Origin: Pseudomonadota bacterium
GTDB lineage: Bacteria; Pseudomonadota; Gammaproteobacteria; Xanthomonadales; Xanthomonadaceae
NCBI GenBank assembly: GCA_018241125.1
Contig: JAFEEL010000005.1
Span: 1-48,708, forward strand
Direction of reading: 5' to 3'
DNA length: 48,708 bases
Within the stretch, counting starts at the first letter, position 1, and each line of letters begins with the position of its first letter. Positions 1 through 48,708 of this stretch are shown here, in pieces. A program made the position numbers and the translations under genes. The notes under the pieces are model-generated. The model was given only the letters and a program-made list of their open reading frames with translations. It was not told the DNA's origin and searched no databases.

Positions 1-108
1 CGATCCTTGCGGCGATCCTTGCGGCGATCCTTGCGGCGATCCTTGCGGCGATCCTTGCGGCGATCCTTGCGGCGATCCTTGCGGCGATCCTTGCGGCGAT
101 CCTTGCGG
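1..108. repeat. 12-bp perfect tandem repeat, 9 copies
   Basis: Nine identical head-to-tail copies of CGATCCTTGCGG. Because 12 is a multiple of 3, copy-number change keeps the minus-strand frame open and only lengthens or shortens the Pro-Gln-Gly-Ser tract. The identical copies suggest recent expansion by slippage; the array may continue beyond the left edge. Confidence 0.97.
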
Positions 109-183
109 CGATCGCGTGCCGCGCTGCGCCGCCCCGCGTTGATCCCACGGCGAAGGTCGCCTCGACTGGTCACGCTTGTCCAT
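1..183 (-). CDS. Partial CDS with Pro-Gln-Gly-Ser repeats (3' end outside window)
   Basis: An open frame starts at ATG 183-181 and runs off the left edge of the window without a stop (61 codons seen). A strong ribosome binding site (GGGAGGTG) lies five bases before this ATG, and the start overlaps the last 14 bases of the acetyltransferase gene, so the two are probably translationally coupled. The first 25 residues are hydrophilic and basic ([17 protein letters not shown]...). The rest is nine perfect Pro-Gln-Gly-Ser units encoded by the 12-bp tandem repeat. No domain is visible in the part present; the repeat looks like a disordered N-terminal extension ahead of a domain lying beyond the window. 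Function not recognised. The start is well supported by the ribosome binding site and uninterrupted frame. Confidence 0.6.
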
Positions 184-715
184 CAAGCACCTCCCTCGTG
201 ATCGCGAAAACGTGCAGATCGAGCAGGCGCTCGCCCTTGACCACCTGCCGCCGCAACACCGCTTCACGCGCGAATCCGCAGCGTTCGAGCACGCGCATCG
301 ACGCCGGATTGTCGGCGAATACGCGCGCCTGCACACGATACAGGCGCAGTTCGCGCCAAGCGTGCGGCAGCAGCGCGCGCACCGCCGCCGTCACGATGCC
401 CTCGCCCCAGTAGGCGCGCCCGAGCCAGAACCCCAACTCGGCACTGTGACGTTCCACGCCTTCGCCCGGGATCAGGCCGATGCTTCCGGCCGCCTCGCCG
501 TTGACCTCGATTGCATACGATTTCTCGACGGCCACGTGCAGCGCGTGGGCGATGAAGGCGTGCGCGTCGTCTGCCGTGTACGGATGCGGAAAACGATCGC
601 CCAGACAGCGCGCTACCTGCGCATTGTTGGCATGCACGACCAGTGCGTGCACGTCGTCCGCGCGCCAGTCGCGCAGGCAAAATCCAGCGGCGTCGATGCG
701 TTCGGGCCAGGTCAT
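170..715 (-). CDS. GNAT family N-acetyltransferase (RimJ/RimL-like)
   Basis: 181 residues, the usual size for the RimJ/RimL-type acetyltransferases that move an acetyl group from acetyl-CoA to an amino group (protein N-terminus, antibiotic or small amine). Visible features are the N-terminal LRDWRADD strand/helix, the central AELGFWLGRAYWGEGIVTAA segment with the acetyl-CoA binding loop (W-G-E-G-I-x-T), and the C-terminal NPASMRVLERCGF motif, all typical of this subfamily. The substrate cannot be told from sequence. The gene lies 63 bp downstream of the marR-like gene on the same strand and overlaps the next gene by 14 bp, so the three may be co-transcribed. Confidence 0.9.
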   Translation of the reverse strand: MTWPERIDAAGFCLRDWRADDVHALVVHANNAQVARCLGDRFPHPYTADDAHAFIAHALHVAVEKSYAIEVNGEAAGSIGLIPGEGVERHSAELGFWLGRAYWGEGIVTAAVRALLPHAWRELRLYRVQARVFADNPASMRVLERCGFAREAVLRRQVVKGERLLDLHVFAITREVLDGQA

Positions 716-778
716 CGCAGCGTGGCTTTGCGCGGATGCCCCGCACGATAGCAGGCGCGGAGGCTTCCGATCAGGCGC

Positions 779-1216
779 TCACGGGCGCGCGCCGCCCAGC
801 CGCTGCTTGAGTACGGCCATCACCCGCGCGGTCGCTTCCAGGTCTTGGCTGGCAATGCCGGCAAAGACTTCTTCGACCAGATCGGCGGCGATGCGATCCA
901 CCCCCGCCATCACCCGCGCCGAACCCGGTGCCAGATACAAGCGCCAGCAACGGCGATCTTTGGGGTCGGGACGGCGCTCGACGAAGCCGGCCTTTTCCAG
1001 ACGATCGAGCACACGCCCGACCGCGATTGGAGCCAACTCCAGCGCATCGGCCAGATCGACCTGGGTCAGGCCCTGCGCCCGCGCGATCCGGCGCAATGCT
1101 CGCCATTGCACGCGGGTCAGTTCCAGATGTGCCGCACGACGGTCGAACTCGCGGCGGTATAACCGCGTGACGTCGCCGATGGTGAAACCGAGCCGCGCGT
1201 TGAAGGATGAATCCAT
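779..1216 (-). CDS. MarR family transcriptional regulator
   Basis: 145 residues, typical for MarR proteins, which are dimeric winged-helix DNA-binding repressors often released by aromatic ligands. A helical dimerisation region is followed by the winged helix: residues about 50-75 (LTQVDLADAL, then the recognition helix APIAVGRVLDRLEKAG) and a wing around 80-96 with the family-typical DPKDRR turn. The start is ATG 1216, directly preceded by a promoter-like sequence whose predicted transcription start is at or next to the ATG. The following GNAT gene could be a target or operon partner. The ligand is unknown. Confidence 0.92.
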   Translation of the reverse strand: MDSSFNARLGFTIGDVTRLYRREFDRRAAHLELTRVQWRALRRIARAQGLTQVDLADALELAPIAVGRVLDRLEKAGFVERRPDPKDRRCWRLYLAPGSARVMAGVDRIAADLVEEVFAGIASQDLEATARVMAVLKQRLGGARP

Positions 1217-1222
1217 GGCTCA

Positions 1223-1252
1223 CTATATAACTGCCGAGGATATGGATGGCAA
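1223..1252 (-). promoter_or_regulatory. Sigma70-like promoter of the marR-like gene
   Basis: On the minus strand TTGCCA (about 1252-1247) and TATATA (about 1229-1224) are separated by 17 bases, close to the sigma70 consensus. The first base of the ATG (1216) is the eighth base after the -10 hexamer, so transcription would begin at or one or two bases from the start codon, giving a leaderless or nearly leaderless mRNA. There is no room for a ribosome binding site. Confidence 0.6.
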
Positions 1253-1260
1253 GTGAATGC

Positions 1261-1420
1261 CTTCCACCGCCGCTCCCACAGACTCCGAAGCGGCGGAAGC
1301 ATTCAAGCTGTTGTGGGAGGGCCTTGACCAGCCTTCGGCCGTTGAACGACAAGCCCGATACAGGCACTGATCGCGGCTAGCAGCCGCTCCCACAAAAAAG
1401 CCCGTCTATCGCTCCCACAC
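1261..1420. repeat. Cluster of REP-like palindromic motifs
   Basis: The spacer between the marR-like gene and fba holds copies of the GCTCCCACA motif at 1272-1280, 1386-1394 and 1411-1419, with an opposite-strand TGTGGGAG at 1312-1319. CTTCCACCGCCGCT (1261-1274) and AGCGGCGGAAG (1290-1300) are a second inverted pair. Such GTGGGAGC motifs are common intergenic REP elements in Pseudomonas and Xanthomonadales. A role downstream of fba is not shown. Confidence 0.65.
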
Positions 1421-1480
1421 AAACGTGCCGCCCGCCGCTCCCGCCGACCGGGGACGGTCGCAACCGATCACCGCAACCGC

Positions 1481-2485
1481 TCAACCCTCCCACTGCCCCA
1501 GCGCGGCCAGACCGTTGTCGCGGGCGCGCGCGTGCACCATCTTCTGCGCCTCGCCGACGTTCGCCTTGAGATCCTTCGCCCAGATCTTCAGCGCCGCCGA
1601 CTGCATGGCGCGGCCGTAGCTGAACGACAACGGCCACGGGTGCGGGCCCATGCGGTTCATCGCGTCCAGGTGCGCGGTGGCGTCGCGGTCGGACTGGCCG
1701 CCGGACAGAAACACGATCCCCGGCAGCGCGGCCGGCACGGTGCTCTTCAGGCAGCGCAGCGTCTCTTCGGCGACTTCCTCCACGCCGGCCTGCTCCGGGC
1801 AATCCTTGCCCGATACCACCATGCTGGCCTTGAGGATGGTGCCTTCGAGCATCACGTTGTGTTCGTAGAGCGCGCCGAACAACGAGCGCAGCACCACCTC
1901 GGTGACCTCGTAGCACACCGCGATGTCGTGGTCGCCGTCCATCAGCACTTCGGGTTCGACCATCGGCACGATGCCCGCTTCCTGGCACAGCGCGGCATAG
2001 CGCGCCAGTGCGTGCGAGTTGGCCTCGATGCAGGTGCCCGAGGGCATCTCCTCGCCGATGGTGATCACCGCGCGCCACTTGGCGAAGCGCGCGCCCAACG
2101 CGGCGTATTCCTTCAGCCGGTCGCGCAGGCCGTCCAATCCTTCGGTGACCACCTCGCCGGGAAAACCGGCCAGCGCCACCGGGCCCTTGTCCACCTTGAT
2201 GCCCGGGATGATCCCGGCCTTGGCCATCACCAGCGCGAAGGGCACGCCGTCGGTCGTCTTCTGGCGCAGGGTTTCGTCGTACAAGATCGCGCCGGAGATG
2301 TGCTCGCCGAGGTTCGGCGTAGTCAACAACATCTCGCGGTACGCACGGCGGTTTTCTTCGGTGTTTTCCACGCCCACCGAATCGAAGCGCTTCTTGATGG
2401 TGTTGGTGGATTCGTCGATGGCGATGATGCCCTTGCCCGCGGCCACCATGGCCTGGGCGGTTTCGGCAAGCTGGTCGATGCTCAT
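1481..2485 (-). CDS. fba: Class I fructose-bisphosphate aldolase
   Basis: 334 residues. Class I aldolase reversibly splits fructose 1,6-bisphosphate into glyceraldehyde 3-phosphate and dihydroxyacetone phosphate through a Schiff base on lysine, without a metal. The N-terminal GKGIIAIDESTNTIKKRF block is the signature of the eukaryote-like class I family, and the Schiff-base lysine is in EGTILKASMV near residue 220. Further family blocks are KWRAVI, VEPEVLMDGDHD and FLSGGQSD. The start at ATG 2485 gives the normal N-terminus. It shares the minus strand with pyruvate kinase, but the two are separated by a plus-strand PNGase A-like gene. Cytoplasmic, glycolysis/gluconeogenesis. Confidence 0.96.
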   Translation of the reverse strand: MSIDQLAETAQAMVAAGKGIIAIDESTNTIKKRFDSVGVENTEENRRAYREMLLTTPNLGEHISGAILYDETLRQKTTDGVPFALVMAKAGIIPGIKVDKGPVALAGFPGEVVTEGLDGLRDRLKEYAALGARFAKWRAVITIGEEMPSGTCIEANSHALARYAALCQEAGIVPMVEPEVLMDGDHDIAVCYEVTEVVLRSLFGALYEHNVMLEGTILKASMVVSGKDCPEQAGVEEVAEETLRCLKSTVPAALPGIVFLSGGQSDRDATAHLDAMNRMGPHPWPLSFSYGRAMQSAALKIWAKDLKANVGEAQKMVHARARDNGLAALGQWEG

Positions 2486-2663
2486 GGCGCAGATCCGGTC
2501 GTGGCGGGGAAAGCAGGGAATTATACCGGAGCGCGCGCCAGGGCTGTGCGCGGGTCAGCGCGGGGCGGCATCACGCGGGCTTCATTTTCACAAACGCCTT
2601 GCTAGATTCGCTCGTCCCGCGCACTCGCGTGAGCCCACCATCACCCACAGCCGAGCACTGGCC

Positions 2664-4436
2664 ATGCAACCGAACTCGAACGCCAATCGTCGACGCCCAC
2701 TCGCCTTGTTGATCGCCTGCGCACTGGCAGGCATCGCCGCCACGGCGACCGCCAGTGCCGGGGTCGTCGGCCCGCCGATCCCGATCGGGCAAAAAGGCGT
2801 GGCCACCCCCGATCCGCTGGTGCCGGTGCCACCGGTCAGACCGTGCGTGGTGAAGCTGTACACCGCCACGTCGGCCACCGGCACGTTCAACGACTACGCC
2901 AACCATCCGTTCAACTACACGCCGCCGGCAAACTGCCCCGGCCCGTGGAACAAAGTCGTGTTCAAGGCCGATTTCAGCGTCTCCAAGGGCCGCCAGTTCG
3001 ACCGCACCGCCGCGCTGTGGATCGGCGGCGCCAACGTATTTTTCGGCACCACCCAGGAACCCAGTTCCAAGGTCAGCCCACGCTGGCACGTCGAGCGCGA
3101 CGTGACCGACCTGTCGGCGCTGCTCGGCGTCGCGCATCCGGCCAATGTCGCCCTCTACAACATCTACAACGCGACCTACAACGGCTCGATCACCGGCAGC
3201 GCCGAACTGGATTTCTATCCGGCTTCGAGTACGTACCCGGCTGCCAAGGCGCCCGACGTGGTGGTGGGGCTGACCTCCGACCCGGCCGGTTCCTACGCGT
3301 ACATCGACACCGACGGCAACCCGCTGGCGCGCACGCTCAGCTTGCCGGCCAACGCCGAGCGCGCCTACCTGGACGTGATCGCGCAAGCGCAAAGCGGCGA
3401 CGAGTTCTGGTACACCTGCGCGCCGGATGCTTTCGCGGCCAGCCTCAACTCCTGCGGCGGCACCGCGTTCCGCGAGACGCAGGTCACCATCGATGGGCAG
3501 GAAGCCGGGATCGCACCGGTGTCGGCGTGGATCTTCACCGGCGGCATCGATCCCTACTTGTGGCGGCCCATCCCCGGCGTGCAGACGCTCAACTTCGTGC
3601 CGTTCCGGGTCGATCTGACCCCGTTCGTCGCCCTGCTCGACAACGGCCAGCCGCACACCATCGCGCTGCGCGTGGTCACCGGCGATTCGACCTTCCAGAA
3701 CGCCGGCCAGTATTTCGCCACCGCCGGCAACCTGCTGCTGTATCTCGATCACGGCAGCACGCAGGTCACCGGTTCGGTGCAACCGGTCATCGACACCGGC
3801 GTGCATCCGGCCACCACGACCACGCAATCGCCCGACCAGACGCAACTGACGTTCGACACCGTCTCGCGCCACAGTCTGCTGGCGATCGGCACGGCCAACA
3901 CCTCGCACGGCGTGGTGAAGTCCCGGGCCGCGCAGACGCTGGCGTTCGAGAACAAGCAGAACATCCTCAACACCGCCACCCAGTTCGAGCAGACGATCAA
4001 CCAGACCAGCACCGCGTCGTACAGCTCGTCGAGCAGCTGGCCGTCGGGCAGTTCTTACGACGCCCGCAACTGGTCGTTCCCGCTGAGCATGGACATCAAC
4101 TATGTGGTCGCCGGCGACGGCAGCGCCACGCAGACCACCACCGCCAATCAGGGCTACACGCGGGTGCAGATCCGCAATGGCCCGGACGGCTATTTCAGCA
4201 GCACGCGCAGCCAGTCGGCGAACCCGACCGACACACTGAACTTCGATTCCAACGGCAACTTCACCGGCCCGAGCGGACAAGGCAGTTCGTCGAGTTATTT
4301 CTTCAAGGACAACGCGGGTGCGTGCTACAGCCGCACGGTGAGCGCCGCATCGGGTGCGGTGACCGCAGTCAGCAATGGCGCCGGTTGCGGCAGCGGCCCG
4401 GCCGGAATCCCGGCGCAGGCCAACCCGCGGCACTGA
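2664..4436 (+). CDS. Secreted PNGase A-like protein (peptide-N4-asparagine amidase A family)
   Basis: 590 residues from ATG 2664, chosen because it begins a classic signal peptide (NRRRPLALLIACALAGIAATATASA). The mature part carries blocks of the peptide-N4-(N-acetyl-beta-glucosaminyl)asparagine amidase A family: F-K-A-D-F-S-V, RTAALWIGGANVFFGTTQEP, WHVERDVTDLSALL, and later LRVVTGDSTFQNAGQYFATAGNLLLYLD. Characterised members release N-linked glycans from glycopeptides. The exported protein may therefore deglycosylate plant or fungal glycoproteins. An open frame extends upstream to 2019 but crosses the start of fba and has no signal peptide there. It lies between fba and pyk on the opposite strand. 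The exact substrate is not shown. Confidence 0.8.
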   Translation: MQPNSNANRRRPLALLIACALAGIAATATASAGVVGPPIPIGQKGVATPDPLVPVPPVRPCVVKLYTATSATGTFNDYANHPFNYTPPANCPGPWNKVVFKADFSVSKGRQFDRTAALWIGGANVFFGTTQEPSSKVSPRWHVERDVTDLSALLGVAHPANVALYNIYNATYNGSITGSAELDFYPASSTYPAAKAPDVVVGLTSDPAGSYAYIDTDGNPLARTLSLPANAERAYLDVIAQAQSGDEFWYTCAPDAFAASLNSCGGTAFRETQVTIDGQEAGIAPVSAWIFTGGIDPYLWRPIPGVQTLNFVPFRVDLTPFVALLDNGQPHTIALRVVTGDSTFQNAGQYFATAGNLLLYLDHGSTQVTGSVQPVIDTGVHPATTTTQSPDQTQLTFDTVSRHSLLAIGTANTSHGVVKSRAAQTLAFENKQNILNTATQFEQTINQTSTASYSSSSSWPSGSSYDARNWSFPLSMDINYVVAGDGSATQTTTANQGYTRVQIRNGPDGYFSSTRSQSANPTDTLNFDSNGNFTGPSGQGSSSSYFFKDNAGACYSRTVSAASGAVTAVSNGAGCGSGPAGIPAQANPRH

Positions 4437-4455
4437 GATTGACGGCCATCATCGG

Positions 4456-4489
4456 CACCGTCGCGGCGGCTGACAGCGCCGCGACCGTG
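4456..4489. terminator. Hairpin between convergent genes
   Basis: CACCGTCGCGGCG and CGCCGCGACCGTG form a stem with one mismatch in 13 pairs and an 8-base loop. It lies between the stop codons of the PNGase A-like gene and pyk, which converge. No clear U-tract follows on either strand, so use as a bidirectional terminator is inferred from position and stem stability. Confidence 0.5.
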
Positions 4490-4508
4490 AAGCGGGAACT
4501 GGCGAGGC

Positions 4509-5978
4509 CTACAACTCCCCCAACCCGTCGGCGCCGCCGTCGGCATCCACTTCCAGCAACCGCAGGGTGTTGGTCGCCCCGCGCAGCTCCATGGTGTCGC
4601 CGCTGGTGAATACCAGCCGATCGCCGGCGGACAAAAATTCGTGGTCGAACAACAGCCGCACCGCGGCGCGGGCAGCATCGCGCGGCGGCAGGCCGCGGCT
4701 GTCGAATGCGATCGGGAACACGTCGCGCATCATCGCCATGCGCCGGCGCGCATCGGCGTGGCGCGACAGGCCGTAGATCGGCACCGGCGAGCGGTAGCGC
4801 GAGAGAAAACGCGCGGTGCCGCCCGACTCGGTGAGCACCACCACCGCGCGCACCTGGATGTGCTCGGTGAGGAACATGGTCGCCATCGCGATGGCTTGAT
4901 CGACCTGCTTGAGGCCGCGCTGGGCCGCCTCGAAATCGGTGTCGGCCTCGAACTGCCGCTCGGCGCCGAGGCAAATGCGCACCATCGCCTCCACCGCCTT
5001 CAACGGGTACTGGCCGGAGGCGGTTTCCGCCGACAGCATCACCGCGTCGGTGCCGTCGATCACCGCGTTGGCCACATCCAGCACCTCGGCCCGCGTGGGG
5101 ATGGGGTTTTCCACCATCGATTGCAGCATCTGGGTGGCGGTGATGACCACCTTGCCGCGATCGAGCGTTTCGCGGATGATTTTTTTCTGCAGGCCCGGCA
5201 GTTCGGCATCGCCGATCTCCACGCCCAGATCGCCGCGCGCAACCATCACCACGTCGGAGGCATCGATGATCTCCGCGAGGTTGTCGATGGCTTCGGCGCG
5301 CTCGATCTTGGCCACCATCGCCACCCGCGTGCCGCCGGCGGCGTGCGCGAGCTGGCGTGCTTCGTGCAGGTCGGCGGCGCTGCGGCAGAACGAGATGGCC
5401 ATGAAGTCCACGCCGATCCCGGCCGCCTGCGCGATGTCGGCGCGGTCCTTGTCGGTGAGTGCGCCCAGCGACAATCCGCCGCCGAGGCGATTGAGGCCCT
5501 TGCGGTCGGACAGCACGCCGTCGGTGAGCACCTCGGTGCGGATGTTCGTCCCCTCGATGGCGGTGACCTGCAGCGCGATCAGCCCGTCGTCGAGCAGCAA
5601 GGTGTCGCCCGGCTGCACGTCGTGCACCAGCCCGAGGTAACTCATGCCCACGCGGTGCGCATCGCCCGGGGCGGCATCGGCGCGGCACTCCAGCACGAAC
5701 ACTTCACCGCGCTTGATTTGCACTGATCCATTTGCGAAGCGTTCGACGCGGATCTTCGGCCCCTGGAAGTCGGCCAGGATGCCGACCTCGCGGCGCAGCC
5801 GGTCGGCGATGGCGCGCACCTGCGCGACCCGGCGCGCGTGGTCGATGCTCTGCCCGTGCGAGAAGTTCAGGCGCACCACGTCTACGCCGGCGGCGATCAG
5901 CGATTCGAGCACGCCCGGCGCGTCGGTGGCCGGCCCGAGGGTAGCGAGGATGCGGGTGCGACGCAGTTGGTCGTTCAT
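4509..5978 (-). CDS. pyk: Pyruvate kinase
   Basis: 489 residues. Pyruvate kinase transfers phosphate from phosphoenolpyruvate to ADP, the last step of glycolysis. In order: N-terminal RRTRILATLGPATD, VVRLNFSHG, FQGPKIRVERF, the B domain (about 70-170), VAKIERAEAIDN with the catalytic lysine, VMVARGDLGVEIG (metal and phosphate binding), ITATQMLQSM, and the C-terminal allosteric domain. ATG 5978 was chosen because the family's N-terminal strand starts there; the frame runs on to 6032 without family sequence. The neighbour fba is also glycolytic. pgk, often next to pyk in Xanthomonadales, is not in this window. Confidence 0.96.
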   Translation of the reverse strand: MNDQLRRTRILATLGPATDAPGVLESLIAAGVDVVRLNFSHGQSIDHARRVAQVRAIADRLRREVGILADFQGPKIRVERFANGSVQIKRGEVFVLECRADAAPGDAHRVGMSYLGLVHDVQPGDTLLLDDGLIALQVTAIEGTNIRTEVLTDGVLSDRKGLNRLGGGLSLGALTDKDRADIAQAAGIGVDFMAISFCRSAADLHEARQLAHAAGGTRVAMVAKIERAEAIDNLAEIIDASDVVMVARGDLGVEIGDAELPGLQKKIIRETLDRGKVVITATQMLQSMVENPIPTRAEVLDVANAVIDGTDAVMLSAETASGQYPLKAVEAMVRICLGAERQFEADTDFEAAQRGLKQVDQAIAMATMFLTEHIQVRAVVVLTESGGTARFLSRYRSPVPIYGLSRHADARRRMAMMRDVFPIAFDSRGLPPRDAARAAVRLLFDHEFLSAGDRLVFTSGDTMELRGATNTLRLLEVDADGGADGLGEL

Positions 5979-6041
5979 GGCGGCCCGATCATCGCATGCC
6001 AACCACATGCCGCGCAGCCATCGTGCCGACAATCACCGCAG

Positions 6042-8438
6042 TCAGCTTCGTTTCGTCGGCATCGCGCTCGGAGCCTGTGGCGCGGCGTCCGACGCCTTCG
6101 GCGGCGGCTGCAAATAGGCGCGGTGCGTCTGATACAGGCCCAACCGTTCGCGCATCCGTGCCGCCGTATCGGTGTGTGGCTCGACGCCGGCGATGGCCTG
6201 TTGCTGGCTGACGATGGCAGCGGCGAAGTCGCCAGTGGCCGCCTGACAAGCCGCCACGGTATCGAGTTCTCCGGCAGTGCGATCTGCCGGCGCGATGCGG
6301 GCGATCGATTGCAAGCCGCGCGCCGGATTGCGGGCGGCCGCATCCGGCGCCGTGCACAACGCCCACGCCATCTCGTTCCAAGCCACCGTATAACCCTGCG
6401 CCGCCGCCTGCTGCCACAGGGCGATGGCGCGCTCTTGGTCGGCCGGCAGGGCGACGCCCAGAAACAGCAGGTCGGCCGCCTGTGCTGCGACCGCCGGCTC
6501 AGGCTTGGCCAGCGCCTTGTCCAGCCAGCGTTTGGCACCATCCGCATCGCGCACCCCGAAGCGGCCGCCGTACAAGTCCTGCGCCAGCGCAAGCGCCGAC
6601 CCGGCGTTGCCGGCATTGGCATCGTGTTCGAGCAAGGCACGTGCGCCGGCCGGATCCCGACGCGTGCCGTGTCCATCGAGCATCAGGGCGGCCAAAGCCC
6701 GCCGCGCTTGTGCCGCCTCCGGTGTTTCCGGCGTTGCCTCGGCAAACGTGCGATAAATCTTGGCCGCCAACTGTGCGTTGCCTTCCCCGGCTTGTACCAA
6801 CGCCGGATAATCGCCTTCGGCCAGACGCGCGAGCGCGAACATCGCCGACGTATCGCCGGCCCGAGCCGCCGGCAGCAGCCATGCCACCGCCAACCGCAAG
6901 GACTCCGGGTCGTGCGTCTGGTCGGCATGGATCAGACCGACATAGCGCATCGCAGGCACGTTCCCATCCATGCCGGCAGTGCGCGCCCACTGCAGAGCCT
7001 GCACCGGATCGGGCGCCACGCCGGGATGGTTGCCGCCGAGGTAGATCGTCCACAGGCGGACGGCGGCGGCGGCTCGATCGGAGTCCGGTGCATGCATTGC
7101 GTACAAGGTCTGGGCAGCCTGCACCACTTCCGGCCAAGCCTTCTCGCGTGCCGATGCGGACAACAGATAGCGCTGTTCCATGTAAGCCAAGCCTGCCGTC
7201 CGTACCTGCGCGCGCAGCGCCAGCACTCGTGCCGGGTCGGCCTGCAGCTTGTCGGTGCGACCGAGAAGTTGCAGCGCGACACCGGCCGCCAGCGCATCGC
7301 CCTTGTCGGCAGCGGTGAGCAATTGCACGAGCGCCCATTGCGGCAGATCGGTGGCGTCAGATGCGAAATCTTGATCGAGATCGAGATACCGCTGGAATGC
7401 CGCACCGGTTCCCAGGGTCTTGGCTGCGCCCAGCAACAATGTTCGCGCGGCAGCGTCGTCGTGTTTGACATCTTGGCCGCGCAGGTAGGCATAGGCGAGC
7501 GCCAGCATCGCCTGCGCACTCCCTTTCTCCGCAAAATCGAGCAGGTGATCGACCGCCTTGCCGGTGCAGGCCGCGTCCGGGTGCGCGACGCAATAACGAT
7601 TCAGAACGAGCGCGCTGGAAAGGTCGCTGCGCTTGGTCAGTTGTGCGATCAGCGCGGAGCGTCGTTCGGACGTCATTCCATCGAGCGCGTCGAGCGTGGC
7701 CGGCAGCCCATCCTTCTGCGTGTAATCCTTGAAAAACGAATCGGCGAGATCCTCAAACGACCCCACCAACAGCAATGGCACCTCCGCGGCGGATGGCTTG
7801 TGCACCAGCTTGAGTCGATTGCGCAGCAAGTCGAATGAAAGCTCGCGTTCGCGCCCGCTGGCCGGATCACGCAAGCCCACACGCCAGCGCAATCCAGCTT
7901 GCAGGTCAGACACGTCGAAATACGAATAGATCAGATGCTCGCCGCTGGCATCGATCAACGCCGTTCCATCGGCCGTTGCATACAGGCCGATGGCGGTCCT
8001 GCCATCGTCGGGCGGCAGGCCTGCGAGCATCTGCCGCAGCACCGTTGCGAAAGCTTGCTCGCTATGTGCCGCTTCGGCCGCATTACCCAACGCCTGCGCG
8101 CAGCGTCGTTTGTAGTACCACACCGCCAAGCCGAAGGGATCGTGGCGCGCCGCCGCATCCAACGCCACCGCCTGCGCCCGACACGCGGCAATGTCGGTCT
8201 TGCCGTCGCCGGCTTTGTCGTTGGCGTCCCTGAGCCGCTGCACCACGTCGACGGCTCCATCGACCGACGCCAGCGTGGCTTGCGCCTGAAACCGCGCTTG
8301 CAAGGCGGCGGCCGTATCGGCCGTTGGCGCAGGGAACTCCGGCAAAGGCGCATCGACAGCAAGCGCCGACGCAGGCAGACCGCACACCAGCGCAGCCGTC
8401 AGGAAAACCACGCGCAGGTCCGTTCCGGTAGATGGCAT
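6042..8438 (-). CDS. Exported Sel1-repeat (TPR-like) protein
   Basis: 798 residues with a signal peptide (LRVVFLTAALVCGLPASALA). From about residue 270 to 760 it consists of Sel1-like repeats, recognisable by A-x-x-x-L-A-x-x-Y/L...G and AAARTLLLGAAKTLG-type helices (for example AMLALAYAYLRGQDVKHDDAAARTLL... and ALALAQDLYGGRFGVRDADGAKRWL). Sel1 arrays are protein-interaction scaffolds. Residues 25-260 have no family I recognise. It starts one base after the stop of the upstream DUF3857 gene, so the two are translationally coupled and probably act together in the periplasm. The specific role is unknown. Confidence 0.75.
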   Translation of the reverse strand: MPSTGTDLRVVFLTAALVCGLPASALAVDAPLPEFPAPTADTAAALQARFQAQATLASVDGAVDVVQRLRDANDKAGDGKTDIAACRAQAVALDAAARHDPFGLAVWYYKRRCAQALGNAAEAAHSEQAFATVLRQMLAGLPPDDGRTAIGLYATADGTALIDASGEHLIYSYFDVSDLQAGLRWRVGLRDPASGRERELSFDLLRNRLKLVHKPSAAEVPLLLVGSFEDLADSFFKDYTQKDGLPATLDALDGMTSERRSALIAQLTKRSDLSSALVLNRYCVAHPDAACTGKAVDHLLDFAEKGSAQAMLALAYAYLRGQDVKHDDAAARTLLLGAAKTLGTGAAFQRYLDLDQDFASDATDLPQWALVQLLTAADKGDALAAGVALQLLGRTDKLQADPARVLALRAQVRTAGLAYMEQRYLLSASAREKAWPEVVQAAQTLYAMHAPDSDRAAAAVRLWTIYLGGNHPGVAPDPVQALQWARTAGMDGNVPAMRYVGLIHADQTHDPESLRLAVAWLLPAARAGDTSAMFALARLAEGDYPALVQAGEGNAQLAAKIYRTFAEATPETPEAAQARRALAALMLDGHGTRRDPAGARALLEHDANAGNAGSALALAQDLYGGRFGVRDADGAKRWLDKALAKPEPAVAAQAADLLFLGVALPADQERAIALWQQAAAQGYTVAWNEMAWALCTAPDAAARNPARGLQSIARIAPADRTAGELDTVAACQAATGDFAAAIVSQQQAIAGVEPHTDTAARMRERLGLYQTHRAYLQPPPKASDAAPQAPSAMPTKRS

Positions 8439-8439
8439 G

Positions 8440-10608
8440 TCAATGGCCCTTCTTGTCCTTGCCGGCAGGGTGCTGACCGGAAGAATCGGCGTTCACAGGA
8501 CCGGAGCCATCTGCGGCACCCGGCACATGATCGCCACCGCTGCCGTCGAGAATGCCCTTGACCAGACGCTGCAAGCGGTCGTCACGTTGGTCGGCTGCAT
8601 CGCGGGTCACTACGAAACGCCGGCCCTCCAGATCGTTGACTTGGCGCAAGGCATCGGCATAACGATTCACCTCCTTGCCGTCGACGAACGCCGCGGTACT
8701 GCGATAGCGGTGCACGAAGCTCACCTGCGTGCCGATCTGCGCGGTCTCCAGCGAATACGTGAATCCCGGCCCATCGATCGATTTGTGCATGGCCTGCCCT
8801 TCCCAGTGCCATCCCTTGGGCAGATCCAGTTCGATCCGGTGCTCCACCTGCACCGGATAATCGAGATCGACCGGGTACGGATTACCCAGCGCGCTGGGCA
8901 TGCGCGTGAAGTCGTCGATGCCGTCGGCGCGTGTGTCGATGCCCAGCACGCCGCCATCCAGCCGCGTCGACGGGTCGGCCAAGGTGTAGTTTTCCTCGAT
9001 CTGTACGCGATCGTGCAATGGATCGTCGCGAACTTGCAGCGGCGCGGCCACCGTGACGGACTGAAAGCGCTTGCCGTAAAAATTGCGGTACCGATCCTGC
9101 AACTTGCCCAGATCGGTGTCCGCCACGCGCCCGCGCAGCACTTCGGCGGCCGTATCATCGCCCTCGGTGACGACCTGCAAGTGCACGTTCTTGCCATCGG
9201 CCGTTGGCGTGTAGCGTTCGTCCACTTGCCATTTCGCATCTTCAGCAGGCGTGCGCACCACCGGCACCAGCGCATCGCTACCGGCAACCAGCGGCAGCGC
9301 ATAACCGAACGCGGACACCGCATGCTGGTCGAGATCGCCGCGCTGGAGTGTCCGGGTTGGATCAAGCCAGACCGTGTCCGCACCGAAGTGCGCGCGCACG
9401 ATCACATGGTCGAACGCGTCCGCCGAAGGCGGCTGGTGCAGCGCCCAATCGCCACCGCGGGTGGACACCAGCGCCGGCTCGGCATGGATACCCAGTTGCG
9501 CCAGTATCGCCACCAGTAGCCGCGCCTTGTCCTTGCAGTCGCCCTCACGCCGCCGCCAAACGTCGGCCGGCTCGGCCGGGCGGTGCGAGTTCTGGCCGAT
9601 TTCCAGGCCGAAATAGCGCACCTGGTCTTGCACCGCTTCGAGCGCTCGCACCGCACGCATGCGCGGATCTGGCAGCTTCGCCCATTGCGCGATCTGTTGT
9701 TGCAAATCGTCCGGTAACGGCCGCGGCGGCGAATACAGGCCACGCGCCCAATCGGCGATGTCCTTCCAGGAATGCCGCTGCGCGATCATCACGATCGGTG
9801 CGGGATAGAACCAGCGCGGGTAATCCCCGGCCGTGGAGATCGGCTTGAGGTCGTGTTCTTCGATGGTGATACGTTTGCCGCCCGGCAAGTCCTCGGTGCG
9901 CTCAGGGGCGATACGTGGGTCACGAACCACCGTCGTCGGCACGCCCGGATCGAGGATCACGCGATAACGTTCGTACTGCACTTGATGGCTGCCGCCGATG
10001 GTCGTTCCATCCGCAACCAGACCGGCGAGTACGGGATTGGCACCGGCGATGGAGTAGCTGACGCGCACCACATCGCCGACGCGGATGTCCTCGAACACCA
10101 ACAGGGCGGTGACCTCGCCGGTGGCCATGTCCGACTCGAACTCGCTTTCGCGGCGCGCCAGAGTGATGGTCTCGGGCTTGAGGCGATCACTCCACAGGCC
10201 ATCGCGCAACACCTGCACGCGATGGATGGTGAGTTTTTCGAAATCCGGCAAGTAGCCGATCTGGAACTTGGACGCATCGGCCACGGCTGCCGCGGTCAGC
10301 GGCTGGTAGACATAGTCGATGTAGCGGACGCGATCGCCGTGGCGACGATCGATCTGCTGATCCCACACCCAATTGCGCCACGTCTGCCCCTTGTCATCCT
10401 CGTCGCCGTGCCACTGTGTCGGCGCCGGCAGGACATCGACCCACGCCGGCGGTGGATCGACATCGAATTGGTAACCACCGTTATGGTACGTCTTGGCCAA
10501 TACCGCTCCGGTGAGCAGCAACCAACCCAAGCTGGTCAAAGCCAGACAGATTGCCAAGCGGTGCCTGACGGTGAATCTCCGGTACCAGCTGAATCGATAC
10601 ATCACCAC
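8440..10608 (-). CDS. Exported DUF3857 / transglutaminase-like protein
   Basis: 722 residues. An N-terminal hydrophobic segment (about 17-38, RLAICLALTSLGWLLLTGAVLA) is a signal peptide or anchor. The DUF3857 domain (about 60-260) precedes a transglutaminase-like domain with a complete Cys-His-Asp triad: GDCKDKARLL (Cys near 358), FDHVIVRAHF (His near 400) and WLDPT (Asp near 415). The C-terminal third is beta-rich. Proteins of this layout are common and mostly uncharacterised; the fold suggests a peptidase or amide-transfer activity in the periplasm. AGGTGGTG just before the ATG is a good ribosome binding site. It is first in an operon with the Sel1-repeat protein. Confidence 0.82.
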   Translation of the reverse strand: MVMYRFSWYRRFTVRHRLAICLALTSLGWLLLTGAVLAKTYHNGGYQFDVDPPPAWVDVLPAPTQWHGDEDDKGQTWRNWVWDQQIDRRHGDRVRYIDYVYQPLTAAAVADASKFQIGYLPDFEKLTIHRVQVLRDGLWSDRLKPETITLARRESEFESDMATGEVTALLVFEDIRVGDVVRVSYSIAGANPVLAGLVADGTTIGGSHQVQYERYRVILDPGVPTTVVRDPRIAPERTEDLPGGKRITIEEHDLKPISTAGDYPRWFYPAPIVMIAQRHSWKDIADWARGLYSPPRPLPDDLQQQIAQWAKLPDPRMRAVRALEAVQDQVRYFGLEIGQNSHRPAEPADVWRRREGDCKDKARLLVAILAQLGIHAEPALVSTRGGDWALHQPPSADAFDHVIVRAHFGADTVWLDPTRTLQRGDLDQHAVSAFGYALPLVAGSDALVPVVRTPAEDAKWQVDERYTPTADGKNVHLQVVTEGDDTAAEVLRGRVADTDLGKLQDRYRNFYGKRFQSVTVAAPLQVRDDPLHDRVQIEENYTLADPSTRLDGGVLGIDTRADGIDDFTRMPSALGNPYPVDLDYPVQVEHRIELDLPKGWHWEGQAMHKSIDGPGFTYSLETAQIGTQVSFVHRYRSTAAFVDGKEVNRYADALRQVNDLEGRRFVVTRDAADQRDDRLQRLVKGILDGSGGDHVPGAADGSGPVNADSSGQHPAGKDKKGH

Positions 10609-10779
10609 CTGCGTACCCCTTCACCTTTGTGCAAGCGGCGCACAGCTTACACAAGCCTCGCCGCCCGTGTCGGCAAACGGCCACCGCCGCGTGCGTTGCT
10701 CCGGGTTATGATTAACGTTACGCCACGGTGCGGTATGCCGCGATGCTAGGCGTCGCGTGCGCAGGGCAATCCAATCGCG

Positions 10780-13023
10780 ATGACTCCCACGCTCCAACGA
10801 ATCGATCCAGCCAACTTGCACGAGGCACGGCAAGCCATTGCGCGCAAGGATTTCCAGCGTGCCGATGCGCTGTTCGTGCAGCATCTTGCAGCCGCGCGCG
10901 ATGACGCCGATGCGCTGGCCGAGTACGCCGTGTTCTGCCTGCGCACGGGGCGCGCGAATGCCGCCGTGTACCTGCTGTCGCGGGCCGACGCGCTGCGCCC
11001 CGGCCAAGCCGGATGGTTGGCGCAACTGGGTTACGCCCTCATTGAACGCGGGGATTTCGTGCATGCACGCACGTGCCATGCCGCCGCGCTGGCGCGTTCC
11101 CCGGGGGAGGCTTCGGCCAGCTTCGGCATCGGCCTGTGCCACATGTGGGCTGCAGACTGGACAGCGGCCGCGACCGCGTTCGGCAACGCCTTGATGGCGG
11201 CGGGCAATGGCGGCGATGCCTTCCCCATCCTGCTGCGCTTGGCCGATGCCTGCCTTCGCAGCGGCGACGACACCGCCGCGGCCGCGCATTACGAAGCGGC
11301 CACGCGCTTGGCACCGAACGAACCGGCACTGGGGTTTGCGAAGGCACGTTTCCTGCTCGACACCTGTGCGCCGGCGCAAGCGATGGCGCTGATCGACGCC
11401 TGCCTGACCCACACGCCGAACGAGCCGCCGATCCTGCTGGAAAAGGCGCGTTGCCTGCGGTTGCTGGGCGATCTCCGCCAGGCCTTGCAATGGCTCGATC
11501 GCATCGAACGGATCGCGCCCGGGCACGCCGCGCCGCAGGCCGAGCGCGGGCGTTGCCTGATCGGCGCGGAACACACCGCCGCGCGCCATCGCTGCTGGCT
11601 GGCGGCGATCACGCGCTGGTTGCAAGACAAGGACTACGACGCCGCGCAGGCATTGCTCGACGAGCTGCTGCGGGAAGACCCGACCAGCGCGGCAGCGTGG
11701 AATGCACAGGGGCGACTCGAATCGGCGCGGCATCGCGACGACGCCGCGGCAACGGCGTGGCGCAAGGCCATCGCCTGCGACCGGCAACAGCTGGAAGCGC
11801 CGGCCAACCTCGCCTACGCGCTGGAGCGCAGCAATCGCCTGCCCGAGGCGCAGGCGGTCGCCGAGTCCGCCGTGACTTGCGTCGATGCACAGCAACCGCA
11901 ACTGGGCGCGGTCGAGTTGCGGTTGGTGCTGGCCAAGCTGGCACGCCGACGCGGCGATGCCGACGGCGCGCTACGCGAACTGGATCGGCTGGATGGACTT
12001 GGCCCGATCGCCGAGCAACGTCGGCACGCCGCGTACGAACGCGGCAAGCTGCTCGACGCACAGGGTAACGTTGCCGGCGCGATGGCAGCGTTCGAGTTGG
12101 GCAATCGCCTGACCCTGGAACCGTGGCGCAACCTCAACCCGGGCCGTAACCGCACGCTGGCCGGGATCGAGTTGGTGCTCGATCGCCTCAACGGCGACTG
12201 GCCACGCACGTGGCAGCCAATCATCGATCTGCCGCCGCACCGCGACGTCGCTTTCCTGCTCGGCTTCCCGCGCTCGGGCACGACCTTGCTCAATCAAGTG
12301 CTCGACAGCCATCCGCGCATCAACGCGATCGAGGAAAAGCCGATTACGCAAGCCCTGATGGATCTCATCCATGGCATGCCCGGCGGCTATCCACAGGTGC
12401 TGGCAGACATCGACGGCATCGACGTGGGCCTGCTGCGTCGCGCTTACGACGACGCCGTCGCAATCCACGGCGGGCACGGCGATTGCGCACGCTGGGTGCT
12501 CGACAAGTTTCCGATGAACTCCACCTTGGCCGGCCTGTTGCACCGGGTGTTCCCGCAGGCGCGGTTCGTGTTCGCACTGCGCCATCCCTGCGACGTGGTG
12601 TTGAGCTGCTTCATGCAGAGCTTCCAACTCAACAACACCATGGCCAACTTCTGCACGCTGCCCGACACCGTGGCGCTGTACGTGCGCACGATGGAACTGT
12701 GGCAGCGTTGGCGCGAACTGCTGCCGCTGAACGTGCACACCATCCGCTACGAGGACGTGGTGGAGAACTTCGATGCGACGGTGCGCGCGCTGTGCGCTTT
12801 CCTCGGCGTGGAATGGCAGGACGACTTGCGTGATTTTTCTGACAAGGCGTTGGCGCGCGGTCGCATCGACACGCCCAGCTACGAGCAGGTCAGTCAACCG
12901 ATCTACCGGCAGGCGCGCTATCGCTGGCTGCGCTATCGCAAATATCTCGAACCACACCTGCCGGCGTTGCAGCCGTGGATCGAGCGCTTCGGTTACGCCC
13001 ACGCAGCCGGCGGCGCGCCGTGA
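10780..13023 (+). CDS. TPR-sulfotransferase family protein, copy 1
   Basis: 747 residues. Residues 1 to about 450 are tetratricopeptide repeats; from about 490 comes a sulfotransferase domain. The 5'-phosphosulfate loop is FLLGFPRSGTTLLNQVLDSH (from about 493) and the 3'-phosphate motif is FALRHPCDVVLSCFMQ (Arg near 601), both needed to bind PAPS. A tyrosylprotein-sulfotransferase-like end (IRYEDVVENF, then TPSYEQVSQPIYRQA) follows. Enzymes of this type sulfate proteins or glycans; the acceptor is unknown. No signal peptide is evident. It is the first of three tandem paralogues and overlaps the second by 4 bp. Confidence 0.88.
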   Translation: MTPTLQRIDPANLHEARQAIARKDFQRADALFVQHLAAARDDADALAEYAVFCLRTGRANAAVYLLSRADALRPGQAGWLAQLGYALIERGDFVHARTCHAAALARSPGEASASFGIGLCHMWAADWTAAATAFGNALMAAGNGGDAFPILLRLADACLRSGDDTAAAAHYEAATRLAPNEPALGFAKARFLLDTCAPAQAMALIDACLTHTPNEPPILLEKARCLRLLGDLRQALQWLDRIERIAPGHAAPQAERGRCLIGAEHTAARHRCWLAAITRWLQDKDYDAAQALLDELLREDPTSAAAWNAQGRLESARHRDDAAATAWRKAIACDRQQLEAPANLAYALERSNRLPEAQAVAESAVTCVDAQQPQLGAVELRLVLAKLARRRGDADGALRELDRLDGLGPIAEQRRHAAYERGKLLDAQGNVAGAMAAFELGNRLTLEPWRNLNPGRNRTLAGIELVLDRLNGDWPRTWQPIIDLPPHRDVAFLLGFPRSGTTLLNQVLDSHPRINAIEEKPITQALMDLIHGMPGGYPQVLADIDGIDVGLLRRAYDDAVAIHGGHGDCARWVLDKFPMNSTLAGLLHRVFPQARFVFALRHPCDVVLSCFMQSFQLNNTMANFCTLPDTVALYVRTMELWQRWRELLPLNVHTIRYEDVVENFDATVRALCAFLGVEWQDDLRDFSDKALARGRIDTPSYEQVSQPIYRQARYRWLRYRKYLEPHLPALQPWIERFGYAHAAGGAP

Positions 13024-15263
13024 GCAATGCGGCGGCCATGAAGCACAACGATTCCTTGCTGCTTCAGGCGCGCGATGCGTCCGACCTCGGCGATCCGTAC
13101 CGGGCCGATCAACTCTACTTGCAGCATTTCCGACAAGCGCGCACCGACGTGCCGGCGCTGACGGAGTACGCCGATTTTTGCCTGCAAACCCAGCGCCCGC
13201 GCGGTGCGTGTTACCTGCTGCAACGGGCCTGCCAGCTCGCCCCGGCGGACGCCGATTTGCGCATCCAGTTGGGCTACGCGCATCTGGCACTGCACAAGTT
13301 CGACTTGGCGCAATCGCAGTTCGCCACCGCCATCGCGATCGCACCGAACGACGCGCAGGCCCACCACGGCCTCGGTGTGAGCCTGCTGGCGCTGAAGGAT
13401 TTCGCTGCCGCATCGGCCGCACTGCAAATCGCGCTGGCAGGCACCGATGACGATGAAGCCCTGCCGGTGCTGGCGCCGTTGGCCGAGGCCTGCCACCGCG
13501 CCGGCGATCATGCACGGGCACGCGCGCTGTTCGCACGCGCGCAGGCGCTGGCCCCGGAACACCCGGACTTGTTGCTCGGTCACGCAAGGTTCTTGTGCGA
13601 TGTCGACGAGCCGGCGCACGCCGAGACATTGGTCGATCGACGCTTGCGCCAGGATGCGGACGACCCGAGGGCATGGATCGCAAAGGCGCGCTGCGTGCGC
13701 TTGCAAGGTGCTTTGGCGCGGGCGCAACCGTGGCTGGATCGGCTCACGCAACTGGCGTCGTTGCCGCCGGAAGCTGCCGAGGAAGTCGGCCGTTGCCGCA
13801 TCGCACTCGGCGATGTCGCCGCCGGTCACGCGCTATGGATTCGCGCCATCGAGGCGTGGCTGCAGGCCGCCGAGCACGACGCCGCGCAGGCGCTGATCGA
13901 CGAGCTGCTGGCCGCCGACCCGCGCAGTGCTGCCGGTTGGAATGCGCGCGCACGGCAGGCTTCGGCGCGGCAGCGTTTCGACGAAGCACAAAGCGCGTGG
14001 CGGCAAGCCATCGCCTGCGATCATGCGCTGCTGGCACCATCGGCCAATCTGTCGCTGCATCTGGAGAACGCCAATCGCCTCGACGAAGCCCGCCGCGTCG
14101 CCGAGACGGCGCTGCCGCACATCGGCGCCGGCCAGCCATCCGACAGCGCCGCCGGCGTGGTGCTTGCATTGGCCCGCGTCGAACGCCGCGACGGCGCACC
14201 GGAGCGCGGCCTCGTGCTGCTCGACGGCGAACACGCCAACGGATCGACCGACGCACAACGCGCGCTGGCCGACATCGAGCGCGGCAAGCTGCTCGATGCA
14301 CTCGACCGTCCGGCCGAGGCGATGGCCGCGTTCGTGGAAGGCAATGCCGCTGCCGCGCGCGACTGGCGTTCGGCCCATCCCGAGGACAACCAGATCATTG
14401 CCGGCCTCGACCGCGCGATCGCGTTGTTTCACGACGGCTGGCCGCGCCGATTGCCGTCGATCCCGGCGCTGCCGGCGCACCCGCCGCTGGCGTTCCTGAT
14501 CGGTTTCCCGCGCTCGGGCACGACCTTGCTCAACCAAGTGCTCGACGGCCATCAAGATATCGTCGGCATGGACGAGCTGCCGGCGATCCCGGCGCTGGTC
14601 GAAGCGATGCGCGACATCCCCAGCGGCTATCCGCACGGGCTGGCTGACTTGGACGCGACCGACATCGGCTGGCTGCGCGAGGTCTATTTCGACGAGGTGC
14701 GCCAGCACGTCGATGTCCGACCCGGGCAATTGCTGCTCGACAAGTTCCCCACCGGCACCGCGCTGGCGCCGTTGCTGCACCGGGTATTTCCGCAGGCGCG
14801 CTTCGTGTTCGCGCTGCGCCATCCCTGCGACGTGGTGCTGAGCTGCTTCATGCAGTCCTTCCAGATGAGCCAGACGATGCTCAACTTCTGCACGCTCGCC
14901 GACACGGTCGCGCTGTACGCGCGCACGATGGAGGTCTGGCAAATGATCTGCGCGCAGTTGCCCCTGTCGGTGCATACGCTGCGCTACGAAACGCTGGTGG
15001 ACAATTTCGACGCGCAGGTGCAGGGCTTGTGCGGTTTCCTCGGCGTGCCGTGGATGCAAGAACTTCGCCAGTACGCCGCCAAGGCGCGCGAACGCACGAA
15101 GATCCGCACGCCCAGCTACGCGCAAATCGTGCGCCCGATCTACGGCGACGCCCGCGGTCGCTGGCACCGATATCGCGAATTCCTCGAACCACACTTGCCG
15201 GCGTTACAGCCGTATATCGACCATTTCGGTTATTCAACGACCGTGAGCGCCGCTTCCGCATGA
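13020..15263 (+). CDS. TPR-sulfotransferase family protein, copy 2
   Basis: 747 residues if translated from GTG 13020, which overlaps the previous stop as GTGA; ATG 13038 is the alternative and would remove six residues. GTG was chosen because the third gene has the same 4-bp overlap and the lengths then match. Layout is as in copy 1: TPRs to about 450, then FLIGFPRSGTTLLNQVLDGH and FALRHPCDVVLSCFMQ for PAPS binding. The acceptor region (GMDELPAIPALVEAM) differs from copy 1 (AIEEKPITQALMDLI), so the acceptors may differ. Confidence 0.87.
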   Translation: MSNAAAMKHNDSLLLQARDASDLGDPYRADQLYLQHFRQARTDVPALTEYADFCLQTQRPRGACYLLQRACQLAPADADLRIQLGYAHLALHKFDLAQSQFATAIAIAPNDAQAHHGLGVSLLALKDFAAASAALQIALAGTDDDEALPVLAPLAEACHRAGDHARARALFARAQALAPEHPDLLLGHARFLCDVDEPAHAETLVDRRLRQDADDPRAWIAKARCVRLQGALARAQPWLDRLTQLASLPPEAAEEVGRCRIALGDVAAGHALWIRAIEAWLQAAEHDAAQALIDELLAADPRSAAGWNARARQASARQRFDEAQSAWRQAIACDHALLAPSANLSLHLENANRLDEARRVAETALPHIGAGQPSDSAAGVVLALARVERRDGAPERGLVLLDGEHANGSTDAQRALADIERGKLLDALDRPAEAMAAFVEGNAAAARDWRSAHPEDNQIIAGLDRAIALFHDGWPRRLPSIPALPAHPPLAFLIGFPRSGTTLLNQVLDGHQDIVGMDELPAIPALVEAMRDIPSGYPHGLADLDATDIGWLREVYFDEVRQHVDVRPGQLLLDKFPTGTALAPLLHRVFPQARFVFALRHPCDVVLSCFMQSFQMSQTMLNFCTLADTVALYARTMEVWQMICAQLPLSVHTLRYETLVDNFDAQVQGLCGFLGVPWMQELRQYAAKARERTKIRTPSYAQIVRPIYGDARGRWHRYREFLEPHLPALQPYIDHFGYSTTVSAASA

Positions 15264-17488
15264 ACCACGCCATGCCCCCTACACCCGCCCGTGACGATCA
15301 CCTGCTGCGACAGGCGCGCGACGCCCTGGCGAAGCGCGATCTGCAGCGGGCCGATTTGCTGTACGTCCAATATCTGGACGGCGCGCGCGACGATGCCGTG
15401 GCACTGGCCGAATACGGCGATTTCTGCCTGCGCACCGAACGCAATGAGCAAGCCACGTACTTGCTGTGGAAGGCCACCCGCCTTGGCCTCCAAAGCGCCG
15501 ATGTATGGGCCGGGCTGGGCCATGCGCGACTGGAGACCAGCGACGTCCGTGGTGCGCGCGAGGCCTTCGCCAAGGCGCTGGCACTGGCGCCACGCCACGC
15601 CATCGCCGCGTATGGTTTTGCGCAGTGCCTGCAAGCCGAAGGCGACTGGAATGGAGCCGTCGCGGCATTCGAACGCGTGCTCTCCACGCAACCGGGGAAC
15701 CTCGCGGTACTGGCCAACTTTGCAAACGCCTGCGCAAAGGCTGGAGATGAGAATCGCGCCGTTGCCGCATTCGATCAAGTGGAAAGGATGGCGCCTAGAG
15801 ATCCTGACATGCTGCTGGAAGTCGGAAAATTCCACCGGCAGCGTGGTGCATATCAACTGGCGTTGGCGCGACTTGAACAGTGTGCACGTATACGACCACG
15901 TGAGGCTGCGGCGTGGATTGAGATGGCGCGTTGCAAAAGATCGATGGGTGCAATCGACAGCGCTCTCACTGCCCTTGATGAAGCAGATCGACTGCAGCGA
16001 GGCATGCCTGCTTTCCACGAAGAGGTCGCGCGTTGCCTTTTCCGTCGCGGGGATGTCAAAGGATTCATCAATCATCTCGACTTCGCCAGAAGCCTGTGGT
16101 TGAACGCGGGCCGCATCGACAGGGCTACGAGCCTGGTCGAAGAATTGATTTTGGCCGTACCCGCCAGCGCCGTCGCGTGGAACATCAAGGGCATCCTGCA
16201 CGAGATCAAGCACGAAACCGACCTGGCCGAAGCGGCCTATCGCCATGCGATTAGCCTCAACCCGGATCTGCTGCCGCCTCATACCAACTTGGCCAACATC
16301 TGTGAAGCCAGCAATCGCGTGAGCGAAGCAAAAAAAGAAGCCAATACCGCGTTACGTTTGGCACCTGCGGATGACGGCAGCAACCATTCGGCAATCGCCG
16401 GCGCGCACCTGTTGGCGGCAAGGCTTGCGCGACGAGAGGCGGACTACCCGCTTGCACTCAAACATGTCGCCGCTGTCGAAGCCTCTCCCAGCACTGCTCA
16501 ATTGGCAATGATGGCGTTGTTCGAACGCGCCAAGGTACTGGATCTGCTAGGCGACACGGATCGAGCAATCGACTGTTTTGCGCGCGCCAACGCATCTGCT
16601 CAGGCCGATCCCGGCGTCGACGATCCGCTCGGCAACAAGTTTTCACGGGGGGTTGACTACCTGCTGGAACTCGTAGACCGCGGCTGGTTGGGCTCGTGGC
16701 GTCTGCCACCGCATGAAATGGAATCAGATGAATCTTCGCCCGTATTCCTGCTCGGGTTTCCACGCTCTGGCACAACACTGCTCAACACCATCTTGTACAG
16801 CCACAGTGCCGTCCAAGTGCTTGAGGAGGAGCAAACGTTTGCCGAAGCCTTGGTAATGGCACGTCAGATGCCTGGTGGCTATCCGCATTCGATCTCGCGG
16901 TGTGATGGGCTGGATGCGCAAATGTTGCGTGAAAAATACTGGCGTGCCGTCAGCCGCCGAGGCACACGACGCGCCGACACGCTATTGGTAGACAAGTTTC
17001 CGTTTTATCTCACTCTGGCTGGAGCGATCCACGTCGTCTTCCCCCACGCAAAGTTTCTGTTCGCCTTGCGCCATCCCTGCGACGCCGTACTGAGCTGTTT
17101 CATGCAGGACTTCCGCGTCAATGATGCGATGGCCAACTTTCGCACGCTCGCCGACACCGCATCGCTCTACAACCGCACGATGCGCCTTTGGCAGGCGTTC
17201 CGCGACCAGTTGCCGCTGGATGTGCATACCATCCGCTACGAGGCTCTGGTGGAGGATTTCGACGGCCAAGTGCAGGGGTTGTGCGACTTCCTCGGCCTGC
17301 CGTTCGAAACACAACTGCGGCAGTTCTCGACGAAGGCTCTGGATCGCGGCAAGATCAACACGCCCAGCTACGAGCAGGTCAGCCAGCCGATCTACCGGCA
17401 AGCCCGCGGCCGCTGGGAGCGTTACCGCAAACACCTCGAGCCGCACCTGCCGCTGCTGCAGCCGTGGATCGAGCGCTTCGGGTATTGA
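15260..17488 (+). CDS. TPR-sulfotransferase family protein, copy 3
   Basis: 742 residues from ATG 15260, overlapping the stop of copy 2 as ATGA. TPRs fill the first 450 residues; FLLGFPRSGTTLLNTILYSH and FALRHPCDAVLSCFMQ are the PAPS-binding motifs. The segment from about 15,740 to 17,000 has less GC-rich third positions than copies 1 and 2, while the 3' end (TPSYEQVSQPIYRQA...PWIERFGY) is nearly the same as copy 1. This suggests separate histories for different parts of the gene, with sequence exchange at the 3' end. The acceptor loop (VLEEEQTFAEALVMA) again differs. Confidence 0.87.
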   Translation: MNHAMPPTPARDDHLLRQARDALAKRDLQRADLLYVQYLDGARDDAVALAEYGDFCLRTERNEQATYLLWKATRLGLQSADVWAGLGHARLETSDVRGAREAFAKALALAPRHAIAAYGFAQCLQAEGDWNGAVAAFERVLSTQPGNLAVLANFANACAKAGDENRAVAAFDQVERMAPRDPDMLLEVGKFHRQRGAYQLALARLEQCARIRPREAAAWIEMARCKRSMGAIDSALTALDEADRLQRGMPAFHEEVARCLFRRGDVKGFINHLDFARSLWLNAGRIDRATSLVEELILAVPASAVAWNIKGILHEIKHETDLAEAAYRHAISLNPDLLPPHTNLANICEASNRVSEAKKEANTALRLAPADDGSNHSAIAGAHLLAARLARREADYPLALKHVAAVEASPSTAQLAMMALFERAKVLDLLGDTDRAIDCFARANASAQADPGVDDPLGNKFSRGVDYLLELVDRGWLGSWRLPPHEMESDESSPVFLLGFPRSGTTLLNTILYSHSAVQVLEEEQTFAEALVMARQMPGGYPHSISRCDGLDAQMLREKYWRAVSRRGTRRADTLLVDKFPFYLTLAGAIHVVFPHAKFLFALRHPCDAVLSCFMQDFRVNDAMANFRTLADTASLYNRTMRLWQAFRDQLPLDVHTIRYEALVEDFDGQVQGLCDFLGLPFETQLRQFSTKALDRGKINTPSYEQVSQPIYRQARGRWERYRKHLEPHLPLLQPWIERFGY

Positions 17489-17513
17489 CGTGCAGCGATG
17501 ATGGGTCGGTACT

Positions 17514-17541
17514 GGAGCGGGAAGGATCTGCCCCCCGCTCC
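17514..17541. terminator. Hairpin between convergent genes
   Basis: GGAGCGGG and CCCGCTCC form a perfect 8-bp stem around a 12-base loop between the stop of the third sulfotransferase gene and the stop of the M13 peptidase gene. No U-tract is present; a bidirectional terminator is inferred from position. Confidence 0.4.
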
Positions 17542-17546
17542 CTGCG

Positions 17547-19556
17547 TCACCAGATGATCACCCGCTTGTCCGGCGCCACCCACATCTTGTCTCCGGGCTT
17601 GACGTCGTAGGCCTTGAAGAAGCCGGGTTGGTTGACCACCGTACCCATCACGCGATCGACCGGGATCGAATGCGGGTCGGCCTTGATCTGCGCGATCATC
17701 GCGTCCTCGCGCATCTTGTTGCGCCACACCTGTGCAAAGCCGGCGTAAAAGCGCTGCGGGCCGGTCATGCCGTCGATCACCGGCGCGGGCTTGCCGTGCA
17801 GCGAGATCAAGTAGGCCTTGTAGGCGATCGCCAGGCCCGAGTTGTCGGCGATATTCTCGCCCAGCGTGAGCTCGCCATTGAGGTGGTAGCCCTTGACCGG
17901 CTCGAATGCCGAATACTCGGCGACCAGCGCCTTGGTCTTGGCGGCAAACTTTTCGTGATCTTCCTTCGTCCACCAGTCGTGCAGGTTGCCCTGGCCGTCG
18001 TACTGCGAGCCTTCATCGTCGAAGCCGTGGCTGATTTCATGACCGATCACCGCACCGATGGCGCCGTAGTTGACCGCGTCGTCGGCGGCCGGGTTGAAGA
18101 ACGGCGCTTGCAGGATCGCCGCCGGAAACACGATCTCGTTCATCTCCGGGTTGTAGTAGGCGTTGATCGTCTGCGGGGTCATGCCCCATTCGCTGCGGTC
18201 GATGGGCTTGCCGAGCTTGTTGATTTCGCGGTCGTATTCGAACTCCGAGGCGCGCGCAAGGTTGCCCAGCAGGTCGTTGCGGTCGATCGTCAGCGCCGAA
18301 TAATCACGCCACTTGTCCGGGTAGCCGAGCTTGAGCATGTAGGTGGCCAGCTTGGCCTGCGCCTGTTTCTTCGTCTCCGGGCTCATCCAGTCGAGCGTGT
18401 CGATGCTGGTCTTGTAGGCCGCCAGCAGGTTGTGCACCAGTTCGGTCACCCGCTGCTTGCTGGACGCCGGGAAATACCGGGCCACATACACTTGCCCGAG
18501 CTGCTCGCCCAGCGCCTGGCTGATCAGGCTCATGCCGCGCTGCCAGCGCGGGCGGTTCTGCGGCACGCCGCGCACGGCGGTGCCGTAGAAGGCGAAGTTT
18601 TCATCCACGAACGCCTTGCTCAGGTACGGCGCGGCCGAATGCAGTGCCTGCCAGCGGAAGTACGCCCTCCACGTCGCCACCGGCGTGTTCTTGATGATGC
18701 CGTCGAGCGCCTTGAAGTAGCTGGGCTGACTGACGATGACGTAATCGACCTTGCCGGCCACACCGGCATCGGCCAAGTAGGTTTTCCAGTCGAAGCCCGG
18801 CATCAGCGCCGGCAGGTCGGCGAGCATGACCTTGTTGTAGAGCTTGTTGGGGTCGCGGTTCTCGACTTTCGTCCACTGGATCTTCGCCAGTTCGGTCTCG
18901 AGCGCCACCACGTCGGCCGCCTCGACTTTGGCGTCGGCGTCACCGGCCAGCGCCAGCATGCGCTCGACGTGCGCCTGATAGGCGTCACGCTTGGCCTTCA
19001 GATCGTCCTTCAGGTAATAGTCGCGGTCGGGCATGCCCAAGCCGCTTTGGCCGAAGTCGATCACGTATTTGGTAGAATCCTTGTTGTCCTGGTGCACGCC
19101 GCCGCCGAACGGGCCATCCACGCCGATCCGGGCCAGATGCGCCATCAACGCCGGCAGGTCGGCCGTGCTCTTGATCGCCGCGATACGGTCGAGTTCGGGT
19201 TGCAGCGGCTTCAGGCCCAACGCATCGACGCGCGCCTCGTCCATGTAGCTGGCGTAGAGGTCGCCGATCTTGCGCTCGCCGGCGTTTTGCGGCGATTTCT
19301 GCGCCTGCTCGACGATCGTGCGCAGGTTTTCCTGGGTCTTGTCGTACAGCACGGTGAAAGCGCCGTAGCTGGGCTTGTCGGCGGGGATCTGCGTGGTCGC
19401 CAGCCAGTGGCCGTTGATGTAATCGTAGAAGTTGTCCTGCGGGCGCACCGATTTGTCCATCCCGGCGGTGTCGATGCCGGAGGTCAGCGGCGCGGCGGCA
19501 CCGGCGATGCCGGTCAGCAGGGACATGCCGATGGCGGCGGCGAGAATGCGTTTCAT
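17547..19556 (-). CDS. M13 family zinc metallopeptidase (neprilysin/PepO-like)
   Basis: 669 residues with a signal peptide (MKRILAAAIGMSLLTGIAGA). M13 enzymes cut short peptides using zinc. The first zinc motif is GHEISHGFDDEG (HExxH, about residue 503), the third ligand is the Glu of GENIADNSGL (about 568), and the substrate-anchoring N-A-Y-Y of TINAYYNPEMNEIVFPAAI is present. Length and the N-terminal DNFYDYINGHW block fit the family. The usual C-terminal CxxW is absent: this copy ends VIIW, so it lacks that conserved cysteine. Located in the periplasm or outside. The next gene upstream is a divergent S9 peptidase, suggesting a shared peptide-use theme. Confidence 0.94.
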   Translation of the reverse strand: MKRILAAAIGMSLLTGIAGAAAPLTSGIDTAGMDKSVRPQDNFYDYINGHWLATTQIPADKPSYGAFTVLYDKTQENLRTIVEQAQKSPQNAGERKIGDLYASYMDEARVDALGLKPLQPELDRIAAIKSTADLPALMAHLARIGVDGPFGGGVHQDNKDSTKYVIDFGQSGLGMPDRDYYLKDDLKAKRDAYQAHVERMLALAGDADAKVEAADVVALETELAKIQWTKVENRDPNKLYNKVMLADLPALMPGFDWKTYLADAGVAGKVDYVIVSQPSYFKALDGIIKNTPVATWRAYFRWQALHSAAPYLSKAFVDENFAFYGTAVRGVPQNRPRWQRGMSLISQALGEQLGQVYVARYFPASSKQRVTELVHNLLAAYKTSIDTLDWMSPETKKQAQAKLATYMLKLGYPDKWRDYSALTIDRNDLLGNLARASEFEYDREINKLGKPIDRSEWGMTPQTINAYYNPEMNEIVFPAAILQAPFFNPAADDAVNYGAIGAVIGHEISHGFDDEGSQYDGQGNLHDWWTKEDHEKFAAKTKALVAEYSAFEPVKGYHLNGELTLGENIADNSGLAIAYKAYLISLHGKPAPVIDGMTGPQRFYAGFAQVWRNKMREDAMIAQIKADPHSIPVDRVMGTVVNQPGFFKAYDVKPGDKMWVAPDKRVIIW

Positions 19557-19657
19557 GCGGACTCCTTGGGCAAATGGATGGACGATGGCGGGCGCAACGC
19601 AGTGCGGCGACCGCGCACACTAACAGGCTGCCGAGGGTGCGGCATGGGCCGAAAGTT

Positions 19658-19673
19658 GGGGGACTCGGGACTT
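19658..19673. repeat. Short heptamer-type repeat
   Basis: GGGACTCGGGACTTGG holds two copies of the seven-base GGGACTC unit also seen beside trpD and trpG. It lies between the divergent M13 and S9 peptidase genes. Confidence 0.5.
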
Positions 19674-19725
19674 GGTGCGTAGTGTGCGCAATTGCGTCTC
19701 AGCGCCACCCTTTCGACGTGAGACA

Positions 19726-22188
19726 ATGATGAGTCGCTTTTCGTGGGGTGTGCCGGTGAAACTGCCTCTGCATTGGCTTGCCGTGCTGGTCTTGCTGTGC
19801 CTGACCGCCGGTGCTCGCGCCTCGATCCGCCCGGTGGCGGTGGGCGAAGTGCCGACCCTGAAGCCCGACGAGGGCCTGCTGCTGGTCGATGTCGATACGC
19901 AGACGCCGATCGACGCGCTGCGCTTCGTCCAGCCGGGCAACGACACCGGCAGCAAGACGATCACCGACCTGCCCAAGGGACAGACCACGCGCCTGTACGT
20001 GGTGACCGCCGGCAGCTACCACTGGAGCCGGCTGGAGTTCACCAGCCACGACCACTGGTTCTTCCTCGAACTCAACCGGTATCCTGAACTCGCGTTCGAG
20101 GTTCGTCCGGGCGTGATCAACTACCCCGGCGATTTCCTGTACCGTCCGAGTAACCGCATCGCGGTGCGGGTGCCCAATCGCGCCCTGGTCGGAATCGATT
20201 GGCTGCGCGCCAACGCACCGGGCGTGTACACACGCTTCGATTTCGACTACAGCGGCCACTATCCGGACCCGTTCCCGGCGTTCTACAAGGCCGCTCTGAC
20301 CGCACACCCGACCCTCACCGATGCCGACCTGCAACGTACTTTGCCGGCACCGGCCGCCGGCACGCTGCCCATTCCCATCGAGGAGTTGTTCCGCAAGCCG
20401 CGCGTGCGCAGCGTGCGCATGAACCCGCGCGGCGATCTGGTGGCCGAGATCACCTACGCCGACAAGGGCTGGCACGTGGACGTGATCGACCTTGGCGCCG
20501 AGCAAGCCACGCGGGTGCTCGATCTGGATTACGACATCACCGGTTTGCAGTGGATTTCCGACCAGACGCTGGCGGTCACCGCCGGAACTGCGGCGCCCGT
20601 AGTGCGCGTGTTCCACATCGGCGCGGCCGGGCCCAAGGGCCGCCAGCACACCGGATATGCGATTCCGGTGTCGGGCGTCATCCTCGCGGCGATTCCCGGC
20701 AAGCCAGATCACGTGTTGTTCCAGCACGGGTCCTCGCTGTATGACCTCGACATCTCAAGCGCCGACGCGTTCTTGCGCAACCAGTTCGCCTTCAATGCGC
20801 AGATCGACCGCGGCTTGCATGGCGTGCTGCACTGGTTCGTCGATGGCAACGCGCAGCCGCGTGCGGCGGTGGTGCGCGACCGCGACGGCTATGCGTTGTA
20901 TTGGGGCAGCAATGGGTCGTTCCGGCAGGTGCTGCGGATCGACCCCGCTGACCCCATCTTGCCCTTGGCCGTGTCTGCCGACGGCAGCGCGATCTACGCG
21001 TTGACCGACAAGGATCGCGCGCAGCGCGAACTGGTGGAAATCGATCCAAAAACCGGCGCGATCGCGCGCACGGTCTACAGCAAGCCTGGCCGGGACATCG
21101 AACTGGCGGTGGCCGACACGCACGGCAACCTGATCGGCGCCGGTTACCTTGACGACGGCTTGCTCGTCACGGCGTTCTTCGATCAAGCCAACGCCGCGAT
21201 CGAAGGTCGCATCGCCAAGGCCTTCCCGGGCGAGGCGGCATTGATCGTCGGACGCAGCGACGCCGGCACGCAGTTCCTCGTATTGGTCACCGGCAGCGAC
21301 CGCCCCGGGCAGTTCTACCATTTCGACGCAACGGCTGGGACCGCCGAGTTGATCGACGACAGCAAGCCTTGGCTGTCGAAGGATCACCTGGCAAGCGCCA
21401 AGGTCATCCAGACCAAGGGTAGCGACGGCCTGCCGATCGAGGCTTACCTCACCATGCCGGTGAACGCGAAGGGGCGCGTACCGCTGATCGTGTACGCGCA
21501 CGGTGGCCCGATCGGGTACCGAGACAGCTTGGGCTTCGATCCGTCGGTACAACTGTTCGCTTCGCTGGGCTACGCCGTGCTGCAAGTGAATTTCCGCGGC
21601 TCTGAAGGCTACGGCAAAGCGTTCCGCGAAGCCGGCGAGCACCACTACGGCAGCCTGATCGAGGACGACATCGACGCCGCCACCCGTGCCGCGCTCGCGC
21701 AATATCCGCTCGACGACCAGCGCGTCTGCGCCGTCGGCGCCAGCTACGGCGGCTTTTCCGCGATGATGTCGGCGATCCGCTGGCCGGGGCGCTTCCGCTG
21801 CGTGGTGTCCATCTCGGGCCCCACCGACCAGTTGCTGATGTTCAGCGCCAGCGATACCGGCGCGTATGCGAAGGGGCGTACTGCGCTCGTCAAAGCAATC
21901 GGCGATCCAATGACGGATGCCGAGCGGATGCGTACCGCTGCGCCGATCTACCGCTACCAGGAACTCAGCGTCCCGGTGATGTTGGTGCACGGCACCGAAG
22001 ACCCGCGCGTGGATTACGAAAACACCCGACGGATGGTACGCATGCTCAACATCGCCGGCCGCGAGCCGGTGCTGCTCACGCTTCCCGGTGAGGGGCACGG
22101 CCACTGGTCGGATCAGGATGAGAAAACTCTGTGGACCGCAGTCGCCGGCTTCCTGCGCGCGCATCTGGACGCCAAGCCGCCGGCATAG
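19726..22188 (+). CDS. S9 family prolyl oligopeptidase-like serine peptidase
   Basis: 820 residues from ATG 19726 (ATG 19729 follows directly), chosen because a signal peptide comes next (LPLHWLAVLVLLCLTAGARA). The N-terminal half is a presumed beta-propeller that restricts access to small peptides. The C-terminal alpha/beta hydrolase domain has the nucleophile in GASYGGFSAM (Ser near 674), the acid in VHGTEDPRVDYENT and the histidine in GEGHGHW near 790; YAHGGP is the oxyanion region. It resembles dipeptidyl or acylaminoacyl peptidases. Likely periplasmic or secreted. Divergent from the M13 peptidase gene. Confidence 0.93.
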   Translation: MMSRFSWGVPVKLPLHWLAVLVLLCLTAGARASIRPVAVGEVPTLKPDEGLLLVDVDTQTPIDALRFVQPGNDTGSKTITDLPKGQTTRLYVVTAGSYHWSRLEFTSHDHWFFLELNRYPELAFEVRPGVINYPGDFLYRPSNRIAVRVPNRALVGIDWLRANAPGVYTRFDFDYSGHYPDPFPAFYKAALTAHPTLTDADLQRTLPAPAAGTLPIPIEELFRKPRVRSVRMNPRGDLVAEITYADKGWHVDVIDLGAEQATRVLDLDYDITGLQWISDQTLAVTAGTAAPVVRVFHIGAAGPKGRQHTGYAIPVSGVILAAIPGKPDHVLFQHGSSLYDLDISSADAFLRNQFAFNAQIDRGLHGVLHWFVDGNAQPRAAVVRDRDGYALYWGSNGSFRQVLRIDPADPILPLAVSADGSAIYALTDKDRAQRELVEIDPKTGAIARTVYSKPGRDIELAVADTHGNLIGAGYLDDGLLVTAFFDQANAAIEGRIAKAFPGEAALIVGRSDAGTQFLVLVTGSDRPGQFYHFDATAGTAELIDDSKPWLSKDHLASAKVIQTKGSDGLPIEAYLTMPVNAKGRVPLIVYAHGGPIGYRDSLGFDPSVQLFASLGYAVLQVNFRGSEGYGKAFREAGEHHYGSLIEDDIDAATRAALAQYPLDDQRVCAVGASYGGFSAMMSAIRWPGRFRCVVSISGPTDQLLMFSASDTGAYAKGRTALVKAIGDPMTDAERMRTAAPIYRYQELSVPVMLVHGTEDPRVDYENTRRMVRMLNIAGREPVLLTLPGEGHGHWSDQDEKTLWTAVAGFLRAHLDAKPPA

Positions 22189-22206
22189 GCGGTGCGGCGA
22201 GGATGA

Positions 22207-22269
22207 GGCGAACGGCCAGATGCGCGCTGCTAACGGCGAACGGGCAGATGCGATCTGCTAACGGCGAAC
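22207..22269. repeat. 28-bp tandem repeat, 2.25 copies
   Basis: A 28-bp unit starting GGCGAACGG at 22207 is repeated at 22235 and begins again at 22263 for seven bases. The second copy holds a perfect palindrome, GCAGATGCGATCTGC (22245-22259). It lies just after the stop of the S9 peptidase gene. Confidence 0.8.
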
Positions 22270-22334
22270 AGTTTCCCTGCGCTGGGTCGTGTCAACGAGC
22301 GAGCAACCCGCTGGTAAAGCGCCCGCGACACATG

Positions 22335-22413
22335 GTCATCCCGAGCACCGCGAGAGATCTGTTGGTTCTCATCAATGACGCAAGAGCAAATCCCTCGCTA
22401 CGCTCAGAATGAC
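22335..22413. repeat. 79-bp imperfect palindromic repeat (GTCATYCYGAGC type)
   Basis: The left end GTCATCCCGAGC...CGAGAGATCTG and the reverse complement of the right end GTCATTCTGAGC...CGAGGGATTTG agree at about 20 of 27 positions. The sequence class (GTCATTCTGAGCG...GCGAGGGAT) is a widespread intergenic palindrome in bacteria. It could form a long hairpin between the convergent S9 peptidase and speD genes. Confidence 0.7.
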
Positions 22414-22460
22414 AGTGCACAACAGGCAGGAAGGGTCGAGCGAATGCGAGACCCATCTTG

Positions 22461-22516
22461 CCCGTTCCCCGCTCCCCGTTCCCTGCTCCCTGCTCCCTGC
22501 TTCCCCGGCTCCCGGC
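22461..22516. repeat. Heptamer tandem repeat array next to speD
   Basis: About eight head-to-tail seven-base units of the form CCCGTTC / CCCGCTC / CCTGCTC run up to three bases from the speD stop codon. The unit length matches the other heptamer arrays of the window but the unit sequence differs. With the two repeats before it, this fills most of the 330-bp spacer between the S9 gene and speD; no gene is seen there. Confidence 0.8.
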
Positions 22517-22518
22517 CG

Positions 22519-23340
22519 TCAATCCACCAGATTGCGCCCGTGGAACAGCTCCTCGATCTCGCGCTTGAGCTGGGCCTCGATGCGCAGGCGTTCCTTGAAC
22601 GAGAGGTTCTTGGCCTTCTCCTCGAACAGGTAGGTGTCGAGGTCGAACTCCTTGACGTGCATCTTGGTGTGGAACAAGTTCTCCTGATACACGTTGACGT
22701 CGATCATCTCGTAGTGCGCGCGGTGCGGCTTGGACAGGAAGTCCTGGATCGAGTTGATCTTGTGGTCGATGTAGTGCTTCTTGCCCTTCACGTCACGGGT
22801 GAAGCCGCGCACGCGGTAGTCGCACACGACGATGTCCGATTCGAAGCTCTCGATCAGGTAGTTCAACGCCTTCAAGGGCGAGATCACCCCGCAGGTGGCC
22901 ACATCGATATCGGCACGGAAGGTCGCGATGCCGTTCTGCGGATGGGTTTCCGGGTAGGTGTGAACGGTGATGTGGCTTTTGTCCAGATGCGCCACCACGC
23001 TGGCATCCTCGGCGTGCTCGCGCATGGCGCCGCTGATCGCCTCCGAACCGACGTCCTTGCGGTCGATGACGGGTTCTTCGGAAATCAGGATGGTCACCGA
23101 CGCGCCCTGTGGGTCGTAGTCCTGGCGGGCGACGTTGAGGATGTTGGCGCCGATGATCTCGGCCACGTCGGTGAGGATCTGGGTCAGGCGATCGGCGTTG
23201 TATGCCTCGTCGATGTACTCGATGTAGCGCTGGCGCTGCTCGTCGGAGATCGCGTAGCAGATGTCGTAGATGTTGAAGCTCAACGACTTGGTCAGGTTGT
23301 TGAAGCCCTGAAGCTTCAGACGCGGCAGCGGCTTGACCAC
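22519..23340 (-). CDS. speD: S-adenosylmethionine decarboxylase proenzyme
   Basis: 273 residues, the E. coli-type (long bacterial) SpeD. It decarboxylates S-adenosylmethionine to supply aminopropyl groups for spermidine synthesis. The proenzyme cleaves itself between Lys121 and Ser122 in [14 protein letters not shown], and the serine becomes the pyruvoyl cofactor. Other family blocks are [49 protein letters not shown] and HIDHK-like residues. Divergent from clp across 145 bp, as in other xanthomonads. Cytoplasmic. No speE is seen in the window. Confidence 0.97.
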
Positions 23341-23485
23341 GGCATTCCTCCCACCCGGCGAACACGTTTCGGGCCGCGATTATCGGCCAAAGCGCCACGG
23401 ATGCAAGAGACGCGTTGCCCAAAGCGGCAACTGGCCCTAAGCTGCGCCCTTGCCAGCCCGCCACGGGCACCCTCCAGGAACGGCC

Positions 23486-24190
23486 ATGGCCAAAGTCGCC
23501 CACCTGCTTCCCCACGCCCTGCTGCGCCCGCTGATCTCCTCCGAACTGGCGCCGGACGCGACCACGCTCGAGCGCTTCCTCGGCTACTGCCACCGCCGGC
23601 GTTACCCCAATCGCACCGACGTGTTCCGGCCCGGCGACCCGGCCGACAGCCTGCACTACGTGGTCAGCGGCACCTTGTCGATCATCAGTGAGGAGCCCGA
23701 CGGCCGCGAGCTGGTGCTGTCCTATCTCAACCCGGGCGATTTCATCGGCGAACTGGGTCTGTTCGTCAAGACCGACCACCGCGAGGTGCTGCTGCGCACG
23801 CGCAGCCCGGTGGAAGTGGCCGAGATCAGCTACGAGCGTCTGCTGGCGCTGTTCCACGGCCCGCTGGCCACCGAGTGCCCGCGGCTGATGTACGCGATCG
23901 CCTCGCAGCTCGCCAAGCGCCTGCTCGATACCAGCCGCAAGGCCAGCCGTCTGGCGTTCATGGATGTTTCCGGGCGCATCTTGCGCACCCTGCTCGACCT
24001 GTGCGAAGAGCCCGAGGCGCTCAGCCACCCGGAAGGCACCCAGATCCGCGTCTCCCGACAGGAACTGGCGCGCATCGCCGGCTGCTCGCGCGAGATGGCC
24101 GGGCGCGTGCTCAAGCAGATGCAGGCCGACAAACTACTGCACGCCCGTGGCAAGACCATCGTGGTCTATCGCGCCACCCGCGGCGGATGA
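23486..24190 (+). CDS. clp: CRP-family global regulator Clp (CAP-like protein)
   Basis: 234 residues from ATG 23486. The cyclic-nucleotide-binding fold spans about 25-145, with GELGLF at 88-93; the C-terminal helix-turn-helix is SRQELARIAGCSREMAGRVLKQMQ (about 189-212). The blocks TLERFL, HRRRYPNRTDVFRPGDPA, ISYERL and KASRLAFMDVSGRI match Xanthomonas Clp closely. In Xanthomonas, Clp controls virulence, extracellular enzymes and exopolysaccharide, and its DNA binding is inhibited by cyclic di-GMP rather than activated by cAMP; that this protein behaves the same way is inference. The frame runs upstream to 23450 but without conserved sequence. It overlaps the next gene by 4 bp (ATGA). Confidence 0.93.
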   Translation: MAKVAHLLPHALLRPLISSELAPDATTLERFLGYCHRRRYPNRTDVFRPGDPADSLHYVVSGTLSIISEEPDGRELVLSYLNPGDFIGELGLFVKTDHREVLLRTRSPVEVAEISYERLLALFHGPLATECPRLMYAIASQLAKRLLDTSRKASRLAFMDVSGRILRTLLDLCEEPEALSHPEGTQIRVSRQELARIAGCSREMAGRVLKQMQADKLLHARGKTIVVYRATRGG

Positions 24191-24642
24191 CACAAACCAG
24201 CGCGCCGCGGCCGCTGCTGCGGCCGGTGTTGCCCTCCGACGCGGCCGCGATCGGTACGCTGCTCGGCGTACTGGGCTACCCGTGCACGCGCGAAGAAGCG
24301 CTGGCACGCATCCAGCGCGCCGGCCCCGACCCGCGCCAGCGCGTGCTGGTGGCCGATCAGCACGGCGAACTGGCCGGCCTGATCGCGATGAACGTGCGCT
24401 ACTCGTTCGTGCACGGCGTGGACATCTGCCACATCGCCGCACTGGTGGTGGCGCCGAACTGGCAGCGCCGCGGCATCGGCCAGCAGTTCCTGCACGAGGC
24501 GCAGCGCTGGGCGCGCGCGCGCAACGCGGCACGCATCGAGGTCGCCAGCGCAACCCATCGCACCGACGCACACGCGTTTTACCGTCGCTGCGGTTACCCG
24601 GAAACCGGCCTGCGCTTCGTGCGCCGGTTGGGGGATGCGTGA
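24187..24642 (+). CDS. GNAT family N-acetyltransferase
   Basis: 151 residues from ATG 24187, overlapping the clp stop as ATGA, so it is translationally coupled to clp. The core is HIAALVVAPNWQRRGIGQQFLHEAQRWA, with the acetyl-CoA loop Q/R-x-x-G-x-G/A as QRRGIG, followed by ASATHRTDAHAFYRRCGY, typical of GNAT acetyltransferases. The substrate is unknown. The coupling to a global regulator suggests coordinated expression. Confidence 0.9.
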   Translation: MTQTSAPRPLLRPVLPSDAAAIGTLLGVLGYPCTREEALARIQRAGPDPRQRVLVADQHGELAGLIAMNVRYSFVHGVDICHIAALVVAPNWQRRGIGQQFLHEAQRWARARNAARIEVASATHRTDAHAFYRRCGYPETGLRFVRRLGDA

Positions 24643-24645
24643 GGG

Positions 24646-24692
24646 CAAGGCGGCAGTGCTCTTGCTCGCGCGCGTAGCGCGTGACCGCCTTG
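24646..24692. terminator. Inverted repeat between convergent genes
   Basis: CAAGGCGG (24646-24653) and CCGCCTTG (24685-24692) pair perfectly and enclose a smaller CGCGC...GCGCG hairpin. It lies between the stops of the GNAT gene and trpC. No U-tract is visible, so a terminator role is only positional inference. Confidence 0.35.
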
Positions 24693-24768
24693 TTGCGTGC
24701 GTCGGCACTCTCATCGAACAAGCGGCGAATCTTCTGCCTAGCTCGGGCAGACAAACGGGCGACAGGGC

Positions 24769-25560
24769 TCAACCGGCAAATAGACGGCGAAGTTCCGCAC
24801 CCGGATCGTCCGCCCGCATGAACGTCTCGCCGACGAGAAAAGCATGCACGCCCGCATCGCGCATCTGCGCCACGTCCGCGCGCGTGGCGATGCCGCTTTC
24901 GGTGACGAGGATGCGCCCCTGCGGCACGCGCCCGCGCAGCGCCAGCGTGGTATCGAGCGAAACCTCGAACGTGCGCAAGTTGCGGTTGTTGATGCCGAGC
25001 AAGCGCGCCGGCACGGCCAGCGCGCGTTCGACTTCGGCGGCGTCGTGGGCTTCCACCAGCACGTCCATGCCGAGGTCGGCCGCAAGCGGGGAGAGTTCCA
25101 GCAATGCCGCGTCGTCGAGCGCGGCGACGATCAACAAGATGCAGTCGGCACCCAGCGCGCGCGCTTCGTACACCTGGTACGGGTCGATGATGAAATCCTT
25201 GCGCAGCACCGGCAGCGCGCAGGCAGCGTGCGCTTGCCGCAGGTACGCATCTGAACCCTGGAAAAAATCCACATCGGTGAGTACCGACAAGCAGGCCGCA
25301 CCGCCGGCTTCGTAGCTGCGCGCGATGGCGGCCGGATCGAAGTCGGCACGGATCACGCCCTTGCTCGGGCTGGCCTTTTTCACCTCGGCGATCACTGCCG
25401 CCTGCCCACGATCAATGCGCACCTGAATGGCATCGGCAAAGCCGCGCACGGGCGGTGCATCCTTGCTGCGGGCGATGAGTTCGGTCAACGGCACGCGCAT
25501 CGAGCGTTCGGCGACCTCCTGCGCCTTGCGCGCGAGAATCTTGTGCAGCACGTCGGCCAT
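24769..25560 (-). CDS. trpC: Indole-3-glycerol phosphate synthase
   Basis: 263 residues. TrpC closes the ring of 1-(2-carboxyphenylamino)-1-deoxyribulose 5-phosphate to indole-3-glycerol phosphate in tryptophan synthesis. The (beta/alpha)8 barrel shows the catalytic lysine in [13 protein letters not shown] (Lys61), [28 protein letters not shown] and VTESGI, with the phosphate-binding [10 protein letters not shown] at the end. It is a stand-alone TrpC without a fused TrpF. The ATG directly follows the stop of the ABM monooxygenase gene (TAGATG), implying coupling. Last gene of the trpG-trpD-ABM-trpC run. Confidence 0.97.
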
Positions 25561-25908
25561 CTAGCGATCCGCGCGCGGGCCGGCGTAGGCGCGCTCGACC
25601 TTGGCCACGCGCAGCTCGAAGTGCTCGTACCACTCCAGCCGACCGCGCTTGCGCACGGCGGTGTGCTCGGCGTGGTGCTTCCACGCCGTGATCGCCGCCT
25701 CACTGTCCCAATAACTCACGGTGATGCCGAACCCGTCGGCACCGCGCACGCTCTCGATGCCCAGAAATCCAGCCTGCTGCGGCGCCAGCGCCAACATGCG
25801 TTCGGAAGCCTCGTAATAACCCAATGGATCGGCGTCGGTGCGCTGGCTGGAAAAGATCACCGCGAAGTACGGCGGTTCGGGGGTGCTGGCGAAGGAGTCT
25901 GCGCTCAT
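25561..25908 (-). CDS. Antibiotic biosynthesis monooxygenase (ABM) domain protein
   Basis: 115 residues from ATG 25908. The sequence PYFAVIFSSQRT...YYEASERMLALAPQQAGFLGIESVRG...GITVSYWDSEAAITAWKHHAEH...WYEHFELRVAKV is a typical ABM-fold protein. These small dimeric ferredoxin-like proteins include quinone-forming monooxygenases and many of unknown function. It is embedded between trpD and trpC, with its stop touching the trpC start, so it is co-translated with tryptophan genes. No link to tryptophan chemistry is established. Confidence 0.88.
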   Translation of the reverse strand: MSADSFASTPEPPYFAVIFSSQRTDADPLGYYEASERMLALAPQQAGFLGIESVRGADGFGITVSYWDSEAAITAWKHHAEHTAVRKRGRLEWYEHFELRVAKVERAYAGPRADR

Positions 25909-25948
25909 CGCGGGTCTCGTGGCGTGGGAATCGGCAAGGATCGGCAGC

Positions 25949-26992
25949 CTAGCAGTTTGCGACGCCAAGGCGCTGCGTGGCGTCGATGAAATCGTCGAGC
26001 TTGCGCCGCGCCGCGCCGCTGGCGATGGTGGCCCGCGCCAGCGCAATGCCGGCTGCGATGTCGGGCACCACGTCGGCCGCGTACAGCGCCGCGCCGGCGT
26101 TGAGCGCCACCACCTCGCGCGGCAGCCCCGGCGTGTCGGCCAGCGCATCGAGCAGCATCGCCTTCGATTCGCCCGCGTCGGCTACCTTCAGGTTGCGGGT
26201 AGCGGCCATGGCGATGCCGAAATCCTCCGGGTGCACCTCGTATTCATGCACCTGACCATCGCGCAGTTCGGCCACCCGCGTGGAGGCGCCGAGGGATACC
26301 TCGTCGATGCCATCGCGCCCCCATACCACCAGCGCATGGCGCGCACCGAGCCGTTGCAGCACGCGCGCCTGGATGCCGACCAGGTCGGGATGGAACACGC
26401 CCATCAGGATGTTCGGCGCGCCGGCCGGATTGGTCAGGGGGCCAAGGATGTTGAACAACGTGCGCACGCCCAGCTCACGGCGCACCGCAGCCACGTGCCG
26501 CATCGCCGGGTGGTGGTTGGGCGCGTACAGGAATGCCAGCCCGGTTTCGCGCAGGCATTGCGCGACCTGCGCCGGTTGCAGGTCGATGCGCGCGCCGAGC
26601 GCTTCGAGCACGTCGGCACTGCCCGACTTCGACGACACCCCGCGGTTGCCGTGCTTGGCCACCTTCGCGCCCGCAGCGGCGACCACGAACATGCTGGCGG
26701 TGGAAATGTTGAAGGTGTTGGAACCATCGCCGCCGGTGCCGACGATGTCCACGAATCGGGACGTATCGCCATCCACGTCCACCTTCGCCGCGAACTCGCG
26801 CAGCACGCTGGCGGCACCGGCGATCTCGCCGATGGTTTCCTTCTTCACCCGCAGCCCGGACAAGATCGCCGCGACCAGCGTCGAGGAGACTTCGCCACGC
26901 ATGATCTGCCGCATCAAATCCACCATCTCGTCGTGGAAGATCTCGCGGTGTTCGATGGTGCGCTGCAGGGCTTGCTGGGGAGTGATGGGCAT
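25949..26992 (-). CDS. trpD: Anthranilate phosphoribosyltransferase
   Basis: 347 residues from ATG 26992. TrpD joins anthranilate to phosphoribosyl pyrophosphate. Signatures are the PRPP-binding [79 protein letters not shown] and GRDGIDEVS. The frame is open upstream to 27202, but family sequence begins at [11 protein letters not shown], so the shorter start is correct. Directly upstream lies a short heptamer array and a 148-bp gap before trpG. Confidence 0.96.
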
Positions 26993-26997
26993 TTTCG

Positions 26998-27014
26998 TGA
27001 CTCGGGACTCGGGG
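26998..27014. repeat. Heptamer repeat between trpD and trpG (left arm)
   Basis: TGACTCGGGACTCGGGG contains the seven-base unit GGGACTC. It is inverted relative to the longer array at 27144-27174. Together they bracket about 130 bp without a gene. Confidence 0.6.
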
Positions 27015-27140
27015 TAAGCGGCGACACCAGCGAACCTTTCCCCGATCATGCCAAACAACCGACCATCTGCAACCGCCCACACCGGACAAGGCCCGTGGTG
27101 GAAGCCGGACACGAACGGCGTCGTAAGCTCGGGTCGGCTT

Positions 27141-27749
27141 CTACGAGTCCCGAGTCCCGATTCCCGAGTCCCGGCCCTCCAGAAAATTCCGCAACAGCGC
27201 ATGCCCGTGCTCGGTCAGGATCGACTCGGGATGGAACTGCACGCCCTCGATGCGCAAGCTCTTGTGGCGCAGGCCCATGATCGCCTCGACGTCGCCATCT
27301 GCATCTTGCGTCCACGCGGTGACCTCAAGGCAATCGGGCAAGCTGTCGCGTTCGACCACCAGCGAGTGGTAGCGCGTGGCCTGAAAGGGCGCGGGCAACC
27401 CGGCGAACACGCCTTGCCCGCGATGGTGCACCGGCGAGGTCTTGCCGTGCATGATCTTGCCGGCACGCACCACCGCGCCGCCGAATGCTTGCCCAAGCGC
27501 CTGATGCCCGAGGCACACGCCGAGAATGGGGATACGCCCGCCCAGTTGCGTGAGCACGTCCAGCGACACGCCCGCATCATCAGGCGTGCCGGGGCCCGGC
27601 GAGATCACGATATGCGAGGGCGCACGCGCCTCGATGCCCGCCACGTCGATGGCATCGTTGCGCATCACTTCGACCTCCTGCCCCAACTCCCCGAAATACT
27701 GCACGAGATTGAAGGTGAAGCTGTCGTAGTTGTCGATCATCAGCAGCAT
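27141..27749 (-). CDS. trpG: Anthranilate synthase component II (glutamine amidotransferase)
   Basis: 202 residues from ATG 27749 (ATG 27740 is an alternative). TrpG releases ammonia from glutamine for TrpE to make anthranilate from chorismate. It is a class I glutamine amidotransferase: [16 protein letters not shown], the oxyanion [11 protein letters not shown], the nucleophile in GVCLGHQ (Cys79), HGKTSPV, RYHSLVV, and the His-Glu pair in GVQFHPES. The last residues ([11 protein letters not shown]) are encoded by a seven-base tandem repeat, so the natural C-terminus after LLRNFLEG was altered or extended. Its partner trpE is 16.5 kb away. Confidence 0.96.
27144..27174. repeat. Heptamer repeat encoding the TrpG tail
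   Basis: CGAGTCC/CGAGTCC/CGATTCC/CGAGTCC units run head to tail and are translated on the minus strand as [11 protein letters not shown] at the end of TrpG. The same unit occurs inverted at 26998-27014. Confidence 0.8.
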
Positions 27750-27783
27750 AAAAGGCCTATCTGCTTGTTTTGCATAACGCATC

Positions 27784-27797
27784 TGATGAAATCATCA
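27784..27797. promoter_or_regulatory. Palindrome upstream of trpG and the defence operon
   Basis: TGATGA-AA-TCATCA is a perfect 6-bp-arm palindrome 35 bp upstream of trpG and 235 bp before the HTH gene. It could be an operator for trpG or for the divergent operon. I found no convincing -35/-10 pair tied to it. The rest of the 282-bp divergent spacer shows no gene. Confidence 0.3.
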
Positions 27798-28031
27798 CTC
27801 CGATACCCGCATGGATACCCGCACTACGTTGGGTACCCATGCAGACGGCCAATCGGCGCCAGACAGGCATTCTTGCACGTATCCCGCGGCTACCAAACGA
27901 ACGGAACACGTGCCGCTTATGCACTGCGGCCCGCACCAGACCCGACGGCGACACGCGGCCGCACCGTGCCTTGTGTCCGCAAGAATTGGCTAGACTTGGC
28001 CAGCTGAAGCCAACAGGGGCGAAGCCACGAC

Positions 28032-28241
28032 GTGACCGGTTCCTACGGGGAAATTCTCACGCTCGACGAAGTTGCCGCCTACCTCAAGGCAGGCAAGCGG
28101 ACGGTCTATCGCTTCGCCCAGAACGGGGACATCCCGGCCTTCAAGCTTGGGGGCACTTGGCGCTTCCGCCGCTCCGAGCTGGAGCGCTGGATCGACGCCA
28201 ACAGCAACCAGCACAAGACGACGGGCAAGGGGCGTCGCTGA
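28032..28241 (+). CDS. Small excisionase-type helix-turn-helix DNA-binding protein
   Basis: 69 residues from GTG 28032. The sequence ILTLDEVAAYLKAGKRTVYRFAQNGDIPAFKLGGTWRFRRSELERWI is the helix-turn-helix plus wing of the excisionase/MerR-like family (HTH_17), which binds DNA as a recombination directionality factor or a regulator. Its stop overlaps the start of the helicase gene (TGATG), so it heads the defence operon and is likely its regulator. No integrase is seen in the window, which argues against a phage excisionase role. The basic tail (HKTTGKGRR) may help DNA binding. Confidence 0.85.
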   Translation: MTGSYGEILTLDEVAAYLKAGKRTVYRFAQNGDIPAFKLGGTWRFRRSELERWIDANSNQHKTTGKGRR

Positions 28242-31200
28242 TGGAGATCCTCGACAACATCAATCACCTCTTCGGCGACGACCTCAAGCAAGCGCTCGCA
28301 CCGGGTGCCAAGCTCAAGATCGCCGCCTCCTGCTTCTCGATGTACGCCTACGAGGCGCTGAAGGCTGAGCTGGGGCAGGTCGAAGAGCTGCGATTCATCT
28401 TCACCTCGCCCACGTTCGTGGCCGACGAAGTCACCGATCAGGTAAAGCGTGAGCGGCGTGAATTCCACATTCCCAAGCTGAACCGGGAACGCAGCCTCTA
28501 CGGCAGCGAGTTCGAGATACAGCTGCGCAACAAGCTTACCCAGCGCGCGATTGCCCGCGAGTGCGCCGACTGGCTGCGCCGCAAGGCGAAGTTCCGCAGC
28601 AACCGCAGCAAGGCGCCCATGCAGCAGTTCGCCGGCGTCCAGGCTCCCAAGGGGGCCACGGCATACATGCCGCTGCATGGCTTCACTGCCGTCGATCTGG
28701 GCTACCAACAAGGCAACGCCGTCTCCAACTTCATCAACAAGCTGGACGACCACGCCTCCACGGCAACGTATCTGAACCTGTTCGAGCAAATCTGGAACGA
28801 CGCCGAAAAACTCGAAGACGTCACGGCACAAATCTGCCAGCACATCGCTTCCGTGTATCAGGAAAACTCCCCGGAAAGCGTCTACTTCCTGATGCTCTAC
28901 AACATCTTCAACGAGTTCCTCGACGATCTCGACGAAGACGTGCTACCCAACGATCGCACGGGCTATCAGGACACGTTGATCTGGAACAAGCTCTTCAACT
29001 ATCAGCGCGACGCTGCCACCGGCATCATCAACAAGCTGGAGACCTACAGCGGCTGCATCCTCGCCGACAGTGTGGGCCTGGGCAAAACGTTCACCGCGCT
29101 GGCCGTCATCAAGTATTACGAGCTGCGCAACAAGTCGGTGCTGGTGCTCTGCCCCAAAAAGCTGGCGGACAACTGGCTCAACTACAACCGCAACCTGAAA
29201 ACCAACCTGTTCGCGAAAGATCGATTCAGCTATGACGTGCTCTGCCACACCGACCTTTCCCGCACCAGCGGCGAGTCCTTCGGCGCGCCGCTCAATCGCA
29301 TCAACTGGGGCAACTACGACCTGGTGGTCATCGACGAGTCGCACAACTTCCGCAACAACGATGCGGTGAAGGAGCGCGAGACCCGCTACCAGAGACTGAT
29401 GCGCAAGGTGATCCGCGAAGGCGTCAAGACCAAGGTGCTGATGCTCTCGGCCACGCCCGTCAACAACCGCTTCAACGACCTGCGCAACCAGCTGGCGCTA
29501 GCCTACGAGGGTGACTCTGAAAACCTCAACAAGAAGCTGCGTACCAGCAAGTCTGTGGAAGAAGTGTTCCGCAACGCGCAGCGTGCCTTCAACGCTTGGT
29601 CGCTGTTGCCGCCGGAGCAGCGCACACCGCGCGCCATCCTCGACGCATTGGATTTCGACTTCTTCGAGCTGCTGGACAGCGTCACCATCGCCCGCTCGCG
29701 CAAGCATATCCAGACGTTCTACGACACCCGCGACATCGGCCCCTTCCCGGAGCGCTTGAAGCCACTGTCGTTTCGCTGCCCGCTGACCACGCGGACGGAC
29801 GTGATGAGCTTCAACGAGATTTTCGAGCAACTCGCCAAGCTCAATCTCGCGATCTATACCCCATTGAGCTACATCCTGCCCAGCCGCATCAAGAAATACG
29901 AGGAGATGTACGACACCCAGGTATCGGGCGGCGGCGGCGCGCTACGCCAGATAGATCGCGAGCAAAGCCTGAAGAAGCTGCTCACCGTCAACCTGCTCAA
30001 GCGCCTGGAAAGCTCGGTCGATGCCTTCCGGCTGACCTTGAAGATGCTGCAAGACAACCACCAGCGCACCTTGGGCAAGGTCGAAGCCTTCGATACCAAC
30101 GGCGGCAAAGGCAGTGTAAGCGACCAAACCGCTGCGCTCGACAATCTGGATGCCGAGGAGGACGACTGGCTGGACGAAGAAAGCAGCGATTTCAACGTGG
30201 GTGGCAAGGTCAAGATCGACCTGGCGGACATGGATCTGCCGCGCTGGCAGTTCGATCTGCAGCGCGACCTCGACGTGATCGCCATGCTGTTCGCGGAGAT
30301 GGAGAAGATCACGCCCGCGGATGATGCCAAGCTGCAGCACCTGAAAGCCTTGCTGCACGACAAGATCGCCCACCCGATCAATCCCGGCAACAAGAAGGTG
30401 TTGATCTTCACCGCCTTCGCCGATACCGCCGACTACCTCTACACCGACCTGGCGCCAGAGTTGTGGGCCAAGGGGCGGCTGCACAGCGCCAAGGTCACCG
30501 GCAGCTCCCGGCCTAAATCCAATCTCGCTACTCGCTACGACTTCCAGGAACTGCTAACACTGTTCTCGCCGCGCTCGAAGGAAAAGGCCATCGTGCTGCC
30601 GCAGGAGCCGGCCGAAATTGACCTCTTGATCGGCACCGACTGCATCTCCGAAGGCCAGAACCTGCAGGACTGCGACTACCTCGTCAATTACGACATCCAC
30701 TGGAACCCGGTGCGCATCATCCAGCGCTTCGGGCGCATCGACCGAATCGGCTCGCCAAACAGCCGCATCCAGTTGGCTAGCTTCTGGCCCGACATCTCGC
30801 TGGACGAGTACATCAATCTCAAAGAGCGCGTGGAAAGCCGCATGACCATTGTCGACGTCACCGCCACTGGCGACGACAACGTGCTCTCGGCCCAGGCCAA
30901 CGACGTGGCTTACCGCAAGGAGCAACTGCGGCGGCTGCAGGAGGAAGTGATCGAGCTGGAAGACGTGAAGGCAGGCGTGTCGATCACCGATCTCGGCCTC
31001 AATGACTTCCGCATGGATCTCTTGAACTACGTCAAGGCCCACGGCGAGTTGAAGAATGCCCCCAACGGCTTGCACGCTGTGGTTCCTGCCGACGCGCAGA
31101 TCGGCTTGCCGCCCGGCGTGCTCTTCACCCTGCGCAATCGCAACGCGGGCATCAATCCGACAGCCAACCAGCCTCAGCACAACCGCCTGCACCCGTACTA

Positions 31201-31534
31201 CCTGATCTATATCGGCAGCGACGGCGACGTCGTCCACGACCAGACCGAAGTGAAGCGCCTGCTCGATCTGGCGCGCACCTGCTGCAAAGGGTCGGACGAA
31301 CCTTTCCTCCCGCTGTGCGAGCAGTTCAACCGGGAGACTGCGGACGGCCGCAACATGCAGGCCTACTCCGACCTCTTGGGCAAGGCCATCCGCTCGATGG
31401 TCGAAGTGAAGGAAGAGAAAGACATCGACAGCCTGTTCTCCGGCGGCAAGACCACGGCCCTGACCCAGACCATCGCTGGATTGGACGACTTCGAGCTGAT
31501 CGCGTTCCTTGTAATAGTGAAGGGTGAAAGGTGA
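28241..31534 (+). CDS. SNF2-family helicase with N-terminal PLD-like domain
   Basis: 1097 residues from ATG 28241. Residues 1 to about 170 look like a phospholipase D-type nuclease fold, but where HxK...GSSN is expected the protein reads LHGFTAVDLGYQQGNAVSNF (about 144), so the HKD lysine seems lost. The SNF2/DEAD ATPase follows: Walker A ADSVGLGKTFTAL (Lys near 282), DESH (about 365), LSATPVNNRFNDL (about 403), and the second lobe with KVLIFTAFADTADYL, GTDCISEGQNLQDCDYL and QRFGRIDRIGS (about 832). Such proteins move along DNA in defence systems. The last residues (VKGER) are encoded by a heptamer repeat, so the original C-terminus was replaced. Coupled to the HTH gene. Confidence 0.9.
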   Translation: MEILDNINHLFGDDLKQALAPGAKLKIAASCFSMYAYEALKAELGQVEELRFIFTSPTFVADEVTDQVKRERREFHIPKLNRERSLYGSEFEIQLRNKLTQRAIARECADWLRRKAKFRSNRSKAPMQQFAGVQAPKGATAYMPLHGFTAVDLGYQQGNAVSNFINKLDDHASTATYLNLFEQIWNDAEKLEDVTAQICQHIASVYQENSPESVYFLMLYNIFNEFLDDLDEDVLPNDRTGYQDTLIWNKLFNYQRDAATGIINKLETYSGCILADSVGLGKTFTALAVIKYYELRNKSVLVLCPKKLADNWLNYNRNLKTNLFAKDRFSYDVLCHTDLSRTSGESFGAPLNRINWGNYDLVVIDESHNFRNNDAVKERETRYQRLMRKVIREGVKTKVLMLSATPVNNRFNDLRNQLALAYEGDSENLNKKLRTSKSVEEVFRNAQRAFNAWSLLPPEQRTPRAILDALDFDFFELLDSVTIARSRKHIQTFYDTRDIGPFPERLKPLSFRCPLTTRTDVMSFNEIFEQLAKLNLAIYTPLSYILPSRIKKYEEMYDTQVSGGGGALRQIDREQSLKKLLTVNLLKRLESSVDAFRLTLKMLQDNHQRTLGKVEAFDTNGGKGSVSDQTAALDNLDAEEDDWLDEESSDFNVGGKVKIDLADMDLPRWQFDLQRDLDVIAMLFAEMEKITPADDAKLQHLKALLHDKIAHPINPGNKKVLIFTAFADTADYLYTDLAPELWAKGRLHSAKVTGSSRPKSNLATRYDFQELLTLFSPRSKEKAIVLPQEPAEIDLLIGTDCISEGQNLQDCDYLVNYDIHWNPVRIIQRFGRIDRIGSPNSRIQLASFWPDISLDEYINLKERVESRMTIVDVTATGDDNVLSAQANDVAYRKEQLRRLQEEVIELEDVKAGVSITDLGLNDFRMDLLNYVKAHGELKNAPNGLHAVVPADAQIGLPPGVLFTLRNRNAGINPTANQPQHNRLHPYYLIYIGSDGDVVHDQTEVKRLLDLARTCCKGSDEPFLPLCEQFNRETADGRNMQAYSDLLGKAIRSMVEVKEEKDIDSLFSGGKTTALTQTIAGLDDFELIAFLVIVKGER

Positions 31535-31541
31535 AGAGTGA
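31517..31541. repeat. Heptamer array, left of the four-helix-bundle gene
   Basis: GTGAAGG/GTGAAAG/GTGAAGA/GTGA: seven-base units head to tail. They encode the last residues of the helicase and its stop, and abut the start of the four-helix-bundle gene. The array is inverted relative to the one at 31913-31944. Confidence 0.85.
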
Positions 31542-31542
31542 A

Positions 31543-31908
31543 ATGGCGAGCGACATCAAGGAGCGGACGTTCGCGTTCGCTGCGCGGGTGGTTCGCCTAT
31601 GCCAGATGCTGGACGCTGCGCCGGGGGTGTCGCGCACGATGGCGGACCAGTTGCTGCGTTCGGGTACCTCGGTAGGCGCGAACGTGGAGGAGGCCCATGG
31701 CAGCCAGAGCAAAACCGACTTCACCGCCAAGATGTACATCGCCTGCAAGGAAGCCCGCGAAACGCATTACTGGCTACGCCTGCTGATCGCCACCGATATC
31801 GTCCCCGAGGGAAAGCTGGCTCCCATGCTGGACGAGTCCAACCAGCTTGTCGCCATCCTCACCAGCATCGCCAAGACCGCCAAGAATGGCAGGAACCACG
31901 ATGCCTGA
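31543..31908 (+). CDS. Four-helix bundle protein (S23/IVP-type)
   Basis: 121 residues from ATG 31543; GTG 31531 inside the repeat is a possible earlier start. The layout FAARVVRLCQMLD...SRTMADQLLRSGTSVGANVEEAHGSQSKTDFTAKMYIACKEARETHYWLRLL...DESNQLVAILTSIAKTA is typical of the four-helix-bundle family first seen as the protein encoded in 23S rRNA intervening sequences. These proteins form pentameric barrels related to Avd; their usual function is unknown. The gene is bracketed by inverted heptamer arrays and sits exactly at the helicase/DUF4391 junction, so it looks like an inserted mobile cassette. It overlaps the DUF4391 start by 8 bp. Confidence 0.9.
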   Translation: MASDIKERTFAFAARVVRLCQMLDAAPGVSRTMADQLLRSGTSVGANVEEAHGSQSKTDFTAKMYIACKEARETHYWLRLLIATDIVPEGKLAPMLDESNQLVAILTSIAKTAKNGRNHDA

Positions 31909-32584
31909 CCATTTCACTCTTCACCCCTCACTCTTCACTTTTCCCGCAAGCTGTGCTTTCGGGAAAGTCGTCCCCAAGGCGAAACTCTACGAACACGGCT
32001 CGGCCAGCGCTCGCCTCAAAGGCCTGTTCGCCGAACAGGTCGAACAGATCGTCTGGCAGTACAAGCTGGCGCCCGAAACGACCAATCTTCCTGCCTCACC
32101 CGGCGTACCGGAGATCCTGGTCTTCCGTGTGCAGCTCAGGGCGCCGGAACTTCACCACGACATCCTGCGCTGCATCGACAAGGCCATCCCCTTTCCGATC
32201 CTGTTCGAGCTGCACCATGAGGATCGCCTTCAGGTAGTCGGTTGCTACAAGCGTCCGAGCGAGGGTGAGGCTGGCCGCTGGGTATGCTCGGACTATTTCG
32301 CTACTGATTGGATCGCCGCCGAGAGTCCACGCGCAACTCTCCCGGTCGCGCTGAATCTGGGCGGGTTGTACGAACAGGTGCTGCATGCGCTGATCCCGCT
32401 TACCCATCGCCCAAACGAGTCGCTGCCAGCGCTGGTCGAACGCGAGAGCAAGGTACGTATGCTGCGGAAGGAGATGGACAAGGTGATCTCACAGCTTGCG
32501 ACGGAGCGGCAGTTCAATCGCAAGGTGGAGATCAATGCCACCCTCAAGGCCCTGCGCGCCGAACTGCAAGGACTCACCCCATGA
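31901..32584 (+). CDS. DUF4391 domain protein of the defence operon
   Basis: 227 residues from ATG 31901. The body (CAFGKVVPKAKLYEHGSASARLKGLFAEQVEQIVWQYKLAPETTNLP...GVPEILVFRVQL...LHHDILRCIDKAIPFPILFEL) is the DUF4391 family, found next to SNF2 helicases and type III methyltransferases. The C-terminus (ESKVRMLRKEMDKVISQLATERQFNRKVEINATLKALRAEL) is a coiled coil that may bind a partner. The first residues (FTLHPSLFTFP) are encoded by the heptamer repeat, so the start was rebuilt when the neighbouring gene was inserted. Biochemical function unknown. It overlaps the next gene by 4 bp (ATGA). Confidence 0.85.
   Translation: MPDHFTLHPSLFTFPASCAFGKVVPKAKLYEHGSASARLKGLFAEQVEQIVWQYKLAPETTNLPASPGVPEILVFRVQLRAPELHHDILRCIDKAIPFPILFELHHEDRLQVVGCYKRPSEGEAGRWVCSDYFATDWIAAESPRATLPVALNLGGLYEQVLHALIPLTHRPNESLPALVERESKVRMLRKEMDKVISQLATERQFNRKVEINATLKALRAELQGLTP
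31913..31944. repeat. Heptamer array, right of the four-helix-bundle gene
   Basis: TTCACTC/TTCACCC/CTCACTC/TTCACTT units, the reverse complement of the GTGAAGA unit on the left side. They are translated as the first residues of the DUF4391 protein. Confidence 0.85.
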
Positions 32585-33044
32585 CCGATACGGCCCTGCA
32601 AGCCCTCAAACAGCACTTCAACCAGCTCGCCCAGTGCATTGGCGAGGACAGCATCGAGTTTTGGTTCGCCCGCGACCTTATGGTGCCCTTGGGTTACAGC
32701 CGCTGGGAGAACTTCATGACCGCCATCCAGCGCGCCATCGCGTCTTGCACATCAACGGGTTACGACCCAGACGACCATTTTCGTGACGCCACGAAAATGG
32801 TGAGGTGGGCAAGGGCGGCCAACGCCCGGTGGACGACTTCATGCTCAACCGCTACGCCTGCCATCTGGCCGCCCAGAACGGCGACCCGCGCAAACAACCC
32901 ATCGCCTTCGCCCAGAGCTACTTCGCCCTGCAAACCCGCAAGCAGGAGCTGATCGAGGATCGCATGCGCTTGCAGGCGCGGCTAAAGTCCGATGAGAAGA
33001 AGCTGGAAAAGCAATCCGGAAAGCTGCCGAAAAGTGAAGAGTGA
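32581..33044 (+). pseudogene. Frameshifted, 3'-truncated DinD/BRO-like gene
   Basis: The frame from ATG 32581 (overlapping the DUF4391 stop as ATGA) reads IEFWFARDLMVPLGYSRWENF...CTSTGYDPDDHFRDATKMV, matching the N-terminal BRO/DinD domain. It then leaves frame near 32,803. The expected continuation (VGKGGQRPVDDFMLNRYACHLAAQNGDPRKQPIAFAQSYFALQTRKQEL) is found in the +1 frame down to 33044. Restoring one missing G after the GTG codon near 32,800 would join both halves as KMVEVGKGG. DinD proteins are usually about 270 residues; this copy stops after about 155, with its last residues (KSEE) encoded by a heptamer array. So it carries two lesions. DinD-like proteins are SOS-linked and often sit in restriction operons. 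Confidence 0.85.
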
Positions 33045-33100
33045 AGAGTGAAGAGTGAAAAGCGAGGTTTTCCTATTCACATTCCGCTCTTCGCTCATCA
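33034..33100. repeat. Inverted heptamer arrays downstream of the DinD-like remnant
   Basis: About four GTGAAGA units (33034-33061) are followed within a few bases by a degenerate opposite-orientation run (TTCAC.., TTCGCTC) to about 33,100. It has the same bracket layout as at the four-helix-bundle gene but with almost nothing between the arms. The left arm supplies the stop of the DinD-like remnant. Confidence 0.75.
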
Positions 33101-33112
33101 TCGGAGATAAAT

Positions 33113-33172
33113 GTGGAAAAACTGAAGGTGTACTCGTCCGGCCTCACCAACTACACGACCCACTCGGGTTGA
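33113..33172 (+). pseudogene. Decayed 5' fragment of a type III mod gene
   Basis: Nineteen codons from GTG 33113, with a GGAG ribosome binding site seven to ten bases upstream, encode MEKLKVYSSGLTN and then unrelated residues to a stop at 33170. The first 13 codons match the start of the intact mod gene at 34651 (MEKLKMHSPDLTQ), with most differences at third positions or conservative. This looks like the beginning of an earlier mod gene whose remainder was lost when the DUF2130-mod pair arrived. Confidence 0.65.
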
Positions 33173-33223
33173 CCGCTCGTCGTCAGTGACGCCCATCCCC
33201 GCCAAGGAAAAAGGTCAACAACG

Positions 33224-34633
33224 ATGCAAGAGATCATCTGCCCGCACTGCGGCACCGCATTCAAGATCGATGAAGCCCGCTACGCGGACATCCTGAAGCA
33301 GGTTCGCGACAAGGAGTTCGACAAGCAGCTGCATGAGCGGCTGGCGCTCGCCGATCAAGACAAGCGCAACGCGGTCGAGCTAGCCGAAGCCAAGCTCACG
33401 AGCGAGTTACAGAAGGAGGCTTTGGTCAAGGATGCCGAGATCAAGGAATTGCAGGCCAAGCTCGATTCCGGCGAGGCGGCGTGCAAGCTCGCCGTAACCG
33501 AAGCCCTGAGCCCCGTCGAGAAAGAGCGCAACACGCTCGCCAACGATCTGGCGCAGGCCAAACGCGACCAGCAGTCCGCAGCCAAGCTGGCCGAGGTGAC
33601 GCTTGCAAACGCGGTACAGAAAGCCGCCGCAGCGAAGGACGCCGAGATTCTGGCGTTGCAATCCAAGCTTGATGCCAGCGAAGTCGCACAGCAGCTCGCC
33701 GTCACCAAGGCGGTCAGTGTGGTCGAGAAAGAGCGTGATGGGCTGAAGAACAGTCTCGAACGCGTAGAGCTTGAAAAAAGCCTCGCCGAGAAGTCACTGA
33801 CGGAAAAGTACGAGACCCAGCTCAAGGATCGCGAAGAGACCATCGACCGCCTCAAGGACATGAAGGCCAAACTGTCGACCAAGATGATCGGAGAGAGCCT
33901 TGAGCAGCACTGCGAGACCGAGTTCAACCGCATCCGCGCCACTGCCTTCCCGCACGCCTACTTCGAGAAGGACAACGACGTGCGCAGCGGCAGCAAGGGC
34001 GACTTCATCTTCCGTGACCTGGCCGAAGACAGCACCGAAATCGTCTCGATCATGTTCGAGATGAAGAACGAGGGCGACGAAACCGCCAGCAAGAAGAAGA
34101 ACGAGGACTTCCTGAAGGAGCTCGACAAGGATCGCACGGAGAAGGGCTGCGAATATGCTGTACTGGTTTCCCTGCTTGAACCGGAGAGCGAGCTCTACAA
34201 CACCGGGATCGTCGATGTGTTCCATCGCTACCCGAAGATGTACGTGGTCCGTCCGCAGTTCTTCATCCCCATCATCACGCTGCTGCGCAACGCCGCGATG
34301 AAGTCGCTGGCCTACCGGTCGGAGCTCGCCCTCGTCCGAGCACAGAACGTCGACATCACACGATTCGAGACCCAGCTTGGCGACTTCAAGTCCGCGTTTG
34401 GGCGGAACTGGCGGCTCGCCTCCGAAGGCTTCGAGGAGGCCATCAAACGCATCGATGAGGCAATCAAAGACCTGGAGAAGACCAAGGACGCGCTCCACAA
34501 GTCAGCGAACAATCTCCGGCTCGCGAACGACAAGGCCGAGGATCTGACGATCAAGAAATTGACTCGGGGCAACCCGACAATGGCAGCCAAATTTGCCGAA
34601 CTAAAGCATCACGATTCTTCTGACGAAGAATGA
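33224..34633 (+). CDS. DUF2130 coiled-coil protein, probable PD-(D/E)xK nuclease fold
   Basis: 469 residues. The N-terminus has a zinc-ribbon-like [19 protein letters not shown] long coiled coil (about 30-225) follows and contains an internal duplication: two segments of about 70 residues, each with KDAEI-x-x-LQ-x-KLD-S-x-E-x-A...LAVT-x-A-x-S-x-VEKER. The globular part from about 230 has [10 protein letters not shown] (Asp near 260) and IMFEMKNEG (E-x-K near 279-281), arranged as in PD-(D/E)xK nucleases; assignment to that fold is inference from motif spacing. DUF2130 proteins occur near restriction systems. It overlaps an ATG in the mod gene's leader by 4 bp. Confidence 0.85.
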
Positions 34634-34650
34634 ACCCCAGGAAGCACACG

Positions 34651-36627
34651 ATGGAAAAGTTGAAGATGCACTCGCCCGACCTGACCCAGAGCAACATCGC
34701 GCGGATACGCGGGCTATTTCCGGACTGCGTGACGGAAGGCCCGAGCGAAGATGGCGGCGTGCGGCTGGTGGTGGATTTCGACAAGCTCAAGCAGACCTTG
34801 TCCGAATCGCTGGTAGAAGGGCCACAAGAGCGCTACCAGCTCAACTGGCCGGGCAAGCGCGAAGCGCTGCTGAGGGCAAACGCGCCGATTGCCAAGACTC
34901 TGCGGCCTTGCCGCGAGGAGAGCGTGGACTTCGACACCACGAAGAACCTGTTCATCGAGGGCGACAACCTGGAGGCGCTGAAGCTGCTGCAGGAGACGTA
35001 TCTGGGCAAGGTGAAGATGATCTACATCGACCCTCCGTACAACACGGGCAAGGACTTCATCTACAAGGACAGCTTTGCTTCCGAGCAAACGGCTCACGAA
35101 ATCGAATCAGGTGAGCGCACGGCAGAAGGAGTTCGCCTTGTTGCCAACCCTGAAGGCAACGGGCGCTTTCATTCCAACTGGCTGACCATGATCGCGCCCC
35201 GTCTTCGTTTGGCGAAGAACATGCTCACGTCCGATGGCGCCATCTTTGTTTCTTGCGATGAAGGCGAGCACCCACGCTTGCGCCTGGTCATGGACGAGGT
35301 TTTTGGCCAATCCAACTTCATAGCCGACATGGTCTGGGCCGCCGGGCGGAAGAACGACTCCAGACTGGTTTCGGTTTCACATGAATACATCGTCTGTTAT
35401 GCCCGCGACGCTGAATATCTTCGCGAGAAGCAGATCACTTGGCGGCAGCGCAAGAAGGGGCTTGAGGATATCTACGCCAAGCACGACCGCTTGAAGCGCC
35501 AGCACGGAGATGACTACAAAGCGATGACCGAAGGGATGAAAGAGTGGTTTCGGTCACTCCCCGATAGTCATCCCTCCAAGGCACATAAGCACTACGCACA
35601 CGTCGATGTTCGTGGAATTTACTTCCCGGACAACATTTCATGGCCAGGCGGTGGCGGCCCGAAGTATGAGGTGCTTCATCCTGTCACCCGAAAGCCGGTC
35701 AAGATTCCTTCCCGTGGCTGGATGACCAGTGATCCCAAGCGTATGCAGGAGTGGATCACCGATGACCGCGTGCATTTTGGCGAAGATGAGAATGCCGTCC
35801 CTTGCATCAAGTCCTACCTGAAAGACAAAGAGCAGCAAACACCCTACAGCGTGTTCTATCAGGACGGCCGCGCCGCCTCGAAGCGATTGCGCGCGCTCAT
35901 GGGCGGCGACCTGTTCGACTTTCCAAAAGACGAGCTGGTGCTGCAGGAGCTTGTCGAGATGCTCACTCAAGGTGACGACATCATCGTCGATTTCTTTGCG
36001 GGTTCTTCGACGACAGCTCACTCCGTCATGCTGCAAAACGCGACCGATGGCAGCAATCGCCGTTTCATTATGGTGCAACTCGACGAACCCACAGCTGCGG
36101 ACACACCGGCTTTTCAAGCTGGCTTCAAGACGATTCCCCAGGTCAGCCGTGAGCGTATCCGACGTGCGGGCCAGAATGTGCTCGCTGGAACTTGTCATGA
36201 CAGTTGGGACAAGGACACCGGCTTCCGCGTCCTGAAAATCGACACCTCTAACATGGCCGACGTGTACTACACACCCGATGCCGTGACCCAGGAAGGCCTG
36301 TTCGCTGCCGTGGACAACATTAAGCCCGGCCGCAGCGCCTTCGACCTGCTGTTCCAGGTGATGCTGGACTGGGGCGTGGACTTGGCCCTGCCCATCGAGA
36401 AGAAGACGATCCAGGGCAAGGACGTGTACTTCGTCGACGGCAATGCGCTGGCCGCATGCTTTGATTACGCCGGCAGCATCGACGATGCCTTCGCCAAGGA
36501 GTTGGCCACTTACAAACCGCTGCGCGCAGTGTTTCGCGACGCGGGCTTCAGGGACAGCACGGTGAAGATCAACATCGAGCAGATCTTCAAGCTGCTCTCG
36601 CCTGCCACTGAAGTGAAGTGCCTGTGA
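34651..36627 (+). CDS. mod: Type III DNA (adenine-N6) methyltransferase, Mod subunit
   Basis: 658 residues from ATG 34651. ATG 34630 also exists in frame, but AGGAAG lies at the right distance before 34651 and the decayed copy upstream starts at the equivalent codon. Mod methylates adenine in an asymmetric site with S-adenosylmethionine and determines specificity. It is the beta-class order: motif IV DPPYNTGKDF (about 127) precedes motif I VDFFAGSSTTAHSVM (about 449). The region between, about 220-420, holds the target recognition domain. Family blocks REALLRANAPIAKTLRPC and NLFIEGDNLEALKLLQETYLGKVKMIYI are clear. Pairs with the Res protein downstream. Confidence 0.95.
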   Translation: MEKLKMHSPDLTQSNIARIRGLFPDCVTEGPSEDGGVRLVVDFDKLKQTLSESLVEGPQERYQLNWPGKREALLRANAPIAKTLRPCREESVDFDTTKNLFIEGDNLEALKLLQETYLGKVKMIYIDPPYNTGKDFIYKDSFASEQTAHEIESGERTAEGVRLVANPEGNGRFHSNWLTMIAPRLRLAKNMLTSDGAIFVSCDEGEHPRLRLVMDEVFGQSNFIADMVWAAGRKNDSRLVSVSHEYIVCYARDAEYLREKQITWRQRKKGLEDIYAKHDRLKRQHGDDYKAMTEGMKEWFRSLPDSHPSKAHKHYAHVDVRGIYFPDNISWPGGGGPKYEVLHPVTRKPVKIPSRGWMTSDPKRMQEWITDDRVHFGEDENAVPCIKSYLKDKEQQTPYSVFYQDGRAASKRLRALMGGDLFDFPKDELVLQELVEMLTQGDDIIVDFFAGSSTTAHSVMLQNATDGSNRRFIMVQLDEPTAADTPAFQAGFKTIPQVSRERIRRAGQNVLAGTCHDSWDKDTGFRVLKIDTSNMADVYYTPDAVTQEGLFAAVDNIKPGRSAFDLLFQVMLDWGVDLALPIEKKTIQGKDVYFVDGNALAACFDYAGSIDDAFAKELATYKPLRAVFRDAGFRDSTVKINIEQIFKLLSPATEVKCL

Positions 36628-36636
36628 GGTGGCGTG

Positions 36637-38298
36637 ATGGAGCAGGTTGAACTGACGCGGTTGCTGGACGGCCTGATCGCCACCTGGGAAAACGAGGTGG
36701 TGGAGTTCAAGCAGGCCAGCAACGACTACAGCACCGACGACATCGGCAAGTATTTCTCCGCGCTGGCCAACGAGGCCAACCTGCGCGGAGCGGATGCCGG
36801 CTGGCTGGTGTTCGGCGTAAACAACAAGACGCGCCGCGTGGTGGGCACGGACTACCGCACCAAGGCCGAGCACCTGCAGCAGCTGAAAATGCAGATCACG
36901 CAGAACAGCGACCCGCGGCTGACCTTTCGCGACATCCACGTGCTGCCGCACACCGATGGCAGGGTGTTGTTGTTTCAGATTCCTGCCGCACCGCGCGGCA
37001 TCGCCATTTCGTGGAAGGGCCACTACTACGCGCGTGCCGGGGAAAGCCTGGTCTCGCTGGGCTTGGACAAGCTGGACGAAATCCGCAACCAGACCCTCAC
37101 TCAGGACTGGACGGCGCAGTTCGTTGCCGACGCCACCTTGGCGGACCTGGACGATGCTGCTGTAGGCAAGGCGCGTGAGTCCTTCGCGCAGAAACACGCC
37201 AACAGCTTTGCGCCGGAAGTGGTGGCGGCCTGGCCCCTGGCCACCTTCCTCGATCGGGCACGTCTCACCCGTGAAGGCCGAATCACCCGCACCACCTTGC
37301 TCTTGCTGGGCAAGGCCGAATCCGCCCACCGTCTCTCGCCCCACCCCGCACAACTGACCTGGAGCCTGGTGGGCCAGGAGCGCGCCTACGAACATTTCGG
37401 TCCGCCCTTCCTGCTGAGCAGCACCCGCCTGTACCAGCGCATCCGCAATATCCAGCTGCGCATCCTGCCGCAGGATGAGCTGGTACCTGTGGAAGTGGCC
37501 AAGTACGACCAGAAGATCGTGCTGGAATCCCTGCACAACTGCATCGCGCATCAGGACTACACGCGCAACGGCCGCGTGGTGGTAACGGAGCTGCCCGACC
37601 GACTGGTGTTCGAGAACGAGGGCAGCTTTTACGAGGGAAGCCCCGACGATTACATCACGGGCACCAAGCTGCCCCGGCGTTATCGCAATCCCTTTCTCGC
37701 CCAGGCGATGGCCGAGCTGAACATGATCGACACCATGGGCTACGGCATCCACGACATGTACGTTCGCCAGGCACGGCGCTACTTCCCGATGCCGGACTAC
37801 GACCTTGGCGAAGCCGGGGCCGTGAAGATGACGATCTATGGTGGCGTGGTCGACCCGGCTTACAGCCGCCTGCTGATCCAGCGCACCGATCTGCCACTGG
37901 CCGACGTGCTGGCGCTCGACCGCGTGCAGAAGAAGCTGGCTATTCCCGACACGGTCGCCGCCCATCTGCGCAAGGCAGGGTTGATCGAGGGCCGCAAGCC
38001 GAACTACTTCGTTTCTGCTTCCGTGGCCAAGGCCACGGCCAGCGTGGCGGACTACATCCGCACCCGCGGGCAGGACGACGCCTTCTATCTCAAGTTGATT
38101 ACCGACTACCTGACCGTCAAGGGCGAGGCCAGCCGGGCCGAGATCAACCAGCTGCTGCTGGACAAGCTGAGCGATGCGCTGAGCGACAAGCAGAAGGCCA
38201 ACAAGGTCAGCACGCTGCTCACCAAGCTCCGCCGCCAGGGGACGATTGTGAACGCCGGCTCCGACACTGCCCCCAAGTGGCAATTGGCCAAGAAATAA
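36637..38298 (+). CDS. Schlafen/AlbA_2-type ATP-binding protein
   Basis: 553 residues from ATG 36637 (GTG 36634 is possible). Residues about 15-140 are the AlbA_2/Schlafen domain: ENEVVEFKQASNDYSTDDIGKYFSALANEANL...GWLVFGVNN. A GHKL-type ATPase region follows at about 295-340 (VLESLHNCIAHQDYTRNGRVVVTELPDRLVFENEG), with a winged-helix tail. Such proteins act as nucleic-acid-binding ATPases and appear in several phage defence systems. It lies between mod and res, which are usually adjacent in type III systems, so it probably works with them. It ends about 100 bp before res, at a repeat-rich leader. Confidence 0.88.
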   Translation: MEQVELTRLLDGLIATWENEVVEFKQASNDYSTDDIGKYFSALANEANLRGADAGWLVFGVNNKTRRVVGTDYRTKAEHLQQLKMQITQNSDPRLTFRDIHVLPHTDGRVLLFQIPAAPRGIAISWKGHYYARAGESLVSLGLDKLDEIRNQTLTQDWTAQFVADATLADLDDAAVGKARESFAQKHANSFAPEVVAAWPLATFLDRARLTREGRITRTTLLLLGKAESAHRLSPHPAQLTWSLVGQERAYEHFGPPFLLSSTRLYQRIRNIQLRILPQDELVPVEVAKYDQKIVLESLHNCIAHQDYTRNGRVVVTELPDRLVFENEGSFYEGSPDDYITGTKLPRRYRNPFLAQAMAELNMIDTMGYGIHDMYVRQARRYFPMPDYDLGEAGAVKMTIYGGVVDPAYSRLLIQRTDLPLADVLALDRVQKKLAIPDTVAAHLRKAGLIEGRKPNYFVSASVAKATASVADYIRTRGQDDAFYLKLITDYLTVKGEASRAEINQLLLDKLSDALSDKQKANKVSTLLTKLRRQGTIVNAGSDTAPKWQLAKK

Positions 38299-38390
38299 AG
38301 AGATTTCAAAGAGGCGCCCAGCATGGCGCTTAAAAATCAATTACTTACATCTCTTTGTGGCCACTGGCCGCAAAGAGCTGCAAAGAGAAG
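38297..38390. promoter_or_regulatory. Repeat-rich leader with strong hairpin before res
   Basis: AAAGAGAT (38297-38304) is repeated inverted as ATCTCTTT (38349-38356). GCGCC-CAGCAT-GGCGC is a small hairpin between them. CTCTTTGTGGCC (38351-38362) and GGCCGCAAAGAG (38366-38377) form a 12-bp stem with one G-U pair and a 3-base loop, ending 22 bases before the res ATG. Direct CAAAGAG copies also occur. The layout could attenuate or control translation of the nuclease subunit; no U-tract is seen. Confidence 0.5.
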
Positions 38391-38399
38391 TCGAACTGC

Positions 38400-41300
38400 A
38401 TGAAGCTCAAGTTCAAGATACAGCCCTACCAGACCGCTGCCGTACAGGCGGTGGTGGACTGCTTTGCCGGCCAGCCGCCCGCCAGCGCTCGCGCCGTGAG
38501 CTACCGCATCGACCCGGGCAAGCAGGCCAAGGGCCAGACCATCGGTAGCACCTTGGGTGGCGGCGACGGCTTCCGGAACGCCGACCTCCTGCTGACCGAC
38601 CAGGCGCTGCTGGAGAACATCCAGAAGGCGCAGCGCGGCCAGAACCTGACCATCTCCACGACGCTTACCAAGACCAAGGTGTCGCCGGTAAACCTCGACA
38701 TCGAGATGGAAACAGGCACCGGGAAGACGTACTGCTACATCAAGACGCTGTTCGAGCTGAATCGGCAGTTCGGCTGGAGCAAGTTCATCATCGTGGTGCC
38801 ATCCATCGCCATCCGCGAGGGCGTGGCGAAGTCGCTGGCGATCACTGCCGACCACTTCCTGGAGACCTACGGCAAGAAGGCCCGGTTCTTCATCTACAAC
38901 TCCAAGCAGCTGCACCAGCTGGAGAGCTTTTCGTCGGATGCCGGCATCAACGTGATGGTCATCAACGTGCAGGCCTTCAATGCCACCGGCAAGGACAACC
39001 AGCGCATCTACCAGGAGCTGGACGATTTCCAGTCGCGTAAACCCATCGACGTCATCAGTGCCAACCGGCCCATCCTGATCCTGGACGAGCCGCAGAAGAT
39101 GGAAGGCACGGCGACGCTCAAGTCGCTGGAGGCATTCAAGGCCTTGATGGTGCTGCGCTACTCCGCCACCCACAAGACCCGCCACAACCAAGTGCATCGT
39201 CTGGACGCACTGGATGCCTACAACCAGAAGCTGGTGAAGAAGATCGCTGTGCGCGGCATCACCATGAAGGGGCTGACCGGTACCCATGCCTATCTGTACC
39301 TGCAGTCCATCGAGATTTCGAGCAAGAAGCCGCCCGAAGCCCGCGTGGAGTTCGAGCAGAAGCTCGCCGGCGGCAAGATCAAGCGCGCAGTGCGCAAGCT
39401 GAAGAAGGGCGACAACCTGTTCACGCTCTCCGACGAGCTGGACCAGTACCGCCAAGGCTTTGTGGTCTCCGACATCAACGCCAACACCGACACCCTGAGC
39501 TTCACCAACGGCGTAGAACTCTCCGTGGGCGATGCGACGGGCGATGTGAACGAGGCCATGCTGCGCCGCATCCAGATCCGCGAGGCGATCAAGGCGCACT
39601 TCGACAAGGAACAGGCCTTGTACTCGCAGGGCGTAAAGGTACTGAGCCTGTTCTTCATCGACGAGGTGGCGAAGTACCGCGACTACGCCGCAGCCGACAC
39701 CAAGGGTGAATATGCGCACATCTTCGAGGAGGAATACACCCAGCACCTCAACGAAGTGTTGCAGCTGGAGGAAACGCCTTACACCCGTTACCTGAAGGGC
39801 ATCGCCACGGAGAAGACCCACAGCGGCTACTTCTCCATCGACAAGAAGACCAAGCACCTCACCGACCCCACCGTGGCGAAACGTGGCGAGAATGCTGGTC
39901 AGTCAGACGATGTAGACGCCTACGACCTGATCCTGAAGGACAAGGAACGCCTGCTGTCGCTCACTGAGCCGGTGCGCTTCATCTTCTCGCACTCGGCGCT
40001 GCGTGAAGGCTGGGACAACCCCAACGTATTCGTGATCTGCGCGCTCAAGCACAGCGACAACACCGTCTCGCGTCGTCAGGAAGTGGGACGCGGTCTGCGT
40101 CTCGCCGTGAACCAGCAAGGCGAGCGCATGGACAACCCTATCACCGTCCATGACATCAACCTGCTCACCGTGGTGGCTAGTGAGAGCTACAAGGATTTCG
40201 TCGCCGGTCTGCAGGAGGACATGACCCAGGCGCTGTCCGAACGCCCGCGCAAAGCCGATGAGCATTACTTCACCGGCAAGGTGCTCAAGACCGAACAGGG
40301 CGACGTACCCGTCACGGCGGCCATGGCCAAGCAGATCTACAAGTACCTGCTCAAGAACGATTACACCGATGACAACGACAGCATCACCGGCATCTACCAT
40401 GAGGCGAGGAAGGATGGCGCCTTGGCCGAGTTGCCCACGGATCTGAAGCCCTACGAGGCGCAAGTCATCGCCCTGATCGACAGCGTCTTCAGCACCGCGC
40501 AACTGCCCGACATCGGCGATGGCCGCAAGCCGAAGCGCAATCCGCTCAACGCGAACTTCGACAAGCAGGAGTTCAAGGCGCTGTGGAACCGCATCAACCG
40601 CAAGGCGGCCTACAGCGTCCACTTCGACAGCGATGAGTTGGTGAAGAAAGCCGTGGACACCCTCAACAATCCGGCTGCAAACATCGGCCTGCGGGTGACG
40701 CCGCTGCAATACATGATCGTGAGCGGCGAGCAGTTGGACGCGGTGGAACGCGAACAGCTAGAAAGTGGCAAGAGCTTTCGCATCGGCGAAAGCGTGGTCG
40801 AAAACCACCGCGCCTCCGTCCATTCCGACGTGCGCTACGACCTGATCGGCAAGCTCGCCGAAGGCACCAAGCTCACCCGCCGCACGGTAGCCGACATCCT
40901 CAAGGGGATGAACGTCGCAGTCTTCGCACAGTACAAGACCAACCCTGAGAGTTTCATCGCCGAGGCCATCCGGCTCATCAACGAGCAGAAGGCCACCATG
41001 ATCGTCGAGCACCTGGCCTACGATGCGGTGGAAGAACGCTACGACACGGACATCTTCACGGCCGGGATGACCAAGCAGGACTTCAGCAAGGCCGGCGACA
41101 AGCTCAAGCACCACATCTACGACTACGTGCTGACCGACTCCAAGGTGGAACGCGGCTTCGTCACCGAGCTGGATACCTCAAGCGACGTGGTGGTCTACGC
41201 CAAGCTGCCGCGCGGCTTCCTGATCCCCACGCCGGTAGGCGACTACAACCCCGATTGGGCCATCAGCTTCAAGGAAGGCGCGGTCAAGCACATTTACTTC

Positions 41301-41510
41301 GTGGCTGAAACCAAAGGCTCGATTTCCAGCATGGAACTGCGCGAGATCGAGAAAACCAAGATCCAGTGTGCCCGCAAGTTCTTCGACGAGATGAACCGCC
41401 ACTACGCCCCCGAGAACGTCAAGTACGAGGTAGTGGATAGCTTTGGCAAGCTGATGGAGATCGTGAAGGATAACTCTTCGGCTGCCTTCTGCTTCGTCGG
41501 TATGACATGA
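38400..41510 (+). CDS. res: Type III restriction helicase-nuclease, Res subunit
   Basis: 1036 residues from ATG 38400; the frame is open to 38355 but that part is encoded by the hairpin leader. Res is the DNA-dependent ATPase that moves on DNA and cuts when two head-to-head unmethylated sites are met. Walker A is [10 protein letters not shown] (about 103-112), the DEAD-like box is [10 protein letters not shown] (about 228), and later motifs are [13 protein letters not shown] (about 537) and [11 protein letters not shown] (about 563). The C-terminal nuclease shows YNPDWAI (Asp near 951) and VAETKGS (E-x-K about 969-971), a PD-(D/E)xK site that looks intact. Full length for the family. Confidence 0.95.
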
Positions 41511-41601
41511 GGTCATAGACACGCGTGCAATTGAATGCAAGGAATGCAGACAACTCGCGCTTCAATGGCAAGCGCTTCGAGCGTATCAAGTCATTCCCAA
41601 G

Positions 41602-42969
41602 CTACCCGCGCACGCCGTGCGGCAAACGCACCACCACGCGCAGGCCGGGGCCATTGTCCTGCAGCACGACGGTGCCGCCGTGGCGGTGGGCGATGGCGCG
41701 TACCAGGCTCAGGCCCAGACCGCTGCCGGCCGAGCCGCGGTGCTCTTCCAGACGCACGAAGCGGTCGAATACGCGTTCGCGATCGGTCGGCGGGATACCG
41801 GCGCCGTGGTCGGCGACCACCACCTGCACGGCGTGCGCGTCGGATGAAAGATCCAGGCTCACGCGGCTGCCTTTCGGGGCGTACTTGAGAGCATTGTCGA
41901 GCAAGTTGGCCACCAGCTGGAACAACTGGTCGGCATCGCCGCGCAGGGAGCAGGCGGCGGTGTGCACGTCCAGCGCGATGCGGCGATCGGCCGCGACCGG
42001 CGCGTAAAACTCCGCCGCGTCCTGCACCACCGGTTCGACCGCGAGCAACGGGTCGTCGGCCTGTGCGGACTGGGCTTCGATGCGGGTCAGGCGCAGCAGC
42101 GCGCCGAAGGTGGCCAGCAACTGGTCGGTTTCGGCGGTGGCCGCGTCCAGATCGTCGGCGAAGCGGTCGCCGGACGCATGCCGGGCACGCATGTCCTCCA
42201 GCCGGTTGCGCAAGCGCGTGAGCGGCGTGCGCAGGTCGTGGGCGATGTGGTCGGTGGCATGGCGCACGCCATCGAGCAGTTCCTGGATGCGGTCGAGCAT
42301 GGCGTTGATGCGCTTGGCGAGGCGATCGAAGGCGTCGCCGCTGCCGTCCTCGGGAATGCGCAGCGCCAGTTCACCGGCGCCCACGCGATGGGCGATGTCG
42401 TAAGTGGCGCCCAGCCGCCGGGTGACCATGCGTGCGGTGATCCAGCCGATCACACCGCCCAGCACGGTGGCCGCCAGCAGCGCCAGCAACGAGGTGCGCC
42501 GCACCAGCGCCTCGAAGCGCGCTTGGTTGTGGCTGCGCCGCCCGGTCAACAGCACGCTGCCATCCTTGAGCGTTTGCAACTTGGCGACCACGCGGATGCG
42601 GCCGCTAGCGTTGCGCTCGTCGAACTCGACCCAGCCGTTGCCTTTGCGCGCGAAATCCGGAAGGTTGGCGAACTGCCCGGCCACCAGCGCGCCGGACGCG
42701 TCGATCAGTTCGTACACGGCATTGTCGTCGTCGGGAGCGGCGGTGCGCTCGGCGACCTCGGTGCGCAGGCCGGCATAGCCCGATTCGCGATACAACTCCA
42801 CCAGATCGGCGCTGTCGAGCCGGATCACCTCGTGCAAATCCTGCGCGAAGATCGCCGAGACGGCGAAGAACAAGCCGGCACCGATCAACAGATAGGACAG
42901 CAGGAACAAGCCGCCGACCGCCAGCGCGAGCCGCGTGCTGGTCGAGCGCGCGGCCGACAGGCGCGACAT
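41602..42969 (-). CDS. Two-component sensor histidine kinase
   Basis: 455 residues from ATG 42969; GTG 42976-42978 is an earlier start that overlaps the response regulator. Two membrane segments (about 12-38, LALAVGGLFLLSYLLIGAGLFF, and about 165-185, LLALLAATVLGGVIGWITARM) enclose a periplasmic sensor region. A HAMP domain comes next. The phospho-accepting histidine is His244 in DHIAHDLRTPLTRLRNRLE. The ATPase domain has NLLDNALKYAPKGS, DHGAGIP, FDRFVRLE and GSGLGLSLVRAI. The signal is unknown. It pairs with the regulator directly upstream, whose stop is one base from its ATG. Confidence 0.93.
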   Translation of the reverse strand: MSRLSAARSTSTRLALAVGGLFLLSYLLIGAGLFFAVSAIFAQDLHEVIRLDSADLVELYRESGYAGLRTEVAERTAAPDDDNAVYELIDASGALVAGQFANLPDFARKGNGWVEFDERNASGRIRVVAKLQTLKDGSVLLTGRRSHNQARFEALVRRTSLLALLAATVLGGVIGWITARMVTRRLGATYDIAHRVGAGELALRIPEDGSGDAFDRLAKRINAMLDRIQELLDGVRHATDHIAHDLRTPLTRLRNRLEDMRARHASGDRFADDLDAATAETDQLLATFGALLRLTRIEAQSAQADDPLLAVEPVVQDAAEFYAPVAADRRIALDVHTAACSLRGDADQLFQLVANLLDNALKYAPKGSRVSLDLSSDAHAVQVVVADHGAGIPPTDRERVFDRFVRLEEHRGSAGSGLGLSLVRAIAHRHGGTVVLQDNGPGLRVVVRLPHGVRG

Positions 42970-42970
42970 C

Positions 42971-43651
42971 CTACTCACGCACTCCCAGCCGGTAACCGGC
43001 GCCGCGCACGGTGTGCAGCAGCGGCCGCGCGTGGCCGCGATCGATCTTCTGGCGCAGGCGGCTGATGTGCACGTCGATCACGTTGGTCTGCGGGTCGAAG
43101 TGGTAGTCCCATACCGCTTCGAGCAGCATGGTGCGGGTGACCACGCGCTCGGCCTGGCGCATCAGGTATTCGAGCAGGCGGAACTCGCGCGGCTGCAGTT
43201 CGATGCTCTTGCCGGCACGCCGCGCCTCGCGGGTGAGCAGGTTGAGTTCCAGATCGCCCACGCGCAGTTCGGTGGTCTCGCTGCCGGTGGCCTGGCGGCG
43301 ACGCAACAGGCCGTCCAGGCGCGCCGACAGCTCGGCGTACACGTAGGGCTTGACGAGGTAATCGTCGGCGCCGGCGCGCAGGCCTTCCACGCGGTGATCG
43401 ACGTCGCCCAGCGCGGTCAGCAGCAATACCGGTACCGGATTGCCGGCCCCGCGCAGGGTACGCAGCACGGTCAGGCCGTCCACCGCCGGCAACATGCGGT
43501 CGAGCACGATCGCGTCGTAGGATTCGGTGGTGGCAAGGAACAGCCCGTCGCGGCCGTTGTCGGCCTGATCGACGTTGTGTCCATCTTCGCTCAGGCCCTT
43601 GGCGATATGGGCCAGCGTGTGGGGATCGTCTTCGACGATGAGGATGCGCAT
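42971..43651 (-). CDS. OmpR/PhoB-family response regulator
   Basis: 226 residues from ATG 43651. The receiver domain shows the acidic pair Asp8-Asp9, phospho-accepting Asp51 (IVLDRMLPAVDG), Thr79 and Lys101 (YLVKPY). The C-terminal winged helix ends with the family pattern DPQTNVIDVHISRLRQKID...LLHTVRGAGYRLG. It is expected to be phosphorylated by the adjacent kinase and to bind DNA. The frame extends upstream without conserved sequence. Confidence 0.95.
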   Translation of the reverse strand: MRILIVEDDPHTLAHIAKGLSEDGHNVDQADNGRDGLFLATTESYDAIVLDRMLPAVDGLTVLRTLRGAGNPVPVLLLTALGDVDHRVEGLRAGADDYLVKPYVYAELSARLDGLLRRRQATGSETTELRVGDLELNLLTREARRAGKSIELQPREFRLLEYLMRQAERVVTRTMLLEAVWDYHFDPQTNVIDVHISRLRQKIDRGHARPLLHTVRGAGYRLGVRE

Positions 43652-43745
43652 CCGGGCTCCAGAGGGTTCCCCGAAAGCATACCGCGCCAGCGAACCCGCG
43701 CGCTGCCCACGCAAACGCACCCGCCAGCTGGCCGGTCTGGCGCAC

Positions 43746-43775
43746 AAAAAAACCGCGCCGGCAAGCCGGCGCGGT
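43746..43775 (-). terminator. Intrinsic terminator of the His/Lys/Ala-rich gene
   Basis: On the minus strand ACCGCGCCGGC-TT-GCCGGCGCGGT is a perfect 11-bp stem with a 2-base loop, followed directly by a run of seven T. It lies 50 bases after the stop of the small exported protein gene. This is the clearest intrinsic terminator in the window. Confidence 0.88.
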
Positions 43776-43825
43776 CGTGTTGCGTCAAGCCGGATGTCCG
43801 CGAACCATCGCGGACACAGGCCAGA

Positions 43826-44053
43826 TTACATGCCCGAAGCGGTCGAGCCGGCGTCGGAAGCGGCCGAAGCGGCCTTCTTCGCAGCGTGATGCTTCTTGGC
43901 GTGGTGCTTCTTGGCGTGGTGCTTGGCCGGAGCGGCCGAAGCGGCCGGGGAAGCGGCCGAGCCGGCGTCGGCGGCGGCCGAACCGGAAGCCTGGGCGAAA
44001 GCGGTGCCGGCGAACAGGGTCAGGGCGAGGGCGATCAGGACGTTGCGGATCAT
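43826..44053 (-). CDS. Small exported His/Lys/Ala-rich protein
   Basis: 75 residues from ATG 44053, chosen because GGAG lies seven bases upstream; ATG 44059 would be too close to that site. A signal peptide (MIRNVLIALALTLFAGTAFA) precedes a mature part of about 54 residues, low in complexity: AASGSA-type alanine/serine stretches around a basic core KHHAKKHHAKKHHAAKK. The layout resembles acid-shock-type periplasmic proteins, but no true homology is claimed. It has its own terminator. Metal binding by the histidine pairs is possible and untested. Confidence 0.72.
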   Translation of the reverse strand: MIRNVLIALALTLFAGTAFAQASGSAAADAGSAASPAASAAPAKHHAKKHHAKKHHAAKKAASAASDAGSTASGM

Positions 44054-44241
44054 GGTCATGCTCCAAAAGGATGGGTTGGGTTGCTCGGGTCGCCAGGATT
44101 TGCGCATCCATCCGGGCGTGGGGCCATCATCCTCGGGCCGGCTGGACCGCCTTCTTGCCGCAACATGACGGAAAATTTAACCAATGCGCCGCGTTCAGCT
44201 TCATGCGTGCGGGCGGTCACGGTTTCCGCCGCCGCGCGCGG

Positions 44242-45735
44242 TCACAACCCCTCCGCCGCCTGCGCCACCGCGCGAAACAACGCCCGGCCCTTGTTCATCG
44301 TCTCCTGCCACTCCATGTGCGGGTCGGAGTCGAACACGATCCCGGCACCGGCCTGCACGTGCAGGCGGCCATCGTGGATCACCGCAGTGCGGATGGCGAT
44401 CGCGGTGTCGCCATCGCCCCACCAGCCGATGTAGCCGATCGCGCCGGCGTAGATGCCGCGGCGGATGGGTTCGAGTTCGCGGATGATCTGCAGCGCGCGG
44501 ATCTTGGGCGCGCCGCTGACCGTGCCGGCCGGGAAGGTCGCCTTGAGCACGTCGGCGTAACTCAATCCATCGCGCAACGTGCCGGTGACTTCGCTGACGA
44601 TGTGCATGACGTGCGAGTAGCGTTCGATCACGAACTGCTCGCCGACCTTGACGCTGCCCGGCGCGCTGACGCGGCCGACGTCGTTGCGCCCCAGATCGAT
44701 CAGCATCAGATGCTCGGCGCGCTCTTTCGGGTCGGCCAGCAAGTCGGCTTCCAGCGCCATGTCTTCGGTATGCGTTTTCCCGCGCGGGCGGGTGCCGGCA
44801 ATCGGGCGCACCGTCACCGTGCCCTGCCCGTTTTCATCGTGCTGCAGGCGCACCAGAATTTCCGGCGACGAACCCACCACTTGGGTGCCGTCCAGATCGA
44901 GAAAATACATGTACGGCGAAGGGTTCAACGCGCGCAGTGCGCGGTACACGTCCACCGGTCGCGCCCGGAATGGCACCGACAGCCGCTGCGACAACACCAC
45001 CTGGAACACGTCGCCGGCGCGGATGTGTGCTTGTGCGCTGCGCACCGCGTCCTTGTAGCCTTGTTCGGTGAAGCCGGACACGAAATCGCTTTCGCCCAGC
45101 GCCATCGGTGCCTGCGTGTCCGGATAGCTGCGCCCGGAATGACGCAGGCGGTGCACCAGTTCATCCAGCCGCCGTCGCGCGCGCGCGAACGCGTGCGGGG
45201 TCGCCGGATCGGCGTGCACGATCAGGTACAGGCGGCCCTTGAGGTTGTCGAATACCGCCACTTCTTCCGAGAGCATCAGCAACGCATCGGGTGCGCCCAG
45301 CGGGTCGGGCTTGGGCGTGCCTGCGGCCAGTCGCGGCTCGATCCAGCCGATCGTCTCGAAGCCGAAATAGCCGACCAGCCCGCCGGTGAACGCCGGCAGA
45401 TCGGGCATGCGCGGCACGCGAAACTGCGCGCGAATTGTTTCGACTTCGGCGAACGGATCGACCAGTTCGCGTGACTCGATCAACTCGCCCCACTCGCGCA
45501 CTTCGAGCCGATTGCCGCGAAAGGTGTAGGTGCGTTTGGCCGGCAGGCCGATGATCGAATAGCGGCCCCAGGTTTCGCCGCCTTCCACCGATTCGAACAG
45601 ATAGGTGTGCGGCCCATCGGCGAGTTTCAGGTACACCGACAGCGGCGTGTCGAGGTCGGACAGCACCTCGCGCACCACCGGGATGCGGTTGTATCCGGCG
45701 GCGGCGAGGGCGTCGAAAGTTTGCGGATCGATCAC
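44242..45735 (-). CDS. trpE: Anthranilate synthase component I
   Basis: 497 residues. TrpE converts chorismate and ammonia to anthranilate, the first step of tryptophan synthesis. The N-terminal feedback-inhibition region reads LFES at 46-49 (LLES in many homologues). The chorismate-binding core shows VVGSSPEILVR, PIAGTRPRG, LIDLGRNDVGRV, FPAGTVSGAPKIRA and GAGIVFDSDP. It is full length. Its glutaminase partner trpG lies 16.5 kb away beyond the defence operon, on the same strand. Confidence 0.97.
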   Translation of the reverse strand: MIDPQTFDALAAAGYNRIPVVREVLSDLDTPLSVYLKLADGPHTYLFESVEGGETWGRYSIIGLPAKRTYTFRGNRLEVREWGELIESRELVDPFAEVETIRAQFRVPRMPDLPAFTGGLVGYFGFETIGWIEPRLAAGTPKPDPLGAPDALLMLSEEVAVFDNLKGRLYLIVHADPATPHAFARARRRLDELVHRLRHSGRSYPDTQAPMALGESDFVSGFTEQGYKDAVRSAQAHIRAGDVFQVVLSQRLSVPFRARPVDVYRALRALNPSPYMYFLDLDGTQVVGSSPEILVRLQHDENGQGTVTVRPIAGTRPRGKTHTEDMALEADLLADPKERAEHLMLIDLGRNDVGRVSAPGSVKVGEQFVIERYSHVMHIVSEVTGTLRDGLSYADVLKATFPAGTVSGAPKIRALQIIRELEPIRRGIYAGAIGYIGWWGDGDTAIAIRTAVIHDGRLHVQAGAGIVFDSDPHMEWQETMNKGRALFRAVAQAAEGL

Positions 45736-45977
45736 GGGATGGTGCGACTGGCAACGCCGATGGCGATGCGTGAGCCTGACCGGGCGACGCGGTCGGCGTC
45801 AAGTCAGCGCGGGCATCAACTCATGCGCGCTGTGGCCGTGCAGCGCAGCCCATTCACCATTACCCGATGCACCATCGGCAGAATCGAAGTCTCCCGCGAT
45901 CCATGCGCCGATGCGGCACGCCCACTCCGAACGCCAGCGTGCCGCAGGCGCCCGGATTGCTGCGCCGCCGTTCCAGA

Positions 45978-46496
45978 TCAATGCCGCCAATGACCGCCGT
46001 GCCAGCCACCACCGCGGTACCAATGGCCACCGTACCAGCGTCCACCCCAGCCACGGTAATAGCCGATCGACACCGCCGGCCCGTAATACCCCGAATAGTA
46101 CGCGGGGTAGTAGTACGGCGCGCGGCAGCGATAGACCCCGTAGTAGTCGTAGTAGCAGCGCTGCGGCGGGTAGTAGTACGCCGGCGCGGCGTAATAACCA
46201 CCATAGCCGCCGTAGTAGCCGCCGCCATACACCGGGCCGCCGACGCCGATCGACACGCTGTAGCCGGAGCGATGCCACCCGCCCCAACCGTTTCCGTATC
46301 CGCCGTGATCGTAGCCACCACCACCGTGGTAGTAGCCGCCACCGCCGTGGGAGTAGCCGCCACCGCCGTGGGAGTAGCCGCCACCACCGCCGTTGCCGCC
46401 GTGGAAGCCGAAAGCCCGGGCCTGCGCCGCCTGCGCCATGGAAATGGCGAGGACGCCGCACAACGCAACACTGGCAAGGGTTCGAGTGATGTTCAT
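45978..46496 (-). CDS. Exported Gly/Tyr/His-rich low-complexity protein
   Basis: 172 residues from ATG 46496, preceded by a good GGAGG ribosome binding site. A signal peptide (TLASVALCGVLAISMAQAAQA) is followed by GGGGYSHGGGGYSHGGGGYYH-type repeats, then a Tyr/Gly-rich part (YYGGYGGYYAAPAYYYPP) with a Cys pair in RCYYDYYGVYRCR, and a GHWYRGGGWHGGHW end. Such proteins are common, uncharacterised envelope proteins in Proteobacteria. The repeat part is encoded by 21-bp tandem units. The function is unknown. Confidence 0.78.
   Translation of the reverse strand: MNITRTLASVALCGVLAISMAQAAQARAFGFHGGNGGGGGYSHGGGGYSHGGGGYYHGGGGYDHGGYGNGWGGWHRSGYSVSIGVGGPVYGGGYYGGYGGYYAAPAYYYPPQRCYYDYYGVYRCRAPYYYPAYYSGYYGPAVSIGYYRGWGGRWYGGHWYRGGGWHGGHWRH
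46313..46385. repeat. 21-bp coding tandem repeats
   Basis: About 3.5 head-to-tail 21-bp units; the two central ones (46334-46354 and 46355-46375) are identical. They encode the GGGGYSH units of the exported protein, so copy changes preserve the frame. Confidence 0.8.
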
Positions 46497-46672
46497 GGCG
46501 GCCTCCGCGCCCGACACTTCGGGGGATCGGCGTCCGTGCCGGCAGGTCTTTCTCGCGGTTCACGCTGCGCTTGGTGGCGTGAACGCACGGTGAGGCGCGC
46601 AGTTGACCGGCGTTGCGCGTTTGGCGACGCATCAGGTTGCTGAATGCGCTCGGTCGCGCGGTTCGCCGCAGC

Positions 46673-46832
46673 TTAGCAGGCTGTTGAAAAACAGCCTGCT
46701 GATGCGATCCATGGACGGATCGCACGCCAATCAAACACGCAAGTGTTTGATTTGGCGGAGCCGAGTACGGGCATGTACCGGACTTGGCGCGTTGAAAAAG
46801 GGCGGGAAAGCCCTTTTTCAACAACCTGTTAG
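46673..46832. mobile_element. MITE-like element made of four hairpins
   Basis: Fifteen-base inverted ends CAGGCTGTTGAAAAA (46677-46691) and TTTTTCAACAACCTG (46814-46828) differ at one position and are flanked by TTAG on both sides (46673-46676, 46829-46832), a likely 4-bp target duplication. Inside are four perfect hairpins: 11-bp stem with GAAA loop (46675-46700), GCGATCC/GGATCGC, CAAACAC/GTGTTTG, and a 13-bp stem (46791-46822). No coding sequence. The TTAG duplication fits the YTAR target of IS5-family elements. The rest of the 379-bp spacer between the Gly/Tyr-rich and DHH genes shows no gene. Confidence 0.75.
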
Positions 46833-46875
46833 AGCGATGCGCCCAGGTGCCGTCCCTTGGACACGCAACCGCGCC

Positions 46876-47811
46876 TCAGGAACTGGCTTCGATCTGCGCC
46901 ATCAACTCGCCCAGTACCCGCTCGGCATCTTCATTGGCAACCTGGCAGGTACCGGCCGCTTCGTGGCCGCCACCGCCGTACCGCAGGCACAGCGCGCCGA
47001 TGTCGAGGCGACTGGAACGGTCGATGATCGACTTGCCGATCGCGAACGCGGTGTTCTGTTTTTTCACGCCCCAGATGGCGTGGATCGACACCGTGACCTG
47101 CGGGAACAACGCGTACAAGGTGAAGCGGTTGGTAGCGTAGATCGGGTCTTCGTTGCGCAGATCCAGGATCACCAGCTTGCCGTACACGGCCGCCGTGCGG
47201 CGCAGTTGCGCGCGCGCCTTGTCGCGGTGGGCCGCATACAGATCGGCGCGCTCGGCGACGTCGGGCAGCGCGAGGATCTGCTCGATCGTGTGATCGCGGC
47301 AGTAGTCGATCAGCTCCATCATCAACTGGTAGTTGGAGACGCGAAAATCGCGGAAACGCCCGAGTCCGGTGCGCGCGTCCATCAGGAAGCTCAGCAGTAC
47401 CCAGCCGGTCGGGTTGAGGATCTCGTCGAGGCTGAACTGCGCCGAATCGGCTTTGTCGACCGCCGCCATCATCTCGACCGACACGTTCGGGAACGCCGCC
47501 GCGCCGCCGTAGTAGTCGTAGACCACGCGCGCGGCCGAGGCCGCCTTGGGGTCGATGATGTGGTTGTCCGGATGCCCGGCCACGCGCGTCATCTCGCTGG
47601 CGTGGTGGTCGAAGGCCAGTCTGCAACCGGGTACATACGGCAGGTTGGTGCTGATGTCGTCCGGCCCCATGGCGATCTTGCCGTCCTGCATGTCCTTGGG
47701 GTGCACAAACTCGATGCGGTCGATCAGGCCGCGCTCCTTGAGCAGCACCGCACACACCAGACCATCGAAGTCGCTGCGGGTCACCAGGCGGCACAGGGGC
47801 GTATCGGTCAC
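46876..47811 (-). CDS. DHH-family phosphoesterase
   Basis: 311 residues from GTG 47811, chosen because GGAGG lies nine bases upstream and the conserved sequence begins just after. DHH enzymes are manganese-dependent phosphoesterases such as exopolyphosphatases, nanoRNases and cyclic-dinucleotide phosphodiesterases. Motifs are TRSDFDGLVCAVLL (Asp14, Asp16), AFDHHAS (68-70), VDKADSAQ, and the C-terminal DHHA1 loop GGGGHEAAGTC (about 282). The substrate cannot be chosen from sequence. An IS3 remnant begins just upstream of its start, which may affect its promoter. Confidence 0.88.
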   Translation of the reverse strand: MTDTPLCRLVTRSDFDGLVCAVLLKERGLIDRIEFVHPKDMQDGKIAMGPDDISTNLPYVPGCRLAFDHHASEMTRVAGHPDNHIIDPKAASAARVVYDYYGGAAAFPNVSVEMMAAVDKADSAQFSLDEILNPTGWVLLSFLMDARTGLGRFRDFRVSNYQLMMELIDYCRDHTIEQILALPDVAERADLYAAHRDKARAQLRRTAAVYGKLVILDLRNEDPIYATNRFTLYALFPQVTVSIHAIWGVKKQNTAFAIGKSIIDRSSRLDIGALCLRYGGGGHEAAGTCQVANEDAERVLGELMAQIEASS

Positions 47812-47926
47812 GTTGGAATCCTCCAGGAAGGCGCAATGGCTGCGACGGACGCCCCAGTCTAGTGCGAACCGGGGCGTCGTGCGCGTCCACCGACCAACGT
47901 GCACGACAGCCAGCAGTTCGATGCGG

Positions 47927-47955
47927 TGATCCTACCCCAGTTTCACGGACACCCG
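47927..47955. repeat. Possible left end of the IS3 element
   Basis: The stretch beginning TGATCCTACCCCAGTTTCAC and continuing with GGACACCC starts with TG, as IS3 ends do, and lies 40 bp before the transposase genes. The partner end is missing because the element is truncated, so the assignment is tentative. Confidence 0.4.
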
Positions 47956-47992
47956 GATTAGCGATTCACTATCGCCAACCGGAGTGAGGCAG

Positions 47993-48304
47993 ATGACCCA
48001 GAAGATGACCCAGAAGATCACGCAGGAGCAGAAGAGGCGCAAGCGGCACAGCGAGGAGTTCAAGCAGCAGGCGTTGCTGCGGGCAGCCAAGGATGGCGTG
48101 GTGGTGGCGGCCCGTGATCTGGGTTTGCAGCCGGCGCAGTTGTACGCATGGCGCGGGAAGGCGCAGCAGCGCGGTCAGGACGCGGAAGTACGGCAAGTTC
48201 AGCAGGCCGAGCAGGCGCGGCTCAAGCGTGAGGTGGCGCGTCTGGAGGAGGAGAACGCCTTCCTAAAAAAAGCGGCGGCGTACTTCGCCAAGCAACCCAA
48301 GTGA
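47993..48304 (+). CDS. IS3 family transposase OrfA
   Basis: 103 residues from ATG 47993, with GGAG eight bases upstream. It shows the HTH of IS3 OrfA (RRKRHSEEFKQQALLRAAKDGVVVAARDLGLQPAQLYAWRGKAQ) and the leucine-zipper-like ARLKREVARLEEENAFLKKAAAYFAK. Two MTQK copies at the start come from a short repeat. The stop overlaps OrfB as GTGA. OrfA itself looks intact but its partner is broken, so the element is probably inactive. Confidence 0.93.
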   Translation: MTQKMTQKITQEQKRRKRHSEEFKQQALLRAAKDGVVVAARDLGLQPAQLYAWRGKAQQRGQDAEVRQVQQAEQARLKREVARLEEENAFLKKAAAYFAKQPK

Positions 48305-48597
48305 AGTACGCGACGATGAAGGCGCACGCAGGCCAGTTCGCGGTGCGGCTGATGTGCCGGGTGCTGTCGGTGTCGTCGAGCGGATATTACTCGTGGCGGG
48401 ATCGCAAGCCGTCGCTGCGGGCGCAGCAGCGCGCGCAGTTGGACGCGCGGGTGCGGCAGGCAGGCCTTCGCTGCCGAGCGGGGCCGCGCCGGCGCGCCAC
48501 GGCTGTCCAGGAGCTTGCAGGCCGGGCGACGGCAAGTGGCGCAAAGCCTGCGCAGTCAGGGCTTGCGAGCCAAGGCGGCGCGCAAGTTCAAGGGTAA
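48301..48597 (+). pseudogene. IS3 family transposase OrfB, frameshifted and truncated
   Basis: From GTG 48301 the frame encodes the normal OrfB start (MKYATMKAHAGQFAVRLMCRVLSVSSSGYYSWRDRKPS...DARVRQA). At about 48,463 one extra G shifts the frame; the true continuation (FAAERGRAGAPRLSRSLQ...SQGLRAKAARKFK) is in the next frame until about 48,595. Similarity then stops and the catalytic DDE domain is missing. IS66-type sequence lies just beyond. Confidence 0.85.
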
Positions 48598-48638
48598 CCG
48601 TCCGCCCACGACACCTTGCGGCCCGGCGTCAAACCCGG

Positions 48639-48708
48639 TCAGCCCGCCGGTTGCCAGCGATGCGGCAGCAGCTGGTCGATGTGGCGGTTCTTGGTGGTCG
48701 GCAGCCGC
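48639..48708 (-). pseudogene. C-terminal end of an IS66 family transposase (partial at window edge)
   Basis: The minus strand entering from the right edge reads RLPTTKNRHIDQLLPHRWQPAG and stops at 48639. The pattern L-P-T-T...ID-x-LLPHRW is the usual C-terminus of IS66 TnpC transposases. The rest lies outside the window, so whether it is intact is unknown. Its arrival may have removed the 3' part of the IS3 OrfB gene. Confidence 0.6.

Follow-up and report, generated by a model that had tools for sequence, protein, structure and literature searches.

The operon at 28032..41510 of the window (the whole 48,708-nucleotide stretch of DNA that was analysed) raises the question of whether its genes form one machine or a constant core with exchangeable parts, and of what the small gene between the helicase and DUF4391 is doing there. 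All genes of the operon lie on the + strand and are tightly spaced, and those named in the preliminary description are present. That description's account of a unidirectional set with tight spacing, overlaps of 1-8 bp and an HTH gene at its head is confirmed by the sequence: HTH and SNF2 overlap by 1 nt, S23 and DUF4391 by 8 nt, DUF2130 and Mod by 4 nt and, with the GTG taken as the S23 start, SNF2 and S23 by 4 nt. Gaps of 6 nt and at least 56 nt separate Mod from AlbA and AlbA from Res. The features are as follows.

28032..28241, + strand: small leader protein of 69 residues, HTH_17 (excisionase/MAD1-like), a probable regulator (PF12728, 57 bits over 50/69 residues)
28241..31534, + strand: core; SNF2 helicase with an N-terminal PLD-like fold lacking the HKD motif (PADLOC HKD+Snf2 model, 411 bits)
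31513..31942, + strand: S23 cassette of 430 nt, comprising left heptamer arm, S23 ORF and right arm (inverted arms; predicted RNA pairing)
31531..31908, + strand: four-helix-bundle S23 / 23S rRNA-intervening sequence protein (S23/IVP) (PF05635, 70.1 bits, cut-off 33.8; TIGR02436, 88 bits; PDB relative 2rld)
31901..32584, + strand: core; DUF4391 protein (PF14335, 204 bits)
about 32581..33050, + strand: broken gene with disrupted frame, which we take to be DinD-like (first 74 residues match L008, L022, L083 and L185 by tblastn)
33027..33103, + strand: ORF-less inverted heptamer hairpin, a solo arm pair (RNA MFE -30.4 kcal/mol, z -5.8)
33224..34633, + strand: cargo in the DUF4391-Mod slot; DUF2130 protein (PF09903, 303 bits)
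34630..36627, + strand: core; type III methyltransferase Mod, N6_N4_Mtase (PADLOC MTase_III, 728 bits; PF01555, 97 bits; DPPY motif in the translation)
36634..38298, + strand: cargo in the Mod-Res slot; SLFN_AlbA_2 + HATPase_c_4 protein (PF04326, PF13749)
38355..41510, + strand: core; type III Res with helicase and endonuclease domains, ResIII + RE_endonuc (PADLOC REase_III, 1118 bits; PF04851; PF19778, 114 bits)

The order SNF2-DUF4391-Mod-Res recurs on one strand in loci from many phyla, and no violation of order or strand was seen wherever these genes were found in the compared loci. A strong SNF2 relative is present in 17 of the 299 genomes searched, 16 of which also have DUF4391. All four core genes occur in 12 of the 17, contig ends cut the locus in 4, and the remainder of the core is absent in 1; in the exception genome, G169, the SNF2 gene stands without its three core partners. 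A second exception is the DUF4391 locus L200, which is without Mod and Res. Anchoring on Mod gives a similar picture in the 49 loci with enough DNA: Res is found in 48, SNF2 matches in 44 (39 long, 5 short or weak), and DUF4391 in 34 by tblastn and in 42 with a profile that some of these very loci helped to build, with no DUF4391 in 7 and no SNF2 match in 5. Independence of the helicase-DUF4391 pair from mod-res, an outcome that the preliminary description had named as refuting its proposal, was not seen, and co-occurrence holds for the four core genes. Judged from sequence comparison, SNF2 (with its PLD-like head lacking HKD), DUF4391, Mod and Res probably make up a conserved type III restriction-modification variant of four genes. 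Profiles identify a Mod-type adenine methyltransferase and a Res with helicase and endonuclease domains (MTase_III, 728 bits; REase_III, 1118 bits), as in type III systems; beyond these, the variant has near-constant SNF2 and DUF4391 partners and cargo between mod and res. The compiled sets include 38 of the 45 DUF4391 proteins found and 42 of the 44 SNF2 N-termini. An AlphaFold2 model of DUF4391 (pLDDT 95) has no match among PDB folds at E<=0.001.

The head of the SNF2 protein had been labelled PLD, a name that holds for its fold only. The best Foldseek match to the predicted N-terminal model (pLDDT 72) is SauUSI (7clg, E 4e-5, TM 0.46-0.49), an ATP-dependent restriction endonuclease of PLD-helicase composition. 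The head differs from SauUSI at the catalytic HKD motif: HxK is absent from the PLD site in all 44 aligned SNF2 N-termini. HxK occurs away from that site in 8 of the 44, and the full HxKx4D in L034 only, again outside the site. An active PLD-superfamily nuclease was rejected as an assignment for the head, as HxKx4D is not found at the site in these 44 N-termini.

Hma, which the preliminary description thought the locus to resemble, likewise has a helicase of the SNF2 type together with a methylase and an ATPase-like protein. The resemblance does not survive closer comparison, since HmaB is described as an m5C methyltransferase (PMC8565338), whereas the methylase here is a type III enzyme of the N6/N4 group. 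HmaB is not among the 25 PADLOC families that Mod matches, all of them listed, HmaC (AAA ATPase) has no match to the AlbA protein or other window proteins among the matches listed, and neither model appears among the PADLOC matches listed for window proteins (for the SNF2 protein, the best 25 of 44 families). The SNF2 protein scores 82 bits against HmaA versus 411 bits against the HKD+Snf2 model. DISARM was rejected on its DrmD-type helicase (NF038317, 150 bits against a cut-off of 610), and MADS on the HTH leader, the full 69 residues of which reach 78.4 bits against the NF047737 MADS1 cut-off of 80, short by 1.6 bits.

The remaining genes behave differently from the core. In the window, AlbA/Schlafen, DUF2130 and the broken DinD-like gene occupy two slots, in which RhuM, YhcG, Fic or OLD-type genes are found elsewhere. 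The 54 ORFs of the Mod-Res slot include RhuM (10), HATPase_c_4 (10), AlbA (9), YhcG (8) and Fic (4), and AlbA/Schlafen stands in this slot at several other loci too; the compiled slot set keeps 53 of the 54, without L072:358-741. A tblastn search with the window's proteins across 80 Mod-anchored loci, some too short to show every gene, finds AlbA in 7, DUF2130 in 2, DinD in 2 and a relative of the HTH leader, 5' of SNF2, in 8. These low counts and the presence of other effectors in the slots argue against the earlier proposal that the accessory genes are fixed parts of a larger multi-layer system. A single multi-layer defence machine embracing all members would suit the shared strand, the overlaps and the co-directional operon, but it is very improbable given that the accessory genes change from locus to locus around the four core genes, which are retained. 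To go by gene content, AlbA, DUF2130 and similar proteins are interchangeable accessory effectors in two slots. A nearly constant four-gene unit with named cargo slots makes accessory effectors separable from the core and new ones predictable by slot position.

The locus is probably such a four-gene type III variant with two effector slots, plus an S23 heptamer-armed cassette between SNF2 and DUF4391. In the core, Mod would methylate a short site and Res would cut DNA without methylation; the SNF2 protein and DUF4391 may act as a DNA-engaging partner, with AlbA, DUF2130 and similar proteins as optional effectors.

The preliminary description lacked the intact S23 gene (31531-31908), its inverted arms and the ORF-less hairpin at 33027-33103. 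The arms of the cassette (31513-31546 and 31909-31942) are 34 nt each, inverted and 88% complementary, and the predicted fold of the RNA of 31505-31960 pairs them (z -4.2). Allowing up to 1 mismatch, the window has 7 matches to the pattern GTGAAGAGTGAA, where 0.11 would be expected. DUF4391 begins inside the cassette, which contains its first 14 codons; the right arm accounts for 11 of these. Because the cassette arms provide the SNF2 stop codon and the first DUF4391 codons, the operon would still read through.

The closest known element is the intervening sequence (IVS) of 23S rRNA, as in Coxiella burnetii, which shares an S23 gene, a length of about 430 nt and inverted repeats (PMC4990558). 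The same source describes tandem heptameric repeats just upstream of S23p and excision of the IVS from rRNA by RNase III. The window's element has the S23 protein (PF05635) and complementary flanking arms; unlike the IVS, it lies outside 23S rRNA, between the protein genes SNF2 and DUF4391, and has heptamer arrays at both ends. It may be the protein-operon counterpart of the IVS. In its transcript the two arms would pair with each other and leave the S23 gene in the loop. S23, a relative of which forms a pentamer, may bind this paired structure, and the element might persist and spread at junctions inside transcribed operons, leaving leftover arms as solo heptamer arrays.

Heptamer arms are common at S23 genes. 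Of 61 S23 genes, 34 have a lag-7 array on the 5' side, 42 on the 3' side and 29 on both, compared with 6, 5 and 0 of 554 control ORFs; 32 of the 61 have no clear array on one or both sides. The control ORFs include spurious ORFs, and a junction-window and position control run to meet this gave arrays in 3 of 288 S23-less junction windows and on both sides in 0 of 1600 control positions. Counted here are 61 of 63 loci, those flanked by 100 nt or more on each side; the window's own gene (L081) and one of L108/L141 (the same place) were dropped, identical S23 ORFs were counted once, and near-identical loci such as L106/L107 were kept. Sequence set A3 keeps 100 of 101 entries, one repeat being left out, and the 40 control stretches are chosen places rather than random draws. 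Plasmid and phage collections were searched for S23 beyond the genome set, and 13 of 18 plasmid/phage S23 loci have two-sided arrays; the two phage loci have none. The 42 two-armed elements carry 34 different units, matched inside an element and differing between elements: arms share their unit within 1 mismatch in 34 and are mismatched in 8, while only 4.3% of 1722 cross pairs between elements match to this degree.

A second S23 heptamer-armed cassette in this genome lies between accB and accC. The insertion upstream of accC is common to G001-G003, and the site is empty in a relative, G059. S23 is kept at the accC site throughout the genus, and movement is therefore rare or old. In the congener G001, the arms at this site differ from those of this genome, yet match each other. 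At other orthologous S23 sites, L094 and L095 are the only clean pair whose units differ from each other yet match within each element; the others have a single arm, mismatched arms or units that are alike.

Could selection instead keep the S23 gene as a working accessory to restriction, such as a regulator, with the arms as its regulatory hairpins? S23 recurs at the SNF2-DUF4391 junction in the window, L082, L083, L033, L185 and L068. L068 belongs to another part of the S23 tree; the other junction genes group with S23 genes adjoining cas1/cas2, DISARM-like, helicase and HmaC-like genes in a single clade of 21 leaves (support 0.976), three of the leaves being the window's own gene. Further members of the clade are L053, L084 and five genes from Nostoc plasmids that have no evident defence neighbour. 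Likewise, 8 of the 16 plasmid S23 loci compared, from 25 plasmid records with a match, adjoin cas, helicase, methylase or restriction genes, L225 and L231 on weak matches; L224 was left out of the tally behind the clade and these neighbours. However, the query that retrieved the plasmid genes came from a defence operon, S23 occurs anywhere in only 4 of the 80 Mod-anchored loci (3 by tblastn, L068 by profile), and the same architecture stands between accB and accC and beside cysD, nuoD and rml-type genes. None of 100 chromosomal neighbour ORFs (52 loci) matches PADLOC at 1e-15; some of 78 control ORFs do. A selected accessory role is accordingly unlikely. A general preference of S23 cassettes for defence operons, suggested by the plasmids, finds no support in the same chromosomal count.

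The arrays could also be ordinary slipped-strand repeats that S23 genes merely happen to be near. Arrays occur in this genome on contigs without a detected S23 gene, and published heptamers, GGGNATC in Xanthomonas and Nostoc (PMC4692102) and TAACTGA in Beggiatoaceae (PMC4679880), are 7-nt tandem arrays at gene junctions described without an S23 link: the words 'four helix', 'S23' and 'intervening' are absent from the main text of both. Slippage is nonetheless quite improbable as the explanation, as units match in inverted orientation within elements and rarely between them, arrays are rare at S23-less junctions, and both accC-site arms differ together in G001. Unlike the published heptamers, the arrays here are tied to S23 genes as inverted pairs, and S23 elements L126 and L141 have arms within 1 mismatch of the GGGNATC unit (PMC4692102). 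For the spread of TAACTGA heptamers, PMC4679880 states that 'no mechanism is evident'. Searches of an open-licence library turned up no paper that connects S23 genes with heptamer repeats in bacteria.

It is possible, and put forward tentatively, that S23 cassettes form a mobile-element class of their own that spans phyla: a gene for a four-helix-bundle protein flanked by inverted heptanucleotide arrays that are free to drift in sequence so long as the arms match, inserting at transcribed-operon junctions (essential operons too) and in 23S rRNA, and the source of unexplained heptamer repeats in Xanthomonas, cyanobacteria and other genomes. RAYT transposases and REP sequences offer a parallel for S23 and heptamer repeats. 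The cassette may join three puzzles, namely the purpose of S23p and intervening sequences, the origin of heptamer repeats and their spread; should S23 prove to bind and propagate hairpins with heptamer arms, one small protein and one short DNA would suffice to test all three. A search of this genome for solo arrays returned 18 matches, against a background of 5 for the reversed pattern.

The window is contig C55, positions 1-48708, of the genome G000, an assembly of 3.07 Mb in 67 contigs. Its operon, which comprises HTH, SNF2 helicase, S23, DUF4391, broken DinD-like, DUF2130, Mod, AlbA/Schlafen and Res genes, includes a cassette formed by the S23 gene and two inverted heptamer arms. S23 is a four-helix-bundle/23S rRNA-intervening sequence protein (PF05635).

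28032-41510, + strand: the operon
31513-31546: left cassette arm, GTGAAGA-like units
31909-31942: right cassette arm, GTGAAGA-like units

A preliminary description had placed one composite defence operon, perhaps a larger multi-layer system, here; its coordinates and gene calls were confirmed and the genes it listed are present, but its inventory lacks the S23 gene and both arms. Translations read by eye suggest flanks that look like a trpG-like ORF on one side and a sensor kinase-like ORF on the other. From the encoded domains we infer a restriction mechanism for the operon. The leader HTH gene (28032-28241) scores 78.4 bits against the MAD1 model (methylation-associated defence system), just short of the cut-off of 80.

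SNF2, DUF4391, Mod and Res form a recurrent core. The Mod sample consisted of the best 80 loci encoding a Mod relative among the matches listed in a search of genome contigs, and core genes were counted in the 49 whose sequence extends 4.8 kb or more ahead of Mod and 3.3 kb or more beyond it. By tblastn, 48 of these have Res, 44 have SNF2 (the match being long in 39 and short or weak in 5) and 34 have DUF4391. The last figure rose to 42 with a DUF4391 profile to which some of these loci had themselves contributed; L032, L037, L040, L060, L063, L067 and L077 gave no match. Wherever the genes were found in the 80 loci they stood in the order SNF2, DUF4391, Mod, Res, and a check of the 97 Mod-containing loci, among them the window, showed no disagreement in strand. 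Because a Mod-anchored start is biased, 299 genomes of the phylum were also searched with SNF2 and DUF4391. Strong SNF2 relatives (E <1e-200) occur in 17, including G000, and DUF4391 is present in 16 of these. Mod and Res follow SNF2 in 12 of the 17, contig ends interrupt four, and G169 has neither gene within the 18 kb examined; a DUF4391 locus, L200, likewise lacks Mod and Res. These comparisons indicate that the four-gene unit is real, with exceptions, and the co-occurrence check suggested for the gene set is borne out for this core. A second SNF2 branch (L190-L198, 42-47% identical) mostly keeps the same DUF4391-Mod-Res partners.

The intervals on the two sides of Mod, towards DUF4391 and towards Res, vary from overlap to several kilobases. 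The 54 ORFs in the Mod-Res slot include RhuM (10), HATPase_c_4 (10), AlbA (9), YhcG/DUF1016 (8) and Fic (4), with single ORFs matching Shedu and Abi_C. The 53 ORFs scanned ahead of Mod, seven of which are DUF4391 itself, include OLD/AAA, UvrD, GmrSD, YhcG, Zeta and DUF2130. The AlbA and DUF2130 genes of the window are instances of this exchangeable cargo; their earlier reading as parts of one larger system is disfavored by the variety of genes that the slots hold across loci.

The "PLD" label given to the SNF2 protein survives as a likeness of fold. A moderate predicted model of its N-terminal 230 residues (pLDDT 72, 53 residues <50) has two SauUSI chains as its sole PDB matches at E<=0.001, and several phospholipase D-type proteins appear lower in the match list. 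However, HxK is absent from the PLD site in all 44 aligned SNF2 N-termini. It occurs elsewhere in eight, and as a full HxKx4D in L034 only. The confident DUF4391 model (pLDDT 95) has no PDB match at E<=0.001.

The cassette overlaps its neighbors. The left arm is purine-rich and the right arm is its complement; the SNF2 stop codon sits inside the left arm, and, by sequence and alignment, DUF4391 codons 1-14 fall inside the cassette, the right arm containing 11 of these. The predicted RNA fold (z -4.2) pairs the arms with S23 in the loop. Since the S23 of a Bacteroidales locus (L068), also at the SNF2-DUF4391 junction, falls outside the clade of the window's S23, entry at this junction probably happened on more than one occasion.

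S23 genes from other phyla (L033, L065) have arms of different heptamers, and an S23 survey was therefore undertaken, covering a 299-genome sample, close relatives, restriction loci, plasmids (16 of 25 records) and phages (both records). S23 was found in 52 of the 299 genomes; the S23 and core samples are spread unevenly over taxa. The surveyed sequences are related, so the survey counts are not independent events. With a lag-7 score of at least 9 as the criterion for an array of 7-nt units, arrays lie 5' of 34, 3' of 42 and on both sides of 29 of 61 S23 loci, compared with 6, 5 and 0 of 554 control ORFs. Each other lag from 4 to 14 was found at no more than 2 of the 61 loci per side, except 14 (twice 7). 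The 18 plasmid and phage loci gave 14, 14 and 13, with no array at the two phage loci. More stringent controls gave 3 passing windows among 288 at S23-less junctions of restriction operons, and 5 passing positions among 1600 across 40 selected stretches of chromosome, none of these on both sides. In about half of the S23 genes, one flank or both lack a clear array.

Two arms are present in 42 of 82 S23 elements. The left unit is the reverse complement of the right with at most one mismatch in 34 of the 42, and exactly in 21, whereas units match in 4.3% of 1722 pairings across elements, and 34 different left units occur. Such matching within and variety between elements is what maintenance of pairing, as opposed to sequence, would be expected to produce.

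Insertion sites were compared within and between genomes. Elsewhere in G000, S23 occurs as follows:

C16 (L139): S23 between accB and accC
C3 (L141): S23 with GGGACTC arms on both sides
C39 (L140): S23 beside ahcY, 3' array only

The arms of the accB-accC element lie 5 and 6 nt from the neighboring stop and start codons. The element is also found 5' of accC in G001, G002 and G003. The G003 element follows a partial second copy, and accB falls outside the sequence viewed there. G059, a member of the same family, has an empty site. In G001 the left units are of GGGAATG type and the right units their complement; the other genomes have GTGAATC-type units on both sides. Among seven further groups with both neighbors in common, one clean case of differing yet matching units was found (L094, L095); the rest were alike, one-armed or mismatched. 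Most S23 neighbors in the chromosomal sample are genes of metabolism; by longest-ORF calls, which make the counts approximate, both neighbors lie on the S23 strand at 30 of 48 loci and at least one at 44.

In the proposed working, the arms of the cassette transcript would pair and hold the S23 gene in a loop, in the manner of an rRNA intervening sequence. Passages of PMC4990558 describe excision of the S23p intervening sequence from rRNA by RNase III and tandem heptamers immediately 5' of S23p, and cite the Xanthomonas campestris S23p as pentameric. Heptamer repeats are reported in Xanthomonas, Nostoc, Beggiatoaceae and others, with no S23 link drawn in the relevant passages (PMC4692102, PMC4679880). 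We propose that the S23 intervening sequence, these bacterial repeats and the S23 cassettes are one phenomenon.

Arrays also occur alone. An inverted heptamer hairpin without an ORF (33027-33103; predicted RNA fold z -5.8) lies beside the broken DinD-like gene. A heptamer-pattern search of G000 gave 18 matches, counting the window's own, versus 5 for the reversed control pattern, and contigs without detected S23 (C24, C26, C37, C38, C51) have arrays of GTGAAGC, GGGAAGA and GTGAAGA units. The hairpin and these arrays could be cassette remnants.

Some plasmid S23 genes have other surroundings. One on a Nostoc plasmid (L227) lacks heptamers; a long inverted repeat of a different type, almost perfect (score 43), surrounds it. 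On an Anabaena (L223) and a Nostoc (L224) plasmid, S23 runs counter to the cas2 and cas1 genes that flank it and has a lag-7 array on either side. S23-like Avd proteins are partners of reverse transcriptases in diversity-generating retroelements. On a Pseudanabaena plasmid (L236), S23 is directly 5' of a cas1-annotated gene whose start matches reverse transcriptase models.
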